This document shows, one piece after another, positions 1-64,000 of a stretch of 64,000 nt of DNA (the stretch's first letter is position 1; each line of letters begins with the position of its first letter). The stretch comes from Maricaulis sp. Lineage in GTDB: Bacteria > Pseudomonadota > Alphaproteobacteria > Caulobacterales > Maricaulaceae. The notes beneath the pieces are model-generated. The model was not told the DNA's origin. It saw only the letters and a list, made by a program, of their open reading frames with translations, and did no database searches. The stretch lies in assembly GCF_017643475.1 (NCBI RefSeq), contig NZ_JAEPNI010000001.1, positions 1,116,001 to 1,180,000 of the forward strand, written 5' to 3'. A program made the translations under genes and the position numbers.

Positions 1-507
1 TGCAAACTGGTCGGTGAGGCCCTTGTGCGCCGCATCCGACTTGGCGACCACCATCACGCCGGACGTGTCCATGTCCAGCCGGTGGACGATACCCGGACGT
101 TCCACGCCCCCGATGCCCGACAGTGAGCCTGCACAATGATAGAGCAGGCCATGCACCAGCGTGCCGGTCCAGTGGCCCGCTGCCGGGTGCACCGTCAGGC
201 CGGAGGGTTTCATGATCACGATCAGATCCGCATCCTCGTGCAGGATGTTCAGATCCATCTTTTCCGGGATCGGCTTGTCCGGGCGCGGGGCCGGAATGGT
301 CAGCGCATAGGTCGAGCCGGCCTGGACCTTGGCCGAAGGGTCTTTCAGCATTTGTCCGTCAACGCTCAGCCGTTCCTCCTCGATCAGCGCCTTGATGCGC
401 GACCGGGAGAGCTCTTCCCAGCTGTTGGCCAGCCATCGATCCAGCCGCTGACCCTGGTGTTCGGCCTCGGCTTCGATCTCGCGGATTGTGTTTTCTGCAT
501 CGCTCAT
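1..507 (-). CDS. rluD: RluA/RluD-family 23S rRNA pseudouridine synthase, 3' end outside window
   Basis: Isomerises uridines in 23S rRNA to pseudouridine in the cytoplasm. The 169 codons present show an S4-like RNA-binding segment (about residues 16-62) followed by the start of the catalytic domain. The signature HRLDMDTSG at residues 142-150 carries the catalytic Asp145, followed by VMVVAK. The start ATG (507-505) opens MSDAENTIREIEAEAEHQGQ, which fits the family. The C-terminal half lies beyond position 1. It is divergent from the phosphatase gene, with a 79-nt shared upstream region. RluD is the best fit because of the S4 region, but RluC or another RluA-type enzyme is not excluded. Confidence 0.9.
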   Translation of the reverse strand, partial: MSDAENTIREIEAEAEHQGQRLDRWLANSWEELSRSRIKALIEEERLSVDGQMLKDPSAKVQAGSTYALTIPAPRPDKPIPEKMDLNILHEDADLIVIMKPSGLTVHPAAGHWTGTLVHGLLYHCAGSLSGIGGVERPGIVHRLDMDTSGVMVVAKSDAAHKGLTDQFA

Positions 508-586
508 TGGAAAGCGACTAGCCTTGCTGTCGCTTGGGCGCAATATTTGCGGTCTAATAGATGCGTGATTTGTGCAGGGGGAAATG

Positions 587-2278
587 ATGGAAAAGATCAA
601 GCTGACGCGCCGTGGCGCACTTCTGGGCGCAGCCGGTGCCGGCCTCGCGGTTGGGGCCTGTTCCGAGCGCATTGATCGTTTCGAGCCGCCGACCGAGGGA
701 CATTTCCGCCACGGTGTGGCCTCCGGCGACCCTGACCAGACCAGCGTCATGCTGTGGACAGCGCTGAGCGATGATGGCGGTGGCTATCGCGGCGTGGAAC
801 TGGCCCGTGATGCGGAGTTTCAGGACATCATCTTCGAGCAGGGTGAGACGATCATGTATGTCGTGCCCCAGCCGCTGGGCACGCTGAAAATCTTGGCGGA
901 GGGCCTGCTGCCGGGGATGACCTATTTCTACCGCTTCCGATTGAACGACGATTATTCGCCTGTCGGCGTGACGCGCACGCTTCCGGCGGGCGGTGTCGAG
1001 CAGTACCGGATTGGCGTCTTTTCGTGTTCCAACTTCCCGGCCGGACATTTCAACGTCTATCGCGAGGCCGCTGAAAACGGCGAACTCGACCTCGTTCTTC
1101 ACCTGGGCGATTACATCTATGAATACCCGGCCGATGGCTATGCGTCCGCCAAGTCTGTCGAGCTCAATCGCGTGTCCGATCCGGTGCACGAAATCGTGGA
1201 GTATGCCGACTATGTGGCGCGCCACGCCCAGTACAAGTCGGACCCGGACCTGCAGGCTCTGCATGGCGCCGCGCCCTGGATCATGGTCTGGGATGATCAC
1301 GAGACTGCCAATGACAGCTATGCCACCGGGGCGGAAAACCATGATTCCAGCGAGGGCGACTGGTATGAGCGGCGCGATGCCGCCGTGCGGGCCTGGTATG
1401 ACTGGACCCCGTCACGCGAGCCGGCAAACCTGATTGATCGCCGCGGCGTGTTCGAGATCGGCGATCTGGCGACGTTGTGCATGCTGGAAACCCGCCTGAC
1501 CGCGCGTTCCGAAGTGATGGATTACGAGGATTTCCCGATCGATCCCAATTCGGAGATGACCGAGGAAAACTTGGCCATCGTCGCAAACTGGAAACGTGAC
1601 GAGATCGGCGCCGATGATCGCGAGCTGATGGGCGCGCAGCAGATCGCCGACGTCCAGGCCGCCTGTGCGGCCTCGGTCCAGGCGGGCAAGCCGTGGCGTA
1701 TCCTGGGCAATCAGGTGATCATGAGCCGGGTCAATTTCCCCGATTTCACCACTGAAATGCCGGGCTGGCTGCGCTGGGTGGCGACACGTGACAATGAATT
1801 CGCGCGGCGTTTCATCAATTCCACCCGTTTCGAGATCCCGTTCAATCTGGACATGTGGGACGGTTTCCCCGCCGAACGCGAGCGCCTGTTCGCCGCCCTG
1901 CGCGCGGTGGATGCCGACGTCATCACGGTCACCGGCGATGTGCATTCTTTCTGGACCAATGACCTGGCCGACAATGACGGCAATCGCGTGGGCACCGAGT
2001 TTGTCACTGCCTCCGTCACAAGCCCGTCGCCCTTCTCCAGCTTTGCAGCGCCGGGTGTGGACTATGGCGAGATGATGCGAGAGGCGAACCCGGCGGTCAG
2101 CCACTGCAACATGACCGATCACGGCTATATCCGCATGACCCTGACCCCCACGGTGATGGATGCGGAATATGTCAGCGTCTCCACCGTGCTCAAGCGCAAT
2201 TATTCCGCAGCTGTGGAAAGCGCATGGCGTTTGACGCGTGATGGTGCTGGGGTGCCGGAGGTGGAGCGGGTTGGTTAG
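587..2278 (+). CDS. phoD: PhoD-type alkaline phosphatase/phosphodiesterase, Tat-exported
   Basis: Hydrolyses phosphate mono- and diesters in the periplasm to release phosphate. The N-terminus has a twin-arginine motif (TRRGALLGAAGAG) running into a cysteine that could also serve as a lipobox. The following motifs fit the family: GVASGDPDQTSVMLWT, a metal-site segment DYIYEYP, WDDHETAND, and the C-terminal TGDVHSFW. Its 563 residues fit PhoD. The start at 587 (or 584) is chosen because AGGGGGA at 576-582 is correctly spaced; the upstream GTG at 572 overlaps that site. Substrate range cannot be read from sequence; phytase and DING-type alternatives do not match these motifs. Confidence 0.88.
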   Translation: MEKIKLTRRGALLGAAGAGLAVGACSERIDRFEPPTEGHFRHGVASGDPDQTSVMLWTALSDDGGGYRGVELARDAEFQDIIFEQGETIMYVVPQPLGTLKILAEGLLPGMTYFYRFRLNDDYSPVGVTRTLPAGGVEQYRIGVFSCSNFPAGHFNVYREAAENGELDLVLHLGDYIYEYPADGYASAKSVELNRVSDPVHEIVEYADYVARHAQYKSDPDLQALHGAAPWIMVWDDHETANDSYATGAENHDSSEGDWYERRDAAVRAWYDWTPSREPANLIDRRGVFEIGDLATLCMLETRLTARSEVMDYEDFPIDPNSEMTEENLAIVANWKRDEIGADDRELMGAQQIADVQAACAASVQAGKPWRILGNQVIMSRVNFPDFTTEMPGWLRWVATRDNEFARRFINSTRFEIPFNLDMWDGFPAERERLFAALRAVDADVITVTGDVHSFWTNDLADNDGNRVGTEFVTASVTSPSPFSSFAAPGVDYGEMMREANPAVSHCNMTDHGYIRMTLTPTVMDAEYVSVSTVLKRNYSAAVESAWRLTRDGAGVPEVERVG

Positions 2279-2471
2279 GGGTGTCGGAGACAGAGGTGTT
2301 TTCGTACGCGTCTCGCTGTTGGGCAAACGTCTGGGGATGGGCTGAGCCGTGAGAATGTGCCTGGCCCGGTTTTTCAGTCACGGGCTAGTGGTTCAGGCTC
2401 GCACTCTCGCCGCACTATTCATCGTTGCCGGGAAGTGTTTCCCGCATGTGAAAAAACTGAAGGTCTAGTGA

Positions 2472-3146
2472 ATGCAGGATACGTTTTGGATCATGCGTCC
2501 GGCGACATCGTTCTATGATTTTGTCGCTCACGACAGGCATGTGTTTCTACCCAATCTTGGAAGCTTCGACGACGTACTTGCACCCTACCGAGCGCTGCGG
2601 GATCTGACTAAATGGGGTGGAGAAGCACTATTTGGTGGCCTGAGCGAGGTAGAGCTCAACCTCGATGATTCCTTTCGCCCAAACTTGATCTGGGAAGCGG
2701 GGGTTCATGTGTTTTCGGAGAAACTTGTGAATGCTCTGGATTGCGGGTCAGACACCGTCTGGCACGTGCCTGTGGTTGACTATAGGGCGATGGAAAGGCG
2801 GTTGGGCCAGCGCTATGATCTCGCCCTGGTTCTTCCTTGCAGGGAAGCGGTCGACCTTGAGCGTTCGTCGGTAAAGCTTTTGGAGATTCCCGACAGGCCC
2901 AGAAAGCTCGACGCCATTGGGGAGTCGTTTCCAACTATTCCAAAGGTGGTTGTCCAGAGCATGGAAACATTGGTTCCAAATGAACAGCTAGACGTCGAAG
3001 TCGGTTTGTTTCGTGATTCAATAACTGGGTCACTCTGCGTCAGTGAGAGGTTGGCTAAGCAGGTTGTCGAAGCCGGGATCAGTGATGTTCAATTTGAATC
3101 GATGTCTTTTGTCGCGGGAGAGCCGCGAAAGTTGAGACACGAGTAA
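2472..3146 (+). CDS. Hypothetical protein, possibly Imm11/DUF1629-like immunity protein
   Basis: A 224-residue soluble protein without signal peptide or membrane segment. The layout loosely recalls the Imm11 (DUF1629) immunity family: an acidic N-terminal half, a central RPNLIWEAGVHVFSEKLVNA stretch, then a beta-rich C-terminal half. That assignment is by eye and weak. No toxin gene lies beside it, and codon use is less GC-biased than that of the neighbours, which suggests acquired DNA. The gene ends 2 nt before the terminal repeat of a non-coding element. If Imm11-like, it would be an orphan immunity gene. Confidence 0.5.
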   Translation: MQDTFWIMRPATSFYDFVAHDRHVFLPNLGSFDDVLAPYRALRDLTKWGGEALFGGLSEVELNLDDSFRPNLIWEAGVHVFSEKLVNALDCGSDTVWHVPVVDYRAMERRLGQRYDLALVLPCREAVDLERSSVKLLEIPDRPRKLDAIGESFPTIPKVVVQSMETLVPNEQLDVEVGLFRDSITGSLCVSERLAKQVVEAGISDVQFESMSFVAGEPRKLRHE

Positions 3147-3148
3147 TT

Positions 3149-3596
3149 GGGGACAGACACACTTTTCGGGCCCTGAGGTTTTGGCCAGTACAACGCGTTT
3201 CCCCGAACGTGTTCCGAAGCCCGACATGCACCGGTGGAAGTGAAAGACAACAAGCGACCCTCATCACCGTCACCCCGATGAAGATCGGGGCCCAGTTCGA
3301 AGGGTGCCGGTGTTTCAGGTGATGATGCTTTCTGGAGCATGAACGAGCCTTACGAACTGGGTCCTGACCTTCGTCAGGATGACGGGGTGGGGTGGGATAG
3401 ACGCAGAATACTTCAATCCACCGTCATCACCCGGCTTGTCCGGGTGACCTCAGCTAACCTGTCAAAAGGATAGTCGAGGTCCCCCGGATGTCTGCTGCGC
3501 AGCCACCGTGGGATGACGGAAGTATTGGGGAGACAACGCATTCCCCCGAGCATGTTCCGGGGCCTGGCCTGAGCCGGCGTAGGTGTGTCTGTCCCA
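3149..3596. mobile_element. Non-coding element bounded by RAYT/REP-type inverted repeats
   Basis: This fills the 520-nt gap between the immunity-like gene and marR; no gene is visible inside. GGGACAGACACAC (3150-3162) is mirrored by GTGTGTCTGTCCC (3584-3596). The sequence resembles REP ends that accompany REP-associated tyrosine transposases, but no transposase frame is present. Just inside each end is an imperfect direct repeat (3190-3221 and 3533-3564, about three quarters identical). The centre holds short palindromes, such as CCCCGAT/ATCGGGG near 3273-3290 and a CCCGG/CCGGG hairpin near 3430-3447. Best read as a non-autonomous or decayed REP-type insertion. Confidence 0.6.
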
Positions 3597-3666
3597 CTTG
3601 AAGTTCGGGAGTTGACATCAGCGCGGCCATTCCATAAGCATTTATATAAGGGCTTATGGAGTGCTT

Positions 3667-4143
3667 ATGACCCGCGTCAAACAAACCTTTGGAACCCAGG
3701 TTCGCCGCTTGCTGGAATTGCTCGATGGCGATGTCGTCAAATTCTATGAACAGGCCGGGCTGGACTATCGGCCGCGTTATACGCCGGTCATGCGCCTCTT
3801 GTTGCGCGAGGGGGCGATGACGGTGGGCGAGCTGGCGAACAGGTCCGGCCTGACCCAGCCGGCGGTCAGCCAGACCCTGCGCGAAATGAAAAAGGCGGAT
3901 CTGGTCGTGGATGCGAAATCCGAGGATCGCCGCCAGCGCCGCATCGCGCTGAGTGCCCATGGCGAGAGCCTTCGCGAAACGCTGGAAGGCCAGTGGGCTG
4001 CGACGCGCGAGGCTGCAGCGAGCCTGGATGAGGGCCTGGCCTATCCGCTGTCCGACCTTCTGGCCGAGGCCATTGAGAGCCTGGAGGCCGACCCTTTCGC
4101 CGACCGTATCCGGCGTGCCCTGAAAACTGAGGAAGACAAGTGA
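3667..4143 (+). CDS. MarR-family transcriptional regulator
   Basis: A 158-residue winged-helix regulator. The DNA-binding helices lie in ELANRSGLTQPAVSQTLREM (about residues 57-76), and the wing follows as KSEDRRQRRIALS. It probably acts as a dimeric repressor. The ATG at 3667 is preferred over the upstream GTG at 3661 because GGAG lies just before it. Its stop codon overlaps the ATG of the S41 peptidase gene (TGATG), so the two are translationally coupled and the regulator may control that peptidase. The ligand is unknown. Confidence 0.85.
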   Translation: MTRVKQTFGTQVRRLLELLDGDVVKFYEQAGLDYRPRYTPVMRLLLREGAMTVGELANRSGLTQPAVSQTLREMKKADLVVDAKSEDRRQRRIALSAHGESLRETLEGQWAATREAAASLDEGLAYPLSDLLAEAIESLEADPFADRIRRALKTEEDK

Positions 4144-5063
4144 TGTTGAGTATGTTGATCGCGCTCGCCGCCAATCCGGTGTGCGAAACCCCGCTGGAAC
4201 TGGCTGCCGAGCTGAGAGAAGTCGTCGCCGAGCAATATGTGATCCCGGAAGTCGGTGCGCGCGCCGCCGCGGCGATCACGGATGAATGGGTGATCGAAAA
4301 CCTGGATGCCGAGGAATTTGGCCGCGAGCTGACATTTCACCTGCGCGACGTGACAGGCGATCTCCACTTCATGTTCGACTTCTTTGATCCGGATGCGCCC
4401 GAGGAAGACTGGGAAGCGACCTGGGTCGCCAATGCCCCGGCCACGAATTTCGGTGTCCAGCGGGTCGAGGTGATGGAGGGCAATATCGGCTATCTGCGCC
4501 TGACCGGTTTCCACCATACCGACATCGCGGGTGAGACCTATCAGTCGGCCTTCCAGTTTCTCTCGCACTCCAGCGCGCTGATTATTGATGTGCGGGGCAA
4601 TCCGGGCGGAGAGGGCGCTTCGGTGGATGCCGTGCGTCGGTATGTACTGGGCCGTGACGACTATCCGCGCCTGCAATTCGTCGATCGCCATGGCGTTGAC
4701 CACTCAGAGGAATGGTTTGGCGAATTCGAGCCCCTGCACCTGCCGGTTCGGTACGGGGCGGACAAGCCGGTCTATATCCTGGTGGACGGGGACAGTTTCT
4801 CCGCTGCGGAAGCGCTGTCCTATGGCCTGCAGACGGACGGCCGCGCTGTGGTCGTGGGGGCGGCGACAGGCGGCGGTGCCAACCCGCCGGAGACTTTCGA
4901 CCTGGTCTGCCAGGTCCGCGCCTGGCTGCCGACCAAACAGCCGATTGACCCCCGCACCGGCACGAACTGGGAAGGTGTTGGCGTGCAGCCGGATATCGAG
5001 GGCGGTGAAGACGCACTGGCCACGGCGGTTGTTGAGGCGCGCACGGCATTGGGCCTGGAATAG
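4143..5063 (+). CDS. S41-family (IRBP/C-terminal processing type) serine peptidase
   Basis: A 306-residue exported protein with a short hydrophobic N-terminus (MLSMLIALAANPVC). The tail-specific protease core is visible: GNIGYLRLTGF, LIIDVRGNPGGEG, and DGDSFSAAEALSYGLQ with the nucleophilic serine, followed by GAATGGGANP. There is no PDZ domain, which places it with the short IRBP-like S41 members rather than CtpA/Prc. The substrate is unknown. It is coupled to the upstream marR gene by overlapping stop and start. It ends at a bidirectional hairpin shared with folE. Confidence 0.85.
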   Translation: MLSMLIALAANPVCETPLELAAELREVVAEQYVIPEVGARAAAAITDEWVIENLDAEEFGRELTFHLRDVTGDLHFMFDFFDPDAPEEDWEATWVANAPATNFGVQRVEVMEGNIGYLRLTGFHHTDIAGETYQSAFQFLSHSSALIIDVRGNPGGEGASVDAVRRYVLGRDDYPRLQFVDRHGVDHSEEWFGEFEPLHLPVRYGADKPVYILVDGDSFSAAEALSYGLQTDGRAVVVGAATGGGANPPETFDLVCQVRAWLPTKQPIDPRTGTNWEGVGVQPDIEGGEDALATAVVEARTALGLE

Positions 5064-5082
5064 TCACGACGCTGATCCGGCA

Positions 5083-5120
5083 CAAAAAAAGGGCGGCTCG
5101 ATGGAGTCGCCCTTGTTTCT
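5083..5120. terminator. Bidirectional rho-independent terminator
   Basis: An 11-bp stem (AAGGGCGGCTC 5089-5099 with GAGTCGCCCTT 5104-5114, one G-U) has a GATG loop and an A-run before and T-rich tract after. It separates the convergent S41 peptidase and folE genes. Confidence 0.8.
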
Positions 5121-5138
5121 TGTGGGAGGTCGAAACCT

Positions 5139-5756
5139 CTAGGCTTTTTCAACCAGGCGCAAGAAGCGGTTGCGCAGGTCGGCGTCGGTCTTGAACTCAC
5201 CGGTGAACGTCGTCGTGATCGTGGAGACGTTGGAGTGGTGAACACCGCGCGTGGTCATGCACTGGTGCTTGGCGTCGACATAGACGGCCACGCCGAGCGG
5301 CTCCATGGCCTCGGTCAGGGCGTCTGCGATCTGCGCGGTCATGGTTTCCTGGGTCTGCAGGCGCTTGGCAAAGATCTCGACGACGCGGGCGATCTTGGAG
5401 ATCCCGACCACGGCCTTGGTTGGCAGATAGGCGACATGTGCCACGCCCAGGATCGGCGCGATATGGTGTTCGCAATGGGATTCCACGTCGATATTCGTCA
5501 GCATGACGATGTCATCATAGCCCTGCACATCTTCAAACGTCTTGCCAAGGACAGCCGCCGGGTCGTCCTTGTAGCCAGAGAACCATTCCTCATACGCCTT
5601 GACGACGCGTTTCGGGGTTTCCACCAGACCCTCACGGTCCGGGTCATCACCGGCCCAGGAGAGAAGGGTCCGTACGGCTGCTTCCGCTTCTTCGCGGGTC
5701 GGTCGGGTTTTTTCTTCCGCAGGGATGCGGGCATCTTCAGGTGTCATGGCGTCCAT
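5139..5756 (-). CDS. folE: GTP cyclohydrolase I (FolE1)
   Basis: Converts GTP to 7,8-dihydroneopterin triphosphate, the first step of folate (and in many bacteria queuosine) synthesis, in the cytoplasm. The 205-residue protein has the zinc and catalytic motif [20 protein letters not shown], then [20 protein letters not shown], and HQCMTTRGV containing the second zinc cysteine. The frame is open further upstream, but [10 protein letters not shown] at 5756 is chosen because AAAGGATC sits in front of it and the upstream residues do not look like FolE. It is divergent from cysS. Confidence 0.95.
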
Positions 5757-5978
5757 TGAAATGGATCCTTTCGTTGACGGGTCGGCAGGACTTGTACGTC
5801 GCTGTCGTAGTTCCGGTTTCCGGATCGGGGACTGGCTCAAGACTTTTTGCAGTCCGGGCCTGAAATCCTCCGGTTTCGCGCTCTCACGCTTCAGGCTATG
5901 TAGGGCGTCTTGGTGGCAAATCCAATCGAATTGCCGCATGACAACTATTTATTTTTTCAGTCCACGACGGATTTTTCC

Positions 5979-7364
5979 ATGACCGCGCTGACCCTGTACG
6001 ACACGCTGAGCCGCCGCAAGAGGCCCTTTGAACCGATCGACCCCGAGCGTGTGACCCTCTATGTCTGTGGTCCAACCGTTTATAACTACGCGCATATTGG
6101 CAATGCGCGCCCGGCCGTCGTGTTTGATGTCCTCGCCAGCGCCCTGCGCCATATCTATGGCGCGGACAAGGTGATCTATGCCCGCAACATCACCGATGTG
6201 GACGACAAGATCATCGCGTCCTCCAGGGAAACGGGTGAGCCGATCGAGGCGATCACGACACGTTATGCCGAGATCTATCGCCAGGATATGGGCTCTGTCG
6301 GCGTCGCGATGCCGGATATCGAGCCACACGCCACCCAGCATATCCCGCAAATGGTGGCGATGGCCGCCAAGCTGATCGAGGACGGCTTCGCCTATGAGGC
6401 GGAGGGACATGTCCTGTTTTCGGTGAATTCCTTTGATGGCTACGGCAAGCTCTCCCGCCGTTCACTGGACGACATGATCGCCGGCGCGCGGGTCGAGGTC
6501 GCACCCTACAAGAAGGATCCGGCGGACTTCGTGCTGTGGAAACCTGCGGCTGATGACGAGCCGGGCTGGGAGAGCCCCTGGGGTCGTGGTCGTCCGGGCT
6601 GGCACCTGGAGTGTTCTGCAATGACGGCGGAGCACCTGGGCGAAACCTTCGATATCCACGGTGGCGGTGTCGACCTGGTCTTCCCGCACCATGAAAACGA
6701 GATCGCGCAATCCGTCTGCGCCCATGGCGGCAAGGCCATGGCGAACTACTGGATCCACAATGGTTTCCTGACCATGGGCACCGACAAGATGTCGAAATCG
6801 CTGGGCAATGTTCAGCTCGTGCACGACCTGGTGAAGGAGCATCCGGGCGAGGTGCTGCGCTATGCGCTGCTGACCGCGCACTACCGGGCGCCGCTGACCT
6901 GGACGAGTGACCTCCTGGCCAAGACGCGCCGCTCGCTCGACCGGATCTATGGCGTCCTGCGTCGCCTGGCAGATGTGGAAGCGGCCGACGTCACCGCGCC
7001 CCAGGAATTCCTGGATCAGCTGTTTGATGATCTCAACACGCCCAAGGCCCTGTCCGTCCTGTTCCAGATCGCGTCCCGTGCCAACAAGGCCGAGACCGAG
7101 GAGGAGCGGGCCCGCGCCAAGGGGGAACTGCTGGCCGCCGGCGCCCTTCTGGGCCTTGGCCAGGGGGATCCGGATGCCTGGTTCGGCCTGACCGATATCG
7201 ACCCGGCCGAACGCGAGCAGATCGATGGCCTCATCGCTGCCCGCAACCAGGCGCGCGCCGACAAGGACTGGGCACGGGCCGACGCGGTCCGCGACGAGCT
7301 CAACGCGCTCAACGTCCAGGTCGATGACGGCCCGGAAGGCTCGACCTGGCGGAAACAGGAGTAG
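5979..7364 (+). CDS. cysS: Cysteinyl-tRNA synthetase
   Basis: A class I synthetase that charges tRNA-Cys. The 461-residue protein starts [19 protein letters not shown] as the family does. It carries the HIGH-type motif ([11 protein letters not shown]), the zinc-binding segments [15 protein letters not shown] and [11 protein letters not shown], and the KMSKS motif (DKMSKSLGN). The upstream in-frame ATG at 5910 would add 23 unrelated residues and was not used. It is followed after 3 nt by a small unknown gene, so the two are probably cotranscribed. Confidence 0.96.
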
Positions 7365-7367
7365 GGC

Positions 7368-7631
7368 ATGTCGCTTTGGGGTTTCAACGTCATGGTCCAG
7401 GCTGAGGACGCTGTGGGTGCCTGTTTCATCACCTTTGGCGTCATCGCCGGGGATGAGCAGCAGGCGGGCATGCTGGCCGCTGGTTCCGCGCAGGCGGAAG
7501 GCTATTGGTCGGTCGAGGTCGAGGAAGTCTGGACACCGGACGATCTCGACCCGGCCGATATCGGCGATATCGCCGAAGTCCTCGGTCGCACCGAGCCGGT
7601 CTATCTGGACGAGCAAGAGATCGCCGATTGA
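7368..7631 (+). CDS. Small acidic hypothetical protein, cotranscribed with cysS
   Basis: An 87-residue soluble, acidic protein with no recognised motif. It begins MSLWGFNVMVQAEDAVGAC and ends in an Asp/Glu-rich tail (TPDDLDPADIGDIAEVL). Its ATG lies 3 nt after the cysS stop, with GGAG inside the end of cysS, so coupling is likely. Codon use matches the neighbours, so it looks like a real native gene. No function assigned. Confidence 0.7.
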   Translation: MSLWGFNVMVQAEDAVGACFITFGVIAGDEQQAGMLAAGSAQAEGYWSVEVEEVWTPDDLDPADIGDIAEVLGRTEPVYLDEQEIAD

Positions 7632-7723
7632 TGCTGTCCGGGCATTTCGTCGCAAGCCTCAAAAAACGTTGGTCCTTTTAACGAACCAGTCTAGGTTCAT
7701 TAGACGGTCTGAGGGATAATTTG

Positions 7724-7966
7724 ATGACTGTCTTTGATGTCCTGCTCACCGGTGCCGATGACAAGGGCCGGTTCAATGCTATCTATCGCGTGATGTCCTT
7801 TGACGAGGACAGCGCTGTGACCCTGTCGCGGGCATCTGCAGCGCTGGCGGATTATGCCGTGCTGGATGCAAGCATTCATGCACGCGACCTGGACCTTCCG
7901 GATGGTCCGACCGATTTTCCGCGTGTGCTCAGCCATGGCCAGCGGGAATATATCGCGCTGAACTGA
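7724..7966 (+). CDS. Small hypothetical protein
   Basis: An 80-residue cytoplasmic protein (MTVFDVLLTGADDKGRFNAI...) with no recognised domain. GAGGGA at 7711-7716 is spaced for the ATG at 7724, better than for the TTG one codon earlier. It lies between cysS and the NifU-like scaffold gene, with 35 nt to the latter. Function unknown. Confidence 0.65.
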   Translation: MTVFDVLLTGADDKGRFNAIYRVMSFDEDSAVTLSRASAALADYAVLDASIHARDLDLPDGPTDFPRVLSHGQREYIALN

Positions 7967-8001
7967 TAGCCACAGGCGATATCCTCGACTACATAGACCC
8001 C

Positions 8002-8448
8002 ATGATCGACGATCTCTATTCCAGCGATGTTCTGCGGCTGGCCGCAAACATCGAGCACATCGGACGCCTTGATGCGCCGCACGCCCGCGTGCGCCGGGTG
8101 TCGCGCCTGTGCGGATCCGAGCTGGAACTCGATCTTGTGATTGATGGCGGTGTTGTTGCCGACCATGCGCTGCGGGTGAAGGCCTGCGCGCTGGGGCAGG
8201 CGTCCGCGGCGGTGCTCTCGGCCCATCTGCGTGGTGCCAGCCTAGACGACGTCACAGCGGCGCGTGACGGCTTGCTGGCGATGCTGAAATCGGATGGCCC
8301 GGTGCCCGAGGGGCGTTTTACCGAACTGGCTGCGCTGGACGGCGCACGTGAATACCCGGCCCGGCACCAGTCCGTGATGCTGGCTTTTGAAGCCGCCGTT
8401 GAAGCCTTCACAACAGCCACTGAAACAACCACCCGGTTGACTGGATAG
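8002..8448 (+). CDS. NifU/IscU-like iron-sulfur cluster scaffold protein
   Basis: A 148-residue protein related to the NifU N-terminal/IscU scaffold family, on which [Fe-S] clusters are built before transfer. Two scaffold cysteine regions are visible: LCGSELELDLVIDGG and KACALGQASAAVL. Where IscU has its third cysteine, this protein reads REYPARHQSVMLAF, with Ser or Val in its place, so cluster binding may differ. The position just before yidD and thrS is, from memory, a common alphaproteobacterial arrangement. It may act in a specialised or regulatory role rather than as the main scaffold. Confidence 0.78.
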   Translation: MIDDLYSSDVLRLAANIEHIGRLDAPHARVRRVSRLCGSELELDLVIDGGVVADHALRVKACALGQASAAVLSAHLRGASLDDVTAARDGLLAMLKSDGPVPEGRFTELAALDGAREYPARHQSVMLAFEAAVEAFTTATETTTRLTG

Positions 8449-8590
8449 GGCTGTTCGTCCCGGCCGTGCCGGCAGGGGGAGCGAACGGTCCGAAAAGACA
8501 AAATCATCACAGGAAAAACAGTGGCAAATCGCGCCCGAAACAGGTCTAGAGTGGACAGGGCGCACATCAGCGTTAAAAGGCTTGCATGAC

Positions 8591-8965
8591 ATGTGTTCGC
8601 ACGAACGAATGAAGTCTGCCAAAGGGCCGCTGAGCTGGCTCATGATCGCCGCCTTGCGCGTCTATCAGCTGACGCTCTCGCCCGTGTTCTACGCGATCGG
8701 CATTCGTTGTCGACATGAGCCGACCTGTTCGGCCTATTCGATGCAGTCGATCCGGGAGCAGGGGGCATGGCGCGGGTTCTGGCTGACTTTTGGTCGGCTC
8801 GGCCGGTGTCGCCCTGGCGGCACGTTCGGCTTTGACCCGGCCCCCGTGGACCGAACCGCTTCACCCTGGTGGAAAGTCTGGGCCTTCCGGACGGACCTGC
8901 CAGATACGAGACCCGAGACGCTGTATTCGGCTGGCCACGCCGAGCATGAGGACAAAGAGAAATGA
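8591..8965 (+). CDS. yidD: Membrane protein insertion efficiency factor YidD
   Basis: A small protein thought to assist YidC/Sec-dependent membrane insertion at the inner face of the membrane. It carries an amphipathic N-terminal helix ([20 protein letters not shown]), then the family pattern [20 protein letters not shown] and [18 protein letters not shown] with the conserved cysteines. At 124 residues it is longer than the usual 70-85 because of a C-terminal tail. AAAGG at 8576-8580 supports the start at 8591. Its stop overlaps the thrS start by 4 nt. Confidence 0.88.
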
Positions 8966-10893
8966 TCAAGATCACGCTTCCCGACGGCTCTGTACGCGAG
9001 CTAGAAGATGGCGCCTCACCGCTGGATCTGGCCCTGGGGATTTCCAAATCCCTGGCCAAGGCAGCGCTGTTTGCCAAGGTCAATGGGCAAGATTGGGACC
9101 TGAAACGTCCTTTCGAGGGGGACAGCGACGTCGCGCTGATCACCAAGAAGGACGAGGTCGAGGCCCTCGAATTGGTACGTCACGATACGGCGCATATCCT
9201 GGCGCAGGCGGTTCAAGACTTGTATCCCGGAACGCAGGTCACCATCGGGCCGGCCATCGAGAATGGATTTTATTACGATTTCGCGCGCGAGGAGCCGTTT
9301 TCGACGGAAGACTTTGAAGCGATCGAAAAGCGGATGCGTGAAATCGTCGACGCGAACTTACCCTTCGAGCGCGAGGTCTGGGATCGTGATGAGGCAATTG
9401 CGAAGTTCAAGGAGATGGGCGAATCCTTCAAGGCCGAGCTGATCGAGGACCTGCCGGCCGGTGAGCCGATTACCATCTATCGTCAGGGCGAGTGGTTCGA
9501 CCTGTGCCGCGGTCCCCACCTGCCGTCCACGGGCAAGATCGGCAAGGCGTTCAAACTGATGAAAGTGGCGGGCGCCTATTGGCGTGGTGACCATCGCAAT
9601 GCCCAGCTGCAACGGATCTATGGCACGGCCTGGCTGGATGACAAACAACTCAAGGCTCACCTACACCGCCTTGAAGAGGCGGAAAAGCGTGATCATCGCC
9701 GCCTTGGAAAACAGATGGGTTTATTCCATTTCCAGGAAGAGGGGCCGGGTTCTATTTTCTGGCACCCGAATGGCTGGTCGCTGTTCCAATCTTTGATCTC
9801 CTACATGCGCAGGCGACAGGAAAACGCCGGCTATGTTGAAATCAACACGCCAGATTTGCTGGACTACTCCCTGTGGGAGACCTCTGGTCACGCCGAGAAA
9901 TTCGGTGAGAACATGTACTCGACGGTTATGCCGGATGATCGGAAATATGCTCTTAAACCCATGAACTGCCCTGGTGGAGTTCAGGTGTATAACTTTGGTC
10001 AGCGTTCCTACCGAGAGCTGCCACTACGTATGGCGGAATTTGGCAAGGTGCATCGTTACGAACCGTCGGGAGCCTTGCACGGGATGATGCGCGTGCGACA
10101 CTTCACGCAGGACGACGCACATATATTCTGTACACCTGAACAGCTGCAGGACGAGTGTCTGAAAGTCGTCGATCTGATCCTGGATATCTACAAAGATTTC
10201 GGCTTTGATGATGTTCGCATCAAATTCTCTGATCGCCCGGAAGCGCGCATCGGTGATGACGAGGTCTGGGACAAATCGGAAGCGGCACTCAAACATGCGC
10301 TCGAAGCGACGGGACTACCCTATGGTTACAATCCGGGTGAGGGCGCGTTTTATGGCCCGAAACTGGAATTTGTCCTGCGTGATGCGATCGGCCGTGACTG
10401 GCAGTGCGGAACGATCCAGGTGGACTTCAATCTTCCGGAACGATTTGACGTGACGTTTACGGGGGAGGATGGTGCAGATCATCGCCCGGTAATGCTCCAC
10501 CGGGCACTCTTTGGATCGTTGGAACGCTTCACGGGCATTTTGATTGAGCATTATGCCGGCAAGCTGCCGTTCTGGCTGGCGCCGCGCCAGATCGTGGTTG
10601 CGACGATTACCTCGGACGCTGACGGGTATGCCGAGGAAGTCCGCCAGGCCATGTCCGACGCCGGACTGCGCGTGGAAACGGATCTGCGCAACGAGAAGAT
10701 CAATTACAAGGTCCGCGAACACTCGGTCGGCAAGGTGCCGGTCATCGCGGTGGTTGGTCGCAAGGAAGCCGAGGAGGGCGCAGTCGCGCTGCGCTTCCTG
10801 GGCGAGGAAGGCCGAACGCAGGAAGTCATGTCCCTTGCGGACGCCATTGCCCAACTGGGCGACAAGGCCACCCCGCCGGATCTCAAGCGCTAG
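8962..10893 (+). CDS. thrS: Threonyl-tRNA synthetase
   Basis: A class II synthetase that charges tRNA-Thr. The 643-residue protein has the full domain order: N-terminal TGS domain (residues 1-60), editing domain with [11 protein letters not shown] (about 74-84), catalytic core with [13 protein letters not shown] and the motif 2 loop [18 protein letters not shown], and the C-terminal anticodon-binding domain starting near [15 protein letters not shown] overlap with yidD shows translational coupling. No leader with tRNA-like regulation is visible upstream. Confidence 0.97.
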
Positions 10894-10919
10894 TCTGGTT
10901 TAACTGAACGGCGAACCGT

Positions 10920-12125
10920 ATGACACAGGACGAAGCCCGGGTCGGTATTGTTGGATGTGCCATGTTCATCCTGGCCTACCCGGCCGTCATGGCAGGGGGG
11001 CTGTTGATCGCACCGATCATGGCCCTGGCGGCCATGGCCATCACGCCATTGCGGCCTGCGTCCTGGCGTAGCGTCAACCGGAACTGGGTGATGGTTCCGG
11101 CAGGGCTGTTTCTGGTCTGGGCGTCGTTGAGCTTCCTTTGGTCGTCGCATGATGACCCCCAGCAAATTCCGAAACTCCTGTTCGGCGTACCGCTATACGC
11201 GCTGTTCGCTTACCGGGTCGGGCAGCAGTCCGGCATCTGGCGTGCCCGTATTGAGGCGGCGCTGATCTTTTTCGCATTCGGTGCCTCGCTGTTCTTCTTC
11301 TTCGAGGCGATGACCGATGGCAGCGCGACGAAGGCCTTCAAGACAGGCGCCGAGGGCCTGAGCGGGGCAGCACACGACATACAGTTTGTCGTCAACCGCT
11401 CCCTGGGGCATGGCGTGGCCCCCTTGCTGCTCGTCGGCGGTCCCGCTGTCTTGCTGAGCTGGCAAAAGGGTGGGCCATTGCTTGGTGGTATCCTGGCAGC
11501 GCTGGTTTTGATGGCAGCAGCGAGTTTCGAGATGCAGGTCAACGCGGTTGCGCTCCTGGCTGGCACGCTCGGAATGGCGTTCGCGTGGTTCTTCCCGCGC
11601 CAGACCGTTGCCATAACGCTGGGAGGGTTGGCCGGCGCGGTTCTGGCGATGCCTCTGGTCTTGCCTAACCTGATCGGGCTAATTCCTGAAGGTGCGCGCG
11701 AGGTTTTGCCCCTCTCGTGGGTCTGGCGCATCGAGATCTGGACCTTTGCTTCAGAAACGGTCTGGCAATCGCCCTGGTTTGGACACGGCCTTGATGCGTC
11801 AAGGAATTTCCAGGCTGATATTGAGATCCCCGGTTATGAAGTCAGTGCCCTGCCATTGCATCCTCACAATGCCGCGCTGCATGTCTGGCTGGAGACCGGA
11901 TTGGTGGGTGCAGGGCTCCTCGCAATCGCGCTGATTGGTCTTGGTGAGCGACTGAACGCCGCGAAATCGCTCACCAAATTTCAGGCTATGGCAATCATCT
12001 GGGTGGTTTTAGTCTATGCAAGCCTGCTGCTTTTCTCTTATGGTGCGTGGCAGGAATGGCATCAGGGGGCAGTCGCACTGGCGACTACGGCGGTTCTGCT
12101 GCTGCGCTCAGGGAAGTCAGTGTGA
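10920..12125 (+). CDS. O-antigen ligase/Wzy_C-family membrane protein
   Basis: A 401-residue polytopic inner-membrane protein with about ten hydrophobic segments. The periplasmic loop near residues 275-330 holds the Wzy_C pattern: SPWFGHGLDAS followed by PLHPHNAALHVWLETGLVG. This family joins undecaprenyl-linked polysaccharide to lipid A-core (WaaL) or polymerises it (Wzy). Sequence alone does not separate the two. Its stop overlaps the next glycosyltransferase by 1 nt, forming a surface-polysaccharide pair. Confidence 0.85.
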   Translation: MTQDEARVGIVGCAMFILAYPAVMAGGLLIAPIMALAAMAITPLRPASWRSVNRNWVMVPAGLFLVWASLSFLWSSHDDPQQIPKLLFGVPLYALFAYRVGQQSGIWRARIEAALIFFAFGASLFFFFEAMTDGSATKAFKTGAEGLSGAAHDIQFVVNRSLGHGVAPLLLVGGPAVLLSWQKGGPLLGGILAALVLMAAASFEMQVNAVALLAGTLGMAFAWFFPRQTVAITLGGLAGAVLAMPLVLPNLIGLIPEGAREVLPLSWVWRIEIWTFASETVWQSPWFGHGLDASRNFQADIEIPGYEVSALPLHPHNAALHVWLETGLVGAGLLAIALIGLGERLNAAKSLTKFQAMAIIWVVLVYASLLLFSYGAWQEWHQGAVALATTAVLLLRSGKSV

Positions 12126-13063
12126 TGGTAAGTGAACAACGACTCAGCGTTGTCACCGTGTCCTGGAGAACAGGCAAACGGCTTATGGAATCGGTGAAGT
12201 CCGTGCTGGCGGCGCCGAATGTCGACGAGTTTGTTCTGGTCAATCATGACAATCCGGACGAGGTGGTGGCCGAGCTGCGGGACCTTGCTGCGGAAAACCG
12301 GAAATTCACCCTGCTGGAAACCGGAGAAAATCTGGGTTTTGGTAAAGGCTGCAATATCGGAGCGGAAGCGGCGAGCGGTGATCTTCTCCTCTTCCTCAAT
12401 CCGGATGCAGTTCTGGTGCCTTCAACAGCCGAGCGCCTCAAGGAGAGCGCGCGTCGCATGAATGGTGGCGACTGGATCATCGGTGGCCGTATTCTCAACA
12501 ATGATGGCACGGAACAGCGTGGTGCGCGTCGTGGTGAGCTGACACCGGTCAGCGCGGCCAGCAGTTTCATGGGGCTGGACCGGATTTCAGTCGGACCGCA
12601 CTCCATTCACTGGGAAAAGGACCCGCTGCCTGAGGAGATGATTCTGGTCCCGGCGGTCTCCGGTGCTGCAATGATGATGCGCCGTGATGTTTTCGAAAAG
12701 ATCGGCGGTTTTGACGAGCGCTATTTTCTGCACGTCGAGGATATCGACCTCTGTCGAACGCTTCGGGAGCATGGTGGCGAAGTCTGGTTCGAGCCTCGCG
12801 CGGATATTCTGCATTATGGCGGCACGAGCGAGAGCAGCCCGTGGAAGGTCGAAACCCACAAGGCGTCTGGCTTTGTGAAATATTTCTGGAAATTCTACCC
12901 CGGGCCGCTGCAGCGCGCAGCGACATTGTTGCTCAGCGGGCCGATCTTCCTGGCAATCTGGGCGCGGGTGCTGTGGATGGATGTTCGCAGCAAGCTCGGT
13001 GGCCTGTTCGGCAGGTCCGCAAAGTCCACCGAGGGCGAGCACACCAACCAGGCTGCCGAATAG
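12125..13063 (+). CDS. Glycosyltransferase family 2 (rhamnosyltransferase-like)
   Basis: A 312-residue GT-A fold sugar transferase. The N-terminus reads LSVVTVSWRTGKRLMESVKS, with the nucleotide-sugar region LLFLNPDAVL (an N-P-D in the DXD position) and the acceptor region GGFDERYFLHVEDIDLCRTL, typical of WbbL-like rhamnosyltransferases. A C-terminal hydrophobic segment (LLLSGPIFLAIWARVLWM) suggests membrane association. ATG 12125 is used because it overlaps the upstream stop (TGATG); the longer frame starts inside the ligase gene. Likely role: lipopolysaccharide or capsule assembly. Confidence 0.85.
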   Translation: MVSEQRLSVVTVSWRTGKRLMESVKSVLAAPNVDEFVLVNHDNPDEVVAELRDLAAENRKFTLLETGENLGFGKGCNIGAEAASGDLLLFLNPDAVLVPSTAERLKESARRMNGGDWIIGGRILNNDGTEQRGARRGELTPVSAASSFMGLDRISVGPHSIHWEKDPLPEEMILVPAVSGAAMMMRRDVFEKIGGFDERYFLHVEDIDLCRTLREHGGEVWFEPRADILHYGGTSESSPWKVETHKASGFVKYFWKFYPGPLQRAATLLLSGPIFLAIWARVLWMDVRSKLGGLFGRSAKSTEGEHTNQAAE

Positions 13064-13072
13064 GCCCTCAGC

Positions 13073-13975
13073 TCAGGTTTTCGGAAAACCGCCCGCGCGG
13101 GACAGGGCGCTTTCGACCGGGTGTTTCAGCCCGTCCGTCTCCAGCCATTTTGCCGTCTCAATCAGCTTGTCCAGATCCAGCCCCGTCTCAATGCCGGCAC
13201 GGTCGAGCATGTAGACGACGTCTTCCGTGGCCACATTGCCGGTCGCGGCGGGCGCGAACGGACAGCCACCAATCCCGCCGACCGAGGCATCGATGACATC
13301 CACGCCCGCTTCGATCGCGGCATAGATATTGGCCATCGCCGTGTTGCGGGTGTTGTGGAAGTGCATGCGGATACGCATGTCACCGGACTGCGCCTTGACG
13401 ATATCCAGCGCCCGGCGCACGGCCCAGGGATCAGCAACACCGATCGTGTCACCCAGCGCAAACTCGACTGCACCCGCAGCGCGGGCCCGGCCTGCGAGTT
13501 CGCCGAGGATTTTCGGATCAACCTCGCCATCAAACGGGTCGCCAAAGGCCACCGAGACGGTCACCGAGACCGGGACGCCGTCATCATGCGCCAGCACCGC
13601 GATCTGGTCGAACAGGTCCGCGGTCTGTTGCGGCGTGGCGTTCTGGTTCTTCAGCCCGAAACCGGGCGAGGCGACCATGACGTAGTTGACCTCGTCACAC
13701 CGACTGTCGAGGGCCCGGCGCATTCCTTTCTCGTTCAGGGCAAGGCCGATATATTTGACACCATCAACCCGCGGCACCTGTTGCATCACCTCGGCGCTGT
13801 CGGCCATGGCCGGAACGAGTTTGGGGTGCACGAAGCTGGCGGCTTCCATGCGTTTCACACCGGCATCAATCAGGCGCTGGACGAACTCGATCTTGACGTC
13901 CGTCGGCATGAGCACAGGATCATTCTGCAGCCCGTCACGCGGACCAACTTCAACGATTTCGACGGATTTGGTCAT
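13073..13975 (-). CDS. hmgL: Hydroxymethylglutaryl-CoA lyase
   Basis: Cleaves HMG-CoA to acetyl-CoA and acetoacetate, the last step of leucine degradation. The 300-residue TIM-barrel protein shows EVGPRDGLQNDP (metal and catalytic Arg/Asp), MHFHNTRNTAMAN, and the active-site loop SVGGIGGCPFAPAATGNVAT with its cysteine. The ATG at 13975 follows AGAGGAC with good spacing. It sits 23 nt behind the GT39 gene on the same strand, an unrelated partner. The leu-degradation liu genes are not in this window. Confidence 0.93.
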   Translation of the reverse strand: MTKSVEIVEVGPRDGLQNDPVLMPTDVKIEFVQRLIDAGVKRMEAASFVHPKLVPAMADSAEVMQQVPRVDGVKYIGLALNEKGMRRALDSRCDEVNYVMVASPGFGLKNQNATPQQTADLFDQIAVLAHDDGVPVSVTVSVAFGDPFDGEVDPKILGELAGRARAAGAVEFALGDTIGVADPWAVRRALDIVKAQSGDMRIRMHFHNTRNTAMANIYAAIEAGVDVIDASVGGIGGCPFAPAATGNVATEDVVYMLDRAGIETGLDLDKLIETAKWLETDGLKHPVESALSRAGGFPKT

Positions 13976-13998
13976 ATCGTGTCCTCTTGCGGGCAAGC

Positions 13999-15927
13999 TC
14001 AATTCCAGGATTGGTACCTAGGCATATCAAGCGTATCGAGAAGTTGGCGACCATTACCGCAACGCGTCCACGCCAGAAGCAGGACGGTCTCGTCGCCGCG
14101 GGAATAATTCGTGCCGCTGGCTGTTCCGACGTGGCAGACATCCGTGTCGATGACCCAGCGGACCCAATACCCCAAAGCCGCGACTTCAGCACCAGCCGCA
14201 TCCGGTTCACTCGGTGGAAGAATTCCGGCGCCTGGAACGCTTTGGTTATATGCGTTCCAAAGGGCTTCAGGCACCTGATCCTGTGTGAAGCCCTCCGTCG
14301 TGAAGATGCGGCGCAACCACGGGCCACGAGAGATGTCCAGAACCACCAGGGTGGCCTCCTGCCGCTCTGCAGCGAGACGCATCACATCCTCAGGCATGCC
14401 GAGCACCGTGTCCGAGCCAAGGGAGAACACCAGGCTGGGTTCGGTATAGCTCGACGCGGTGACGATCTCGCTGGCCGGAATGCCGGTAATCGTCTCGGAA
14501 TATTCCCGCGCCGCCCGCACTTGGTCCGCAAGCCGGACCGCATAGGCATTGGGCAGGGCCACACCGCGGGCGGCGATTTGCCAGGCGAGGCCGGAGACGA
14601 CCACCAGGGCCAGAACCAGCACGCCCGACCGCAAACGTTCGCTGAGCAGCGTCGCGCCTACGAGGGCCGCGAAAATCCCGCTGGTCAGGACCACTATCGC
14701 CCCGACTGTAGGATCCGTCGCCAGGTCGAACCCGCCCTGGAAACCGGCGAGGGACAGGCGTACCGCGTCCCAGCTGGCATTGTTGCCATAGATCAGGAAG
14801 GCGGTCGGAATGACGATGGCAAAGACCAGTCCGGCAAAGGCAAAAAGGCCCCAGCTGACCCAGCGCTGCCAATTGGCAGACTTGCCGATCTCGACAAAGG
14901 CCCAGCCCGCCATGAGCGCCACTGCCGGATAGGCCGGGAGGACATAATGCGGCAGCTTGGTCGGCAGGAGTTCAAAAACCAGCCAGGTCGGCACCGCCCA
15001 GCAAATCAGGAAACGCGCGATGGAGGCGGCACGATCATCCTCGCCCCGCACAGCGCCAACAATCCGCGCGACGCCCGGGACCAGGAACAGCACCGCCGGG
15101 AAGAAGAGCAGGGGCGCCAGAAGCAGGTGATATCCGATCGGCCCGCCATGACGTTCATGGCTGGAGACGAGTTTCGGTCCCAGATCATCCCCAAGCGCCT
15201 CGCGCAGGAAATTGCCGTCGGTGGCGATCTGGATACTGATCAGCCAGGGCAGGACCATGGCGATGGCCAGGATCGGTCCCCACCAGACAGCGAGCGGTTT
15301 CAGCCAGGCGAGTTTTCTTTCCCAGGCAAACAGCGCGATGACGGCCAGTCCGGCGACCATAGGCGTGACGGGTCCCTTGATCAGGGTGCCCAGCCCGATG
15401 GCGAACCAGAAGATCAACGCAGTGCGCCAGCCGGCGGTCTCGCCGCTGCGCACATGCATCAAGGCGGCCATGGCCAGGGTTGTGCACCCGGCCAGCATGG
15501 CGTCGGTCTTGGCGATCCCGCCCTCAATGCCCAGGAGCACTGTTGCTGCGAACATGGCGGAGCCCGCAAAGGCGGCCTCGCGTCCGATCAGCCGGCTGCC
15601 ACCCCAGAAACAGGCGAGGGCGGCCAGCAGGGCACCCAGAGCCGATGGAATCCGATAGGCCCAGATCTCGCGCGCTTCCGCGTCGGACAGGGCCGAGACC
15701 GTGACCACCTGGAGCCAGTGAATACCGATCGGTTTCTTGTTGCGCTCGGTGTCGAGGAAGTTGATCTCGACGAAATCGCCGGTCTCGAGCATCTGCGCGG
15801 TCGCCTGGGCGAAACGGCTTTCATCCCGGTCCAGCGGCGGCAGGGTGAAAATCCCGGCAAAAGCGGATATCAGTGCAATCAACCCAATGATCACATAGGC
15901 GCGGGTGCCGCGAGCGAGCTCGGCCAT
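13999..15927 (-). CDS. ArnT-like GT39 glycosyltransferase (GT-C fold)
   Basis: A 642-residue integral membrane protein with about 11-12 helices. It has the ArnT/PMT signature: PPLDRDESRFAQATAQML in the first periplasmic loop with acidic catalytic residues, then NKKPIGIHWLQ. ArnT enzymes move 4-amino-arabinose or other sugars from undecaprenyl phosphate to lipid A. The donor and acceptor here are unknown. ATG 15927 follows TGGAG. It is divergent from a DPM1-like GT2 gene (16004), which could make its polyprenyl-phosphate sugar donor. Confidence 0.85.
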   Translation of the reverse strand: MAELARGTRAYVIIGLIALISAFAGIFTLPPLDRDESRFAQATAQMLETGDFVEINFLDTERNKKPIGIHWLQVVTVSALSDAEAREIWAYRIPSALGALLAALACFWGGSRLIGREAAFAGSAMFAATVLLGIEGGIAKTDAMLAGCTTLAMAALMHVRSGETAGWRTALIFWFAIGLGTLIKGPVTPMVAGLAVIALFAWERKLAWLKPLAVWWGPILAIAMVLPWLISIQIATDGNFLREALGDDLGPKLVSSHERHGGPIGYHLLLAPLLFFPAVLFLVPGVARIVGAVRGEDDRAASIARFLICWAVPTWLVFELLPTKLPHYVLPAYPAVALMAGWAFVEIGKSANWQRWVSWGLFAFAGLVFAIVIPTAFLIYGNNASWDAVRLSLAGFQGGFDLATDPTVGAIVVLTSGIFAALVGATLLSERLRSGVLVLALVVVSGLAWQIAARGVALPNAYAVRLADQVRAAREYSETITGIPASEIVTASSYTEPSLVFSLGSDTVLGMPEDVMRLAAERQEATLVVLDISRGPWLRRIFTTEGFTQDQVPEALWNAYNQSVPGAGILPPSEPDAAGAEVAALGYWVRWVIDTDVCHVGTASGTNYSRGDETVLLLAWTRCGNGRQLLDTLDMPRYQSWN

Positions 15928-16003
15928 GTAGAACTCCAAATGCCACGAGGCGTAAAAATACCTCGCGTCGTGTCGTAAACCCGGTATGTAACGGGGAACG
16001 CAC

Positions 16004-16765
16004 ATGACGCAAGCTCAAGCAGACACACAGATGAGCCAAAATCCAGATATTTCCGTTGTTGTCCCGGCTTATAACGAAGCCGGAAACGTTGTTCCGCTGG
16101 CCCGCGAGATCGCTGCCGCCCTTGAAGGGCGCAATTACGAGATGATCTTTGTCGATGATTGTTCCAAGGACACCACCCGCCAGGAACTGATTGACGCCAA
16201 GGCTGAATTGCCAGCCTTGCGCGTGCTCGCGCACCGGCACAATGCCGGTCAGTCCCGTTCCGTTCGCACCGGTGTGATGTTTGCCCGCGGCACGGTCGTG
16301 GCAACGCTGGACGGCGACGGCCAGAACCCGCCGGAGAACCTGCCGACCGTGATCGACGCGTTGATGCGCGAGGACGCACCGGAAGACCTGGCTCTTGTGG
16401 GCGGCGATCGCAGCGCCAATCGCCAGGATTCAGCCTGGAAGAAATTCGCCTCGCGCTTCGGCAACGGAATTCGCAAGCGCATGCTGAATGATGATTGCAA
16501 TGATACCGGCTGTGGTCTCAAGGCATTCAAGCGTGATGTCTATCTGCTGCTGCCCTTCTTCGATCACCAGCACCGATTCCTGCCTGCTCTGATGAATCGA
16601 GAGGGTTTCAAGTGTGAATTCCGCCCGGTTACGCACCGCCACCGCACCATCGGAGCTTCAAAATATACGAATTTTGGCCGTCTTTTCGCCTCTTTGACAG
16701 ACATGATGGGGATGATGTGGTTAAATTCGAGAGCACGGAATTCGCGTGGTGCGGATGAAGTCTAG
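16004..16765 (+). CDS. GT2 glycosyltransferase, DPM1/ArnC-like
   Basis: A 253-residue soluble or peripheral GT-A enzyme. It contains ISVVVPAYNEAGNVVPLARE, MIFVDDCSKDTT, the DXD motif TLDGDGQNPPE, and RHNAGQSRSVRTGV, matching polyprenyl-phosphate mannosyl/glucosyl transferases. It lacks the C-terminal membrane helices of ArnC. It likely loads a sugar on undecaprenyl phosphate for the divergent ArnT-like enzyme; that pairing is inference from position. The short region 15928-16003 must hold both promoters. Confidence 0.87.
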   Translation: MTQAQADTQMSQNPDISVVVPAYNEAGNVVPLAREIAAALEGRNYEMIFVDDCSKDTTRQELIDAKAELPALRVLAHRHNAGQSRSVRTGVMFARGTVVATLDGDGQNPPENLPTVIDALMREDAPEDLALVGGDRSANRQDSAWKKFASRFGNGIRKRMLNDDCNDTGCGLKAFKRDVYLLLPFFDHQHRFLPALMNREGFKCEFRPVTHRHRTIGASKYTNFGRLFASLTDMMGMMWLNSRARNSRGADEV

Positions 16766-16813
16766 TTTGAAGTCTTGAAAGGCGCGTTTGTCGCGCAAAG
16801 GAAAGGACACGAT

Positions 16814-17296
16814 ATGGCCGGAGGGGACAACGGCGTATTGTTAGGTATGATGGCGGCAAATCGCGCACAAGGTGGCGGTGGCCGGTCAAACAGGGGTGGC
16901 TCCATGTTCAATGTATTTCCAATGATGATTATTCCGGTGGCCGCCTATGCGGTCGCAGCCTTCATGGGCGTCGACATGTCGGCCGGTGTATTCGCTGTAC
17001 CGATGGTCAATGGCTCGCTCGAGCTGTCTGTCGGCGATATCCTGATTATTCTCGGCATGCTGATGCTCTTTGTCGAGCTCATCAAATCTGCCGGATCCGG
17101 CACGGCGACGATCGTCAATCACGGTTTGTCCATGCTGATCTTCGTGATCGCCATGGCGCTCTTTCTGCTGATGGGCCAGTTCGGCACCGCAGCCTTCTTC
17201 CTCATCACCTTGATGACGTTGATGGACACGGTGGCTGGTTTCGTCGTCACCATCGTTGCGGCCCGCCGCGACCTGGCGGTCGGTGGCGAAGCCTGA
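16814..17296 (+). CDS. Hypothetical four-helix membrane protein
   Basis: A 160-residue inner-membrane protein. After a glycine-rich cytoplasmic start (GGGGRSNRGG) come four predicted helices: MFNVFPMMIIPVAAYAVAAF, DILIILGMLMLFVELI, LSMLIFVIAMALFLLM and AAFFLITLMTLMDTVAGFVV. AAAGGACAC precedes the ATG at 16814. It lies 48 nt after the GT2 gene and is followed by a strong terminator, so it probably closes that transcript. I do not recognise a named family. Confidence 0.72.
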   Translation: MAGGDNGVLLGMMAANRAQGGGGRSNRGGSMFNVFPMMIIPVAAYAVAAFMGVDMSAGVFAVPMVNGSLELSVGDILIILGMLMLFVELIKSAGSGTATIVNHGLSMLIFVIAMALFLLMGQFGTAAFFLITLMTLMDTVAGFVVTIVAARRDLAVGGEA

Positions 17297-17321
17297 TCCT
17301 GACAGTACACGCTAAACCAGA

Positions 17322-17351
17322 AACGCCGCTCCATTCGGGGCGGCGTTTTTT
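17322..17351 (+). terminator. Rho-independent terminator after the membrane protein gene
   Basis: The stem AACGCCGCTCC (17322-17332) pairs with GGGGCGGCGTT (17337-17347) around an ATTC loop and is followed by six T residues. Strong plus-strand terminator. Confidence 0.9.
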
Positions 17352-17417
17352 GTTGGTGGGGTGTGAGTTGTTTTGTGAGCCCCTCATCGCCGTTCTTCGC
17401 CAAGGCTACGAAGGGCA

Positions 17418-17516
17418 CTTCTCCCCGCGGGAGAAAGATGGTGACGCGTTATCTCTCCCCCCCACGGGGAGAGGTCGAGCGCAGCGAGGGTGAGGGGCGT
17501 GAGCGAAGCGAACCCA
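17418..17516. repeat. Intergenic hairpin repeat (TCTCCCC/GGGGAGA type)
   Basis: Two near-adjacent hairpins: TTCTCCC/GGGAGAA (17419-17435) and CTCTCCCC/GGGGAGAG (17453-17473). They are followed by a GAGCGCAGCGAGGGTGAGGGG tract. A related arrangement occurs at 32341-32481. Non-coding; looks like a dispersed REP-like family of this genome. It occupies most of the gap between the terminator and the small genes at 17594. Confidence 0.6.
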
Positions 17517-17593
17517 GTACCACATCGCAAGCGCCACAGGCGCCGCTCCATCGGAGCCGCGTGCTAAGCGAGTTGGCGGGCGACCAAAAAAAC

Positions 17594-17674
17594 TTAGAAC
17601 GTCACAAACACCAGGACCGTGCCCAGGGCGACGTCGCACCAGAAGCCGAATTTTTCATTGAGCAGGGTGCTCAT
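17594..17674 (-). CDS. Putative 26-residue hydrophobic small protein
   Basis: Encodes MSTLLNEKFGFWCDVALGTV followed by six more hydrophobic residues and a TAA stop. The ATG overlaps the stop of the upstream small gene by 3 nt (ATGA), and GGGAGAAG sits 5-10 nt ahead of it, inside that gene. The peptide could span the membrane once. The arrangement suggests true translational coupling, but the length makes a chance frame possible. No family known to me. Confidence 0.4.
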   Translation of the reverse strand: MSTLLNEKFGFWCDVALGTVLVFVTF

Positions 17675-17997
17675 GCGCACTTCTCCCAGCGCGGACGCGG
17701 GGCAGGGGTGGCAGCGGCGTTGGCATAGGCGCGGCGATAGCGCGCCTGTTCGCTGGCTTCGGCGCGGATACCGCGACGTGGATTGCCGGCGATGACCTGG
17801 ACAACAACCTCCGCCGCAGCATTGCGCGCGCGCAGCGAGGTCTTGGCACGGGGCTCGGATTCTCGCTGGGTCGGGACGGGCACGAGCGCATTTTGTGGCT
17901 GCGACGGACGGTCATTGGATCCGCTTGCCTTACCCACCGGCGGTACACGCCGGGAGGTCGGGGTCGGGACGGTGACGAGGCTGCGGATCATAGTCAT
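17671..17997 (-). CDS. Hypothetical basic protein, possibly CtrA-controlled
   Basis: About 108 residues, rich in Pro, Arg, Ala and Ser (VPTPTSRRVPPVGKASGSND at the start and EQARYRRAYANAAATPAPRP near the end). Probably largely disordered, without signal peptide. The start is uncertain: ATG 17997 or ATG 17991. An earlier in-frame GTG (18036) lies inside a palindromic CtrA-type box and is unlikely to be used. Overlaps the 26-residue frame downstream. Function unknown. Confidence 0.55.
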   Translation of the reverse strand: MTMIRSLVTVPTPTSRRVPPVGKASGSNDRPSQPQNALVPVPTQRESEPRAKTSLRARNAAAEVVVQVIAGNPRRGIRAEASEQARYRRAYANAAATPAPRPRWEKCA

Positions 17998-18028
17998 GCC
18001 AATGGTGTCGCAAGGCGCGTGCCAAGTG

Positions 18029-18044
18029 TTAAGCACTCATTAAC
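18029..18044 (-). promoter_or_regulatory. CtrA-type binding box TTAA-N7-TTAAC
   Basis: The palindromic sequence reads GTTAA-N7-TTAAC on the minus strand, matching the Caulobacterales CtrA consensus (TTAA-N7-TTAAC). It lies about 32-38 nt ahead of the small-protein starts at 17997 and 17991, the position expected for an activator overlapping the -35 region. Confidence 0.6.
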
Positions 18045-18082
18045 CATGATTCTGGTCGCAAAACACAACCGCAAGCGCAAAA

Positions 18083-18114
18083 ATGGCCCGGGATCGGATC
18101 GATCACCGGGCCAT
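18083..18114. terminator. Terminator hairpin downstream of phaR
   Basis: ATGGCCCGG (18083-18091) pairs with CCGGGCCAT (18106-18114). On the minus strand the stem is followed by TTTT, about 60 nt after the phaR stop. Confidence 0.7.
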
Positions 18115-18172
18115 GTGTTTCATTCGGGTACGATTTTGTTAACCACAAGCCGTACCGCAACCGGTCAGGCGG

Positions 18173-18769
18173 CTAGTCCTTGACCAGCTTGTCCAGTTTG
18201 GCACGCATCGCATCCAGCTCGGCACGCATGGCAGCGACATCGTCGCTTTCCTTGGCAGCAGTGGCCGCTGGCTGGGCCGGGGCCTCGGCTTCCGGCGTGG
18301 TGCCGGCGGCAAAGGGCGTGAACATGCGCATGGCCTGTCCGAACATTTCCATGTTGCGACGGGTTTGTTCCTCCAGCATGGACATGCTGGCTTGCGGTGA
18401 GGTCATGGCTTCGCTCATCCGGGAACGGAACTCTTCCTGTTGCTGGGAGAAGTTATTCATCGACATCTGCAGATAGCCGGGAACAACACTCTGCAGGCTG
18501 TCGCCATAAAAGCTGATCAGCTGACGCAGAAAGTCGACAGGGAGGAGATTGGCGCCGCGCGCCTCTTCCTCGAAAATGATCTGGGCCAGGACACCGCGCG
18601 TCAGGTCTTCACCGGACTTGGCATCCACAACCTGGAAATCGGTCCCGTTTTTCACCAGATCACGGAGGTGATCGAGCGTGACATACTGGCTCGTGGACGT
18701 GTCATAGAGGCGCCGGTTTGCGTACTTCTTGATAACGATAACCGAAGCTGTGCCTTTGGATTGTGCCAC
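18173..18769 (-). CDS. phaR: Polyhydroxyalkanoate synthesis repressor PhaR
   Basis: A DNA- and PHB-binding repressor that ties phasin and PHA gene expression to polymer accumulation. The 198-residue protein has the PHB_acc N-terminal signature IKKYANRRLYDTSTSQYVTL, then FQVVDAKSGEDLTRGVLAQI, and the accumulation domain around LPVDFLRQLISFYGDSLQS. The C-terminus is Ala/Glu-rich and ends in a coiled-coil-like MRAELDAMRAKLDKLVKD. It is divergent from phbB at 18926, consistent with control of that gene; 156 nt separate the starts. Confidence 0.93.
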   Translation of the reverse strand: MAQSKGTASVIVIKKYANRRLYDTSTSQYVTLDHLRDLVKNGTDFQVVDAKSGEDLTRGVLAQIIFEEEARGANLLPVDFLRQLISFYGDSLQSVVPGYLQMSMNNFSQQQEEFRSRMSEAMTSPQASMSMLEEQTRRNMEMFGQAMRMFTPFAAGTTPEAEAPAQPAATAAKESDDVAAMRAELDAMRAKLDKLVKD

Positions 18770-18925
18770 TGCGAACTCCCCATCTCATCCTTCAGGCGAA
18801 ATCTTCATAGGATTTTCGCTCGACAAGGACACTGATCTATATATCTAGGGGTTTACGCGCTTGAGGTGGTGTGCTGCAAGCGCGAAGAATCAATTTGTTC
18901 GCAAAAGCAGCATGGCGGGGGCAAA

Positions 18926-19651
18926 ATGACACGCACTGCATTGGTAACAGGTGGCACGCGCGGTATCGGCGCAGCGATCTCGGTTCAGCTTAAAAATGCC
19001 GGATACACTGTGATCGCGAATTACGCCGGTAATGACGAGAAGGCGAAGGCCTTTTCCGAAGAGACCGGCGTTGCCGTCGTCAAGTTCGACGTCGGTGACT
19101 ACGATGCCAGCGTGGAAGGCATCGCAATGGCCGAGGAACTGGCCGGAGCGCCGATAGATGTCCTGGTCAATAATGCCGGCATCACCCGCGACGGCATGTT
19201 CCACAAGATGACCCCGGAACAGTGGAATGACGTGATCCGTGTGGACCTGACATCGCTGTTCAACACGACACGTCCGCTGATTGACGGCATGCGTGAGCGC
19301 GGCTTTGGCCGGGTCATCAATATCTCCTCCATCAATGGCCAGAAAGGCCAGATGGGCCAGGTAAACTATTCCGCTGCAAAGGCGGGTGTGATCGGTTTCA
19401 CCAAGGCCCTGGCCCAGGAAACCGCGCGCAAGGGCATCACTATCAACTGTATCGCCCCGGGCTATATTAATACCGACATGGTGGCTGCAGTTCCGGAGAA
19501 AGTCCTCAACTCCATCATCGCCGGCATTCCGGTCAATCGACTGGGCGAGGCCGACGAGATTGCCAAGGCTGTCGTCTATCTGGCGAGTGAGGATGCCGGT
19601 TTCATGACCGGTTCCGTGATGACCATCAATGGCGGTCAATACATGGCGTAA
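18926..19651 (+). CDS. phbB: Acetoacetyl-CoA reductase (3-oxoacyl reductase, SDR)
   Basis: Reduces acetoacetyl-CoA to (R)-3-hydroxybutyryl-CoA with NADPH for PHB synthesis. The 241-residue SDR has the cofactor loop VTGGTRGIGAA, NNAGITRD, and the catalytic Ser-Tyr-Lys set in ISSINGQKGQMGQVNYSAAK, plus INCIAPGYINTDMV. The PhbB-specific QMGQVNYSAAKAG region and the neighbouring phaR favour PhbB over FabG. GGGGGC precedes ATG 18926. No phaA or phaC is present in the window. Confidence 0.92.
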   Translation: MTRTALVTGGTRGIGAAISVQLKNAGYTVIANYAGNDEKAKAFSEETGVAVVKFDVGDYDASVEGIAMAEELAGAPIDVLVNNAGITRDGMFHKMTPEQWNDVIRVDLTSLFNTTRPLIDGMRERGFGRVINISSINGQKGQMGQVNYSAAKAGVIGFTKALAQETARKGITINCIAPGYINTDMVAAVPEKVLNSIIAGIPVNRLGEADEIAKAVVYLASEDAGFMTGSVMTINGGQYMA

Positions 19652-19698
19652 ACCCAATTTGCACATTCTGCCCCAAAATTGCCGTGATGGGGGGCAGA

Positions 19699-20442
19699 AT
19701 GATGTACGGGATGACGCGAATACTAATTGCCATACTAACGGCTGCCATGTGCGCAGGCGCTGCAGCGGGTTACCAGGCTAACCCGCTGCGCGACCGCCTT
19801 TTGCGAAATGAACGATCGCAACTGGCGTCGTCCTGGTACCAACGTGCCGACAGTGGCGATTTTTTCCTTTTCGACCGCACCAATACCGTGGCCCTGCTGC
19901 GCGAACGTGATGACCCGGACGCCGAAGTCCTGGTCCTGTTCGCCAATCGTGCGCCGGGTGGTGGTACGTCCTTTGTCACCGATACCGGACGTGAAGTCGT
20001 GCGCCTGACTGCTCTGGGCGGCACCACCTACTTCCCCCTTGATGCGCCCGATGGCGTGATTGCGGACTATGCCAGCCCGGCTGGTGGCCTGGCGCCCCAG
20101 CCGCGTTCGCCGAACGAGGTGCGGGACCGTGCCGAGGACCTGGCCGGTACGCTGGCAGAACTGCTCAGCACCAGCTTCGACCTGGAATACGAACCGGCGC
20201 CGCGCGCGGGACTGGGTGTCCAGTACGATACATTCAATGTCATCGAGAAAGCTGTGCGCCAGCTGCGCTCTGACCGTCGTCGCATGCCGGAGCTTGCCAG
20301 ATTGCGCATTGTCATTGGCGGCGAGCCCGGGGCACGCTGGGATGATGACGAGTTCGTCGTGTCGATTGCTCCGGAGTTCGGTTATGCCGGCCGTCCGTCT
20401 TCCGAACTCATCGCCAACGCGTTGATGGACGAGACCAGCTAG
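19699..20442 (+). CDS. DUF4908-like exported hypothetical protein
   Basis: A 247-residue protein with a cleavable signal peptide (MTRILIAILTAAMCAGAAAG). The mature part contains FFLFDRTNTVALLRERDDPD and VQYDTFNVIEKAVRQLRSD. It recalls DUF4908, a family I associate with Caulobacterales, but that is from memory. GGGGGGC lies just before the ATG pair at 19699/19702. Its stop overlaps the convergent cupin gene by 4 nt. Likely periplasmic; function unknown. Confidence 0.65.
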   Translation: MMYGMTRILIAILTAAMCAGAAAGYQANPLRDRLLRNERSQLASSWYQRADSGDFFLFDRTNTVALLRERDDPDAEVLVLFANRAPGGGTSFVTDTGREVVRLTALGGTTYFPLDAPDGVIADYASPAGGLAPQPRSPNEVRDRAEDLAGTLAELLSTSFDLEYEPAPRAGLGVQYDTFNVIEKAVRQLRSDRRRMPELARLRIVIGGEPGARWDDDEFVVSIAPEFGYAGRPSSELIANALMDETS

Positions 20443-20888
20443 GTCTGGACGTCGACCCGCCGGTCATCCGGCGCCCATTCTGATGGCGCCATCTCGAACC
20501 CGGAAAATTCAAACCCCGGTGCAACCGTGCAACCGACAAGTGTCCAGTCGCCAAGGCTTTGCGCAGCCTGCCACGCCTGTGTCGGAACAATGCCCTGGGG
20601 GCGTTGCCCCGAAACGACGTCTGGACCCAGATCGATATCTCGGCTGGTTTTACCGTCTGTGCTGATACTCAATCGCAGCGGGGCGCCGGCATGCCAGTGC
20701 CAGACTTCCAGCGCATCCACCCGGTGCCAGTGCGAGCGGTCCCCCGCTTCCAGAAGATAGTAGATCGCTGTTGAGCGCGCGCGCCCGTCCGGACCGTTCA
20801 CATCGCGAAATGTCTCGACATACCAGCCGCCTTCCGGATGGCGCTGCATGTCCAGTGCGTCGATGATCTGTTGTGCGGTCTGGGTCAT
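20439..20888 (-). CDS. DUF985-type cupin (Cupin_5)
   Basis: A 149-residue single-domain cupin. The family start (QQIIDALDMQRHPEGGWYVE) is followed by TAIYYLLEAGDRSHWHRVDA with the metal-ligand His pair, EVWHWHAGAPLRL, and a C-terminal cupin strand set (TLVGCTVAPGFEFSGFEMA). The substrate is unknown. It follows gloB by 2 nt on the same strand, so the two form an operon. Confidence 0.85.
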   Translation of the reverse strand: MTQTAQQIIDALDMQRHPEGGWYVETFRDVNGPDGRARSTAIYYLLEAGDRSHWHRVDALEVWHWHAGAPLRLSISTDGKTSRDIDLGPDVVSGQRPQGIVPTQAWQAAQSLGDWTLVGCTVAPGFEFSGFEMAPSEWAPDDRRVDVQT

Positions 20889-20890
20889 GG

Positions 20891-21661
20891 TCAGAAACTG
20901 TCCTTGCGGCGGCGAATCTCGGCGAAGACGTCTTCATCATCCTCGCGGACCATGTTCAGGCGCAGACGGATGGCCGGGTCGCCGGCGCGCAGGAAGGGGT
21001 TGGCCGCCTTTTCGGCCCCGATTGTTGTTGGCACCGTCGGTTCACCGCGCGCGCGCTCGGCCTCGACCATCGCTGCATAGGCCTGCAGGTCGGTATTGTC
21101 CGGGTCGACAGTCAGGGCAAAGGCGGCATTGGCGGCCGTGTATTCGTGCGCGCAATAGATCTTGGTCTCGTCTGGCAGCTCTGCCAGCCGGTTGAGGCTG
21201 TGCCACATCTCAGCCGGTGTTCCCTCGAACAGGCGCCCACACCCCAGGGCGAACATCGTGTCGCCCACAAAGGCGGCTTTCTCAGTGGGAAAGAGGAAAC
21301 AGATATGCCCGCGGGTATGTCCGGGCGTGAAGATCACCTTGGCGCGAAAACGGCCCAGCTCCACGATGTCCCCGTCGGCAACTTCGTGATCAATGCCGGG
21401 AATGCGGTCGACGTCATAGGATGGGCCGACAATGCGGGCGCCGGTGGCGGCCTTGATGGCTTCATTGCCGCCGGCGTGATCCCGGTGGTGATGCGTGTTC
21501 CAGACCTGGGTAATCGTCCAGCCGGCCGCCTTGGCCTCGCGCAGGATGACCTCCGGGTCCGGGGTGTCGATTGTAGCCGTCTCGCCACTGTCCGGGTCGT
21601 GGATCAGATAGCCGTAATTATCGGAAAGACATGCAAATTGCCGGATTTCTAATGCGCTCAT
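20891..21661 (-). CDS. gloB: Hydroxyacylglutathione hydrolase (glyoxalase II)
   Basis: Hydrolyses S-lactoylglutathione to lactate and glutathione, completing methylglyoxal detoxification. The 256-residue metallo-beta-lactamase fold shows THHHRDHAGG (binuclear metal site), FTPGHTRGHICF, FVGDTMFALGCGRLFEG and YCAHEYTAANAAFAL, followed by the glyoxalase II C-terminal domain. ATG 21661 gives the usual MSALEIRQFACLSDNYGYLI start. It is divergent from a methyltransferase gene, with 65 nt between starts; that linkage is common in alphaproteobacteria. Confidence 0.95.
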   Translation of the reverse strand: MSALEIRQFACLSDNYGYLIHDPDSGETATIDTPDPEVILREAKAAGWTITQVWNTHHHRDHAGGNEAIKAATGARIVGPSYDVDRIPGIDHEVADGDIVELGRFRAKVIFTPGHTRGHICFLFPTEKAAFVGDTMFALGCGRLFEGTPAEMWHSLNRLAELPDETKIYCAHEYTAANAAFALTVDPDNTDLQAYAAMVEAERARGEPTVPTTIGAEKAANPFLRAGDPAIRLRLNMVREDDEDVFAEIRRRKDSF

Positions 21662-21726
21662 GATTGACTTCAAAACCGCTGCGGAGTGGATTGGACCTGT
21701 CTAGAACAAACTGCGGAGCAGACCTA

Positions 21727-22512
21727 GTGCGTCGTGATGCCATCGAACTTGATCGTTTTTACCGTACGACCCGCGGCGCCCTGGCACAACGTATGATCGA
21801 GCGACGTCTGGGAGCGATCTGGCCCAATCTGAAGGACCTGGATGTGCTGGGCGTGGGATATGCCACGCCCTATCTGCGCGATATGCAGGCCTCGGCCCGG
21901 CGCTGTATCGAACTGATGCCCAGCGCCCAGGGGGCCATTGCCCCGGCTAGCCCGTCCAATATCGTCATGGGCGACGAGACGCGCATGCCGTTTCCCGAGG
22001 CGATGTTTGATCGCGTCTTGATGATCCACATGCTGGAAGAGGCCGAACACCTGCCCGGCCTGTTGCGGGAGACCTGGCGGGTGATGGCGCCGGAGGGGCG
22101 GGTGGTCATCGCGACGGCCGCGCGAGCCGGTGTCTGGGCATTGTCCGATGCCACGCCCTTTGGGCATGGTCGGCCCTTTTCACGCGGTCAGCTGACGCAT
22201 CTGCTCGATGATGCCCTGTTCGAACCGGTGGCCTGGTCACGCGCGCTGTATGCCCCGCCCTGGCGCTGGGCGTCGGGCAAGGGCATTGCCAGTGCCTGGG
22301 AAAAGGCGGGCGAGAAATTCTGGCCGGGCCTGGGTGGATTGATCCTGGTGGAAGCCGTGAAACGCACCAATGCTCTGCGACCGCTGGGCCGTGCTGCGCG
22401 CAATGGAGCGCGAGCCCTTGATGAACGTACCCGCCCCGCGCTATCTCCCCAGCAGATCAATACTGACCTGCGTTCCGAGAAAGGCGCTTCCTATGACGAT
22501 CCAGCCCTGTGA
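21727..22512 (+). CDS. SAM-dependent methyltransferase (Methyltransf_11-like)
   Basis: A 261-residue class I methyltransferase. Motif I is degenerate (LDVLGVGYATPYL), while the acidic DRVLMIHMLEEAEHLPGLLR and the post-motif WRVMAPEGRVVIATAAR are clear. GTG 21727 is chosen because GGAG precedes it and RRDAIELDRFYRTTRGALAQ matches the homologs' N-terminus. It overlaps hisC by 20 nt, so the two are coupled. The substrate is unknown. The glycine-poor motif I (LGVGYATPY instead of GxGxG) is worth noting. Confidence 0.82.
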   Translation: MRRDAIELDRFYRTTRGALAQRMIERRLGAIWPNLKDLDVLGVGYATPYLRDMQASARRCIELMPSAQGAIAPASPSNIVMGDETRMPFPEAMFDRVLMIHMLEEAEHLPGLLRETWRVMAPEGRVVIATAARAGVWALSDATPFGHGRPFSRGQLTHLLDDALFEPVAWSRALYAPPWRWASGKGIASAWEKAGEKFWPGLGGLILVEAVKRTNALRPLGRAARNGARALDERTRPALSPQQINTDLRSEKGASYDDPAL

Positions 22513-23581
22513 CGGCATTCTCGACATCCGCCCCTACAAGCCCGGTGCTGCGGATGCGCCCGGTATCGAAAACCCGGTAAAGCTCTCTTCCAACGAAAAC
22601 GCCCTGGGTTGTTCAGGCAAGGCGGCGGAAGCTTTCCGCAATTCCTCCGGCGACCTGCACATCTATCCTGACGGTGGCGCCACCATGCTGCGTGAGACAA
22701 TCGCGCGTGAAGAAGGCCTGGAAGCGGACAATATTGTCTGTGGCTGTGGTTCGGATGAGCTGTTGCAACTGCTTGGCCGCGCCTATCTCAACCCGGGCGA
22801 CAAGGTGGTCCAGTCCCAGTACGGCTTCCTGGTCTATCGCCTTGTAGCCATGCAGAGCGGCTGCGACATCATCTCGGCGCCGGAGAAGGGACACCGCACG
22901 GATGTCGATGCGGTGATCGAAGCGGCGGGTGACGATGCCAAGATCGTTTTCCTGGCCAATCCGAACAATCCGACCGGCACCTATATCTCCGATGCCGAGG
23001 TTCGCCGCCTGCGTGATGCCCTGCCGCCGACCACACTGCTGGTGATCGATGCGGCCTATGCGGAATTCGTTCGTGAAGCGGATTACACCGCCGGCCTGGA
23101 GCTGGCGCGCGAGCGTGATGATGTCATCGTCACCCGCACCTTCTCCAAGATCCACGGTCTGGCAGCGGTGCGTCTGGGCTGGGCTTATGCTCACCAGTCC
23201 ATCATCGATGTGCTGAACCGTGTGCGTGGGCCGTTCAACGTCAACCTGCCGGCGATCGAAGCTGGTACGGCGGCGATCCAGGATCGGGATTTCATGAAGC
23301 GTTCCGCGGACCACAATGAGGAATGGGTTGCCTTCCTGCGTCAGCAGATTGGTGGTCTGGGCCTGGAAGTGACACCGAGCGTCTGTAATTTCGTGCTGGT
23401 TCACTTCCCGTCAGAAGGCGAGAAGACCGCAGCGGCAGCTGACGCATATCTGACCGCCAAGGGGCTCATCGTCCGTCCGGTTGTGCCCTATGGCCTGCCG
23501 AATGCCTTGCGCATAACCGTCGGCTCCGAAGCGGAAAACCGCGCCGTGGTCGAGGCTCTGCAAAGCTTCATGAAAGGCTGA
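22493..23581 (+). CDS. hisC: Histidinol-phosphate aminotransferase
   Basis: A PLP enzyme that converts imidazole-acetol phosphate to histidinol phosphate in histidine synthesis; family members may also act on aromatic amino acids. The 362-residue protein has KLSSNENALGCS, IVCGCGSDELL, FLANPNNPTGTYI, and the PLP lysine in RTFSKIHGLAAVRLGW. MTIQPCDG at 22493 is chosen because the upstream residues belong to another frame of the methyltransferase gene. It ends head-on with the DUF2125 gene without a gap. Confidence 0.94.
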   Translation: MTIQPCDGILDIRPYKPGAADAPGIENPVKLSSNENALGCSGKAAEAFRNSSGDLHIYPDGGATMLRETIAREEGLEADNIVCGCGSDELLQLLGRAYLNPGDKVVQSQYGFLVYRLVAMQSGCDIISAPEKGHRTDVDAVIEAAGDDAKIVFLANPNNPTGTYISDAEVRRLRDALPPTTLLVIDAAYAEFVREADYTAGLELARERDDVIVTRTFSKIHGLAAVRLGWAYAHQSIIDVLNRVRGPFNVNLPAIEAGTAAIQDRDFMKRSADHNEEWVAFLRQQIGGLGLEVTPSVCNFVLVHFPSEGEKTAAAADAYLTAKGLIVRPVVPYGLPNALRITVGSEAENRAVVEALQSFMKG

Positions 23582-24583
23582 TTATTCAGCGAGGCGTCCG
23601 ATACGTACCGGACCCAGATACACGCCGCCATCGCGCAGCCGGAAGCCGAGCGATACGCCTTCCGGCCCGCGCGGGGCCATCATCGCCGCCAGGCGAAGCG
23701 CTTCCTCATTCTCCTGCGGGATCAGGCCGGCACCGACCAGTGCCACCGCCAGGGAATCCGGATCAGCGATCGAGATGGACAGGCGTCCATCCGGCTTGAA
23801 TTCGTCATCCAGCCCCAGCTCGCCTTCACCGCCATTGAGTTGCGCCGGGCCCCAGTTCAGCAGGGCATCATGGATCTGCAGCTGACCGCCTGCGCGGGCC
23901 CAGCTGCCGATATCGCCATCGCGGGCGAGGGCTGTCCATTCGGTGACCGCAAAGTCCAGGCGGAATTGCTCGCCGGTCTGACCGAAAGCGCGGATCAGGT
24001 CCTGCGACCCGTCCTGTTCGCTGGCGCGCACGCCATTGGCCTGGATGCGCACCCGCAGGGAATTGTCTGCCTCAACCGATCCGCCCAGAACGAAGCTCTC
24101 GATGAATTCGATGTCCAGTGGATCGCCAGCCAGGGATTCCACGGATAGCGCCAGAATTTCCGCGCCAACGCGCTCGGTCTGGCCCGCATCATTTGTGCGC
24201 AGGCTGACGCGCGCTTCCTGAGCGTTCACCATCAGCTCACGATCGGAGCGGATGTGCATCGGGCCGCCAAAGCTGACGATCCAGTGCGAAAAGTCATAGG
24301 GCAGGGCATTGGCCTGCAGGCGTTCCAGCGTGGCGTTCCAGCCGCCATCACTGCGCGGGGCGGTTATTTCGGCTCCATCGATCTCGATCTGGAAACGATA
24401 GGGATAGCCGCGCACACGCAGTTCGGAATAGGCGATCTGATAGCCCTGGCTCTCGTTTTCCTCGACCCAGTCGAGAACGGCTTCATTCACCCGGCCAGCC
24501 GCGTAGAACCAGTAGATGGAATAGAGCACCAGGAGCGCAATGATGCCGACCAGCGGCAGGATAAACTTCATATGCGCGCGCAA
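23582..24583 (-). CDS. DUF2125-family membrane-anchored protein
   Basis: A 333-residue protein with one N-terminal membrane anchor (MKFILPLVGIIALLVLYSIY) and a large periplasmic beta-rich part, typical of DUF2125 (YSELRVRGYPYRFQIEIDGA). The function is unknown; AsmA-like lipid handling has been suggested for similar folds. The start is TTG 24583, preceded by AGGAG at 7 nt, or ATG 24571, four codons later. Last gene of the ftsE-ftsX-ydcF-plsC run. Confidence 0.8.
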   Translation of the reverse strand: MRAHMKFILPLVGIIALLVLYSIYWFYAAGRVNEAVLDWVEENESQGYQIAYSELRVRGYPYRFQIEIDGAEITAPRSDGGWNATLERLQANALPYDFSHWIVSFGGPMHIRSDRELMVNAQEARVSLRTNDAGQTERVGAEILALSVESLAGDPLDIEFIESFVLGGSVEADNSLRVRIQANGVRASEQDGSQDLIRAFGQTGEQFRLDFAVTEWTALARDGDIGSWARAGGQLQIHDALLNWGPAQLNGGEGELGLDDEFKPDGRLSISIADPDSLAVALVGAGLIPQENEEALRLAAMMAPRGPEGVSLGFRLRDGGVYLGPVRIGRLAE

Positions 24584-24607
24584 CGCCTTACTCCTGTTGG
24601 CGGCGGA

Positions 24608-25315
24608 TCAGCTTTCGAGCAGGCGATCCGACGCGGTACTGATACGCTCATGCAAGGTCCGCATGAAGGTGGCCTTGTCCAGACCCGGCTCAATCGGCTC
24701 GAGAATCTCGACAATGATCGTGCCCGGTTTTTTCAGGCCGCAATAGTTTTTCAAATATACGCCGGAGTTCAAGGCCACCGGCACACACGGCACAGCCATG
24801 GATTGGTAGAGCCCTGCAATACCCGGCTTGAGCTCCGGATTATCGCCCGGTTCCACCCGCGTACCTTCCGGGAAGATCAGCACCTGGCGACCGTCCTGAC
24901 CGCGCTGGGCGGCGTCCTTAAGCATTTTGCGCAGGGTTTTCGAACCGCCCTTCCGGTCAATGCTGATATTGCCCAGCTTGACCGCGTACCAGCCGAAGAT
25001 CGGCATGTAGACGAGGGATTTCTTGAGGATGATGGCCGGGTCCGGAAGGATGCCCCAGAAGGCCAGCGTCTCCCACATGCTCTGGTGTTTGGACGCGATC
25101 AGCGCACCGCCAGACGGCAGGTTTTCGCGACCGCGCACTTCGATCTTCACACCGCAGATCACGGCAAGGCCGGGCCAGAGCAGTTTCAGATAGAATTTGA
25201 GCAGGCCTCGGCTCCAGCTGCGCGGACCGAGGATGAGCGGGATGCCGCCGAGGCCGACGATGATCATCAGCCCGTACATATAGATGTAGAAGAGGAAGGA
25301 GCGAATTGTGGTCAT
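24608..25315 (-). CDS. plsC: 1-acyl-sn-glycerol-3-phosphate acyltransferase
   Basis: Acylates lysophosphatidic acid to phosphatidic acid at the inner membrane. The 235-residue protein has a membrane-anchoring N-terminus, motif I as SKHQSMWET (H-x4-E instead of the usual H-x4-D), and motif III VLIFPEGTRVEPGD. Its ATG overlaps the ydcF stop by 1 nt (TGATG). The conservative Asp-to-Glu change in motif I should still allow activity. Membership in the ftsEX cluster is typical of alphaproteobacteria. Confidence 0.9.
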   Translation of the reverse strand: MTTIRSFLFYIYMYGLMIIVGLGGIPLILGPRSWSRGLLKFYLKLLWPGLAVICGVKIEVRGRENLPSGGALIASKHQSMWETLAFWGILPDPAIILKKSLVYMPIFGWYAVKLGNISIDRKGGSKTLRKMLKDAAQRGQDGRQVLIFPEGTRVEPGDNPELKPGIAGLYQSMAVPCVPVALNSGVYLKNYCGLKKPGTIIVEILEPIEPGLDKATFMRTLHERISTASDRLLES

Positions 25316-25902
25316 CAGGCGTTTTCACCGTCATCCAGCAGCGCCGAGCCCAACCATACTGTCGCGAACTTGGCGTATTCCTGGGTCCATAATCGTGCCG
25401 TCGCCGGAGTTTCCCAGGGCGGTGATGTATGAACCGGATAGGCGATCAGCTCGACATTCGGCATGGCGCGCTTCATTTCCAGAAGGCTCCGCGGGAGATG
25501 ATAGTCTGAGGTCACAATGATCAAGCGATTATAGCTGTTGGACCGGGCCCAGCGCGCCGTCTCGCGCGCATTACCGACCGTGTCATGAGCCTGGCGGTCC
25601 AGGGTCACACAGCAATCCAGCGTCGCCTGGTCCAGGCTGGCCTGATCGAGAATGTCGGCGTTGGAGACCGAACTGTGAACGCCGCTGATCAACAGGCGCG
25701 GTGCGCTGCCGGAGCGCAGGAGTTCACCGCCCGCGCGCAGGCGTCCACTGTCACCGGTCAGAACGACGATGGCATCGGCAGAAAGGTCACCCTGGGGCTG
25801 GTCCAGACTGCTGACGCGGCCGGCAAAACTGGCAAAGCCGATCAATGCACCGACGACGGCGATAAAAGCCACAGCCTGCAGAATGCGGATCGTCACTCGC
25901 AC
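25315..25902 (-). CDS. YdcF/SanA-family (DUF218) envelope protein
   Basis: A 195-residue protein with one N-terminal membrane helix (ILQAVAFIAVVGALIGFASF) and a periplasmic DUF218 domain: DAIVVLTGDSGRLRAGGELL, a Glu in ARETARWARS, and LIIVTSDYHLPRSLLEMKRA. The family includes ElyC, which affects cell-envelope integrity and peptidoglycan precursor use. It lies between ftsX and plsC; the 88 nt before it hold no gene. Confidence 0.85.
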   Translation of the reverse strand: MRVTIRILQAVAFIAVVGALIGFASFAGRVSSLDQPQGDLSADAIVVLTGDSGRLRAGGELLRSGSAPRLLISGVHSSVSNADILDQASLDQATLDCCVTLDRQAHDTVGNARETARWARSNSYNRLIIVTSDYHLPRSLLEMKRAMPNVELIAYPVHTSPPWETPATARLWTQEYAKFATVWLGSALLDDGENA

Positions 25903-25990
25903 GCATCATCCCCATAAACGACACCATCAACACTGGACGCTGAACAGGCTGTTCGCAAGCCGTTTTCGCCTATGTTTCCGTGGCGTAGGA

Positions 25991-26899
25991 CTACCATCGC
26001 CCGCGCAGATCCGTGGCCACGGCCAGCCGCGCCGACAGGGCCGAAGTTGCTCCGGCCAGCAGGGGCGCAATGCCCAGCATCACCAGTTCGAATGGCGCCA
26101 TCGTCCAGCTCGGCAGGAAAAACGCCATATCGACACTATTGCCCCCGGAACTGACCAAAAGGGAAACCAGGACGGCGATCAGCGCTCCGGCCGTACCGGA
26201 TTTGAGCCCCAGCATGAAGAAGCGGCGCTGGAAGAGGGCAGCGATGAAACGGTCCTCCGCGCCTGACAGGTGCAGGGCGTCGATAACATCGACACGTGCT
26301 GCCAGGCTGGCGCGCGCCGCGAAGGCGACAACGGCAGCCGCCGCTCCGGTCAACAGGGTCAGCAGTGCAAGGGCAAGCGTGCGGGCAAATCCGGCCGCTC
26401 GGCGGACCGCCTGGGCCCATTGCGCATGATCATCCACACTGGCGGCCAGCCCGGCATTGTCCAGAGCGGTCTGGAGGTCGCTGACGGCCAGTTCGGCGCC
26501 GCTTTCCAGGCGCACATCAACCAGCAGAGGAAGGGGCAGATCATCCGGGATATTGCCTTCACCCAGCCAGGGCGCGACGAGCGCCTCGGCATAGGCGCGG
26601 TCACGGGCGACGGCCCGGTCCACACCCCCGATGGCGCTGATGATCTCCGCCGCCTGCTGGGCATCGGCCTCGATATCGCGCTCGTCCACCGGGCGGATCT
26701 GGATGGTCAGGCTGGTTTCGAGGTCCGATGTCCAGGTCTCGGCCTGCTGCCAGGCGCCGCGGGCGCCCAGGGCGGCGATACAGGCCAGGAAAACCAGGAT
26801 CGCGGCAACCACGAACAGCGGACGATCACGTCCTGCATCGGGCGGCAACAGGGCGCCGGCTCCGCCCTTGGGCGGCGGGGGAATATCATTTGTGGTCAT
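25991..26899 (-). CDS. ftsX: Cell division protein FtsX
   Basis: Membrane partner of FtsE; the complex activates periplasmic peptidoglycan hydrolases during division. The 302-residue protein has a proline-rich cytoplasmic start, a helix (FVVAAILVFLACIAALGARG), a periplasmic domain, and three further helices, giving the FtsX four-helix layout. The start at 26899 is 14 nt inside the end of ftsE. The long frame further upstream is ftsE read in another frame. A LytM peptidase that could be a target lies elsewhere in the window (54822). Confidence 0.9.
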   Translation of the reverse strand: MTTNDIPPPPKGGAGALLPPDAGRDRPLFVVAAILVFLACIAALGARGAWQQAETWTSDLETSLTIQIRPVDERDIEADAQQAAEIISAIGGVDRAVARDRAYAEALVAPWLGEGNIPDDLPLPLLVDVRLESGAELAVSDLQTALDNAGLAASVDDHAQWAQAVRRAAGFARTLALALLTLLTGAAAAVVAFAARASLAARVDVIDALHLSGAEDRFIAALFQRRFFMLGLKSGTAGALIAVLVSLLVSSGGNSVDMAFFLPSWTMAPFELVMLGIAPLLAGATSALSARLAVATDLRGRW

Positions 26900-27758
26900 G
26901 ATCACCCTCCGGGCGTTCGATATCCTGCGCAGCCGCTTCGTCCTGCATCTCTTCGGAATTCTCTTCCACCGTTTCCGGTGCGTCATCCAGCTCGGACATG
27001 TCCAGCTTGCCGTCCGGTGCGTGGGCATAACGCTGGCTGCGTGGCGGGCGGATGTGCAGATGCCCGTTTGACAGCGTCATTACGGGCGCATCCAGCAGGC
27101 GGACCAGCTGCAGGTCGTGGGTGGCAAACACCACCGTCGTTCCCAGCTTGTTGAGCTCGACAAACAGGCGCAGCAGGCGCATCGCCATCTCGCTGTCGAC
27201 ATTGCCGGTCGGTTCGTCGGCGATGAGGATTTCCGGCTGGGCAACGACCGCACGGGCGATGGCAACACGTTGTTGCTCCCCGCCGGACAAGGTCGCTGGT
27301 TGAGCACTCATCTTGTCACCCAGCCCGACCCAGGCCAGCAACTCCGCGACATCCTCGGCATAGTCCGTGCGCTTGCGTCCGGTGACCCTGAGGGGCAGGG
27401 CGACATTGTCGAAAACGGTGAGATGATTGAGCAGGCGGAATTCCTGGAACACCACACCGACACGCCGGCGGATCTGTGGCAGTTCGTCCCGTGTCAGCCC
27501 GGCCGCATCGCGTCCGAAATAGGAAATCGTGCCGCGCGAGGGCTTGGCAGCGAGATAAATCAGCTTGAGCAGCGAAGTTTTGCCCGCACCGGACGGTCCG
27601 GTGAGGAATTGGAAAGATCCGCGTGGTAAATCAAATGACAAGTCGCGCAGAACCTCTGGCCCGCGTCCATACCGCATGCCGACATTGTCGAAGCGGATGA
27701 CAGGCTCAGCGGCGCTGCTTGGTGTATGTAGATGACTCGGCTCTATGGAAGTCTCCAT
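26886..27758 (-). CDS. ftsE: Cell division ATP-binding protein FtsE with acidic tail
   Basis: ABC ATPase of the FtsEX complex. Walker A GPSGAGKTSLL, Q-loop VFQEFRLLNHLTVFDNVALP, signature LSGGEQQRVAIARA and Walker B ILIADEPTGNVDSE are intact. At 290 residues it exceeds the usual 220-230. About 20 residues are added before the core, and a tail of about 50 acidic residues follows it (for example APETVEENSEEMQDEAAAQD). It is divergent from the zinc-ribbon gene with 35 nt between starts. Confidence 0.94.
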   Translation of the reverse strand: METSIEPSHLHTPSSAAEPVIRFDNVGMRYGRGPEVLRDLSFDLPRGSFQFLTGPSGAGKTSLLKLIYLAAKPSRGTISYFGRDAAGLTRDELPQIRRRVGVVFQEFRLLNHLTVFDNVALPLRVTGRKRTDYAEDVAELLAWVGLGDKMSAQPATLSGGEQQRVAIARAVVAQPEILIADEPTGNVDSEMAMRLLRLFVELNKLGTTVVFATHDLQLVRLLDAPVMTLSNGHLHIRPPRSQRYAHAPDGKLDMSELDDAPETVEENSEEMQDEAAAQDIERPEGDHDHK

Positions 27759-27793
27759 CGCTGTCGGGTCGGCCGGAAGTAGTAACGACTCAG

Positions 27794-28558
27794 ATGAGCA
27801 TAGTACTCAGCTGTCCTTCTTGTTCCACGAGCTATCGCGCTGATCCACAGGCGATCGGCGCGAACGGTCGTCGTGTGCGTTGCGCCTCGTGCGGTTATGT
27901 CTGGTCTGCCAAGGTCGAGGACCCCGAGCAGCTTCCCGATCTCCAGCCAGCGCAACTCGAGGAAGAAACCCCGGAAGTCGTTGAAGAACCGAAAAAGCCC
28001 CACGAGGCTTATCGGGAGCGTCAGGCGAAAAAGAGGCAGACCATGTCCGCTGCCGTGGCCGGTGGTGCCTGGGGCGGTTTGGCCGTTGCCATGGCCCTGG
28101 TGCTGACCTGCGCCTGGATTTTCCGCGTCGATGTTGTCACCGCCTTCCCGCGGGCCTCGTCTGCCTATGCAGCGATGGGCTCGACGGTGAACCCCTATGG
28201 TATCTCGGTCGGTGAGCTCAATGTCAGCCACCAGATCGAACACGGCGTGCCGCTGTTGATCGTCGAGGGCGATCTGCACAATTACGACCGCCGTTCCCGT
28301 ACGGTCCCGGAAGTCCGCGCCGTGCTGCGCGATGACCAGGGTCAGTCCCTGCTGGAGTGGACCGTCAATATGGACGTTCACGATCTCGATGCCGGCGATC
28401 ACGAAGCCTTCCGCACCATCGTCTCCGACCCGCCTCCGGGCACGGTCGAGGTCGAGGTTGTCCTGGTGGACGCCATCACCACGCATCTGGAAGAGACCGG
28501 GCATGGTGAGGTGGACGAGGTCGCGGCGCATGAAGCGGCTGAGCAAGAGCATCACTGA
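27794..28558 (+). CDS. MJ0042-type zinc-ribbon membrane protein (DUF3426)
   Basis: A 254-residue protein. The N-terminal zinc ribbon has Cys7, Cys10, Cys30 and Cys33 (SCPSCSTSY and RCASCGYVW). It is followed by an acidic Pro/Glu linker, one membrane helix (GLAVAMALVLTCAWIF) and a periplasmic DUF3426 domain (VEGDLHNYDRRSRTVPEVRA). The family is found next to ftsEX in alphaproteobacteria, which suggests an envelope or division role. ATG 27794 opens directly on the zinc ribbon. Confidence 0.87.
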   Translation: MSIVLSCPSCSTSYRADPQAIGANGRRVRCASCGYVWSAKVEDPEQLPDLQPAQLEEETPEVVEEPKKPHEAYRERQAKKRQTMSAAVAGGAWGGLAVAMALVLTCAWIFRVDVVTAFPRASSAYAAMGSTVNPYGISVGELNVSHQIEHGVPLLIVEGDLHNYDRRSRTVPEVRAVLRDDQGQSLLEWTVNMDVHDLDAGDHEAFRTIVSDPPPGTVEVEVVLVDAITTHLEETGHGEVDEVAAHEAAEQEHH

Positions 28559-28569
28559 GCTGGGTTTTT

Positions 28570-28737
28570 AGTTGGCCCTTTGGGCCGTACCCTATCCGCC
28601 CGCTTCGCGGCCACCTTTCCCATTCAGGGAAAGGATGAATCTCTATCCGCGACATAGCCTATCCTCGCTCTTGATGGGCGAGGGGGACCATTGCGCAGCA
28701 ATGGTGGAGTGGGTGCGCGCCGTGAGGCGCATCAAAA
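28570..28737 (+). repeat. 168-bp direct repeat, copy 1 (left of ankyrin gene)
   Basis: Nearly identical to 29478-29644, in the same orientation, with only a handful of substitutions and one 1-nt indel. It holds a row of palindromes: GGCCCTTTGGGCC, CCTTTCCC/GGGAAAGG, CCTCGC/GCGAGG and ACCATTGC/GCAATGGT. Non-coding. The gap 28559-28820 otherwise holds only a possible 18-codon frame (28752-28808). Confidence 0.85.
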
Positions 28738-28820
28738 CAGTGAAAAACCTGATGCATCGCAATAAGCTGCCCGGAATGGATGATTGGAGGACCCTATGCG
28801 ACCTGTAAGGCGGTATCTGG

Positions 28821-29348
28821 ATGACTAAAATGAGCGACGCCACCCTCGCCGTTCAGGAGGCAATTTTTGATGGAGACATTGAAAAATTACGCGCCGCTGT
28901 AAAGGCAGGAGGGGATTTGGATTATGTTTCAAAGGGGGTTAACTGGAATCACCTCACCGGGATGCTCGTTTCATCCGCCAAGCACCTCACCGTCGAGATG
29001 ATTCAGTTCCTGATTGACGCAGGCAATGACGTCAATCTCGTCGACCAATTCGGCAATACTTCAGTGATGTATGCGGTGCGGGCCAAACGCGCTGATATTC
29101 TTGAGGTTCTCCTGAAAGCGGGAGGATTGGTCAATTACTTCAATATCGACGAACAGTCTCCGTTGGTGCTGGCGGTGGAAACTATTGATACAGAATACCT
29201 GTGCGCAAAAGTATTGTTGAAACACGGAGCCGATCCAGAGCTGGAAAGTGAGACCGGGATCACCGCGAAAAAGGTCGTGGAACAGTTCATGAGTTTACAA
29301 GTTGCTAATCAAGCGTTGCGGCAAGTGTATGAAGAGTTCTTTGTGTAG
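28821..29348 (+). CDS. Ankyrin-repeat protein
   Basis: A 175-residue cytoplasmic protein made of ankyrin repeats: AIFDGDIEKLRAAVKAGGDL, FLIDAGNDVNLVDQFGNTSV, ADILEVLLKAGGLVNYFN and KVLLKHGADPELESETGITA. These mediate protein-protein binding; the partner is unknown. AAGGCGG at 28806-28812 serves the ATG at 28821. Codon use is noticeably more AT-rich than that of the flanking genes, and the gene is enclosed by two 168-bp direct repeats. Both point to horizontal acquisition as a cassette. Antitoxin-like or scaffold roles are possible but unproven. Confidence 0.85.
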   Translation: MTKMSDATLAVQEAIFDGDIEKLRAAVKAGGDLDYVSKGVNWNHLTGMLVSSAKHLTVEMIQFLIDAGNDVNLVDQFGNTSVMYAVRAKRADILEVLLKAGGLVNYFNIDEQSPLVLAVETIDTEYLCAKVLLKHGADPELESETGITAKKVVEQFMSLQVANQALRQVYEEFFV

Positions 29349-29477
29349 CGGAGGCTTGATTACTGGGGTAGTTGGACACTTCCACAACTTTCAACTCCCA
29401 TCCCATTTTCCGCCCAGTTTGCCATGACCGCTGACGCCGTTTTTTGAGCAAACCTGTAGGGTGTGTTCGAGTTTTTC

Positions 29478-29644
29478 AGTTGGCCCTTTGGGCCGCACCC
29501 TATCCGCCCGCTTCGCGGCCACCTTTCCCATCAAGGGAAAGGATGAATCTCCATCCGCGACATAGCCATCCTCGCCCTTGATGGGCGAGGGGGACCATTG
29601 CGGAGCAATGGTGGAGTGGGTGCGCGCCGTGAGGCGCATCAAAA
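29478..29644 (+). repeat. 168-bp direct repeat, copy 2 (right of ankyrin gene)
   Basis: Second copy of the element at 28570-28737, same orientation, with better-paired stems (CCTCGCCC/GGGCGAGG, CCTTTCCC/GGGAAAGG). The 360-nt gap from 29349 to 29708 contains this repeat and about 130 nt of unassigned sequence before it; no gene is seen there. Confidence 0.85.
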
Positions 29645-29708
29645 TTTAAAGGAGGGAAGCGGCGACGTAGCGAGCCGGATGGGGCTGTTCCCCTCCGGGC
29701 TTCGAAAC

Positions 29709-32261
29709 CTAGAACCGGTCCAGCAGGCGTTCGATATAGTCCAGCTCGTCCTGTTCGCGGCCGGCTTCGGCGGCGCGGCGACGGAGTTCCTCGAGGATTT
29801 CGCGGGCGCGGGCGCGGCTGAGTTCGTCGGGGATTTCTACGCCCTGGCCGTCGGCAAATGATCCTTCAGCCGGACGACCCAGCGGGTCCTCTTCCTGGCC
29901 GTCTTCGCCCTGGCCATCCTGGCCCTGTTGTTCTGCCAAACGTTCCAGCAGGTCGGAGGCGAGCTGTTCGGCGCCGGCGCGCAGCTCGGCAAGCGCGTCT
30001 TCCTGGGCATCGAGAGCAGCCTGGGCATCGCCCTGGCGCAGGGCCTCCTCGGCTTGTTGCATGGCGCTGGCGGCATCACCGGCGGACTGGTCAGCGCCTT
30101 CCGGCAGGGCCTGGAGCGAGCGTTGCAGCTGTTCGGCCAGTTCGGACTGCATGTCGGCGAGTTCCATGGACCGTGCCGCGCCGCCATCCTGGTTCTCGGC
30201 AAGACCGGAGGGGATATCACCGCTCTGCTCGCCGCCCTGACCGGACTGACCGCTTTGCGGCTGGCCACCTTGTTGCTGTTCCTGCTGCATGCCAAAGGTC
30301 TGGTCCTGCAGGTCACGCTGTTCGCCGATCATGTCGCCCAGCTCTTCAAGGGCTTCCTGGATGGCTTCGGTGACCGGGTCTGGCTGATTGCCTTCACCAC
30401 CGCCCTGGCCCATCTGCATTTCCATGTTGCGCAGGAGTTCGCTCAGCGCAGCGAGCGCCTGGCGGGCATCGGCAGTATTGCCCAGCTCGGCTGCATCGCG
30501 CAGGGCGTCGAGCAGGGCCTGGAGGGCTTCATTGTTGAGGCTTTCACCGCCGCCGCCTTCATTTTCATTCTGAGCCTGGACGGCTTCGCGGGCGAGGGCG
30601 GCCATGTAGTTTTCCATCGCCTGTTCAAAGGCCTCGAACAGGGCTGCCAGCTCGGTTTCGTCCGCGCCGCGGGCAAGGGCTTCAGCCAGGGCGCGTTCAG
30701 CAGCACGCAGGGCAGCCTCGGCATCGGCCAGCGAGCCCAGCTCGGCGCGCAGGGCGATTTGCCAGAGATCATCTTCGATCGTGCCCAGGTCTGCGCGGTC
30801 ACGGGCGCGGCGCAGGCGGTGCAACACCTCGCGCAGGCCGAGATAGACAATCGGATCGTCGAAGAAATAGCGCGGCGCATCGGAAATCGCGTCCAGCGCC
30901 AGGGCAACCCGTTGCAGACTTTCCGGCGCTCGCTCGATGCGCCGTTCCGGTTCCTCGGCCAGATAGGCCGGCCCCGGCGGAATCTCTTCGCGATACATCA
31001 CCGGACGATCTTCCAGAGGTGCATAGGCAGTCGTGGTCAGCAGAACCTCGCGACGCTGTTCGGCAACAGCGCGGGCCAGCGCATCCAGGAAAACGCGTTC
31101 GGGCAGGGTGGTGGCCAGCTCGGGTGAACGACCGACATTGCCGGCGGCGTCCTCGGCCAAAACACGAATATCGACACGCGACCCGGCCAGCGCGTGTTGA
31201 GCGGTCTCAAGCAGGGTCCGTGTCGCGCCTTCCGCCTCGATGGTTGCAATGCCAGAGGGTGTGATTTCGAGCCGGTCCCACTCTGCATCGCGCTCGCCCT
31301 CGGGGCGCAGTTCAAGTGCGTAGGCAGTGGCACCGTAATCGTCGACGACGGAGAATTGCAGATCCAGCTCGCCGTCCGCGGTGGCCTCGGGGATGTCGAG
31401 TATACGGACTTGTGGCGGCGTGTCGGCCAGAACATCCAGCGTCCAGCTGCGTCGGGTGGAGCCGGAAATCAGTCGAACGGAGCCGTTCTCCTGCATCACG
31501 ACGCGCGCTTCCCAGACACCATCGCCCAGCTCGTTGACCTCGGCGCGCTCGCGACCTTCCGACGTCTGCTGGGTGACACGCGGGCTGCGGCGGCTACCGG
31601 CGATGCGGGCGATGAAGGTTGCGCCCTGGGGCACGTCGGCACTGGTCTCGTCAGCGTCCAGGAAAATCGGTGCGCGGCCTGTATAGGCAGGCGGGTCGAT
31701 CCAGGCGTCCAGCGTGATCTCGCCGGCATCGACATCCATCAGCGCAGGCTCGAAAGCCTCGCCCAGGCGATCGCGGGCAGTCGGGCCGGCGATGAACCAG
31801 GCGCTCAACAGGCTGACGGCGAGCATGCCGCGCAGCGCCCACGGATCCAGCATGCCCCAGGCCGCCTTGGGGCGGCGGGCAAAGGCGGATTGCAGCCGCC
31901 GGGCCATGCGCTCCTGGTGAGCTTTCCAGACAGACAGGGCGACCGGGTCATCGTCAGAAGGCTGATCGATCAGTGCTTCGTGCGGACGGGCGGAGATGCC
32001 GCTGTCTTCCTCGATGCGGCGGGTAATGTCTTCTTCATCCGGCCAGGCAAAGCCGCGAATACCGGGTCGTGTCAGCCAGACCGCACCGGCGATCAGGGCG
32101 AGCGCGGAGAGGGCACGCCAGGGGTCGCCATAAGTCTCCCACACGCCCAGCAGGGCCATGAGGGCGAAAACCGACAGCGCAGCAAAGGTCGGCCAGAGGA
32201 CGGGTGCGGCCCGTTCCCAGCACAATGCAATGGCTGCGATAAGTTTCGTACGACGACGCAT
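29709..32261 (-). CDS. DUF4175/TIGR02302-family membrane protein
   Basis: An 850-residue protein of a mainly alphaproteobacterial family of unknown function. Two or three N-terminal helices (PVLWPTFAALSVFALMALLG and following) precede a long periplasmic part. An Ig-like section around ITLDAWIDPPAYTGRAPIFL leads into a very long Ala/Glu/Gln-rich coiled-coil half with low-complexity runs (QQGGQPQSGQSGQGGEQSGD). The start at 32261 (MRRRTKLIAAIAL) fits homologs better than 32309; neither has a clear ribosome site. An envelope role is plausible. Confidence 0.85.
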   Translation of the reverse strand: MRRRTKLIAAIALCWERAAPVLWPTFAALSVFALMALLGVWETYGDPWRALSALALIAGAVWLTRPGIRGFAWPDEEDITRRIEEDSGISARPHEALIDQPSDDDPVALSVWKAHQERMARRLQSAFARRPKAAWGMLDPWALRGMLAVSLLSAWFIAGPTARDRLGEAFEPALMDVDAGEITLDAWIDPPAYTGRAPIFLDADETSADVPQGATFIARIAGSRRSPRVTQQTSEGRERAEVNELGDGVWEARVVMQENGSVRLISGSTRRSWTLDVLADTPPQVRILDIPEATADGELDLQFSVVDDYGATAYALELRPEGERDAEWDRLEITPSGIATIEAEGATRTLLETAQHALAGSRVDIRVLAEDAAGNVGRSPELATTLPERVFLDALARAVAEQRREVLLTTTAYAPLEDRPVMYREEIPPGPAYLAEEPERRIERAPESLQRVALALDAISDAPRYFFDDPIVYLGLREVLHRLRRARDRADLGTIEDDLWQIALRAELGSLADAEAALRAAERALAEALARGADETELAALFEAFEQAMENYMAALAREAVQAQNENEGGGGESLNNEALQALLDALRDAAELGNTADARQALAALSELLRNMEMQMGQGGGEGNQPDPVTEAIQEALEELGDMIGEQRDLQDQTFGMQQEQQQGGQPQSGQSGQGGEQSGDIPSGLAENQDGGAARSMELADMQSELAEQLQRSLQALPEGADQSAGDAASAMQQAEEALRQGDAQAALDAQEDALAELRAGAEQLASDLLERLAEQQGQDGQGEDGQEEDPLGRPAEGSFADGQGVEIPDELSRARAREILEELRRRAAEAGREQDELDYIERLLDRF

Positions 32262-32340
32262 GCAGCAAAACTTAGCACGCTGGCCTGCCAGCGACAGCGT
32301 CAAACGCATTACGTTTTGGTGAGTAAGGAAATGCCTTGAT

Positions 32341-32481
32341 CTTCCCCCACGGGGAAGTGCCGGAACGCAGTGGAGGCGAAGGGGGCTAGCGTAGCGAGCT
32401 TGCCTACGGGCTCACGCCCTCCGGCCCCTCCGTCTCCGCCTTCGCCAGGGCTCCGGCGGAGCCACCTCCCCGGTGGGGAGG
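32341..32481. repeat. Intergenic hairpin array between DUF4175 and lptM genes
   Basis: Three perfect hairpins: CTTCCCC/GGGGAAG (32341-32357), GGCTCC/GGAGCC with a GGC loop (near 32449-32463), and CCTCCCC/GGGGAGG (32465-32481). It resembles the repeat at 17418-17516. It fills the space where many relatives carry lysA. No gene seen. Confidence 0.6.
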
Positions 32482-32486
32482 ATGAC

Positions 32487-32642
32487 CTAGCCCTCATCAT
32501 CCTCTTCGGAGCGCTGTTCCTGTTCGTAATCCGCCGGATTGCCCCACAGAGGCTCCGGGCGTTCCAGATCACCGCGCAGGCCGCAGGCGGCGACAGCGAG
32601 GGTGCTGAGGATAACGAGGGTGAAAGTGGCGGCGCGTTTCAT
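32487..32642 (-). CDS. lptM: LptM-like small outer-membrane lipoprotein
   Basis: A 51-residue lipoprotein precursor: [20 protein letters not shown] ends with a lipobox cysteine, followed by [20 protein letters not shown] and an acidic tail. The CGLxGxLxxP start of the mature part is the mark of LptM (YifL), which helps the LptD translocon mature in the outer membrane. Its ATG overlaps the argH stop (ATGA), so translation is coupled. It is under 60 codons and easily missed. Confidence 0.85.
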
Positions 32643-34066
32643 CGGACTTCTTCTCCGGCAAGGCGTTGGGTCCAGGCCTGGACCTGTTCGCGTACACGCG
32701 TCGGCGAAGTGCCACCGAAACTCGTACGGCTGTTCATGGATGCCCGCGCACTCAACACTGAAAACACGCTTTCGTCGATAGCTTTGTCGACGCTTTGCAT
32801 CTCTTCCAGCGAAAGCTCGGCGAGGGGCACGTCCTTTTCTTCTGCCAGACGGACAATGGAGCCGGAGATGTGATGGGCGTCGCGGAAGGGGCGACCCAGT
32901 TCGCGCACGACCCAGTCGGCGAGGTCGGTCGCGTCGGAATAGGCCTCACCGGCCGCTTCCTCCAGCGCGTCGGCATTGAAGCTGAGATCTGCGGCCATGC
33001 CGGCCATCGCGGCCAGGGCGAGTTCCAGATCGTCCACGGCCTGGAAGGTCGGCGCCTTGTCTTCCTGCAGGTCTTTTGAATAGGCCAGTGGCAGGCCTTT
33101 CACGACGGTGAGCAGGCCGGTCAGGGAACCAATAATGCGGCCCGGCTTGGCACGCACGAGTTCGGCGGCGTCGGGATTGCGCTTTTGCGGCATGATGGAG
33201 GAGCCGGTCGACCAGGCATCCGACAGGGTCGCGAACTGGAAGCGCTTGGTGCACCACAACACGATCTCCTCAGCGAAGCGCGACAGGTTCACAGCGCAGA
33301 TCGAGGCGGCGGATAGCACTTCCAGGGCAAAATCCCGGGCGGCTACACCATCCAGCGAATTGGCCATCGGCCGGTCAAAACCCAGTTTTTCTGCAGTCAT
33401 ATCGCGGTCAATGGGAAAGGCCGTGCCAGCCAGGGCGGCGCAGCCCAGCGGGCTCTCATTCAGGCGTTTGCGGGCGTCGCGGAAACGGCCTCGATCGCGT
33501 TCGGCCAGTTCGACATAACTCAGCAGATGGTGAGCCAGGGAGACGGGCTGGGCCGTTTGCAGATGGGTGAAGCCGGGCATGACCTGTTCGACATGTTTTT
33601 CCGCCTGCTGGACCAGGGCATGCTGATAGGCGGCGAGGCCGGCATCGATGCGGTCGCAGGCATCGCGCAGCCAGAGCCGGAAATCCGTCGCTACCTGGTC
33701 ATTGCGCGAGCGCGCCGTGTGCAGGCGACCGGCGGGTTCGCCGATGATTTCCTTTAGACGCGCCTCGACATTCATGTGTACGTCTTCCAGCGCCTTGGAC
33801 CAGGCAAAGCCGCCCGCGCGGATCTCTTCACGAACCTGTTCCAGCCCGCGCTGGATTGCCGCTGCATCCTCGCTTGAAATTATCCCGGTTGCGCCCAACA
33901 TTGCAGCATGGGCGAGGGAACCCTGAATGTCCTGTTCAGCCATGCGCTGGTCGATATCGATGGAGGCATTGATGGCTTCCATGATGTCGCTCTGGCCGCC
34001 GCTGAAACGGCCGCCCCACATTGCGCTCGTGCCGGTCTTGCTGGTCGGGGAGTTGTCGTCTGCCAT
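32639..34066 (-). CDS. argH: Argininosuccinate lyase
   Basis: Splits argininosuccinate into arginine and fumarate, the last step of arginine synthesis. The 475-residue protein of the fumarase/aspartase superfamily has [40 protein letters not shown] and the superfamily signature [15 protein letters not shown]. It is divergent from the thioredoxin-like gene, with only 23 nt between starts, so the promoters must overlap the genes. It is followed by lptM in the order usual for alphaproteobacteria. Confidence 0.96.
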
Positions 34067-34089
34067 TGGACTTGCTCAAGGAGTTCGAG

Positions 34090-34683
34090 ATGAATATTTC
34101 ACCGCTGAAAGCCGGCCTGATCATCATGCCGCTGATCGGTGTGGTCGCCATCCTATACGTCGTATTCTCGGCGATGGACAGTGGCGGCAACGGAAGCCTG
34201 GACAGTTATGCCAACGGTCACATGAGTGCCTTCCGCAGCGAGCCGGAACCGCGGCCGCAGCCAACGGTCGTCTATACCGGTGCGGACGGGGGCGAGGTCC
34301 GTTTGTCGGACTATCGCGGCAAGGTAATCCTGGTGAATTTCTGGGCCACCTGGTGTGCGCCCTGTGTCGAGGAAATGCCCGCGCTGAGCAATCTGCAGAC
34401 AGCCCTGGGCGGTGAGGATTTTGAGGTCGTCACCATTTCCATGGATCGCCGCATGGAGGATGCCGAGAATTTCCTGCGAAACATGGAGTTGGAAAATCTC
34501 CCGCTGATTCATGACAGCACGTTCGGCTCCATGGCCCAGACCGGTGCCGTCGGCCTGCCCATGTCCATTCTCTATGATGCCAATGGTCGCGAGATCGGTC
34601 GCTTGCCAGCACCGGCCGAGTGGGATCATGCGGACGCCATCCGCCTCATCGAGGCCGCGATCCGTTTCCACGGCGCACGCTGA
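34090..34683 (+). CDS. TlpA-type membrane-anchored thioredoxin-like protein
   Basis: A 197-residue thiol-disulfide oxidoreductase acting in the periplasm. One N-terminal helix (LIIMPLIGVVAILYVVFSAM) anchors it, then a TlpA/AhpC-TSA domain: LVNFWATWCAPCVEEMPALS with the redox WCAPC, and the cis-proline region TGAVGLPMSILYD. AAGGAG precedes ATG 34090. Members reduce apocytochromes or copper-protein cysteines; divergence from argH matches known TlpA genes. Confidence 0.9.
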   Translation: MNISPLKAGLIIMPLIGVVAILYVVFSAMDSGGNGSLDSYANGHMSAFRSEPEPRPQPTVVYTGADGGEVRLSDYRGKVILVNFWATWCAPCVEEMPALSNLQTALGGEDFEVVTISMDRRMEDAENFLRNMELENLPLIHDSTFGSMAQTGAVGLPMSILYDANGREIGRLPAPAEWDHADAIRLIEAAIRFHGAR

Positions 34684-34696
34684 GACACAAAAGAAA

Positions 34697-34719
34697 AGCC
34701 GCTCCCGGCGGGAGCGGCT
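34697..34719 (-). terminator. Terminator hairpin, minus-strand orientation
   Basis: AGCCGCTCC (34697-34705) pairs with GGAGCGGCT (34711-34719). On the minus strand it is followed by TTTCTTTT. It may also stop transcription of the thioredoxin-like gene 13 nt upstream, but it lacks a T-run on that strand. Confidence 0.55.
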
Positions 34720-34861
34720 GAAGTTGGAATCTCAAGCCGAGGGATGTTCGAGCCTGAAGCCCGTTCGGGGAGGATCGGGTCGGCTCTGTGTCTAATGTCC
34801 GTACACGACGGATGTGTGACGGTTTGAAGATGCTTCTGAGACGATGCAGAAGCCAAAAGAA

Positions 34862-34889
34862 AACCCCGGAAGCGGTTGCTTCCGGGGTT
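34862..34889. terminator. Bidirectional terminator downstream of the TonB receptor gene
   Basis: The 12-bp perfect stem AACCCCGGAAGC (34862-34873) and GCTTCCGGGGTT (34878-34889) has a GGTT loop and T-rich flanks on both strands, 33 nt past the receptor stop. Confidence 0.85.
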
Positions 34890-34922
34890 CTTTGTCAGAT
34901 CGTCCTGACCGGGTTGTTCGCC

Positions 34923-37712
34923 TTAGTAGGTGAAGCGGAAGCCCATCACAGTTGACCAGCCGTACTCTTCAAACTGCTCGAGGCGGTCGATGCCGTCCGG
35001 CCGCGTTACAGCAACATAGGGCTCGTCGGTGATGTTCTTGATTTCGACGAAGGCCTGAACGTGATCGGTGAAGCTGTAACGACCGGAGAGGTCCAGCTGA
35101 CGGTGATCAAGGACGAAGCGATCTTCGGTGACATCACCGCGGATCTCGTCGAGATAGTCAGAGCGCTCGGTGACGACAGCGCGCAGATCCCACGGGCCGT
35201 TGTCATAGCCGAAGATGGCGTTCCAGACGGTTTCAGCCTGACCCGGCAGGGTCACCACGCGGCCATCGGTCAGCGTCGCTTCACTGTCAGTCCAGGTGTA
35301 GTTGAAGCCGACCAGTAAACCGTCAACTGGCAGGAACTCGTCCAGGCTGGTGTGCAGGTTGAATTCGAAACCGCTGATCTCGCCCTGCGGCAGGTTGATG
35401 TAGGTTTCGATTTCGGAAACGCCCGGAACCAGGTTGTTCACGAAAGCCGGGTATTCAGCCGGATCGTCCGTGGAGAACTCACCGATGACGTTTTCCAGAT
35501 CCTTGTAGAAGTAACCGAGTGATACGACGCTGTCATTGTTCGGATACCATTCGATGGCGGCGTCGAAGTTCTGGGCTTCCAGGCGTTCCAGGGACGGGTT
35601 GCCCAGCTCAGCTTCATTGTCGTCATTGATGAAGATACGCGGTGCGTACTCATTCGGGTTCGGACGCTGGATCGAGGTGTAATAACCCGCACGCAGGATC
35701 ACGTTTTCAGACGCTTCGTAGCGCGCCAGAACGCTCGGCAGCACGTCGGTGTAGTCATCAGACGCGGTGACCGGCTCGATATTGCCAGAGTCTTCGTCCA
35801 GCTGATAGCCGAAGGTGGAGACATCGGTCTGCTCGACGCGGACACCACCGGTGATGCGCAGGTTCTCGATATCCCAGGAACCCATGACGTATCCGGCGAA
35901 CACGTCTTCTTCCATGTTGTAGTCAGCAACCTGGCTTTCGATCGTGCTGTCGCCCGCATCGAGGACCAGCTGGTTCTGGTTGGCGAAGAAGAAGTCACGG
36001 ATGGTGAACGGATTGCCCGTCACGCCGATATCGGCCAGGCCGTAATCAACGGTGCGCGGGAAATCAGCCAGGGTCAGGTCGAAGACGTCATTATCGTCTT
36101 CCCAGACTTCCAGGTCGCCATCATATTTCTTGTCGCGATTGCGGAAGCGCAGACCCGCGTGCACGTAGCCCGGAACGCCAAACCAGTTGTTGTCACGGCG
36201 AACATTGATCTGACCGGCCCATTCGCGGTCGATGGAAATGCCGTTGGTCAGCTCGATCTTGTCGAGGCCATAATTGGACGGATCGTAGAAGGCCTGCTCA
36301 TCGGTATTGATACCGAAACGCAGTGCCGGGCGCAGCGGGTTGGCGCCATCAACGCCGAAAATCTCGCTGTTCTCGAAGCCGTTGTCGAACTCGGTGTCGA
36401 TGCGGTTCGGCTCTTCCTCTTCGGAGTAGACGTAGGACAGACCGAAATCGATCGTCGTATCGCCCATGAAGTATTCGCCGCCGAAATCAGTCGCATAGAT
36501 GGACTGGGTCTCCAGTCGGTCCTTGATGTCGCGGTCGATACCGAAATCGGTGGCTTCGAACACGGCCAGCGTGCCGGATGACAGATCATCGCGGAAGTCG
36601 CCGTCCTCGTACTTCACTTCCATGCGCGAGCGATATTCCTGGTCGGAAAACTCCGACGCGGTCGTGCGCAGGTGAAGGTTGAGGTTTTCCGTAGCGCGGA
36701 AATCGAAGTTCAGGTTCGCGGTCGTCCGCTCACGCGTGACTTCGTAATTGCGAAGCTCCAGCTCGTTCGGGAAGTAGATGCCGTCTTCCTCGTCCCACTC
36801 GCCATCGACTTCCATGTTCTCGGAGCCGAAAACGCGTTCCTGGTAGGACAGGGAAGCCGCAACGCCGAGGCGGCCATCCATGAAGTTGTCGGCATAGTTT
36901 GCAGATGCACGCATGCCGAACTCGTCTTCCAGCGAGGAGAACAGGCCCGCGACACGGCCGCGCAGACGCATGCCGTCAACGTTCAGGCCGCTATCGGTCT
37001 CGATCTCGACCATGCCGCCAATGCCGTCTGCGTCCATGTTCGGCAGCAGGGATTTGTGGATGACGACGCTGGACAGCGCATCGGCATCGATGACGTCCAG
37101 GCCGACCTGGCGGTCTTCCGCTTCCGGAGAGGTCAGGCGTACGCCGTTGACGGAAACCGATACAAGGTTCGGAGATGCACCACGGATCGAGACGAAGCGG
37201 CCTTCACCCTGGTCGTTGAGGACGTTGACGCCAACCGCACGGCGCGCGGCCTCGGCAACATTCTCGTCAGGGAACTGGCCAATGGCGTCGGAAGAGAGAA
37301 CTGTGATCACACCGTCGTTGGAACGCTGACGGGACAGGGCAGAGTTGATCGCACCACGCTGGCCGATGACCAGGATGTTTTCGCGAACCGAGACATCGTC
37401 ACCCAGTGCGATGTTCTGGGTCGCCACAGCGCTGTCCGTCGGGATGGATACGGTGATGTCGCGCGTGTCGGCGCCGACATAGGAGATGCGCAGCGTGTAC
37501 TGGCCGGCCGGCAGGCCAGCGATGCGGAATTCGCCATCACGACCAGCCGTAACGGTCTGGCCGGTTTCGACCACGCGAATGGTGGCGCCGTTCAGACCAA
37601 TCGTTTCAGATGCGTCGGTCACACGACCGGATACGCCGCCCGCGAGAGCGGAAGCGGCAGTGGCGAGCGCCAGCACGGATGCCGTGCCAAGCATGGAGAG
37701 CGATTTTCTCAT
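34923..37712 (-). CDS. TonB-dependent outer-membrane receptor with carboxypeptidase-like N-domain
   Basis: A 929-residue outer-membrane transporter. Signal peptide (SMLGTASVLALATAASALAG) is followed by a carboxypeptidase-regulatory-like domain (about residues 25-105, NGATIRVVETGQTVTAGRDG), then the plug (AINSALSRQRSNDGVITVLS, VGVNVLNDQGEGRFVSIRG) and a 22-strand barrel ending in the aromatic GWSTVMGFRFTY. It belongs with the large Xanthomonas/Caulobacter receptor type. It is divergent from the phytase gene over a 232-nt region, and such pairs suggest uptake of a phosphate ester or its product. The ligand is not proven. Confidence 0.92.
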   Translation of the reverse strand: MRKSLSMLGTASVLALATAASALAGGVSGRVTDASETIGLNGATIRVVETGQTVTAGRDGEFRIAGLPAGQYTLRISYVGADTRDITVSIPTDSAVATQNIALGDDVSVRENILVIGQRGAINSALSRQRSNDGVITVLSSDAIGQFPDENVAEAARRAVGVNVLNDQGEGRFVSIRGASPNLVSVSVNGVRLTSPEAEDRQVGLDVIDADALSSVVIHKSLLPNMDADGIGGMVEIETDSGLNVDGMRLRGRVAGLFSSLEDEFGMRASANYADNFMDGRLGVAASLSYQERVFGSENMEVDGEWDEEDGIYFPNELELRNYEVTRERTTANLNFDFRATENLNLHLRTTASEFSDQEYRSRMEVKYEDGDFRDDLSSGTLAVFEATDFGIDRDIKDRLETQSIYATDFGGEYFMGDTTIDFGLSYVYSEEEEPNRIDTEFDNGFENSEIFGVDGANPLRPALRFGINTDEQAFYDPSNYGLDKIELTNGISIDREWAGQINVRRDNNWFGVPGYVHAGLRFRNRDKKYDGDLEVWEDDNDVFDLTLADFPRTVDYGLADIGVTGNPFTIRDFFFANQNQLVLDAGDSTIESQVADYNMEEDVFAGYVMGSWDIENLRITGGVRVEQTDVSTFGYQLDEDSGNIEPVTASDDYTDVLPSVLARYEASENVILRAGYYTSIQRPNPNEYAPRIFINDDNEAELGNPSLERLEAQNFDAAIEWYPNNDSVVSLGYFYKDLENVIGEFSTDDPAEYPAFVNNLVPGVSEIETYINLPQGEISGFEFNLHTSLDEFLPVDGLLVGFNYTWTDSEATLTDGRVVTLPGQAETVWNAIFGYDNGPWDLRAVVTERSDYLDEIRGDVTEDRFVLDHRQLDLSGRYSFTDHVQAFVEIKNITDEPYVAVTRPDGIDRLEQFEEYGWSTVMGFRFTY

Positions 37713-37944
37713 TGGGACCCCCAAAATCGGAAAACAATGACCGCACCCGAGGTGGGCGAAGTTGGGGCTCTATTGATCCCCTCGCGTGACACGCTGATGG
37801 CATTTGCGTCTCGTTTAGGTGACGGGGTTGTATCAATTTCGTGACGCGGCAAAGTTGCATCAACTCGTCATAAAACTGTCGCCATATCAGGCGTTCAAAT
37901 CCTCCGTATCCAATGCTATCGCGGACCCAGACAGGAGGAATGTC

Positions 37945-38967
37945 ATGCGTCTGTTACCGATTTTGGGACTGGGTTTTCTGGCCGCTTGTGGCGGCGAACC
38001 CGCGGTGGAAATTACGGCGGTTCGCGAAACCGTCGCCGTGGCCTCCAGCGGTGATGCCGCCGATGATCCGACCATCTGGCTGGCGCCGGAAGCACAGAAC
38101 AGCCTTATTCTGGGCACCGACAAACAGGCCGGACTGTACGCCTATAATCTCGATGGCACGATCGCCCAGCACATCGCGGCGGGGCGCGTGAACAATGTCG
38201 ACCTGCGTTATGATTTCGCCTTGCCCGGACCGCGCCGGGATATCGCCGTGGCATCGGACCGGACCCATATTGGCCTGGCGGTTTTCCTCATCGACCCGGA
38301 GACGCGCGCGATCGAAGCCTGGCCGACTATCCCGGTTTCAGATGTCGTCGACCCGTACGGGGCCTGTCTCTACGCCAGTCCCACGGGTGCGCTTTACGCC
38401 TTCCTGACGGACAAGGACCCGGGCACGGTCGTCCAGCTTCTGCTGCGCTATGACGGCGAGGGTGTGATCTCAGGCACCGAGGTCCGTCGTTTCGCCACGG
38501 GCTCGACGACAGAAGGCTGCGTCGCCGATGATCGCACAGGCATGCTCTATATCGCCGAAGAGAACGTTGCGCTCTGGAGCATTGGCGCGGAACCGGATGC
38601 GGGTACCGAACTGACCCATTTCGCTGATGTGGACGGACGTTTCCTTGTCGCGGATGCCGAGGGCGTCGCGATTATTCCGCGCGGCGATGCCGGTGGCTGG
38701 CTAATTGTCTCCAGCCAGGGTGACAGCCGCTATGTGACCTATGACCTCGACACCGGCGAGCCGGCCCTGCGCTTTGCAGTCGTGGATGGCGCGCTCGATG
38801 GCACTTCCCACACAGATGGATTGGACGTCTTTCCCCTCCCGCTCGGCCCGGAGTTCCCGGAAGGCGTATTTGTCGTCCAGGATGATGAGGAAGACAGCGG
38901 CGGTCAGAATTTCAAGCTGATTGACCTGCGCGACATTCGCGCTGCTTTGTCCACCGCCGAGGAATAA
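37945..38967 (+). CDS. Beta-propeller 3-phytase, lipoprotein
   Basis: Predicted to remove phosphate from phytate or related esters outside the inner membrane. The 340-residue precursor has a lipobox (LGLGFLAAC). The propeller shows DAADDPTIWLAPEAQNSLIL, a calcium-site segment NNVDLRYDF, TEGCVADDRTGMLYIAEE and HTDGLDVFPLPLGPEFPEGV. AGGAGGAA precedes ATG 37945. Length matches family BPP phytases. Its pairing with a TonB receptor supports a nutrient-scavenging unit. Confidence 0.9.
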   Translation: MRLLPILGLGFLAACGGEPAVEITAVRETVAVASSGDAADDPTIWLAPEAQNSLILGTDKQAGLYAYNLDGTIAQHIAAGRVNNVDLRYDFALPGPRRDIAVASDRTHIGLAVFLIDPETRAIEAWPTIPVSDVVDPYGACLYASPTGALYAFLTDKDPGTVVQLLLRYDGEGVISGTEVRRFATGSTTEGCVADDRTGMLYIAEENVALWSIGAEPDAGTELTHFADVDGRFLVADAEGVAIIPRGDAGGWLIVSSQGDSRYVTYDLDTGEPALRFAVVDGALDGTSHTDGLDVFPLPLGPEFPEGVFVVQDDEEDSGGQNFKLIDLRDIRAALSTAEE

Positions 38968-39012
38968 CTCTCGGGGCTTTAGCAGTTGGCCGGGGTGCGC
39001 TAGTCATCGGGG

Positions 39013-40068
39013 ATGTTTCTTGCTCCGGCCAATCTCTTCCAGATCGCCATTGCTGCAATTGCGCTTATCGGTGTGGTTCTGACTATCGGTCGACCGCGCC
39101 TGCACGCGGCGACCGCAATGATGAGCATGGCCACCCTGTGGATGTTGTTCAATCTCGCGGAAGAATCGCTCGGCACGCGCGAGATCTGGCTGGTCACGCC
39201 AGCTTTCCGGCTCGCCTACCCCGCGCTGTTCTACCTGCTCGTGCGCGGGCTGGTATTCTCGGGTGCATCCCTGCGAAAATCAGACTGGCCGCATTTCCTG
39301 CCTTTCGTGTTGGGGCTTGCGTTGACGCCACAGGTCTGGCTGGTCGAGCATGCAGCGCGGTTCAGCCTGGTCGTTTATTCCCTGGCGGCCATCTGGCTGT
39401 TGCATCGTTATCACCGGACCAACCAGAACCGTCGGTCGGACGCTGAAACCATTCAATTGCGCAGGATTTATGTGGTGATCGCCGTCTTCGTCCTCGACGC
39501 GATCTTTGACGTTGCGCGCATGGATGCGCGCTGGCTGCACGCGGACTGGCCCTGGCTGGCGTCCTCCTCTGCGTATCTGGTGCAGCTTGGCATCTCCTTC
39601 CTGCTGACCGTTGTGACCATCGTCTTTGCCGTGCGCCGGGCGGACGTGTTTGACGGATTGCAGCCGGGAGGGCTGGCGCCGCTGGCGGACGTGTCACCTT
39701 CTAGCGGGCCGGTGCCGGACGATGTTTTCGGGCGCATCGAGCGCGTGGTTCGGGCCCAGCACCTGCATACCGAACCCCGATTGACCCGTGCAGAACTTGC
39801 CGAGGCCGCAGACCTGCCGGAGCGCCAGGTTTCACAGGCAATCCGAGCCGCCACAGGGCGGAACTTCAATGATTTCATCAACAATCTGCGTATCGAGGAT
39901 GTGCAGGCCATGATGCGCGAGGATGCGCGCTCAGGTGAGAGGCGCAGGATTCTCGATCTCGCCTATACGGCCGGTTTCAGCTCCAAATCCGTCTTCAATG
40001 ATGTCTTCAAGCGCGAGACAGGCATGACCCCGTCAGCCTTCTCGGACAGCCTGTCCGGCAAGATGTGA
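39013..40068 (+). CDS. Membrane-bound AraC-family regulator (7TM + HTH)
   Basis: A 351-residue protein with about seven hydrophobic segments in residues 1-215 (for example FQIAIAAIALIGVVLTIG, SFLLTVVTIVFAV) and a C-terminal AraC DNA-binding domain: EAADLPERQVSQAIRAATGR, NDFINNLRIEDVQAMM and DLAYTAGFSSKSVFNDVFKR. It probably senses a signal in or near the membrane and controls adjacent genes. The amidohydrolase gene directly downstream is the likeliest target; phytase is another candidate. Confidence 0.88.
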   Translation: MFLAPANLFQIAIAAIALIGVVLTIGRPRLHAATAMMSMATLWMLFNLAEESLGTREIWLVTPAFRLAYPALFYLLVRGLVFSGASLRKSDWPHFLPFVLGLALTPQVWLVEHAARFSLVVYSLAAIWLLHRYHRTNQNRRSDAETIQLRRIYVVIAVFVLDAIFDVARMDARWLHADWPWLASSSAYLVQLGISFLLTVVTIVFAVRRADVFDGLQPGGLAPLADVSPSSGPVPDDVFGRIERVVRAQHLHTEPRLTRAELAEAADLPERQVSQAIRAATGRNFNDFINNLRIEDVQAMMREDARSGERRRILDLAYTAGFSSKSVFNDVFKRETGMTPSAFSDSLSGKM

Positions 40069-40073
40069 CGAAT

Positions 40074-40101
40074 TCCGGACGTCCGGATTCCGGATCCCGG
40101 A
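40074..40101. repeat. CCGGA cluster with a perfect 14-bp palindrome
   Basis: TCCGGACGTCCGGA (40074-40087) is a perfect palindrome. CCGGA recurs at 40075, 40083, 40090 and 40097, spacing 7-8 nt. It lies 5 nt after the regulator stop and 55 nt before the amidohydrolase start. It could be an operator or a terminator-like structure. Confidence 0.45.
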
Positions 40102-40155
40102 CGACAGGACGGCCCCTCTATTGGATATCGGACCTCCATCAGAGTGGAGTGCCAG

Positions 40156-41553
40156 ATGTTTTCCCCCCGTATCGTGTTTGTTGTCCTGACGAGTGTTCTT
40201 CTGCTTGTTGCCTGCGGCTTTCCAGCAGCCCTGAAGCCGGCGCGAGAAACGCCTGGTGCTTATCTGATCGAAAATGCGGCTGTGTTGGATGTCGACACCG
40301 GCGAGATCGCTGTTGACCGATTCATCTACGTGGAAGACGGTATTATCCGGCACGTGGGCCACGAACGTCCGGAGGCCGTGGCGGCAGGCGCGGCTCGCAT
40401 CGATGTATCAGGCGCTGTCGTTCTGCCGGGCCTGATCGACATGCATGTGCATGTTTTCGATGAGGCGGACCTGGCGGCGAACCTGGCATACGGGGTTACG
40501 ACCATTCGCAATCTCGGTGGCATGCCCTTTCATCTTCCGATGGCGCAACAGATCGAACAGGGGCGGTTGCTCGGGCCGCGCCTGATCACAACGGGTACGA
40601 TCCTGAATGAACGGGACGGGCGTAACACCAACGACCTGCAGACCCTCGTGGCCGGGGCGGATCGGGCACGCGCCGCGGTTCGTCGCCAGTACCGCGCGGG
40701 CTTCCGGCACCTCAAGGTCTATTCGAATCTGTCCCGTGAGAGCCTAGCCGCGATCCTGGACGAGGCGGCGCAGCTAGGCATGACCGTGTCGGGACACCCG
40801 GTCGAGGGAACAGAGGCAGATCCGCTGGAAATGGCCGACACCCTGGCGGGTGGCTTCACGACAATCGAGCATGCCGAATCCATCGTCTGGTTCGGCTTGA
40901 GTGACAACACCGACCCGGCCATGGCGAGGGCGCTGGCACAGCAGATGGCGGCCGCAAATTCCCGCGTCACTCCGACCTTGATCGTGCATCACAATCTGGC
41001 GCGGATTGTCGAAACGGACGGTGCGCATGTGACGCGTCCGGACATGCACAGTTTCAGCCCCGTGATGCAGGGGTTCGAGCAGGGCAGGTATGATTACTGG
41101 GCCAGCTATCCGCACGATGATCGTACCCGCATGCAGGCCTTCTATGTCGAGATGACCGGTTACATGCACGAGGCGGGTGTCGAGCTGGTCGTTGGCACTG
41201 ATGCTGGCGTGATGGTGACCCCGCACGGCGTCTCTGTTTCCGAGGAAATCGAACTGCTGGTTGATGCCGGATTGAGCCCACTTGAAGCCCTGCAGGCTGC
41301 CACGCTGAACTCGGCGGGAGCGCTGGACATGGCCGACCGGATTGGGCGTGTGGAGGCCGGGTATGCGTCAGACCTGCTGATAGTGCAGGGCAACCCGCTG
41401 GAGGATTTCGCGGTATTGCGTCGGCCTGTCGGCGTGATGCGCGGGCAGCGCTGGTTGGACGCGGAGGACTTGGCGCAGTTACAGGTCGTGTCCTCGAACC
41501 CGGCGGAGTTCAGGACCTGGCGCCGTGTTATCGGACACGTCCTGACCCGCTGA
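40156..41553 (+). CDS. Amidohydrolase-family lipoprotein
   Basis: A 465-residue metal-dependent hydrolase exported as a lipoprotein ([10 protein letters not shown] lipobox). The TIM-barrel motifs are [13 protein letters not shown] with the metal-binding HxH, the lysine region [33 protein letters not shown], and the metal Asp in [13 protein letters not shown]. These fit the imidazolonepropionase/prolidase-type group (PF01979). GTGGAG precedes ATG 40156. The substrate is unknown; exported members include dipeptidases and organophosphate hydrolases. Confidence 0.88.
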
Positions 41554-41558
41554 CAAAA

Positions 41559-41582
41559 AAGCCCGGCCATTGGGCCGGGCTT
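41559..41582. terminator. Bidirectional terminator between amidohydrolase and etfA
   Basis: AAGCCCGGCC (41559-41568) pairs with GGCCGGGCTT (41573-41582), with an A-run upstream and T-rich sequence downstream. It serves both convergent genes. Confidence 0.9.
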
Positions 41583-41604
41583 TCTTGTTCGGGTTGGCCA
41601 GCGC

Positions 41605-42531
41605 CTAGAGCGCTTCTTCCAGTTCCGGCAGGGCGGTAAAGAGGTCCGCGACCAGGCCGTAATCGGCGACCTGGAAAATCGGGGCTTCCTCGTCCTTGTT
41701 GATGGCCACGATGACCTTGGAGTCCTTCATGCCGGCCAGGTGCTGGATGGCACCGGAAATACCAACGGCGATGTAGAGTTCCGGCGCGACGACCTTGCCG
41801 GTCTGGCCGACCTGGTAATCGTTCGGGACGAAGCCAGCATCAACCGCGGCGCGCGAGGCACCGACCGCAGCGCCGAGCTTGTCGGCGATGGTGTCGAGCA
41901 GGTGGAAATTGTCGCCGGACTGCATGCCGCGACCGCCGGAGATGACGATCTTGGCGGAGGTCAGTTCCGGGCGATCAGACTTGGACAACTCTTCCGAGAC
42001 GAATTCGGATTTGAACGGGCCGGACGCGGCGCCGATATCATCCATCTCCGCAGAGCCACCATCACCGGCCTTTTCAAAGGTCGTCGGGCGAACCGTGATG
42101 ACTTTCTTGGCGTCGGTGGACTTCACGGTCATCATCGCATTGCCGGCATAGACCGGGCGCACGAATGTGTCCGGACCTTCAACGGCGGTGATGTCGGAAA
42201 TCTGCATCACATCCAGCTTGGCAGCGACGCGCGGCATGAAGTTCTTGCCAGTCGTGGTCGCGGCCGCGAGGACGGCATCGTATTCGTCCATGAGTGGCGT
42301 AACGAGGGCTTCCAGCGCTTCCGCGGTCGGCTTGGCAAAGCCATCAGCTTCGGCGTGCAGGACCTTGGCAACACCGTCCAGCTTGGCTGCAGCGTCGGCA
42401 ACGGCCTGTGCACCGGAACCGGCAACAAGAACGTGCACATCGCCACCCAGGCCCTTGGCCGCGGTGACAACGGCGCGCGTTGCATCGTTCAGGGCCGCGT
42501 TATCGTGTTCGGCAATAACAAGAACAGCCAT
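41605..42531 (-). CDS. etfA: Electron transfer flavoprotein, alpha subunit
   Basis: Binds FAD and passes electrons from acyl-CoA dehydrogenases to ETF-ubiquinone oxidoreductase. The 308-residue protein ends in the alpha signature: [20 protein letters not shown] and [20 protein letters not shown]. The upstream [20 protein letters not shown] is the FAD-binding start of the C-domain. Its ATG overlaps the etfB stop by 1 nt. Confidence 0.97.
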
Positions 42532-43280
42532 TAGATAACCCCCGCTTCGTCTTTGAGTTTCGCGACCAGCTCGGCCACGCTTTCAACCTTGATACCGGCT
42601 TCGCGTTTCGGCGGCTCGGTGACCTTGAGGACTTCCAGGCGCGGGGCGGTGTCGACGCCGTAATCGGCCGGAGCCTTGGTGTCGATCGGCTTGCGCTTGG
42701 CTTTCATGATGTTCGGCAGGGACGCGTAACGCGGTTCGTTCAGGCGCAGGTCCGTGGTGATCACGGCTGGCAGCTGAAGCGCAACGGTCTGCAGGCCGCC
42801 ATCAACTTCGCGGGTGACATTGGCCTTGCCGTCAGTGATGGCAACTTCAGAGGCGAACGTGCCCTGCGGCCAGTCCAGCAGTGCGGCGAGCATCTGGCCG
42901 GTCTGGTTGCTGTCGTCATCGATGGCCTGTTTGCCGAGCAGGACAATATCCGGGTTTTCCTCGTCAGTGATGGCCTTGAGGATCTTGGCCACGGCCAGCG
43001 GTTCTACCGTGTCGTCGGTCTGCACCAGAATGCCGCGATCAGCGCCCATGGCGAGCGCGGTGCGGATGGTTTCCTGGGCCTGGACCGGTCCAATGGACAC
43101 GGCGATGATTTCGGTGGCGACGCCCTTTTCCTTCAGGCGGATCGCTTCTTCGACAGCGATCTCGCAGAAAGGGTTCATGGACATCTTTACGTTCGCGAGG
43201 TCGACACCCGTCTGATCGGGCTTGACGCGGACCTTCACGTTGTAATCGACGACCCGTTTGACGGGGACGAGAATTTTCAT
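42531..43280 (-). CDS. etfB: Electron transfer flavoprotein, beta subunit
   Basis: The AMP-binding partner of EtfA. The 249-residue protein starts [20 protein letters not shown] and shows [20 protein letters not shown], a nucleotide-binding loop around [12 protein letters not shown], and the family region [20 protein letters not shown]. It is first in the etfBA operon; a palindrome resembling LiuR-type operators lies about 100 nt upstream. Confidence 0.97.
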
Positions 43281-43378
43281 GCTGGGGCTCCGGCTGGCCG
43301 CGCGCGAGAGGTTGCGCGCCTACAAGAATAGGGGGCGAAATTGCCTTTGCCAGTGGGGGAAGTCAATGCTTGCTATCT

Positions 43379-43394
43379 TTTACGTTGACGTAAA
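43379..43394 (-). promoter_or_regulatory. Palindromic operator upstream of etfBA
   Basis: TTTACGT-N2-ACGTAAA is a perfect inverted repeat 99-114 nt ahead of the etfB start. It resembles sites of LiuR, a MerR-family regulator of branched-chain and fatty-acid oxidation whose known targets include etfBA. The match is from memory of the motif. Confidence 0.5.
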
Positions 43395-43464
43395 CTGCAA
43401 CCCGGTCGGTTCGCGTCCTTTCAGGCGACTAAACTTCCTTGCAATTTCCAAGGGTTGACGTGGC

Positions 43465-43496
43465 AAAAAACAAGGCGCGCCAAATCGACGCGCCTT
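43465..43496 (-). terminator. Terminator downstream of yceI
   Basis: AAGGCGCG (43472-43479) pairs with CGCGCCTT (43489-43496). On the minus strand it is followed by a G and a T-run (complement of 43465-43470), 30 nt after the yceI stop. Confidence 0.8.
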
Positions 43497-43525
43497 GCTG
43501 AGATGCAGGTCGTGTTTGTGACAGC

Positions 43526-44110
43526 CTATTCGCTGGCTTCGACCTCGGTTGAGATGAAAATCTCGATTTCGTCGGAAATATAGGGGACGGCAAAACCCAT
43601 GTCCCAGGTCGAGCGCACCAGGGTGCCTGTCGCGGTAAAGCCGTGTTTGGCGCGGCCGTCGCGGGTTTCGCCTGAGCCATTGAAAACGACATCGAGCGTG
43701 ACCGGATGTGTCTGGCCATTCATGGTCAGGTCGCCGGTCATCGTCCCGGTCCGGTTATCCGCGCTGTCAAAGCCGGTGGCAATGAAATGCACGGTCGGAT
43801 TGGTCTCGACTTCAAAGAAATCACCGCTGCTTAGATGGCCGATAAAGCGGTCCTGGTTGGCGCCCGCCCACATGCCGTCGGCGAGGGTGAAGGTGACCTC
43901 CACGGCGGAGTTTGCCGGCTCCTCCAGATCCAGCACCAGCGTGCCGTCATAATTGGTCAGCTCCAGCGACATGGTCGACATACCCTGGTGCAGCCAGGAA
44001 CCGCGGACAACAGTGTGGCTCTTGTCGAATTCATATTCAACTGGCGCCGCAAGCGCCGGTGCGGTGAGGGCAGTCAGGACTGCTGCCGAGGTGAGCAGGA
44101 AGCGGGTCAT
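43526..44110 (-). CDS. YceI-family periplasmic lipid-binding protein
   Basis: A 194-residue exported lipocalin-like protein. The signal peptide (FLLTSAAVLTALTAPALA) is followed by YEFDKSHTVVRGSWLHQGMS, the conserved SGDFFEVETNPTVHFIATGF, and GDLTMNGQTHPVTLDVVFNG. The family binds polyisoprenoids or other amphiphiles. GGAG lies before ATG 44110. It ends in its own terminator and sits between etfBA and the adenosyltransferase gene. Confidence 0.92.
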   Translation of the reverse strand: MTRFLLTSAAVLTALTAPALAAPVEYEFDKSHTVVRGSWLHQGMSTMSLELTNYDGTLVLDLEEPANSAVEVTFTLADGMWAGANQDRFIGHLSSGDFFEVETNPTVHFIATGFDSADNRTGTMTGDLTMNGQTHPVTLDVVFNGSGETRDGRAKHGFTATGTLVRSTWDMGFAVPYISDEIEIFISTEVEASE

Positions 44111-44212
44111 CAAATCACTCCAGAATAGAAAATTTGGCCAAAAGATAATGGCTTTTGCCTGCGGATCGAGTCCGGATCAGGCAAGGGAGTTTTTCCTCGG
44201 CGGAAAAAGCGT

Positions 44213-44788
44213 CTAGCGCTGGCCGCCCGGAACCCACAAAACATCTGCCTTGCCACCGTCATTGGCCGTGCGTGCGATGACGAAGAGCAGGTCTGAAAGC
44301 CGGTTGAGATAGCGCATCACATGGGCGTTAATATTGGTGCCGTCCGCGATCAGCCTCGCGACCTTGCGTTCCGCACGCCGACAAACCGTGCGCGCGACGT
44401 GCAGGCGGGCCGAGGCCTCGCTGCCCGCGGGCAGGATGAAGGAATTCAGGGTTTCAAGGCGCTCATTGAGCCTGTCGATATGCTGCTCCAACGCATCAAT
44501 CTGCTCGGGTTTGATGCGCAATGGTTCCCACTCGCGCGGCTCGTCGCTCTCGGGGACACACAGGTCCGCACCAAGGTCGAACAGGTCGTTCTGGACAGCG
44601 GAAAGGATCCGGTCGAGTTCATTACCGTCAGCGAGGGCGCTTCGGGCGAGGCCGATAGCGGAATTCGTCTCGTCCACATCCCCGTAGGCATCCACGCGCG
44701 GATCGTGTTTGTCTGTCTCGGACATGTCGCCGAGCCTTGTCCGTCCGGCATCACCGGTGCGGGTATAGATTTTTGTCAGGCGTACCAT
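44213..44788 (-). CDS. PduO-type ATP:cob(I)alamin adenosyltransferase
   Basis: Makes adenosylcobalamin from ATP and reduced corrinoid. The 191-residue four-helix protein has the ATP site KIYTRTGDAGRTRLGD, VDETNSAIGLARSAL, FILPAGSEASARLHVARTVC RRAERK in sequence (two adjacent motifs), and YLNRLSDLLFVIAR. The family label is certain; the symbol varies (cobO, pduO, btuR). In many relatives it neighbours a twin-TM protein and etfBA, and all of these are here but interrupted by yceI and a serine hydrolase. Confidence 0.94.
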   Translation of the reverse strand: MVRLTKIYTRTGDAGRTRLGDMSETDKHDPRVDAYGDVDETNSAIGLARSALADGNELDRILSAVQNDLFDLGADLCVPESDEPREWEPLRIKPEQIDALEQHIDRLNERLETLNSFILPAGSEASARLHVARTVCRRAERKVARLIADGTNINAHVMRYLNRLSDLLFVIARTANDGGKADVLWVPGGQR

Positions 44789-44851
44789 GTCGCCTCTCTA
44801 GCCTGATCCGTTATCCGGCGCGAGAGGGGAGACAAGCGATGGGAGAAAAAC

Positions 44852-45946
44852 ATGCGTCATATCCTGGCGGGGCTGATGTTCATGGTCGGCACGGGCAGCG
44901 CCTGGAGCCAGTCCGGCGAGCTCGCAGAGCTGGCAGCCCAGACGCTGGAGGCCAGCGGAGCACCGGCTGTCGGGGTCCTGCGCCTTGATGATGGTGAACA
45001 CGCGATCGGCGTTGCAGGTCTGCGCGCCTTCCGGGGTGACGTCCGGGTCAGCGAGGATGATTTCTGGCATATGGGGTCCAACACCAAGGCGATGACTGCC
45101 ATCCTGGTGGCGCGCCTGGTCGAACGTGGCGTGATCAGCTGGGACGACACGGTCACTCAGCATCTGGGGGCACATATCGAGGCTATCGACGCCAGTTACG
45201 GCGAGGTCACGTTTCTGCACCTGTTAAGCCATCGTTCCGGTCTGCGGGCCAATGTGAACAATGTCGACATGATCCGTTTTGGTGTTCGCGGTGCCTCTGA
45301 CGAGCCGATCACTGAACAGCGCCTGGACTATGCGCGGCGTGTGCTCACCGAAACGCCGCAGGGCGCCGCTGAAACGGATTTCCTCTATTCCAACGCTGGT
45401 TATGTCGTTGTTGGCGCCATGCTGGAGGCCGTGACCGGTGAGAGCTGGGAAAGTCTCATGCACCGCGAGGTGTTCGAGCCGCTGGGGCTGGAGAGTGCGG
45501 GATTTGGCGCGCCAGGGTCACCTGAGGCGGTGGATCAGCCGCGCGGTCATCGGGGGGGCATGTTCGGCGGGCTGAATGCTGTGGAGCCGGGACCTGCAGC
45601 GGACAACCCGCCGGTTCTGGGACCCGCGGGCACGGCGCATATGAGCTTGGCTGACCTGGCCGACTATCTCGACCTGGTCATGGCCGGCATGCGCGGTGAG
45701 GACAGCGATTTCCTGTCAGTCCAGAGCTGGCAACGCATCGCGACACCCCCCTATGGCGGTGACTATGCCCTGGGCTGGGGCGTGCAGGGCGGACAGCGCC
45801 TGCATGCCGGGTCCAACACGATGTGGTTCGTCCAGATCGTCATTGAGCCGGAAACGGGCAGTGGTGCGGTCGTGGCGTTCAATGATGGACGTATCAACCG
45901 CCTGCAACCTGCCATGGTCGATGCCGTGCGCTCGCTGATGGAATAA
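44852..45946 (+). CDS. Class C beta-lactamase-fold serine hydrolase, exported
   Basis: A 364-residue protein with a signal peptide (ILAGLMFMVGTGSAWS). The beta-lactamase catalytic set is complete: SxxK in MGSNTKAMTAI, YxN in LYSNAGYVVVGAM, and HAG in RLHAGSNTMW. HLLSHRSGLRAN is the usual esterase/DD-peptidase loop. It could be an esterase, D-aminopeptidase or penicillin-binding-type enzyme; a true beta-lactamase is less likely. It runs opposite to its flanking genes and interrupts a conserved gene group. Confidence 0.9.
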   Translation: MRHILAGLMFMVGTGSAWSQSGELAELAAQTLEASGAPAVGVLRLDDGEHAIGVAGLRAFRGDVRVSEDDFWHMGSNTKAMTAILVARLVERGVISWDDTVTQHLGAHIEAIDASYGEVTFLHLLSHRSGLRANVNNVDMIRFGVRGASDEPITEQRLDYARRVLTETPQGAAETDFLYSNAGYVVVGAMLEAVTGESWESLMHREVFEPLGLESAGFGAPGSPEAVDQPRGHRGGMFGGLNAVEPGPAADNPPVLGPAGTAHMSLADLADYLDLVMAGMRGEDSDFLSVQSWQRIATPPYGGDYALGWGVQGGQRLHAGSNTMWFVQIVIEPETGSGAVVAFNDGRINRLQPAMVDAVRSLME

Positions 45947-45948
45947 AA

Positions 45949-46155
45949 TCAGCCGCCGAATTGTTCCTTGGCAAAGTACAGCGCCACAATGATCAGGATG
46001 GCGGCAAACTGCAGCACCACACGCAGGCGCATCAACTTGTTCGAGCGCGAACGGGATTTCTCGTCACTCTTGTACAGATTGACGATGCCGAAGATGAGTA
46101 CGCCGACGACCGCAGCCATGGCGACGTAGAGAAGGATGTTGAGAAATTCGACCAT
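45949..46155 (-). CDS. Twin-transmembrane (HIG1-like) small protein
   Basis: A 68-residue inner-membrane protein with two helices: FLNILLYVAMAAVVGVLIFG and LQFAAILIIVALYF. They are joined by a basic loop NLYKSDEKSRSRSNKLMRLR. This matches the alphaproteobacterial twin-TM family related to HIG1 domains, often next to the corrinoid adenosyltransferase and etfBA genes. ATG 46155 gives the usual MVEFLN start. It may associate with respiratory complexes, by analogy to HIG1. Confidence 0.85.
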   Translation of the reverse strand: MVEFLNILLYVAMAAVVGVLIFGIVNLYKSDEKSRSRSNKLMRLRVVLQFAAILIIVALYFAKEQFGG

Positions 46156-46234
46156 GCGGGGGATATAGACAGCAGCGTGCGGTGCGTCCATGCGACGTTT
46201 GCGCATGAAGTGGGAAAATCCCGGGGGAGATGCC

Positions 46235-46690
46235 ATGTTTTTCGAATTGGCCCTGGCACAGGATGCCGTGGACTGCCGAGGGCAATCCGAAGCCGATTTG
46301 CGCGCGGCGCATGCGGCCGTGCTCGAGCACCACATCAATGATGATGTCGAGGCCTGGCTGTCCGGCGAGCGCGAAGTCTTCATGGTCTCGACAGCGGGAA
46401 GCCTGTTTGCGACACGATCGGAAGGTCGCCGCGCGCGTCGTGAAGCCTATCTCGGTTCGACCGATTTCCAGGTCTATCATGACATGGTCAACCCGGTGGT
46501 CGCGGTCTCCGACGATTGCACCATGGGCTGGGTCATCGTGCAGGTCGAGGCGCGCGGTACAACGACCCAATCCGGCGAGGAACAGGCCTTCGCCTTCCAG
46601 TCCAGCTGGGTTGAGCTCTATCGCCGGATCGAGGGTGAGTGGCGAGCAGTCGGCAATGTGTCGAACTTTGCGCCACAGGCTGTGGAGTAA
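46235..46690 (+). CDS. NTF2/SnoaL-like (DUF4440-type) protein
   Basis: A 151-residue single-domain protein. The pattern EADLRAAHAAVLEHHINDDV, a central GSTDFQVYHDMVNPVVAVSD and the final WVELYRRIEGEWRAVGNVSN fit the cone-shaped NTF2-like fold. Such proteins act as small-molecule-binding or dimerising modules; the role here is unknown. GGGGGAG precedes ATG 46235. No signal peptide. Confidence 0.75.
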   Translation: MFFELALAQDAVDCRGQSEADLRAAHAAVLEHHINDDVEAWLSGEREVFMVSTAGSLFATRSEGRRARREAYLGSTDFQVYHDMVNPVVAVSDDCTMGWVIVQVEARGTTTQSGEEQAFAFQSSWVELYRRIEGEWRAVGNVSNFAPQAVE

Positions 46691-46717
46691 TCCTCCTGGC
46701 CCTGAAGGGGCAGGGGG

Positions 46718-47764
46718 CTAGCTCCGCCAGCGCAGCGTCGCGGGTTTGACCGGGTTCTTGAATGCCTCGCCGGTTTCGCGGTGTTTGCTCCAGGCTCGCT
46801 TGAGGGCGAAATACCATTTCGCCTGTACGTCGCTGTCGTGGATCAGCATCAGCTTGGGATCATAGGCCAGGCCAACCTGCTGGGCATTTACCGCATCGCG
46901 ATCCTGGCCAACAAATGTTTCTATGCCTTTGCGCAGGAGTGCCTTGGGCACCACGTTCAGAAGCGGATGGTTCCAGTAGACCACGATGGTGATCGCGGTG
47001 GAGTTCTCATTGGTCGGCGTCACTGCCGTGAAACCCGTGAAGTGCTTTCCATCCGCCTTGACGTATTCGGTTCGCAGGCCAGGCAGCTGGAAGCGGATCT
47101 CTGTTGACCGGTCGTTGCCCAGATATTTGTAGAGGAAGGAATTGGACGAGGGGGTGTGCGGCAGCATGGAAAAGCCGCGCTCGACCGGGCCGAACTGTTT
47201 TTCCTTTTCCTTCACCGACTTGGCCGTGCGCCACCACCACTGGCGGTGGATATAGGGGATGTGCGCCGGGTCCATCAGGCCAATGACGGCATGGTCGACA
47301 TGGCAGTTGAAAACATCCCGCACGACCATGCGCGGCTCGGCATCCTCCGGAAGATCCAGCTTTGGTGGATCGATGACCGGTTCGGCATCGCCATCCTCGG
47401 CGTAATAGATCCAGATCAGGCCCTGGTCCTCATGTACCGGGAACGAGCGCGTCCTGATCTTGGTCAGGTCCATGGCGTCCGCCTGGTCACCCGTCAGGGA
47501 CGGGATCGCGGCACAGGAGCCATCGGTGCGGAAACGCCAGCCATGATAGGGGCATTCGACCTGGGTCTCGCCATCATGGTTCTGAACCTCGCCCTCCGAC
47601 AACAGGATACCACGGTGCGGGCAGATATCCTTGAGCGCATAGGCGCGCCCCTGGTGATCGCGGCCGAACAGGATGGGCTGGCCGAGCAGCTCGCGGTGGA
47701 GATGCTGGCCCGGTTTGAGCTCGCTCGAAAGCGCCCCGAAATACCAAAGGTCTCGCAAGAACAT
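46718..47764 (-). CDS. Rieske [2Fe-2S] ring-hydroxylating oxygenase-like protein
   Basis: A 348-residue oxygenase alpha subunit. The Rieske ligands are in DICPHRGILLSEG and VECPYHGWRF. The non-heme iron site is suggested by NCHVDHAVIGLMDPAHIPYI. These fit the vanillate demethylase/PaO-like monomeric group, which oxidises aromatics, sterols or betaines. No reductase or ferredoxin gene is adjacent, so electrons must come from elsewhere. It starts at the first ATG (47764). Confidence 0.88.
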   Translation of the reverse strand: MFLRDLWYFGALSSELKPGQHLHRELLGQPILFGRDHQGRAYALKDICPHRGILLSEGEVQNHDGETQVECPYHGWRFRTDGSCAAIPSLTGDQADAMDLTKIRTRSFPVHEDQGLIWIYYAEDGDAEPVIDPPKLDLPEDAEPRMVVRDVFNCHVDHAVIGLMDPAHIPYIHRQWWWRTAKSVKEKEKQFGPVERGFSMLPHTPSSNSFLYKYLGNDRSTEIRFQLPGLRTEYVKADGKHFTGFTAVTPTNENSTAITIVVYWNHPLLNVVPKALLRKGIETFVGQDRDAVNAQQVGLAYDPKLMLIHDSDVQAKWYFALKRAWSKHRETGEAFKNPVKPATLRWRS

Positions 47765-47912
47765 GGGCCAACTCTTTAGCAGATGCGGTGTATTTGCCTA
47801 GCATTCAATCCATGCGGCAAATTGACGATTAAAGCCTCACTTTCTTGTCACATGACAGGGCGCTCGAATTCGCTAGACTGGCCAGGTTGGGGGGCGCTGC
47901 AAGGGCGCCAGA

Positions 47913-48458
47913 ATGAGAATACGATACGGATTGTCCGGAATTCTGACGGCTGCGCTTGTTGCGGGCTGTACGGATTCGACCGTTCCCAGCCTCCCCGAAG
48001 AGCGTCTGCCGAGCGGCGCTCTGGCAGCATTGCAGCAACATGTCCGGTATATCGGTGGCGGAGACCTGAGTTGTGACCGGCAGGTCCTTGCCGACGCACC
48101 TCATGTCATCAATGACATCAATTCTGACGGTAGACCTGACTTTGCGATCGATACCCGCAATCTGAGTTGCACATCTCGCGAGGGCAATGTGCCCGATGCC
48201 TATTTCTGCGGCCTTTATGTCTGCGGGTATCCACTCCTGGTTTCGAATGCGGAGGGGTGGGAAGTCGTGCAAATGATGGCAGGCAACGAGATCGAGGCGA
48301 TGCAGTATTACCGGGAGCCGCGTTTCCGAGTGCGCCAGGTCAACCTGTCCGATCCCTCACGCAGAACCGTCCTGGTCCGTGAATACGCCTGGCGGGAGGG
48401 GCGATTGCAAAGGGTCATGGAGCGCACTGAAGAGCCTCAAAGAATGGCCGGGCGCTAG
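47913..48458 (+). CDS. Hypothetical lipoprotein
   Basis: A 181-residue precursor with a lipobox (SGILTAALVAGC). The mature part has cysteines in SCDRQ, SCTSRE and CGLYVCGYP that could form disulfides, and INDINSDGRPDFAIDTRNLS, which resembles an FG-GAP-like calcium segment. No family recognised. AAGGGCG precedes the ATG. Convergent with gluQRS, overlapping it by 4 nt. Confidence 0.75.
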   Translation: MRIRYGLSGILTAALVAGCTDSTVPSLPEERLPSGALAALQQHVRYIGGGDLSCDRQVLADAPHVINDINSDGRPDFAIDTRNLSCTSREGNVPDAYFCGLYVCGYPLLVSNAEGWEVVQMMAGNEIEAMQYYREPRFRVRQVNLSDPSRRTVLVREYAWREGRLQRVMERTEEPQRMAGR

Positions 48459-49291
48459 GTGCGGAAACCATCGAGCACGTGTTGAGCTGACAGTCCGTCG
48501 CTTCGCATGGCGTTCAGCGTCGCTGCCCGGTCGCGCTTGGCAAAGCGTTTGCCGCTTTCATCCAGAAGCAGCCGATGGTGCTGGTAGCTGGGGGTCGGCA
48601 GATCCAGCACGGTCTGCAACAGCACGTGCAGCGGGGTGACGTCCTTGAGGTCTTCGCCGCGGATTACATGGGTCACGTCCTGCAGTGCATCATCATGCAC
48701 GACGGCGATGTGATAGCTGGTCCCGACATCCTTGCGCGCCAGGATGACATCACCCAGCGGCAATGGATCAGCGGCCTGATCGCCGTGGTCGAGATCATGG
48801 AACATCATCCGATCGAACCCGCCTCCCAGGTGGTCGCGGCAGCGATCCAGGGATAATCGCCAGGCAAAGGCCTCGCCGCGTTCAACACGCTCGGCTTCCT
48901 CGTCCTCGCTGACAGGCTCGCCCGGGCCGCGATAGACATCGCCAACGCCGTGCGGGGCGCGGGCGATTTCTTCCAGGATTTCCTTGCGGGTCTTGAAGCA
49001 GCGATAGACGAGGTCTTTTGCTCGCAGCGTTTCCAACACACCGGCATAGTCGGCGAAATGGTCGCTCTGGCGACGCACAGGCAGCGGCCAGTCCAGTCCC
49101 AGCCAGATCAGGTCGTCAAAGATGGACTGCTCGAATTCACGCTTGCAACGCGTCGTGTCGATATCCTCGATCCGCAGGATGAACGCGCCGTCCGCGTCCT
49201 GCGCTGCCCGCCATGCGGACCAGGCCGAGAAGGCATGGCCAAGGTGCAGATGTCCGGACGGAGAGGGCGCGAAGCGCGTGCGGAAAGTCAT
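48455..49291 (-). CDS. gluQRS: Glutamyl-Q tRNA(Asp) synthetase
   Basis: Attaches glutamate to queuosine at position 34 of tRNA-Asp. The 278-residue protein resembles the catalytic half of GluRS: RFAPSPSGHLHLGHAFSAWS (HIGH region), IEDIDTTRCKREFEQSI, and the KMSKS equivalent GKRFAKRDRAATL. It lacks the anticodon-binding domain of GluRS. The length agrees with GluQ-RS. Confidence 0.94.
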   Translation of the reverse strand: MTFRTRFAPSPSGHLHLGHAFSAWSAWRAAQDADGAFILRIEDIDTTRCKREFEQSIFDDLIWLGLDWPLPVRRQSDHFADYAGVLETLRAKDLVYRCFKTRKEILEEIARAPHGVGDVYRGPGEPVSEDEEAERVERGEAFAWRLSLDRCRDHLGGGFDRMMFHDLDHGDQAADPLPLGDVILARKDVGTSYHIAVVHDDALQDVTHVIRGEDLKDVTPLHVLLQTVLDLPTPSYQHHRLLLDESGKRFAKRDRAATLNAMRSDGLSAQHVLDGFRT

Positions 49292-49411
49292 GCTTCCTCA
49301 AAACGCCGCTTCGGCGGGTGGGGTCAAGTCGGTGTACGGCTGCTGCGCCGGGGGCGTTGACTTCTCTCACGCCGAAAGGTCCTCTCCCGGCTCAGCCTGA
49401 AGGAGTTTCCC

Positions 49412-50077
49412 ATGCCGACAGCGATTGATGGACCGCGCCTGGCGCCACGTGATGGCCAGCCGCCGCGCAAGCTTGTCATCCTGTTGCATGGCTATGGTTC
49501 CAATGGCGATGATCTGATCGGTCTCGCCCAGCACTGGGCGCCGCACCTGCCGCATGTGCAATGGGTCTCGCCCAATGCACCGGATCCGGTGCCGGGTGCG
49601 CCGAATGGCTATCAGTGGTTTCCCATCTCCCAGCTCGACCCGGAGCGTATCCAGCGCGGCGCCGAGGAGGCTGCCCCGACCGTGGATGCCTTCATCGACC
49701 AGGAGTTGGCGCGCTACCGTCTCCAGCCGCAGGACCTGGTCATGTGCGGCTTCTCCCAGGGCTGCATGCTCTCGCTGCATACCGGTCTGCGCCGCGAACA
49801 GCAGATCGGCGGTATTCTCGGTTTCTCCGGTGCCCTGCCGGGCGGGGAGAAGCTGAAGGCGGAAATGAAATCCAAACCACCGGTCATGCTGGTGCATGGG
49901 GATCGCGACGACGTCCTGCCGCTGCCCTTCATGCTGGATGCGGCGCAGGCGATCTGTGAGGCGGGTCACGGGGCGGAGTTCCACATCTCCCAGGGCGTGC
50001 CGCACTCGATCGGGCCGGACGGGCTGGATCTGGGACTGGATTTCCTCAAATCCGTCTTCGCCGGTCGTTACATCTAG
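49412..50077 (+). CDS. Phospholipase/carboxylesterase (alpha/beta hydrolase)
   Basis: A 221-residue cytoplasmic esterase of the Abhydrolase_2 family. It shows LVILLHGYGSNGDDLIGLAQ, the nucleophile elbow MCGFSQGCMLSL, the catalytic Asp in VHGDRDDVLPLP, and the His in QGVPHSIGPDG. Substrates of relatives include short-chain esters, lysophospholipids and acyl thioesters. No operon partner. Confidence 0.92.
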   Translation: MPTAIDGPRLAPRDGQPPRKLVILLHGYGSNGDDLIGLAQHWAPHLPHVQWVSPNAPDPVPGAPNGYQWFPISQLDPERIQRGAEEAAPTVDAFIDQELARYRLQPQDLVMCGFSQGCMLSLHTGLRREQQIGGILGFSGALPGGEKLKAEMKSKPPVMLVHGDRDDVLPLPFMLDAAQAICEAGHGAEFHISQGVPHSIGPDGLDLGLDFLKSVFAGRYI

Positions 50078-50112
50078 GCCACACCGAATCGGTGACATCA
50101 AAGATTCCCGGG

Positions 50113-50128
50113 ACAGTCATGTGACTGT
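50113..50128. promoter_or_regulatory. Inverted repeat upstream of the HNH gene
   Basis: ACAGTCA-N2-TGACTGT is a perfect inverted repeat in the 208-nt gap before the HNH nuclease gene. It may be an operator. No T-run follows, so a terminator is less likely. Confidence 0.35.
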
Positions 50129-50285
50129 GACGCGAACACCTGTAGTCCTGTTGAGAGCTTGGGTGTGGTATGATTCCTTTCGGGATTGACCAACAGCCCC
50201 AACAGGAGGTGCGCCTTCAGGACCCGGGTCCAATATATGCGCCCCCTACAAGGCCGCGTTTGTGGTCCTGCCGAGGGAGCTCACC

Positions 50286-50852
50286 ATGCAGGTGCTTAAC
50301 GCAGCGCCGCAGGGAATGCCCTGTCTCGTTCTGAACGCGGACTATCAACCGCTCAGCTATTACCCGCTCTCGACCTGGCCCTGGCAGGAGGCGATCAAGA
50401 ACGTCTTCCTGGAGCGTGTGGCCGTGGTCTCGCACTATGACGAGGTCGTGCACTCTCCGAGTTTCGAGATGCATGTGCCGTCGGTGGTGGCCCTGCGGGA
50501 CTATGTCAAACAGGACCGGGCCCCGGCCTTTACCCGATACAATATCTGGCTGCGGGACGGTTTCCGTTGCGGCTATTGCGGCAAGCAGGGTGTCGAGCAT
50601 CTGACCTTTGATCATGTCATCCCGCGTCGCCAGGGCGGCAAGACCAGCTGGGAAAACATCGTTGCGGCCTGTGGTCCATGCAATCTGAAAAAGGGCGGGC
50701 GCACCCCGCGCGAGGCCGGCATGCCGCTGGCCCGACCGCCGCAACGTCCCAACACGCACGAGCTGCAAGCGCAGGGTCGCAAATTCCCGCCGAAATTCCT
50801 GCATGAGAGCTGGATGGATTATCTCTACTGGGATGTGGAGCTGGAGCGCTAA
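50286..50852 (+). CDS. HNH endonuclease family protein
   Basis: A 188-residue protein. The C-terminal half is an HNH/McrA-type nuclease: RCGYCGKQGVEHLTFDHVIP, then GGKTSWENIVAACGPCNLKK, with four zinc-binding cysteines and the H-N-N catalytic set. The N-terminal half (VLNADYQPLSYYPLSTWPWQ) is conserved in a chromosomal group widespread in bacteria, not a phage-only type. GAGGGAG precedes ATG 50286; an earlier in-frame start adds eight unrelated residues. Its physiological role is unknown. Confidence 0.9.
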   Translation: MQVLNAAPQGMPCLVLNADYQPLSYYPLSTWPWQEAIKNVFLERVAVVSHYDEVVHSPSFEMHVPSVVALRDYVKQDRAPAFTRYNIWLRDGFRCGYCGKQGVEHLTFDHVIPRRQGGKTSWENIVAACGPCNLKKGGRTPREAGMPLARPPQRPNTHELQAQGRKFPPKFLHESWMDYLYWDVELER

Positions 50853-50939
50853 GGCGGTGCCCTAGCGGTTTACCTATGAAATCAATTGCACTTTTCAGGC
50901 GCTGTAGGCAAACTTGCATCCAAAGGTCGAGAGGGTGGC

Positions 50940-51374
50940 ATGCAGGCTGATACAGAAGAACAGATCGTCAGGGTTCGACCATTGATGCGCGGGTGTGCGG
51001 CCGGATTGTTGTTCACGGCGATGATGTCGGTTCCGATATCGGCAAACCTGATGGCCGGGCGCCCGGTCGACGCTGCCTTGCTGACATGGATAACGCCGTT
51101 TGCCGTTGGCGCAGCGCTGCTGCCGCTTCACCTTCGTGTCGGCAAACTGGTGTTGTGGTCAGCGCTCTATGTGACCGCCGGGGCGGCCCTTATCGGTATT
51201 TGTCTCATATTGGGTCTGGTCTCGTTTTCCGGATTCACACGGTCTTTCGCGGACACAGGGGGCGACTTGGAGCAGCAATTCGGCACGGTCATCTATGTTG
51301 TCGGTGTGTTTGTGGCGCTTCCAAGTATCGGCGTGAAAGCACGTCGGCTTGGCTTCGATTGGTCGTGGTCCTGA
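50940..51374 (+). CDS. Hypothetical four-helix membrane protein
   Basis: A 144-residue inner-membrane protein with four hydrophobic segments: GLLFTAMMSVPISANLM, LTWITPFAVGAALLPLHL, LVLWSALYVTAGAALIGICL and TVIYVVGVFVALPSIG. GAGAGGGTGG precedes ATG 50940. No family recognised; no operon is obvious. Confidence 0.65.
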   Translation: MQADTEEQIVRVRPLMRGCAAGLLFTAMMSVPISANLMAGRPVDAALLTWITPFAVGAALLPLHLRVGKLVLWSALYVTAGAALIGICLILGLVSFSGFTRSFADTGGDLEQQFGTVIYVVGVFVALPSIGVKARRLGFDWSWS

Positions 51375-51466
51375 CCTCGACGCTTCTGCTGGCCTTCGAT
51401 CACGGCTGAGACGGACCGCTTGACCTCGGCGTCGGCATGTCGCCCCATGGCGCGGGGAGGGCTGGA

Positions 51467-51718
51467 ATGTTCCGAATTATCCGATGGTTGTGTTTCCCGA
51501 TCGCGCGGTCGCTCGGCTGGTGGCCCATCGCGGTCTACTACGCGCTGGTCATTCCGTTGATTTTCGTGCGCCGGATAATCTGTCCATTGCCGCCGGAAGC
51601 GCTTGATCGCGTGCCGGTCTGGCTGTTCCCGGCGATCTACGCCTTTGTCCTGGTCGGATTTCCATTGCTGGTTCGCCTGACCAATGCGGACTGGTATAAG
51701 GTGCTGACGAAATCATGA
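51467..51718 (+). CDS. Small two-helix membrane protein, coupled to yjbQ
   Basis: An 83-residue protein with helices around IAVYYALVIPLIFVRRI and LFPAIYAFVLVGFPLLV. GGGGAGGG precedes ATG 51467. Its stop overlaps the yjbQ start by 4 nt (ATGA), so the two are translated together. Function unknown. Confidence 0.7.
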   Translation: MFRIIRWLCFPIARSLGWWPIAVYYALVIPLIFVRRIICPLPPEALDRVPVWLFPAIYAFVLVGFPLLVRLTNADWYKVLTKS

Positions 51719-52134
51719 GCGTGATCCGTCTTGGCATCGAGACGCACGGGCAGGGGCTTTATGAGTTTACCGACCAGGCTCATGAGTTCGTGCGCGAGAC
51801 GGGCTGCGAGGACGGTCTGTTGACCGTATTTGTGCGCCATACCTCCTGTTCCCTGACCATCCAGGAAAATGCCGATCCGGACGTGCAGCGCGATCTCAAC
51901 GAGTTTTTCCGCCGTCTGGTCCCGCCGGGAAATGACCCGTCCATGCACTGGCTGCGCCACACCATGGAAGGGCCGGACGACATGCCTGCCCATATCAAGG
52001 CGGTCCTGAACCAGACTTCGATCGGCATCCCGGTCGTGGAGGGGCGCATGGGATTGGGGACCTGGCAGGGGCTCTATCTGTTTGAGCACCGTGACCAGCC
52101 GCATCGTCGCGAAGTGCTCTTGCATCTTGGGTAA
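51715..52134 (+). CDS. yjbQ: YjbQ/UPF0047-family protein
   Basis: A 139-residue cytoplasmic protein of the UPF0047 family, some members of which have weak thiamine-phosphate synthase activity. The conserved features are TVFVRHTSCSLTIQENADPD, WLRHTMEGPDDMPAHIKAVL, and the C-terminal MGLGTWQGLYLFEHRDQPHR with the metal-site histidines. Length is typical. Confidence 0.93.
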   Translation: MSVIRLGIETHGQGLYEFTDQAHEFVRETGCEDGLLTVFVRHTSCSLTIQENADPDVQRDLNEFFRRLVPPGNDPSMHWLRHTMEGPDDMPAHIKAVLNQTSIGIPVVEGRMGLGTWQGLYLFEHRDQPHRREVLLHLG

Positions 52135-52153
52135 TGGGCCTTCGAAAAAGAAG

Positions 52154-52181
52154 AGGACGGACCGCGGGCATGGTCCGTCCT
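52154..52181 (-). terminator. Terminator hairpin downstream of the hybrid kinase gene
   Basis: AGGACGGACC (52154-52163) pairs with GGTCCGTCCT (52172-52181). On the minus strand it is followed by the T-rich CTTCTTTTTC. It lies 144 nt past the kinase stop, and on the plus strand 19 nt past yjbQ. Confidence 0.7.
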
Positions 52182-52325
52182 GCGAGCAACGGTTTTGGGG
52201 GGGCGTGCTCGATCCGAGGGAAGCGAGCGGGTGAACCCGCCCGGACGATCACGGATGATGCTCCAGGGCTGATGCGCATGTTCTTTGCGTCGTCGATGGC
52301 CCGCGGGCCCGTGCTGGAAGCCTGA

Positions 52326-54761
52326 TCAGGCCGATTTGCGACGGGCGACCCGGCGTGCGTGTTCGGTAAAGCGGGCGATTTCCGAACCCAGCTTGTTCGG
52401 CTGCATCGGTTTTTCGATATGGCTGTCGAAACCGATCTCCTTGTAGTACCGGATCTGTTCCGGCATGGCATTCGCTGTCAGCGCGATGGCCGGGGTACGG
52501 GGAAGGTGGTTCTCCTCCTCGATGAGGCGAATCTCCAGCAACGCGTCACTGCCGCACAGAATCGGCATCTGGATATCCATCAACAGGATGTCGAACTTGC
52601 CGGCCTGATAGGTGTCGACGGCTTCGCGGCCGTTTTCCACCAGGGTCAGTTCGACATTGAGCTGGTTGAGATAGGCCTGCAGAACGAGGCGGTTGGTTAG
52701 ATTGTCCTCGGCGGCGAGGATGCGTACCGGCGGTCCGTCCTGGGCCAGCGGTGAGGTCTGGACGACGGCATCACTCTCGCTCTCATCCTCCAGCTCGATC
52801 TCGTCGCTCTCCGGAAGCGGGATGAGGACGCAGAAGGTCGTCCCGACCTCCGGCTCGCTCTCGACACTGATTTCGCCGCCCATACTCCTAACCAGGCCAT
52901 CACAGATCGCAAGTCCCAGTCCCGTGCCTCCAAAACGACGCGTGGTTGACGTGTCCGCCTGGACAAACTTGTCGAAGATACGCGAGGCCTGTTCCTGGCT
53001 CATGCCGATGCCGGTATCGCTGACCTCAATGAGAACCAGATCCGGATTATTGGTGCCCGGGGCCTCTCCCAGGCGTACGGTTACACCGCCTTGCCTGGTG
53101 AATTTGAGCGCGTTGGAGACCAGATTGTTGATGATCTGCGAGATGCGCAGCGGATCGCCACGGCGGGCCAGCCCGCGCGGATCCCGGCTGGAGATGTCGA
53201 GTTTCAGTCCATTCCGGACCGCGACCGGGCCGAACAGGGCTTCAACCTGTTTGGTGATCTCGGACATCTCGAAGGAAGTTTCCTCCAACGGAAATTCTCC
53301 GGCCTCGATCTTGGAGAGATCGAGAATGTCGTCGAGCAATTGCATCAGCGTGTCACCGGACCGCACGATGGTATCGATTTTCTCGGCGTGCCGGTCCTCA
53401 AGATCCGCCTTGGCGAGAATGCGTGCCATGCCCAGAACGCCATTCATCGGCGTGCGGATCTCGTGGCTCATATTGGCCAGGAATTCCGACTTGGCACGAT
53501 TGGCCTGTTCCGCCTTGTCCAGGCTCTGCATCAGATCGGATATGTCGCTGATCGAGCCGGCCATGCGCGTAGGCCGACCATCCTTCTTAACAGCGAGTCC
53601 CCGGGCTCTGAACCAGTTGAAACTGCCATCGGCGCGCTGCAGCCTGTAACGAACATCGTACGGCGTACCGTCTTCCAGATGGGTCTTCACCGCCGTCAGC
53701 GTCGGGCCGTGATCATCGGGATGCAACGCCTTCTCGAATGAGCTGAATTTATCCGGGAAATGTTTTTGGTTGTCATAGCCCAGCAGCTCGCGGAAGCGGG
53801 GCGAGAAATAGACCTTGTTGGTGGCGATGTCCCAGTCCCAGATGCCGTCTGCAGATCCGCGAACAGCCAGCTCGAAGCGCTCTTCCTTGGCTCTAATTCG
53901 ATGATTGGCGTCTTCCTGCGCGCGCAGCATCTGCGTTTTCTGATGATGCGCGAGCAACAGGCTGTGGACTGCTGCACCTGCAAGCGCGGAGAAGATGGTT
54001 CCGATCAACAAGATTATGAGCGGGATCGCCGAACGCTCCTGGTCAAGTAATGCCTTGTTCGGGTGAAAACGCGCCATCCAGACCGAGCCCGGAAGGGCGA
54101 TGGTGGTATTCACCACTGCGTCGCGGCTCGCGGCTTCATCATCGTCGATGATGACTGACCCGCCTTCCAGCAATGTAACCGCAACCAGATCGCCCAGGGC
54201 CGTGTCCTTGAACGTCGTGACCAGGCGTTCAATGTCAAACACGGCGACCATCAGACCGTCGAAACGGCCGTTGATGTGCAGCGGGACAAAAGCCAGGAAG
54301 CCGACACCGCCCTGAACGAATTCGATTGAGTGGGTTGTATAGGTTTCGCGCGTGGTAACGGCGTTGCGAAGTGCCGTCGCGCGGTTTTCCTCGAACATCA
54401 GATCCAGGCCCAGCGCGGCTTCATTGCCGGCGAGGGGTTCGATCCAGGCGACCTGAAAATCGGGATTGGCCCATTCGATGGCCCGGATCTCGTTCTGGTC
54501 GACGATGTAGCGCGCGGCGTCATCGCGCCATCGCGCCTCGGTTGTCCCGCCATCAGCCTCCCAGCGCCGGGCCAGGCGTTCCAGTTCCGCCAGGTCACGA
54601 TTGACCCGGTCTTCCATGGCGTACTGGAAGTGGCGCGCACTCTCCTCGAGATGTCGCTCGATCTCGATGTTTTCCTGGTGGCGGGCGAGATAGGCAGATG
54701 CCGCCGAGATCGCTATCCCCGCGGCAAATACCAACGCTGTCACAAGTGTCTTTCTGGTCAT
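52326..54761 (-). CDS. Hybrid sensor histidine kinase with periplasmic CHASE-like sensor, PAS and receiver
   Basis: An 811-residue inner-membrane signalling protein. Order: helix 1 ([18 protein letters not shown]), CHASE-like periplasmic sensor (about 35-240), helix 2 ([19 protein letters not shown]), PAS (about 280-400, [20 protein letters not shown]), HisKA with H-box [19 protein letters not shown], HATPase ([30 protein letters not shown]) and a C-terminal receiver with phosphoacceptor Asp in [13 protein letters not shown]. No partner regulator is adjacent. The TTAA-N7-TTAC sequence at 54799-54813 upstream is an imperfect CtrA-like site. The start could also be GTG 54794. Confidence 0.92.
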
Positions 54762-54821
54762 CCGCCTTGCCCCTGTCGCATGGTAGCAAAGCACAACTTG
54801 TTTAAATCAAGCTTACCCGGA

Positions 54822-55655
54822 CTAGTCGGTGCCGTTCAGCAAGCGCTCATAGCTGTCGACCAGGGCCAGATAGGGCGGCACATTGGTGTTCTGGATTCCC
54901 GAGCCCGTATCTACCGCCATCTTGATTTCGAAATGCAGGTGGATCGTCGTCGGCGTGCCATTGAACTCGTTGGATACAAAACCCAGGCGTTCGCCGCGCG
55001 TGACACGGTCACCGGGGGAGACCTGCAGGCTGCTGGCTTCGAGGTGGAGATAGGTGTAGCGCACACCATCATCCGTGGTCAGGCGGACCGAATAGGAGCC
55101 GATCGAGGTGATCGTGCCGTCATCGGCAGCGACCGCCCAATGCACGGCATCCTGGCAGGTAGCAGGACGGATGTCCTGACCCTGGTGGCCGGTGCCGCTG
55201 GGGCACATCGGCGTGGAATAGCCCCGCGTTTCGCAGAAATTATCCCGCCAAGCATAGGCGTAGTTGTTGTCATTACACTGACCGCCAGCCGGGCCGAGGT
55301 AACCGCCATAGCCGTAAACCTGGCTGTTGGCATAGGCCTGGGCCGCTTCCATCGGGAAGCGCATGCCCGGCGCGTAATTTACCTGGGTCGTCTGGCCGGT
55401 GCCGGAATCTGGCGTCAGATCTCCCGGCGGCATGTAGGCGAATTCCTCGCCGGCATCATCAAGCGGCACGCTCGGCTCCGGCTCCGGTTCGGGTTCCGGG
55501 TCCTCGACCGGGTCTTCCGGCTCAGGGGCCGGTTCCTCAGCGGGCGGCGAATCGGCAGGTTCTGCGCCTTCATCGAGCGGCGGCCACCAGATCATGGCGG
55601 CAATGCCCGCCGTAGCGACCAGGGCAGCCAGGGTAAGTTCAGTGGAACGAGACAT
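54822..55655 (-). CDS. M23/LytM-type peptidase with Glu-Pro repeat linker
   Basis: A 277-residue protein. An N-terminal membrane anchor (LTLAALVATAGIAAMIWW) is followed by a Pro/Glu linker (residues 28-62, repeated EPEP), then a LytM domain near residues 150-250 with zinc ligands in GHQGQDIRPA and TTIHLHFEIKM. It may cut peptidoglycan crosslinks. The linker could span part of the periplasm. Extra cysteines (QCNDNN, FCETRG, MCPSG, TCQDA) suggest disulfides. It follows the 55658 gene by 2 nt. Confidence 0.88.
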   Translation of the reverse strand: MSRSTELTLAALVATAGIAAMIWWPPLDEGAEPADSPPAEEPAPEPEDPVEDPEPEPEPEPSVPLDDAGEEFAYMPPGDLTPDSGTGQTTQVNYAPGMRFPMEAAQAYANSQVYGYGGYLGPAGGQCNDNNYAYAWRDNFCETRGYSTPMCPSGTGHQGQDIRPATCQDAVHWAVAADDGTITSIGSYSVRLTTDDGVRYTYLHLEASSLQVSPGDRVTRGERLGFVSNEFNGTPTTIHLHFEIKMAVDTGSGIQNTNVPPYLALVDSYERLLNGTD

Positions 55656-55657
55656 GA

Positions 55658-56410
55658 CTATTCTCCTTCCTCTGGTGAGCCGGCGACAATGCCGATATTT
55701 TCAACGAGATCGCGACCATATTCCAGCTCCGAACAGCGGTCATCCGAGAGCGGAAACTCGCATTCGATCGTTATGGAATAGGCCGCGCCATAGCGGTTGA
55801 AATTGACCTCGACGCCATATTCGGTGCGGGAGATCCGGTAGCCGTCCGGATCCTGTGCGCGCAGTCGTCGCAGGGTGACCGGGTCGGGCGCTTCGGTATG
55901 TGCGAGGCGCGTTCCGAACACTTCAATCAGAATGCCGGGCGCGTTAATCGATGCTGTATAGAAGTCCTCCTGGGGAAACAGGAAGACGCGCGGAGTGTTG
56001 GCGAGCCGCAGTGTCGCGTTGGGTGGCAGCAGGACCGGCAGACGCGTCCGGGCGACCTGGGCAGCCTCGTTATTGGACGGGCGCGGGAAGGTCTGCGGCA
56101 GGCGAGCCGCAGTCGTGAAATTGTCGGAGAATTGTGCGTTCTGGCGTTGCAGGTCTTCGCGGACCTGACCCCAGTCGATCGGCATCACGCGCGGCCGGTC
56201 CGGACGTGGCGGTCGGGGTTGGAATGCCGTGGCCACGGAGAGCGTTGCCGGGCGAATGCGGCTGGCCTGGAGCTGTCCTGCCTGGGGCGAGACAGCACGT
56301 TCGCGCGCGGTGCTCGTACGTTCCTGGGCCTGGGCGATATTGGCTGGCGTGGACGTGGACAGAAGTGCCACCGCCAGCATCGATATTCCCAAGTTTAGCC
56401 GAGATTTCAT
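55658..56410 (-). CDS. Exported hypothetical protein upstream of the LytM peptidase
   Basis: A 250-residue periplasmic protein with a signal peptide (MLAVALLSTSTPANIAQAQ). It has an Arg/Pro-rich section (ATAFQPRPPRPDRPRVMPID) and a C-terminal globular part (VLLPPNATLRLANTPRVFLF, FNRYGAAYSITIECEFPL). No family recognised. It shares an operon with the M23 peptidase (2-nt gap), so it may act with or regulate it. Divergent from panD. Confidence 0.75.
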   Translation of the reverse strand: MKSRLNLGISMLAVALLSTSTPANIAQAQERTSTARERAVSPQAGQLQASRIRPATLSVATAFQPRPPRPDRPRVMPIDWGQVREDLQRQNAQFSDNFTTAARLPQTFPRPSNNEAAQVARTRLPVLLPPNATLRLANTPRVFLFPQEDFYTASINAPGILIEVFGTRLAHTEAPDPVTLRRLRAQDPDGYRISRTEYGVEVNFNRYGAAYSITIECEFPLSDDRCSELEYGRDLVENIGIVAGSPEEGE

Positions 56411-56611
56411 ATCAGCCTCCCCACCAGTTCAACGTATACCGTTTATGCATGTTTAGCATGAATGGCGGATGACGAACCAAGTATAGTTGGGTTCATCACG
56501 AATTTTGCCGCACTTGTGTTGCAGGCTTGTTCGGAACATCAGTGTCACAATGTTGAAATTGACCGCCGGGCACGTTATGTGCGGCGCAGCAAGAGTATTG
56601 GAGTTCGCGTG

Positions 56612-56977
56612 ATGCGCCTCACCATGATGAAGACGAAATTGCACCGGGCTGTCGTGACCCAGGCAGACCTGCACTACGAAGGTTCGATCTCCATCGACAA
56701 GGACCTGCTGGACGCTGCCGGCATCCTCAATAACGAGCAGGTCGACGTTCTCAACATCAATAATGGCGAGCGTTTCACGACCTATGCCATTGAGGCTCCG
56801 CGTGGCAGCCGTACGTTTGGCATCAATGGCGCTGCTGCCCGACTGGCACAGCCGGGCGATCGCATCATTGTTGTGGCCTATGCCGAGATGGACGCCGCCG
56901 AGGCGGAAGTCTGGGACCCGACTGTCGTCCTGCTGGACGAACACAACCAGGTTGTGACCCCGTCCAGGGCGGCGTGA
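56612..56977 (+). CDS. panD: Aspartate 1-decarboxylase precursor
   Basis: Converts aspartate to beta-alanine for pantothenate/CoA synthesis. The 121-residue proenzyme self-cleaves at Gly-Ser in [10 protein letters not shown], leaving a pyruvoyl-serine. The conserved [30 protein letters not shown] and IIVVAYAEM are present. GGAG precedes ATG 56612; the longer frame upstream is not PanD-like. Ends 2 nt before the convergent SIMPL gene. Confidence 0.95.
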
Positions 56978-56979
56978 GC

Positions 56980-57690
56980 CTAACCGTTCGAGATACAGAA
57001 ATCCGCATGCACTGAAGCGCTGAGCGTTAACTCGCCGGCGGCAACAGGCGTGTCTGCCATCGCGCTCGCTTCCATACGCATCATGGTGTTGGCATACATC
57101 GGCTGCGGCATGGCCTGGTTCTCGCTCATGCGGACAATCCCGCACAATTCCAGACCTGCTGCGCTGGCATAAAGCTCGGCCTTTTCCATCAGGCGCTGAA
57201 CCGCCATGCGGCGTGCCTGGTCGAGGTCGTCAGCGGTGTCCTCGGCGCCAAAGCTCACGCTCTGGATATTGTTGGCGCCGGCGCCGACCATCGCATCGAC
57301 CACATCACCGACATTGTCCAGATCACGCACCCGCGCCGAGACGATATTCTGGGCGGTATAACCCGTCAGTCGACGTTCGGTGCGACGATCATCCCACTCA
57401 TAATGAGGTTGCAATGTCAGGCTGGCCGTCTGCATGTCACGGCGGTCAACGCCTTCACGGCGCAGGGCCGTGAAGACCGCATTCATCATCTGCGCATTCT
57501 CGCGCACGGCGGCCTGCGCCGTCGGCGCCGTCACCACGACGCCTGAACGGACAGTCGCGAATTCCGGTTCGATCTGGACTTCCGCTGTCGCGGACAGCGA
57601 CAGGGTCGGCTGGGTGGCAGGTGTCTCCTGGGCCAAGGCAGAAGCGCTGGCAGAAACAATCAGGCTGGCGGCGATAAGCGGTCGGAACAT
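56980..57690 (-). CDS. SIMPL-domain (DUF541) periplasmic protein
   Basis: A 236-residue exported protein. The signal peptide (LIAASLIVSASASALAQ) is followed by LSLSATAEVQIEPEFATVRS, the typical SIMPL start, then LTGYTAQNIVSARVRDLDNV and LDQARRMAVQRLMEKAELYA. DUF541 proteins are linked to envelope stress or ring-shaped assemblies (BP26 type). GGAGAG precedes ATG 57690. Confidence 0.9.
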   Translation of the reverse strand: MFRPLIAASLIVSASASALAQETPATQPTLSLSATAEVQIEPEFATVRSGVVVTAPTAQAAVRENAQMMNAVFTALRREGVDRRDMQTASLTLQPHYEWDDRRTERRLTGYTAQNIVSARVRDLDNVGDVVDAMVGAGANNIQSVSFGAEDTADDLDQARRMAVQRLMEKAELYASAAGLELCGIVRMSENQAMPQPMYANTMMRMEASAMADTPVAAGELTLSASVHADFCISNG

Positions 57691-57907
57691 GGTCACTCTC
57701 CGGGTTGCACGCATGAAGTGAAGTCATCCTAAGCGATCAACCCGGCATTGTCTTGTCGGTATCGATCACCCGATCTGTCCATCCTCCTAGCTGCCCAATC
57801 CTGCCGCCAAGCTGAACCGGACGGCCATTTTCCTGCCGCATGTCTGTTTTGGACTTGCCCGGGGCGGACAAATGTCTGACCGTTCCGCCTGTCCAGGGGA
57901 GGGGATA

Positions 57908-58450
57908 ATGTCCGATAATCCATGTCTGGCCTGCCCGGTCGACCAGACCTGTTGCCGCGAGCTCGACTGGATGCGCCTCAGCCCGGCCGAGTTCGATCGT
58001 GTTTTCGGCGATGTCGCCGATCAGATGGAGTGCAAGCCGGAAGGCCCCTTCCTGCTGGTGCGCGCCCGCAACAAGGCGTCCTGCCCGCGCTGGGAAGGTC
58101 AATGCACCGTCTATGAACAGCGTCCGATGGAATGCCGTCTCTATCCGCAGGCCATTGGCAGTGTCTTTGATGGCCGCGAAATGGTGCTCTCTGTTCATGG
58201 CGAAACGCCATGCCCCTGGCGCAACCGGCTGCGCGGTTCTGACGATCTCGCCACGGACATGGTCCGCGCCCTGGGACGCGAGCTCGCCCGCGACGGCCAG
58301 CCGGTCCGCGTGGTTCGCGAGGAAGGACCGGGCAAGCTGGAAATCACCTGGCGTCGTCTCCTTCGCAAGCTGTTCGGTTTCGGTCGCTACGAAAACGCGC
58401 AGTACCACCCCGTCATTGACCTCGCAGCCCTGCTGCGCGGCCGCCGCTGA
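57908..58450 (+). CDS. YkgJ-family cysteine-cluster protein
   Basis: A 180-residue cytoplasmic protein with the YkgJ/Fe-S oxidoreductase-like cysteine pattern: CLACPVDQTCCRELDW, CPRWEGQCTVYEQRPMECRL and TPCPWRNRL. It probably binds zinc or an iron-sulfur cluster; the reaction is unknown. AGGGGAGGGG precedes ATG 57908. It is the last gene before tRNA-Ile. Confidence 0.88.
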   Translation: MSDNPCLACPVDQTCCRELDWMRLSPAEFDRVFGDVADQMECKPEGPFLLVRARNKASCPRWEGQCTVYEQRPMECRLYPQAIGSVFDGREMVLSVHGETPCPWRNRLRGSDDLATDMVRALGRELARDGQPVRVVREEGPGKLEITWRRLLRKLFGFGRYENAQYHPVIDLAALLRGRR

Positions 58451-58534
58451 CTGCACTTGCCGATCCGGCAACACACACAATGGCTTGGCGGGCTGAATAA
58501 AGGACGATAACCATGACACGCTTACCAAGCGAGC

Positions 58535-58611
58535 GGGCCTGTAGCTCAATTGGTTAGAGCCGGCGGCTCATAACCGCTTGGTTGGGGGTTCGAGTCCCTC
58601 CGGGCCCACCA
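58535..58611 (+). tRNA. tRNA-Ile2 (anticodon CAT, lysidine type)
   Basis: A complete cloverleaf with encoded CCA: acceptor GGGCCTG/CGGGCCC, D-arm GCTC/GAGC, anticodon arm GGCGG-CTCATAA-CCGCT, T-arm GGGGG/CCCTC. The anticodon is CAT. Resemblance of the anticodon arm and variable region to ileX-type tRNA (CTCATAA then CGCTTGGT) favours Ile2, read after TilS modification, over elongator Met. It is immediately followed by the convergent radical-SAM operon. Confidence 0.88.
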
Positions 58612-58724
58612 TTCTTTTCAAGCTCCGTTTCGAGCGCGGACCGTACGAAATTGATCGTCGGTGTTGACGCTCAGGGCGCCGTGCCGTGGTGTGAACTGGC
58701 AAGTTTGGGGCTGTTTCGGTGGTG

Positions 58725-59693
58725 TCAGGGCACCGGACTCTGTTCACACAAGGTCCCGTACTGGACAGACTTCCAGTAATCGAGCGCCCATACGGCCATC
58801 ATGACACGATGATAGGCACCAAGTTCCGAGGTGATCTCGCAGCCCTTTGCCTCGCCGGACAGGGGGGCGTTTGGCTCACTGGAGTCGTTGGGCCCCCATG
58901 AGCCATCTTCAAGCTGAGCACTCGCGAGATGATCGAGTGCACGCTCTATAAAGGGGTCAACTTGCTGGGGCCGGGCCATGAGAAGAGCGAGGACTATTTC
59001 GCTTACGAGATCCCAGTCTTCCACCGCAAGTACAAGTTCGAGCTGGCCCAGGGCTCGCTCCAACAGCCCGTCGCTCCACGCGATCTGGGTGCCGCCGGCC
59101 CAGGACAAATCCCTGTTGCCAAAATCCGTAAGGTAATAAATCCAGTGTGTTGCATCATACAGGGCTGGACGATTGGCGTGTGTAAACAAGGCTTCCGTGT
59201 ACGCAAGGTGACGGAAGTGTTTCCAGGAGGGAAGGGAAGAGTGGAGTCCATGTCCTTCCATAGCCCATTTGAGTTCGGCGAAACGCATTGGCGACCGCGC
59301 TGTGTAGATCGCTTCCGGGCGGTTCATCCATGCCTCGACGACTGTGTCAGGCAAGATCCGTCTGCTTGTCTCGAAGCCGATCGCGCGCCGCATTATGAGG
59401 TGTGCAGGGAGGCAGAGCGGGTGTCCGGTCTCCGGGAAGAGGTGCAGCCCGGTTGAGCTGTAGGCGGAAGACAATGCGTTCCGAATGGCCCGGACAAGTC
59501 CCGACACTCCCTCGGAAGCATTATTCGCTATGCAGAAAACGGCCAGATCTGCGAGGCAGGTCTGGTGGTATTCGCAAGGAGAATGCCTGCAGTCGCGTGG
59601 CACAAGCATATCGAGTCGGCATTCCAGCCAACGCGACGCCCGGTCTCGGGACAGGGACAGAAGCGTCGAGACCGGGCGTCCATCATCGGGCAT
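58725..59693 (-). CDS. Alpha-toroid (terpene-cyclase-like repeat) protein of radical-SAM operon
   Basis: A 322-residue soluble protein without signal peptide. The C-terminal part has a QW-like prenyltransferase/squalene-cyclase repeat (AQLEDGSWG, 259-267). A distinctive THWIYYLTDFG lies at 182-192. No DXDD or DXXD cyclase motif is seen, so terpene chemistry is unlikely. An N-terminal cysteine set C35-x4-C40-x5-C46 may bind metal or a cluster. It starts 3 nt after the small Tat protein and is last in the operon. I infer a peptide-handling or partner role; no named family is assigned. Confidence 0.8.
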   Translation of the reverse strand: MPDDGRPVSTLLSLSRDRASRWLECRLDMLVPRDCRHSPCEYHQTCLADLAVFCIANNASEGVSGLVRAIRNALSSAYSSTGLHLFPETGHPLCLPAHLIMRRAIGFETSRRILPDTVVEAWMNRPEAIYTARSPMRFAELKWAMEGHGLHSSLPSWKHFRHLAYTEALFTHANRPALYDATHWIYYLTDFGNRDLSWAGGTQIAWSDGLLERALGQLELVLAVEDWDLVSEIVLALLMARPQQVDPFIERALDHLASAQLEDGSWGPNDSSEPNAPLSGEAKGCEITSELGAYHRVMMAVWALDYWKSVQYGTLCEQSPVP

Positions 59694-59696
59694 GGG

Positions 59697-60101
59697 TCAG
59701 TACCTTCTGCCGCGATTATTGTTTAGCGGACGTTGAATGTCCCGCATCGAGTTTGTAACGCCAGCGCGGTCGAGCACGCCGATCTGCTGGGAACTCAGTG
59801 CGGAGGCGTTTACACCGCAGCCCACTATGGCGAGCCACGCATCCGGTGGCGTGTTGGGGTTGAGGCCGAGCCGGGTCAGGATTTCGGCGCGGTCTACAGG
59901 GGTGCCGCCCGGCATCATTGCTCTGGCCTGGGGATTGATGGCCAGGCTGTCCGCGCTGTTGTTCTGGATGGCCCGCAGCGCGCTTGGATCGATTTGGCGC
60001 TGGGGTTGCCGTATTTGAGCTTCCGCACTGCTCCCGAGCGCCGCGGCCCCCGCGGCGACGGATGCGCCCACCATGAAATCTCGCCTTGATTTTTCAGTCA
60101 T
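59697..60101 (-). CDS. Small Tat-signal protein, candidate radical-SAM substrate
   Basis: A 134-residue protein. It has a twin-arginine signal (SRRDFMVGASVAAGAAALGS, cut likely after Ala28), then a Gln/Asn/Pro-rich mature part. One region looks folded or conserved (RAEILTRLGLNPNTPPDAWL), followed by IVGCGVNASALSS with the only cysteine, Cys95. The C-terminus is basic (QRPLNNNRGRRY). A perfect AAGGAGG lies 7 nt before the ATG, implying high expression. Its position between a SPASM radical-SAM gene (22 nt) and a toroid protein gene (3 nt) suggests it is the modified and exported product. Confidence 0.8.
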   Translation of the reverse strand: MTEKSRRDFMVGASVAAGAAALGSSAEAQIRQPQRQIDPSALRAIQNNSADSLAINPQARAMMPGGTPVDRAEILTRLGLNPNTPPDAWLAIVGCGVNASALSSQQIGVLDRAGVTNSMRDIQRPLNNNRGRRY

Positions 60102-60123
60102 GATTTTCCTCCTTGGCAGTGAA

Positions 60124-61578
60124 CTATTTTTCTGACGGTGCAGATGCGAGTGCATGAGTGATCTGGCGCTCAGAGTGTTCAGAGAGAGCAGCCCTGAAAG
60201 TGCGTTCGAAATCATCGCAATAGGCGTTGTAAATGTCGCCTGTGTTGTACTCCGCGTACTGTGCGCAACCACCTCCGCAAACCAGTGCATAGCGGCATCT
60301 CTGGCAGGTTGGCAGGGTTTCAATGCTTCTTGAGAACCAGCGCTCGGTTGCCTTTTCGTCCAGGCTGAGACTCTTGTCCGGCCCATAGGCGCCTATGCGG
60401 CTGCAGGCCTTGCCGACTGACTCCCAGCACGCATAGACGTGCCCGTCCGCGGCCATGATGAAATTCCCGGTATTGGCCGAACAAAATGTGCTTTTGAGGC
60501 CGAACCGGGCGTTTTCATTGAATACCGGCCCCATGGCGCGTTCAGCATGGATAGCCGGCGCGCTCGTGAAGACATTGTCAAACTCCCGACATCGGTCGTT
60601 CAGGGCAGTAACAATATCACCGTGGTCAATCTCGGCATGGACAGTGCCTTCAACGTCCTTGTCGTAGACGGTGTTGGCGTAAATGATCACCTGCGGATGA
60701 TCGATCCAGCCCCTCAATGCGAAGTCCGAGATGATGGTATCGAAGTGGTGAATGTTTGAAGGGTCGACGTGCACGCGGATCTGGATCTGGGCATCGGTCT
60801 GCTCGAGTGCGAGGTCGATATTCGCGACAATCTTGTCAAACGAGCTCTCCTTGCCGATGTAAACCCTGCGCTTGTCATGGATATCCTTGGGGCCATCGAT
60901 CGAAATCTGGACCTGCTCTATGCCACCAGACCCGATGAGCTCGAGGAACGCTTCCAGGTCGTGTCCATTTGTAATGCAGGCAAAGTGATGCCCTGCGGCC
61001 TGACCGCTACGGACGATGTGCGTGACAACATCCAAATTGGCACGATCCAACGGCTCTCCGCCATAGAGCACTATCTGCCCGCCAGGGGGTTGTCCGCGGG
61101 TCTTCTTGATTTCTGCAATCGCCGCCAGAGCTGCATCCGCCTGCTCCCGGCTCATCACCACATTCCCCTTGTGGTGGGAAATTTCACCACTCGTGCTCTT
61201 GAGCGCGTTTTGCATCGGGCGCTCGAAGCAATAAGTGCAACGGTAATTGCAGTCGAGATTGGGAACGATCATGAAGGCAGGCTTGGAATGCAGGGCGTCG
61301 TGGAGTGCGCCGGCTAAGTTCACCACGTTTTCCTGCTCTTCGGCACGGGACATTTCGACCAGATGCCCGCGGTCATACCATTCTTTCTTGAGTGGAAGCG
61401 GCAAGGTTCCAATCACTTCCTCAATAGCCGCTTCGTTGCGGGGGTGGAGCGCGTTGGCCAGTGGCGCACCGATACGCTCGGAAATGAAATCCATGGAGCC
61501 CGAAAGCCCGTTCATCAGAACATAACCGCCGCTCGGGAGACGGGTTGAAAGGATGGTGTAGGAGCTGAGTCTGAACAT
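60124..61578 (-). CDS. Radical SAM/SPASM-domain peptide or protein maturase
   Basis: A 484-residue enzyme. The radical-SAM cluster site is LDCNYRCTYCFERP (C110, C114, C117). The SAM-binding glycine region is VLYGGEPL, and VQISIDGPKDIHDKRR is the usual strand. The C-terminal SPASM domain has the full cysteine pattern: FCSANTGNF, HVYACWES, CQRCRYALVCGGGCAQY and YCDDF, for two auxiliary [4Fe-4S] clusters. Such enzymes alter peptide side chains or, as anSME, sulfatases. ATG 61578 is preferred; the in-frame TTG 61638 lies inside an operator-like palindrome. First gene of a three-gene operon. Confidence 0.92.
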   Translation of the reverse strand: MFRLSSYTILSTRLPSGGYVLMNGLSGSMDFISERIGAPLANALHPRNEAAIEEVIGTLPLPLKKEWYDRGHLVEMSRAEEQENVVNLAGALHDALHSKPAFMIVPNLDCNYRCTYCFERPMQNALKSTSGEISHHKGNVVMSREQADAALAAIAEIKKTRGQPPGGQIVLYGGEPLDRANLDVVTHIVRSGQAAGHHFACITNGHDLEAFLELIGSGGIEQVQISIDGPKDIHDKRRVYIGKESSFDKIVANIDLALEQTDAQIQIRVHVDPSNIHHFDTIISDFALRGWIDHPQVIIYANTVYDKDVEGTVHAEIDHGDIVTALNDRCREFDNVFTSAPAIHAERAMGPVFNENARFGLKSTFCSANTGNFIMAADGHVYACWESVGKACSRIGAYGPDKSLSLDEKATERWFSRSIETLPTCQRCRYALVCGGGCAQYAEYNTGDIYNAYCDDFERTFRAALSEHSERQITHALASAPSEK

Positions 61579-61630
61579 GGGCGGCACCGACTGTTGATGT
61601 GTCCAAGCATTGAGTCGTCGGAAAAAGTTC

Positions 61631-61648
61631 GTTTTCAATATTGAAAAC
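61631..61648 (-). promoter_or_regulatory. Perfect 18-bp palindrome at the radical-SAM operon start
   Basis: GTTTTCAATATTGAAAAC is fully self-complementary. It begins 5 nt downstream of the predicted -10 and so covers the expected transcription start, the classic place for a repressor. No regulator gene is adjacent. Confidence 0.65.
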
Positions 61649-61653
61649 AGAAA

Positions 61654-61682
61654 ATATTGTTACTATTTGTCGGGAATTTCAA
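61654..61682 (-). promoter_or_regulatory. Predicted sigma-70-type promoter of the radical-SAM operon
   Basis: On the minus strand, TTGAAA (-35, 61682-61677) is followed after 17 nt by CAATAT (-10, 61659-61654). The region is unusually AT-rich for this genome. Confidence 0.5.
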
Positions 61683-62479
61683 AATGCGAAATATTAATTG
61701 CGAAAGGCATCATATTTGTTTGCAATATGCGATTTGGGGCCTGTCAGAGCGTTGTGCTGATCATTAAGCTGGCGACAGCCTTTTCAGCCAGGTTTGCTTC
61801 CCGGCGTCACGCGAAGTGTCGCCTGCCTGTTTTCGATCGGCTTGCGTTTCGCGTCTTCCCGCTCGTTATGGTGGCTGCTCGCCCCTCATGGTCTCACACT
61901 GTGAAATACAGCTCGCTAACCCCCTCTGGAGTGGGGCGCACAGCTTCGTGCGGCTGAATAGGTTGCTTCTACTTTTGAGATTCGCGACCAGTGATGTTGC
62001 CGGGCAAGTCTATAACCTGATCGCAAGGGCAGGCCTTCTCCTACACGTCCCGGCGGTCGTGGTTCGCGGCCCGCGATCAACCATCTGAAAAAATTGGTTA
62101 AACAAGCGTTTCGGTATACGCGCGACTGCATGAGCCAGCTTGCAGAAAGCATAACTCCGAACCTGATGTACTACTCTTGGTCGAAGACACTTTCCGCGAA
62201 CCCAATTGAACAACATCGGTCAATTCGACAGACGATGACTTTGCCGACACATTGATTTGTCTGGTGTGTATACCTTCATCCAGGCCCACCACATCTGTCA
62301 GCGAGTTCACGCAAGCGGAACTGCGGCGGTGTCGCCTGGCGCTGGTCAGTTCGTTGCGGGGGGCTGCTTTTCCGGAGCGGGGCGGTGAGGCGCTATGACC
62401 TTATCAACTGCGGCAAGGGCTTTCGCCCGCGCATAATTTGATCACAATCGCGACATGTAGCGTATCGAGAGAGACACAC
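61683..62479. other. Gene-poor stretch between the radical-SAM operon and SapC
   Basis: About 800 nt without a convincing gene apart from a weak 70-codon frame listed separately. Open frames here lack ribosome sites, family resemblance and the codon bias of neighbours. The left part (to about 61740) is AT-rich promoter DNA. The middle may be decayed coding sequence. No repeat or transposase signature was seen. Confidence 0.6.
62098..62310 (-). CDS. Doubtful 70-residue Ser/Thr/Cys-containing small ORF
   Basis: A GTG-started frame upstream of the radical-SAM operon on the same strand. The last third is rich in Ser/Thr with two cysteines (STSGSELCFLQAGSCSRAYT). It resembles a ribosomal-peptide precursor in composition only. 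No ribosome-binding site is visible and codon use is mixed, so this may be chance. Confidence 0.2.
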   Translation of the reverse strand: MNSLTDVVGLDEGIHTRQINVSAKSSSVELTDVVQLGSRKVSSTKSSTSGSELCFLQAGSCSRAYTETLV

Positions 62480-63190
62480 ATGGCCCGTTATGAATTCCTG
62501 AGCAATGAAACCCACTCCGCTGTCCGGGTGACCGACCGGTTCGGTGATGATTGTGGCAGCAATGTTCACATGGTGCCGGTGTCCGTTGCAGAGCTGGCGC
62601 CCCTGGTTGCGAACTACCCGGTTTTCCTGAGCCGGGACGAGGAAACCGGTGCGTTTCTGATGACGGCGGTCCTCGGCTTTTTCGAGGGTGAAAACCTCTT
62701 CCTTGATGGCACGAAATGGGATGCGCCCTATCAACCGCTGCAGGCCCAGGTCGGGCCCTTTTCCGTGGTCGAAACCGGTGACGCCGCGAACGGACAGCTC
62801 GCAATTCGCATCGACATGGATGATCCGCGAGTGACCGAGGAGGGGGGCGAGGCCCTGTTTCTGGCGGACGGAAACCAGGCCGATTACATGAAGCGTAAGA
62901 CTGCGGTCATTTCGACGATCATCAAGGATTTGAACGCAACAGATGCCTTTGTTGCGGCCTGTCACGAGAATGATCTCCTCGATCCGATCCAGCTCCAGGT
63001 GTCGTTCAAGGACAAGTCCACTGTCCGGTTTGACGGCCTGTTTTCGATTGACCACGAAAAACTCTCGGCCCTCAGCGGTGATGCGCTGGCGAAGTTTCAT
63101 GCCGCAGGCCATCTGCGAGCGGCCTATTATATGACGGCCTCACTCGGTCAGGTTCAAAACCTGATCCGGCGCAGAAATGCCCGCCTGTAA
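62480..63190 (+). CDS. SapC-family protein
   Basis: A 236-residue cytoplasmic protein of the SapC family (PF07277). It has VPVSVAELAPLVANYPVFLS near the start, FFEGENLFLDGTKWDAPYQP (the usual GYxxENLF-like region) and LFLADGNQADYMKRKTAVIS. The biochemical role is unknown. In Caulobacterales and relatives SapC genes often lie near TonB receptors and tryptophan halogenases; none is adjacent here. GAGAG precedes ATG 62480. Confidence 0.88.
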   Translation: MARYEFLSNETHSAVRVTDRFGDDCGSNVHMVPVSVAELAPLVANYPVFLSRDEETGAFLMTAVLGFFEGENLFLDGTKWDAPYQPLQAQVGPFSVVETGDAANGQLAIRIDMDDPRVTEEGGEALFLADGNQADYMKRKTAVISTIIKDLNATDAFVAACHENDLLDPIQLQVSFKDKSTVRFDGLFSIDHEKLSALSGDALAKFHAAGHLRAAYYMTASLGQVQNLIRRRNARL

Positions 63191-63432
63191 GCGTTTCTGA
63201 CCGCCTGCCGGAACGTGTTTGACCTGTCTTCCTCCCGTTACCTGGCGGGGGAGACAGGGCCACTTCGATTGACCCGCGCCCAGTCGAGGCCGCCCACCGC
63301 GGCGCGGGCGTAGAGGGATCGATCAACGACGCCGTTTTCATCGACAACAACCATTTATCAATACGAATGCCCAACCCTGGCGCCACGGATCTCTGTTGGA
63401 TCGCGCGAGCCCGGCTCGAAGGGAGAGGCGTT

Positions 63433-64000
63433 GTGAGCAAAGCTGAACATTCCGGACAGGACCGAGCGCGGCTCGTGGAGCTCGCTGGCATGGTTTGTGT
63501 GTTGGGCGGGGCCGGCCTGATCGTCTCTGCCTCCGTCATGGGTTTCATGGGCGGGCAGGTCGTTGCCTGGCATCTGGGGCTGGCGCTGGCCGGTGGCCTT
63601 GTCCTCGTGGCGGGATTTGTCCTGCTGGCCCGGCTTCTCGTCTCGCTGCGAAAGACCTATCGCGCGGCGCGCGTGGCAGAGGGAAATACCGCATCCTTCC
63701 TGGCCAGTATGAGCCATGAATTGCGCACGCCGATGACGGGCGTGATCGGGCTGTCCGAACTGCTCATTCGGTCCGAACTCAATCCCAAACAGCAGGAACT
63801 GGCGAGCGGATTGAAAGCGGCCGGCGAGTCCATGATCTCGGTGATCAATGACGTGTTGGACATGTCCAAGATCGAAGCCGGCATGCTGGAAGTGGAGAGT
63901 ATCGACTTTGACCCGCTGGAACTTCTGGAGAGCGTTGAGCGCCTGTTCACGCCGCTGGCGGAGAAGAAAGGGCTCGAACTGTCGGTCGAGTGTCACGAGG
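63433..64000 (+). CDS. Sensor histidine kinase, N-terminal part, cut by window end
   Basis: The 189 codons present encode two membrane helices with almost no periplasmic loop (LAGMVCVLGGAGLIVSASVM and HLGLALAGGLVLVAGFVLLA), then a HisKA domain with H-box FLASMSHELRTPMTGVIG (His95) and the start of the ATPase linker. The lack of a sensor domain suggests detection in or near the membrane, or a hybrid kinase with a downstream receiver. GTG 63433 follows GGGAGAGG; an in-frame ATG 63367 is possible. Confidence 0.88.
   Translation, partial: MSKAEHSGQDRARLVELAGMVCVLGGAGLIVSASVMGFMGGQVVAWHLGLALAGGLVLVAGFVLLARLLVSLRKTYRAARVAEGNTASFLASMSHELRTPMTGVIGLSELLIRSELNPKQQELASGLKAAGESMISVINDVLDMSKIEAGMLEVESIDFDPLELLESVERLFTPLAEKKGLELSVECHE

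Follow-up and report, generated by a model that had tools for sequence, protein, structure and literature searches.

Gene content and recurrence of the locus

The window, by which we mean the whole 64,000-nucleotide stretch of Maricaulis sp. DNA that was analysed, contains three consecutive minus-strand open reading frames (ORFs) that encode a radical-SAM/SPASM enzyme of 484 aa, a small protein of 134 aa, and a toroid protein of 322 aa (ORF list of the window). The genes for the enzyme and the small protein are separated by 22 nt (60102-60123), and those for the small protein and the toroid by 3 nt (59694-59696); coordinates, lengths, and gaps all agree with an earlier reading of the window made without database searches (hereafter the sequence-only reading). 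The features of the locus are as follows:

58535..58611, plus strand: tRNA-Met (CAT), apparently the site of integration; its 3' end forms one proposed flank of the islet
58725..59693, minus strand: DUF6895 alpha-toroid-like protein, 322 aa; conserved Y179, T182, H183, D228, E232, and H295
59697..60101, minus strand: small Tat-signal protein, 134 aa, putative substrate; core at residues 59-101, with invariant W89, C95, and N98
60124..61578, minus strand: radical-SAM/SPASM peptide or protein maturase, 484 aa; CX3CX2C and SPASM Cys set
62277..62291, plus strand: degenerate copy (13/15) of the tRNA-Met 3' end, the proposed other flank of the islet; exact counterpart in same-genus locus L059

The sequence-only reading had proposed checking whether the trio recurs as a unit in conserved order, and it does: the genes for the enzyme, the small protein, and DUF6895 follow one another in this order in four genomes belonging to two phyla, namely the window's own, a second genome of the same genus (G076), Novosphingobium malaysiense, and a Rokubacteria MAG in which the small protein is duplicated within the trio. 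Across these recurrences, the enzyme is 48-64% identical to that of the window (54% in N. malaysiense and 48% in the Rokubacteria MAG), and the recurrence of the arrangement at such divergence is more than chance would give. In a fifth genome (G746), the enzyme and the small protein adjoin without the toroid; this pair is followed by an opposite-strand gene that resembles, by eye, the gene after DUF6895 in the Rokubacteria MAG. The enzyme and the small protein are therefore adjacent in 5/5 genomes (four found via the enzyme and one via the small protein), with DUF6895 next to them in 4/5. By the RiPP criterion, a gene-encoded small protein beside a modifying enzyme, the arrangement is conserved across all five genomes. 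No DUF6895 protein was detected in G746 at E≤1 (the completeness of this genome is not stated); because the pair is present there without a detectable DUF6895, the toroid may be unnecessary in this host, may have been lost, or may have escaped detection.

Within the genomes searched, the cassette is rare and has a patchy distribution. Enzyme matches occurred in 2/137 genomes of the window's family (the window's own and G076, of the same genus) and in 1/385 genomes of its class (its own), and a scan of genome contigs with the enzyme identified the N. malaysiense and Rokubacteria MAG loci. A profile of the small-protein core matched 1/299 genomes of the window's order (its own; G076 was not among the matches and was presumably not in the sample) and at least 1/398 genomes of its phylum (again its own), the phylum counts being lower bounds because scoring was limited to 15 first-look candidates for each listed genome. 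In the genus of the Novosphingobium locus, the same profile matched 2/149 genomes, with one weak match (G548, E=5e-4), and in the phylum of the Rokubacteria MAG it matched 2/95 genomes, which added G746. Searches of open-licence PubMed Central articles listed nothing naming the trio, and the sequence-only reading knew of no described system of this kind. We regard the trio as a variation on known radical-SAM peptide systems, set apart by its DUF6895 partner and its putative substrate, which in most cases bears a Tat signal.

Radical-SAM/SPASM enzyme

Pfam identified the enzyme as Radical_SAM (E=4e-14), and the SPASM model TIGR04085 scored 44 bits against a cut-off of 27. The CX3CX2C motif is formed by C110, C114, and C117, and the remaining cysteines are arranged as C366-X12-G-X4-C384 ... 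C425-X2-C428-X5-C434-X3-C438-X15-C454, a spacing that we take to be the SPASM pattern; all of these positions, and likewise C392, are Cys in 5/5 aligned sequences, including that of the window. The motif and the model score together bear out the full SPASM cysteine set that the sequence-only reading had assigned to this enzyme.

The NCBIfam models most like the enzyme (best 25 of 64 families) are peptide maturases, all of them below cut-off, and the highest maturase score was 109.1 bits against a cut-off of 525. Among these same best 25 of 64 families, the enzyme scored 92.6 bits against the ranthipeptide enzyme PapB and 63.8 bits against the thioether-forming SCIFF maturase, both below cut-off, and 72.3, 57.5, and 46.1 bits against the cyclophane-forming maturases YhhB, DynA (which we take to be a cyclophane former), and FxsB, respectively. 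By cut-off, within these best 25 of 64 families, the enzyme is not a member of any named peptide maturase family (TIGR04463, CefB, PapB, SCIFF, FlmE/OhkG, and others). Because cyclophane-forming maturases are also among the families that it resembles, more than one type of bond is conceivable. With the SPASM maturases (TIGR04463, CefB, PapB, SCIFF), the enzyme shares the radical-SAM core, the SPASM cysteines, and a putative substrate that is small, is encoded next door, and has a conserved Cys; however, it falls far below every cut-off (best 25 of 64 families), and the putative substrate here is larger, bears a Tat signal in most cases, has a single mature Cys, and is accompanied by a DUF6895 partner. 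Assignment to the prokaryotic viperins, which act in defence, was considered and rejected: the pVip match covers residues 109-289 only, corresponding to the radical-SAM core, and viperin_w_prok scored 38.2 bits against a cut-off of 180.

No relatives of the enzyme were found in phage records at E≤1e-10, and none of 44 pattern stretches in viral contigs was confirmed as one. Distant relatives (23-29% identity) occur in seven plasmid records; the trio was not found on plasmids, where the small-protein core had no match at E≤0.01, and no match of this core was found in the three of these seven loci that were inspected. The co-occurrence of enzyme and small protein, on which the sequence-only reading depended, holds for close homologues (5/5 genomes) but was not seen for the distant plasmid relatives. 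On a Muribaculaceae plasmid (L019, 3983-5515), an rSAM gene whose product is 29% identical to the window enzyme precedes a 47-aa ORF that carries four Cys towards its end. At a Rhodococcus plasmid locus (L017, 4926-7682), the rSAM gene precedes a 38-aa ORF that has a GTG start and two Cys, and also a gene for a protein weakly similar to M50 peptidases, below cut-off.

DUF6895 protein

Pfam identified the toroid protein as DUF6895 (PF21836; 68.5 bits, gathering cut-off 23.8), and the other three trio members pass this cut-off as well. The structure model is nearly all helical and of low to moderate confidence (mean pLDDT 58.9, pTM 0.58). Aligned against the PDB, the model gave no match at E≤0.001, for which reason we describe the fold only as toroid-like; 403 matches had E≤10, all weak, squalene-hopene cyclase among them. 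Sequence similarity to squalene cyclases is also weak and below cut-offs, and identity as a terpene cyclase or squalene-hopene cyclase was rejected (19.8 bits, cut-off 431.1). The likeness to squalene-hopene cyclases consists of weak C-terminal sequence similarity and a weak fold match; however, the score is far below the cut-offs, and the conserved residues are a different set from what we take to be the cyclase motifs.

We aligned 19 DUF6895 members (L041 was excluded, and L039 and L040 were trimmed to their first 305 and 310 residues, respectively). Y179, H183, D228, and E232 are identical in 19/19 sequences, T182 in 18/19, and H295 in all 17 that have a residue there; H295 lies in a stretch of the model with pLDDT under 50. 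Judged from this alignment, the invariant residues look catalytic. Position 45 is T in the four trio proteins and K in 14/19 aligned sequences, and the E found at position 132 in 14/19 is missing from the four trio members; lacking K45 and E132, the trio proteins may differ in their chemistry. A DUF6895 lasso-peptide epimerase has reportedly been described, going by the title of a 2026 article by Shi et al. in ACS Catal., and the trio protein is of the same Pfam family. Compared with the DUF6895 family (PF21836), the trio member has the same invariant polar residues and a small gene directly upstream, whereas it differs in being paired with a radical enzyme, in lacking K45/E132, and in the type of peptide beside it.

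According to the sequence-only reading, this protein lacks cyclase motifs and could present the substrate or bind its modified form. The first part agrees with the scores far below cut-offs; the second fares less well. It would mean that the radical enzyme modifies the small protein while DUF6895 only binds or presents the substrate, as a chaperone. The retention of enzyme and small protein in G746 without a detectable DUF6895 and the absence of family residues K45 and E132 from the trio members are consistent with such a role; however, we consider it unlikely, given the catalytic look of the invariant residues and the epimerase reported within the family. On these two grounds, the protein is more probably a further tailoring enzyme than a presenter.

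Small protein

The NCBIfam model TIGR01409 identified a Tat signal in the window's 134-residue protein (25.7 bits, cut-off 16.7), as the sequence-only reading had proposed; Pfam PF10518 scored 18.5 bits (cut-off 22.7), and the Pfam Tat models are below cut-off. Among the homologues, TIGR01409 scores of 16.8, 17.9, and 23.8 pass and P0011 just misses by 0.1 bit (16.6), such that the cut-off is passed by 4/6 small proteins, the window's included. The small protein of Novosphingobium (L011, 97 aa) has no TIGR01409 match, and its reading frame, followed upstream as far as the previous stop codon, contained no Tat-like stretch. As a general trait of the small proteins, the Tat signal therefore does not hold, and predicted Tat export is usual but not obligatory.

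C95 is the only Cys in the window protein, consistent with the one mature Cys described earlier. Conservation is concentrated in residues 59-101, around Cys95, with the core consensus LGLDPsTPPDAWLxIxxCGSNASAL; the signal region and the C-terminal tail are variable, and the Asn/Arg C-terminus to which the sequence-only reading drew attention is not a conserved feature. Residues W89, C95, G96, N98, A99, and A101 are invariant in five aligned small proteins, and all are kept in G746, in which the W-to-C spacing is one residue shorter and TPP is replaced by TSP. The Trp and Cys are six residues apart in 5/6 small proteins. With respect to the ranthipeptide/sactipeptide criterion, a Cys thioether cross-link, the small proteins have a single invariant Cys. 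The structure model of the small protein (mean pLDDT 46.6) is too poor for use. We read the small protein as the putative substrate because of its adjacency to the enzyme in 5/5 genomes and the concentration of its conservation at residues 59-101.

In the maturation of quinohemoprotein amine dehydrogenase (QHNDH), as described in PMC7876137, the radical enzyme QhpD modifies the small protein QhpC in the cytoplasm before QhpC reaches the periplasm, QhpC leaves via an ABC transporter after leader cleavage, and the QHNDH cofactor is derived from Cys37 and Trp43. With this precedent, cytoplasmic radical modification followed by passage to the periplasm is plausible for the small protein. The likeness to QhpD/QhpC would lie in a cytoplasmic radical change before the periplasm and in Cys/Trp chemistry; however, the small protein has a Tat signal where QhpC has an ABC transporter, and no dehydrogenase genes were recognised among the flanking ORFs inspected here. 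It could be argued from the same precedent that the small protein functions in the periplasm, carrying a redox cofactor of the Cys-Trp type formed from its own residues, instead of being secreted as a peptide product. The single invariant Trp and the single invariant Cys, at a spacing of six residues in most of the peptides, would fit this, with the Cys37/Trp43 cofactor of QHNDH as the described parallel, and Tat export suits a folded, cofactor-bearing protein. Nevertheless, the W/C spacing differs in G746, the Novosphingobium protein is without a Tat signal, and no dehydrogenase subunit or flavin oxygenase was recognised among the inspected flanking ORFs (by eye, with Pfam on a few), which together make a redox cofactor quite improbable.

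Proposed activity of the operon

Our preferred reading, to which we assign a probability of roughly 0.55, is that the operon makes a modified small protein, with the radical enzyme acting on its core, DUF6895 introducing a second change, and Tat exporting the product in most hosts. In the order of events that we infer, the radical-SAM/SPASM enzyme would act in the cytoplasm on the conserved core, and the most likely bond would be a thioether from Cys95 to a nearby carbon, for which Asn98 and Trp89 are invariant candidates. DUF6895 would tailor the same peptide a second time without radical chemistry, plausibly as an epimerase at Calpha or as some other acid/base enzyme, acting through the invariant His/Asp/Glu/His set. 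The finished, folded small protein would then leave via Tat in most hosts. The earlier suggestion that the small protein could be modified, folded, and exported whole is consistent with the adjacency and the core conservation, but the missing Tat signal in Novosphingobium speaks against it as a rule.

It is very unlikely that the enzyme instead modifies something else and that the small protein and toroid are linked to it by operon membership only: distant enzyme relatives do have other neighbours, yet the order is conserved across two phyla amid different surrounding genes, and the pair is retained in G746, where DUF6895 was not found. If the preferred reading of a doubly modified, Tat-exported small protein is true, radical and DUF6895 chemistry would be combined on one small protein, and DUF6895 would seem to have a general role in peptide tailoring. 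Being small, the cassette lends itself to direct testing in E. coli.

Genomic context and probable lateral acquisition

The operon sits between the tRNA-Met and the 13/15 copy of its 3' end (58535-62291). As a bare match, this repeat is at chance level: with ≤3 mismatches, four copies were found against 3.85 expected, and its exact nine bases were found twice against 1.01 expected. A same-genus genome (G071, locus L059) has this neighbour gene and tRNA as well, and there an exact 15-base copy occurs 656 bp after the tRNA, with other cargo between. A stretch of 61 bp that lies 45 bp before this exact copy is 79% identical to window positions 62171-62231, which likewise lie 45 bp before the window's copy. 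Because the window repeat alone is no more than chance, the islet argument rests on the comparison with G071; the same-genus tRNA copy with different cargo suggests an integration hot spot, and the window operon is probably located on a tRNA-Met islet. No integrase was seen by eye among the islet ORFs.

The GC content is 0.564 for the islet and 0.606 for the window, with values of 0.559, 0.627, and 0.588 for the three genes; at the other loci, cassette GC is within 0.06 of the surroundings. Since the gene values vary and the other loci match their surroundings, GC adds little to the case for lateral acquisition of the cassette, which is likely but not proven. In G076, the cassette follows a NUDIX gene and lies ahead of what we take to be an ATP synthase operon, and in Novosphingobium it lies between astA and astB.

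DUF6895 genes outside the trio

DUF6895 was found in Alphaproteobacteria, Actinomycetota, Bacillota, and Rokubacteria. Within the window's phylum, it occurs in at least 13/398 genomes, 11 of them above the family cut-off, and these counts are lower bounds with up to five first-look candidates per listed genome scored. We took 10 phylum loci, leaving out the window's own genome and the two below cut-off (L035 and L036), together with five plasmid loci; of the resulting 15, L049 and L050 end at contig ends. A small peptide-like ORF, picked by eye, is located directly upstream on the same strand in 13/15 loci; in the remaining two, L041 and L042 from Streptomyces, one gene intervenes. In a mechanical count over these 15 loci, 33/74 long ORFs other than the DUF6895 genes were also directly preceded by an ORF of 60-175 aa on their own strand, so adjacency alone says little.

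The peptides form a class with a helix plus Trp motif (L038-L040, L043, L044, L046, and L052) and a class with FSSG-like repeats (L045 and L047-L051, chosen by visual inspection). Within the helix-plus-Trp class, leave-one-out profiles re-find the ORF of the omitted locus at E≤0.012 in 5/7 loci, among 4,906 ORFs; L040 was not distinguishable (E=2.7), L052 had no match, and the best other match in any run had E=0.09. Such profiles are better evidence than adjacency for the pairing of DUF6895 with peptides. At E≤1, the 15 loci, two of which are truncated at contig ends, gave no relatives of the radical enzyme. We also compared the peptides of the trio with those linked to DUF6895 elsewhere, and a shared ancestry was not supported (hhalign probability 0.2-0.5%, no profile match).

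Tentatively, the cassette may be a mobile one with a doubly modified product (a radical W/C/N cross-link and, through DUF6895, a second change, for example to a D-amino acid) that is exported by Tat in folded form without a classical leader peptidase/transporter, and it may belong to a broader group of DUF6895-peptide pairs that spans several phyla and is largely undescribed; this broader proposal is possible but doubtful.

The small ORFs preceding DUF6895 in L045, L047, L048, L049, L050, and L051 (family f25, in the window's class) carry repeats such as GEGxxLFSSGL and GEATMLSTSSF. Just upstream of DUF6895 in L043, positions 5550-6203 contain a tandem pair of peptide ORFs that are near-duplicates of each other and have their ends near GRWYVY and GPWFVL. 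The Streptomyces plasmids (L041 and L042) each have two DUF6895-like genes in tandem, which in L042 are preceded by an annotated P450, a 62-aa peptide, and a 231-aa protein.
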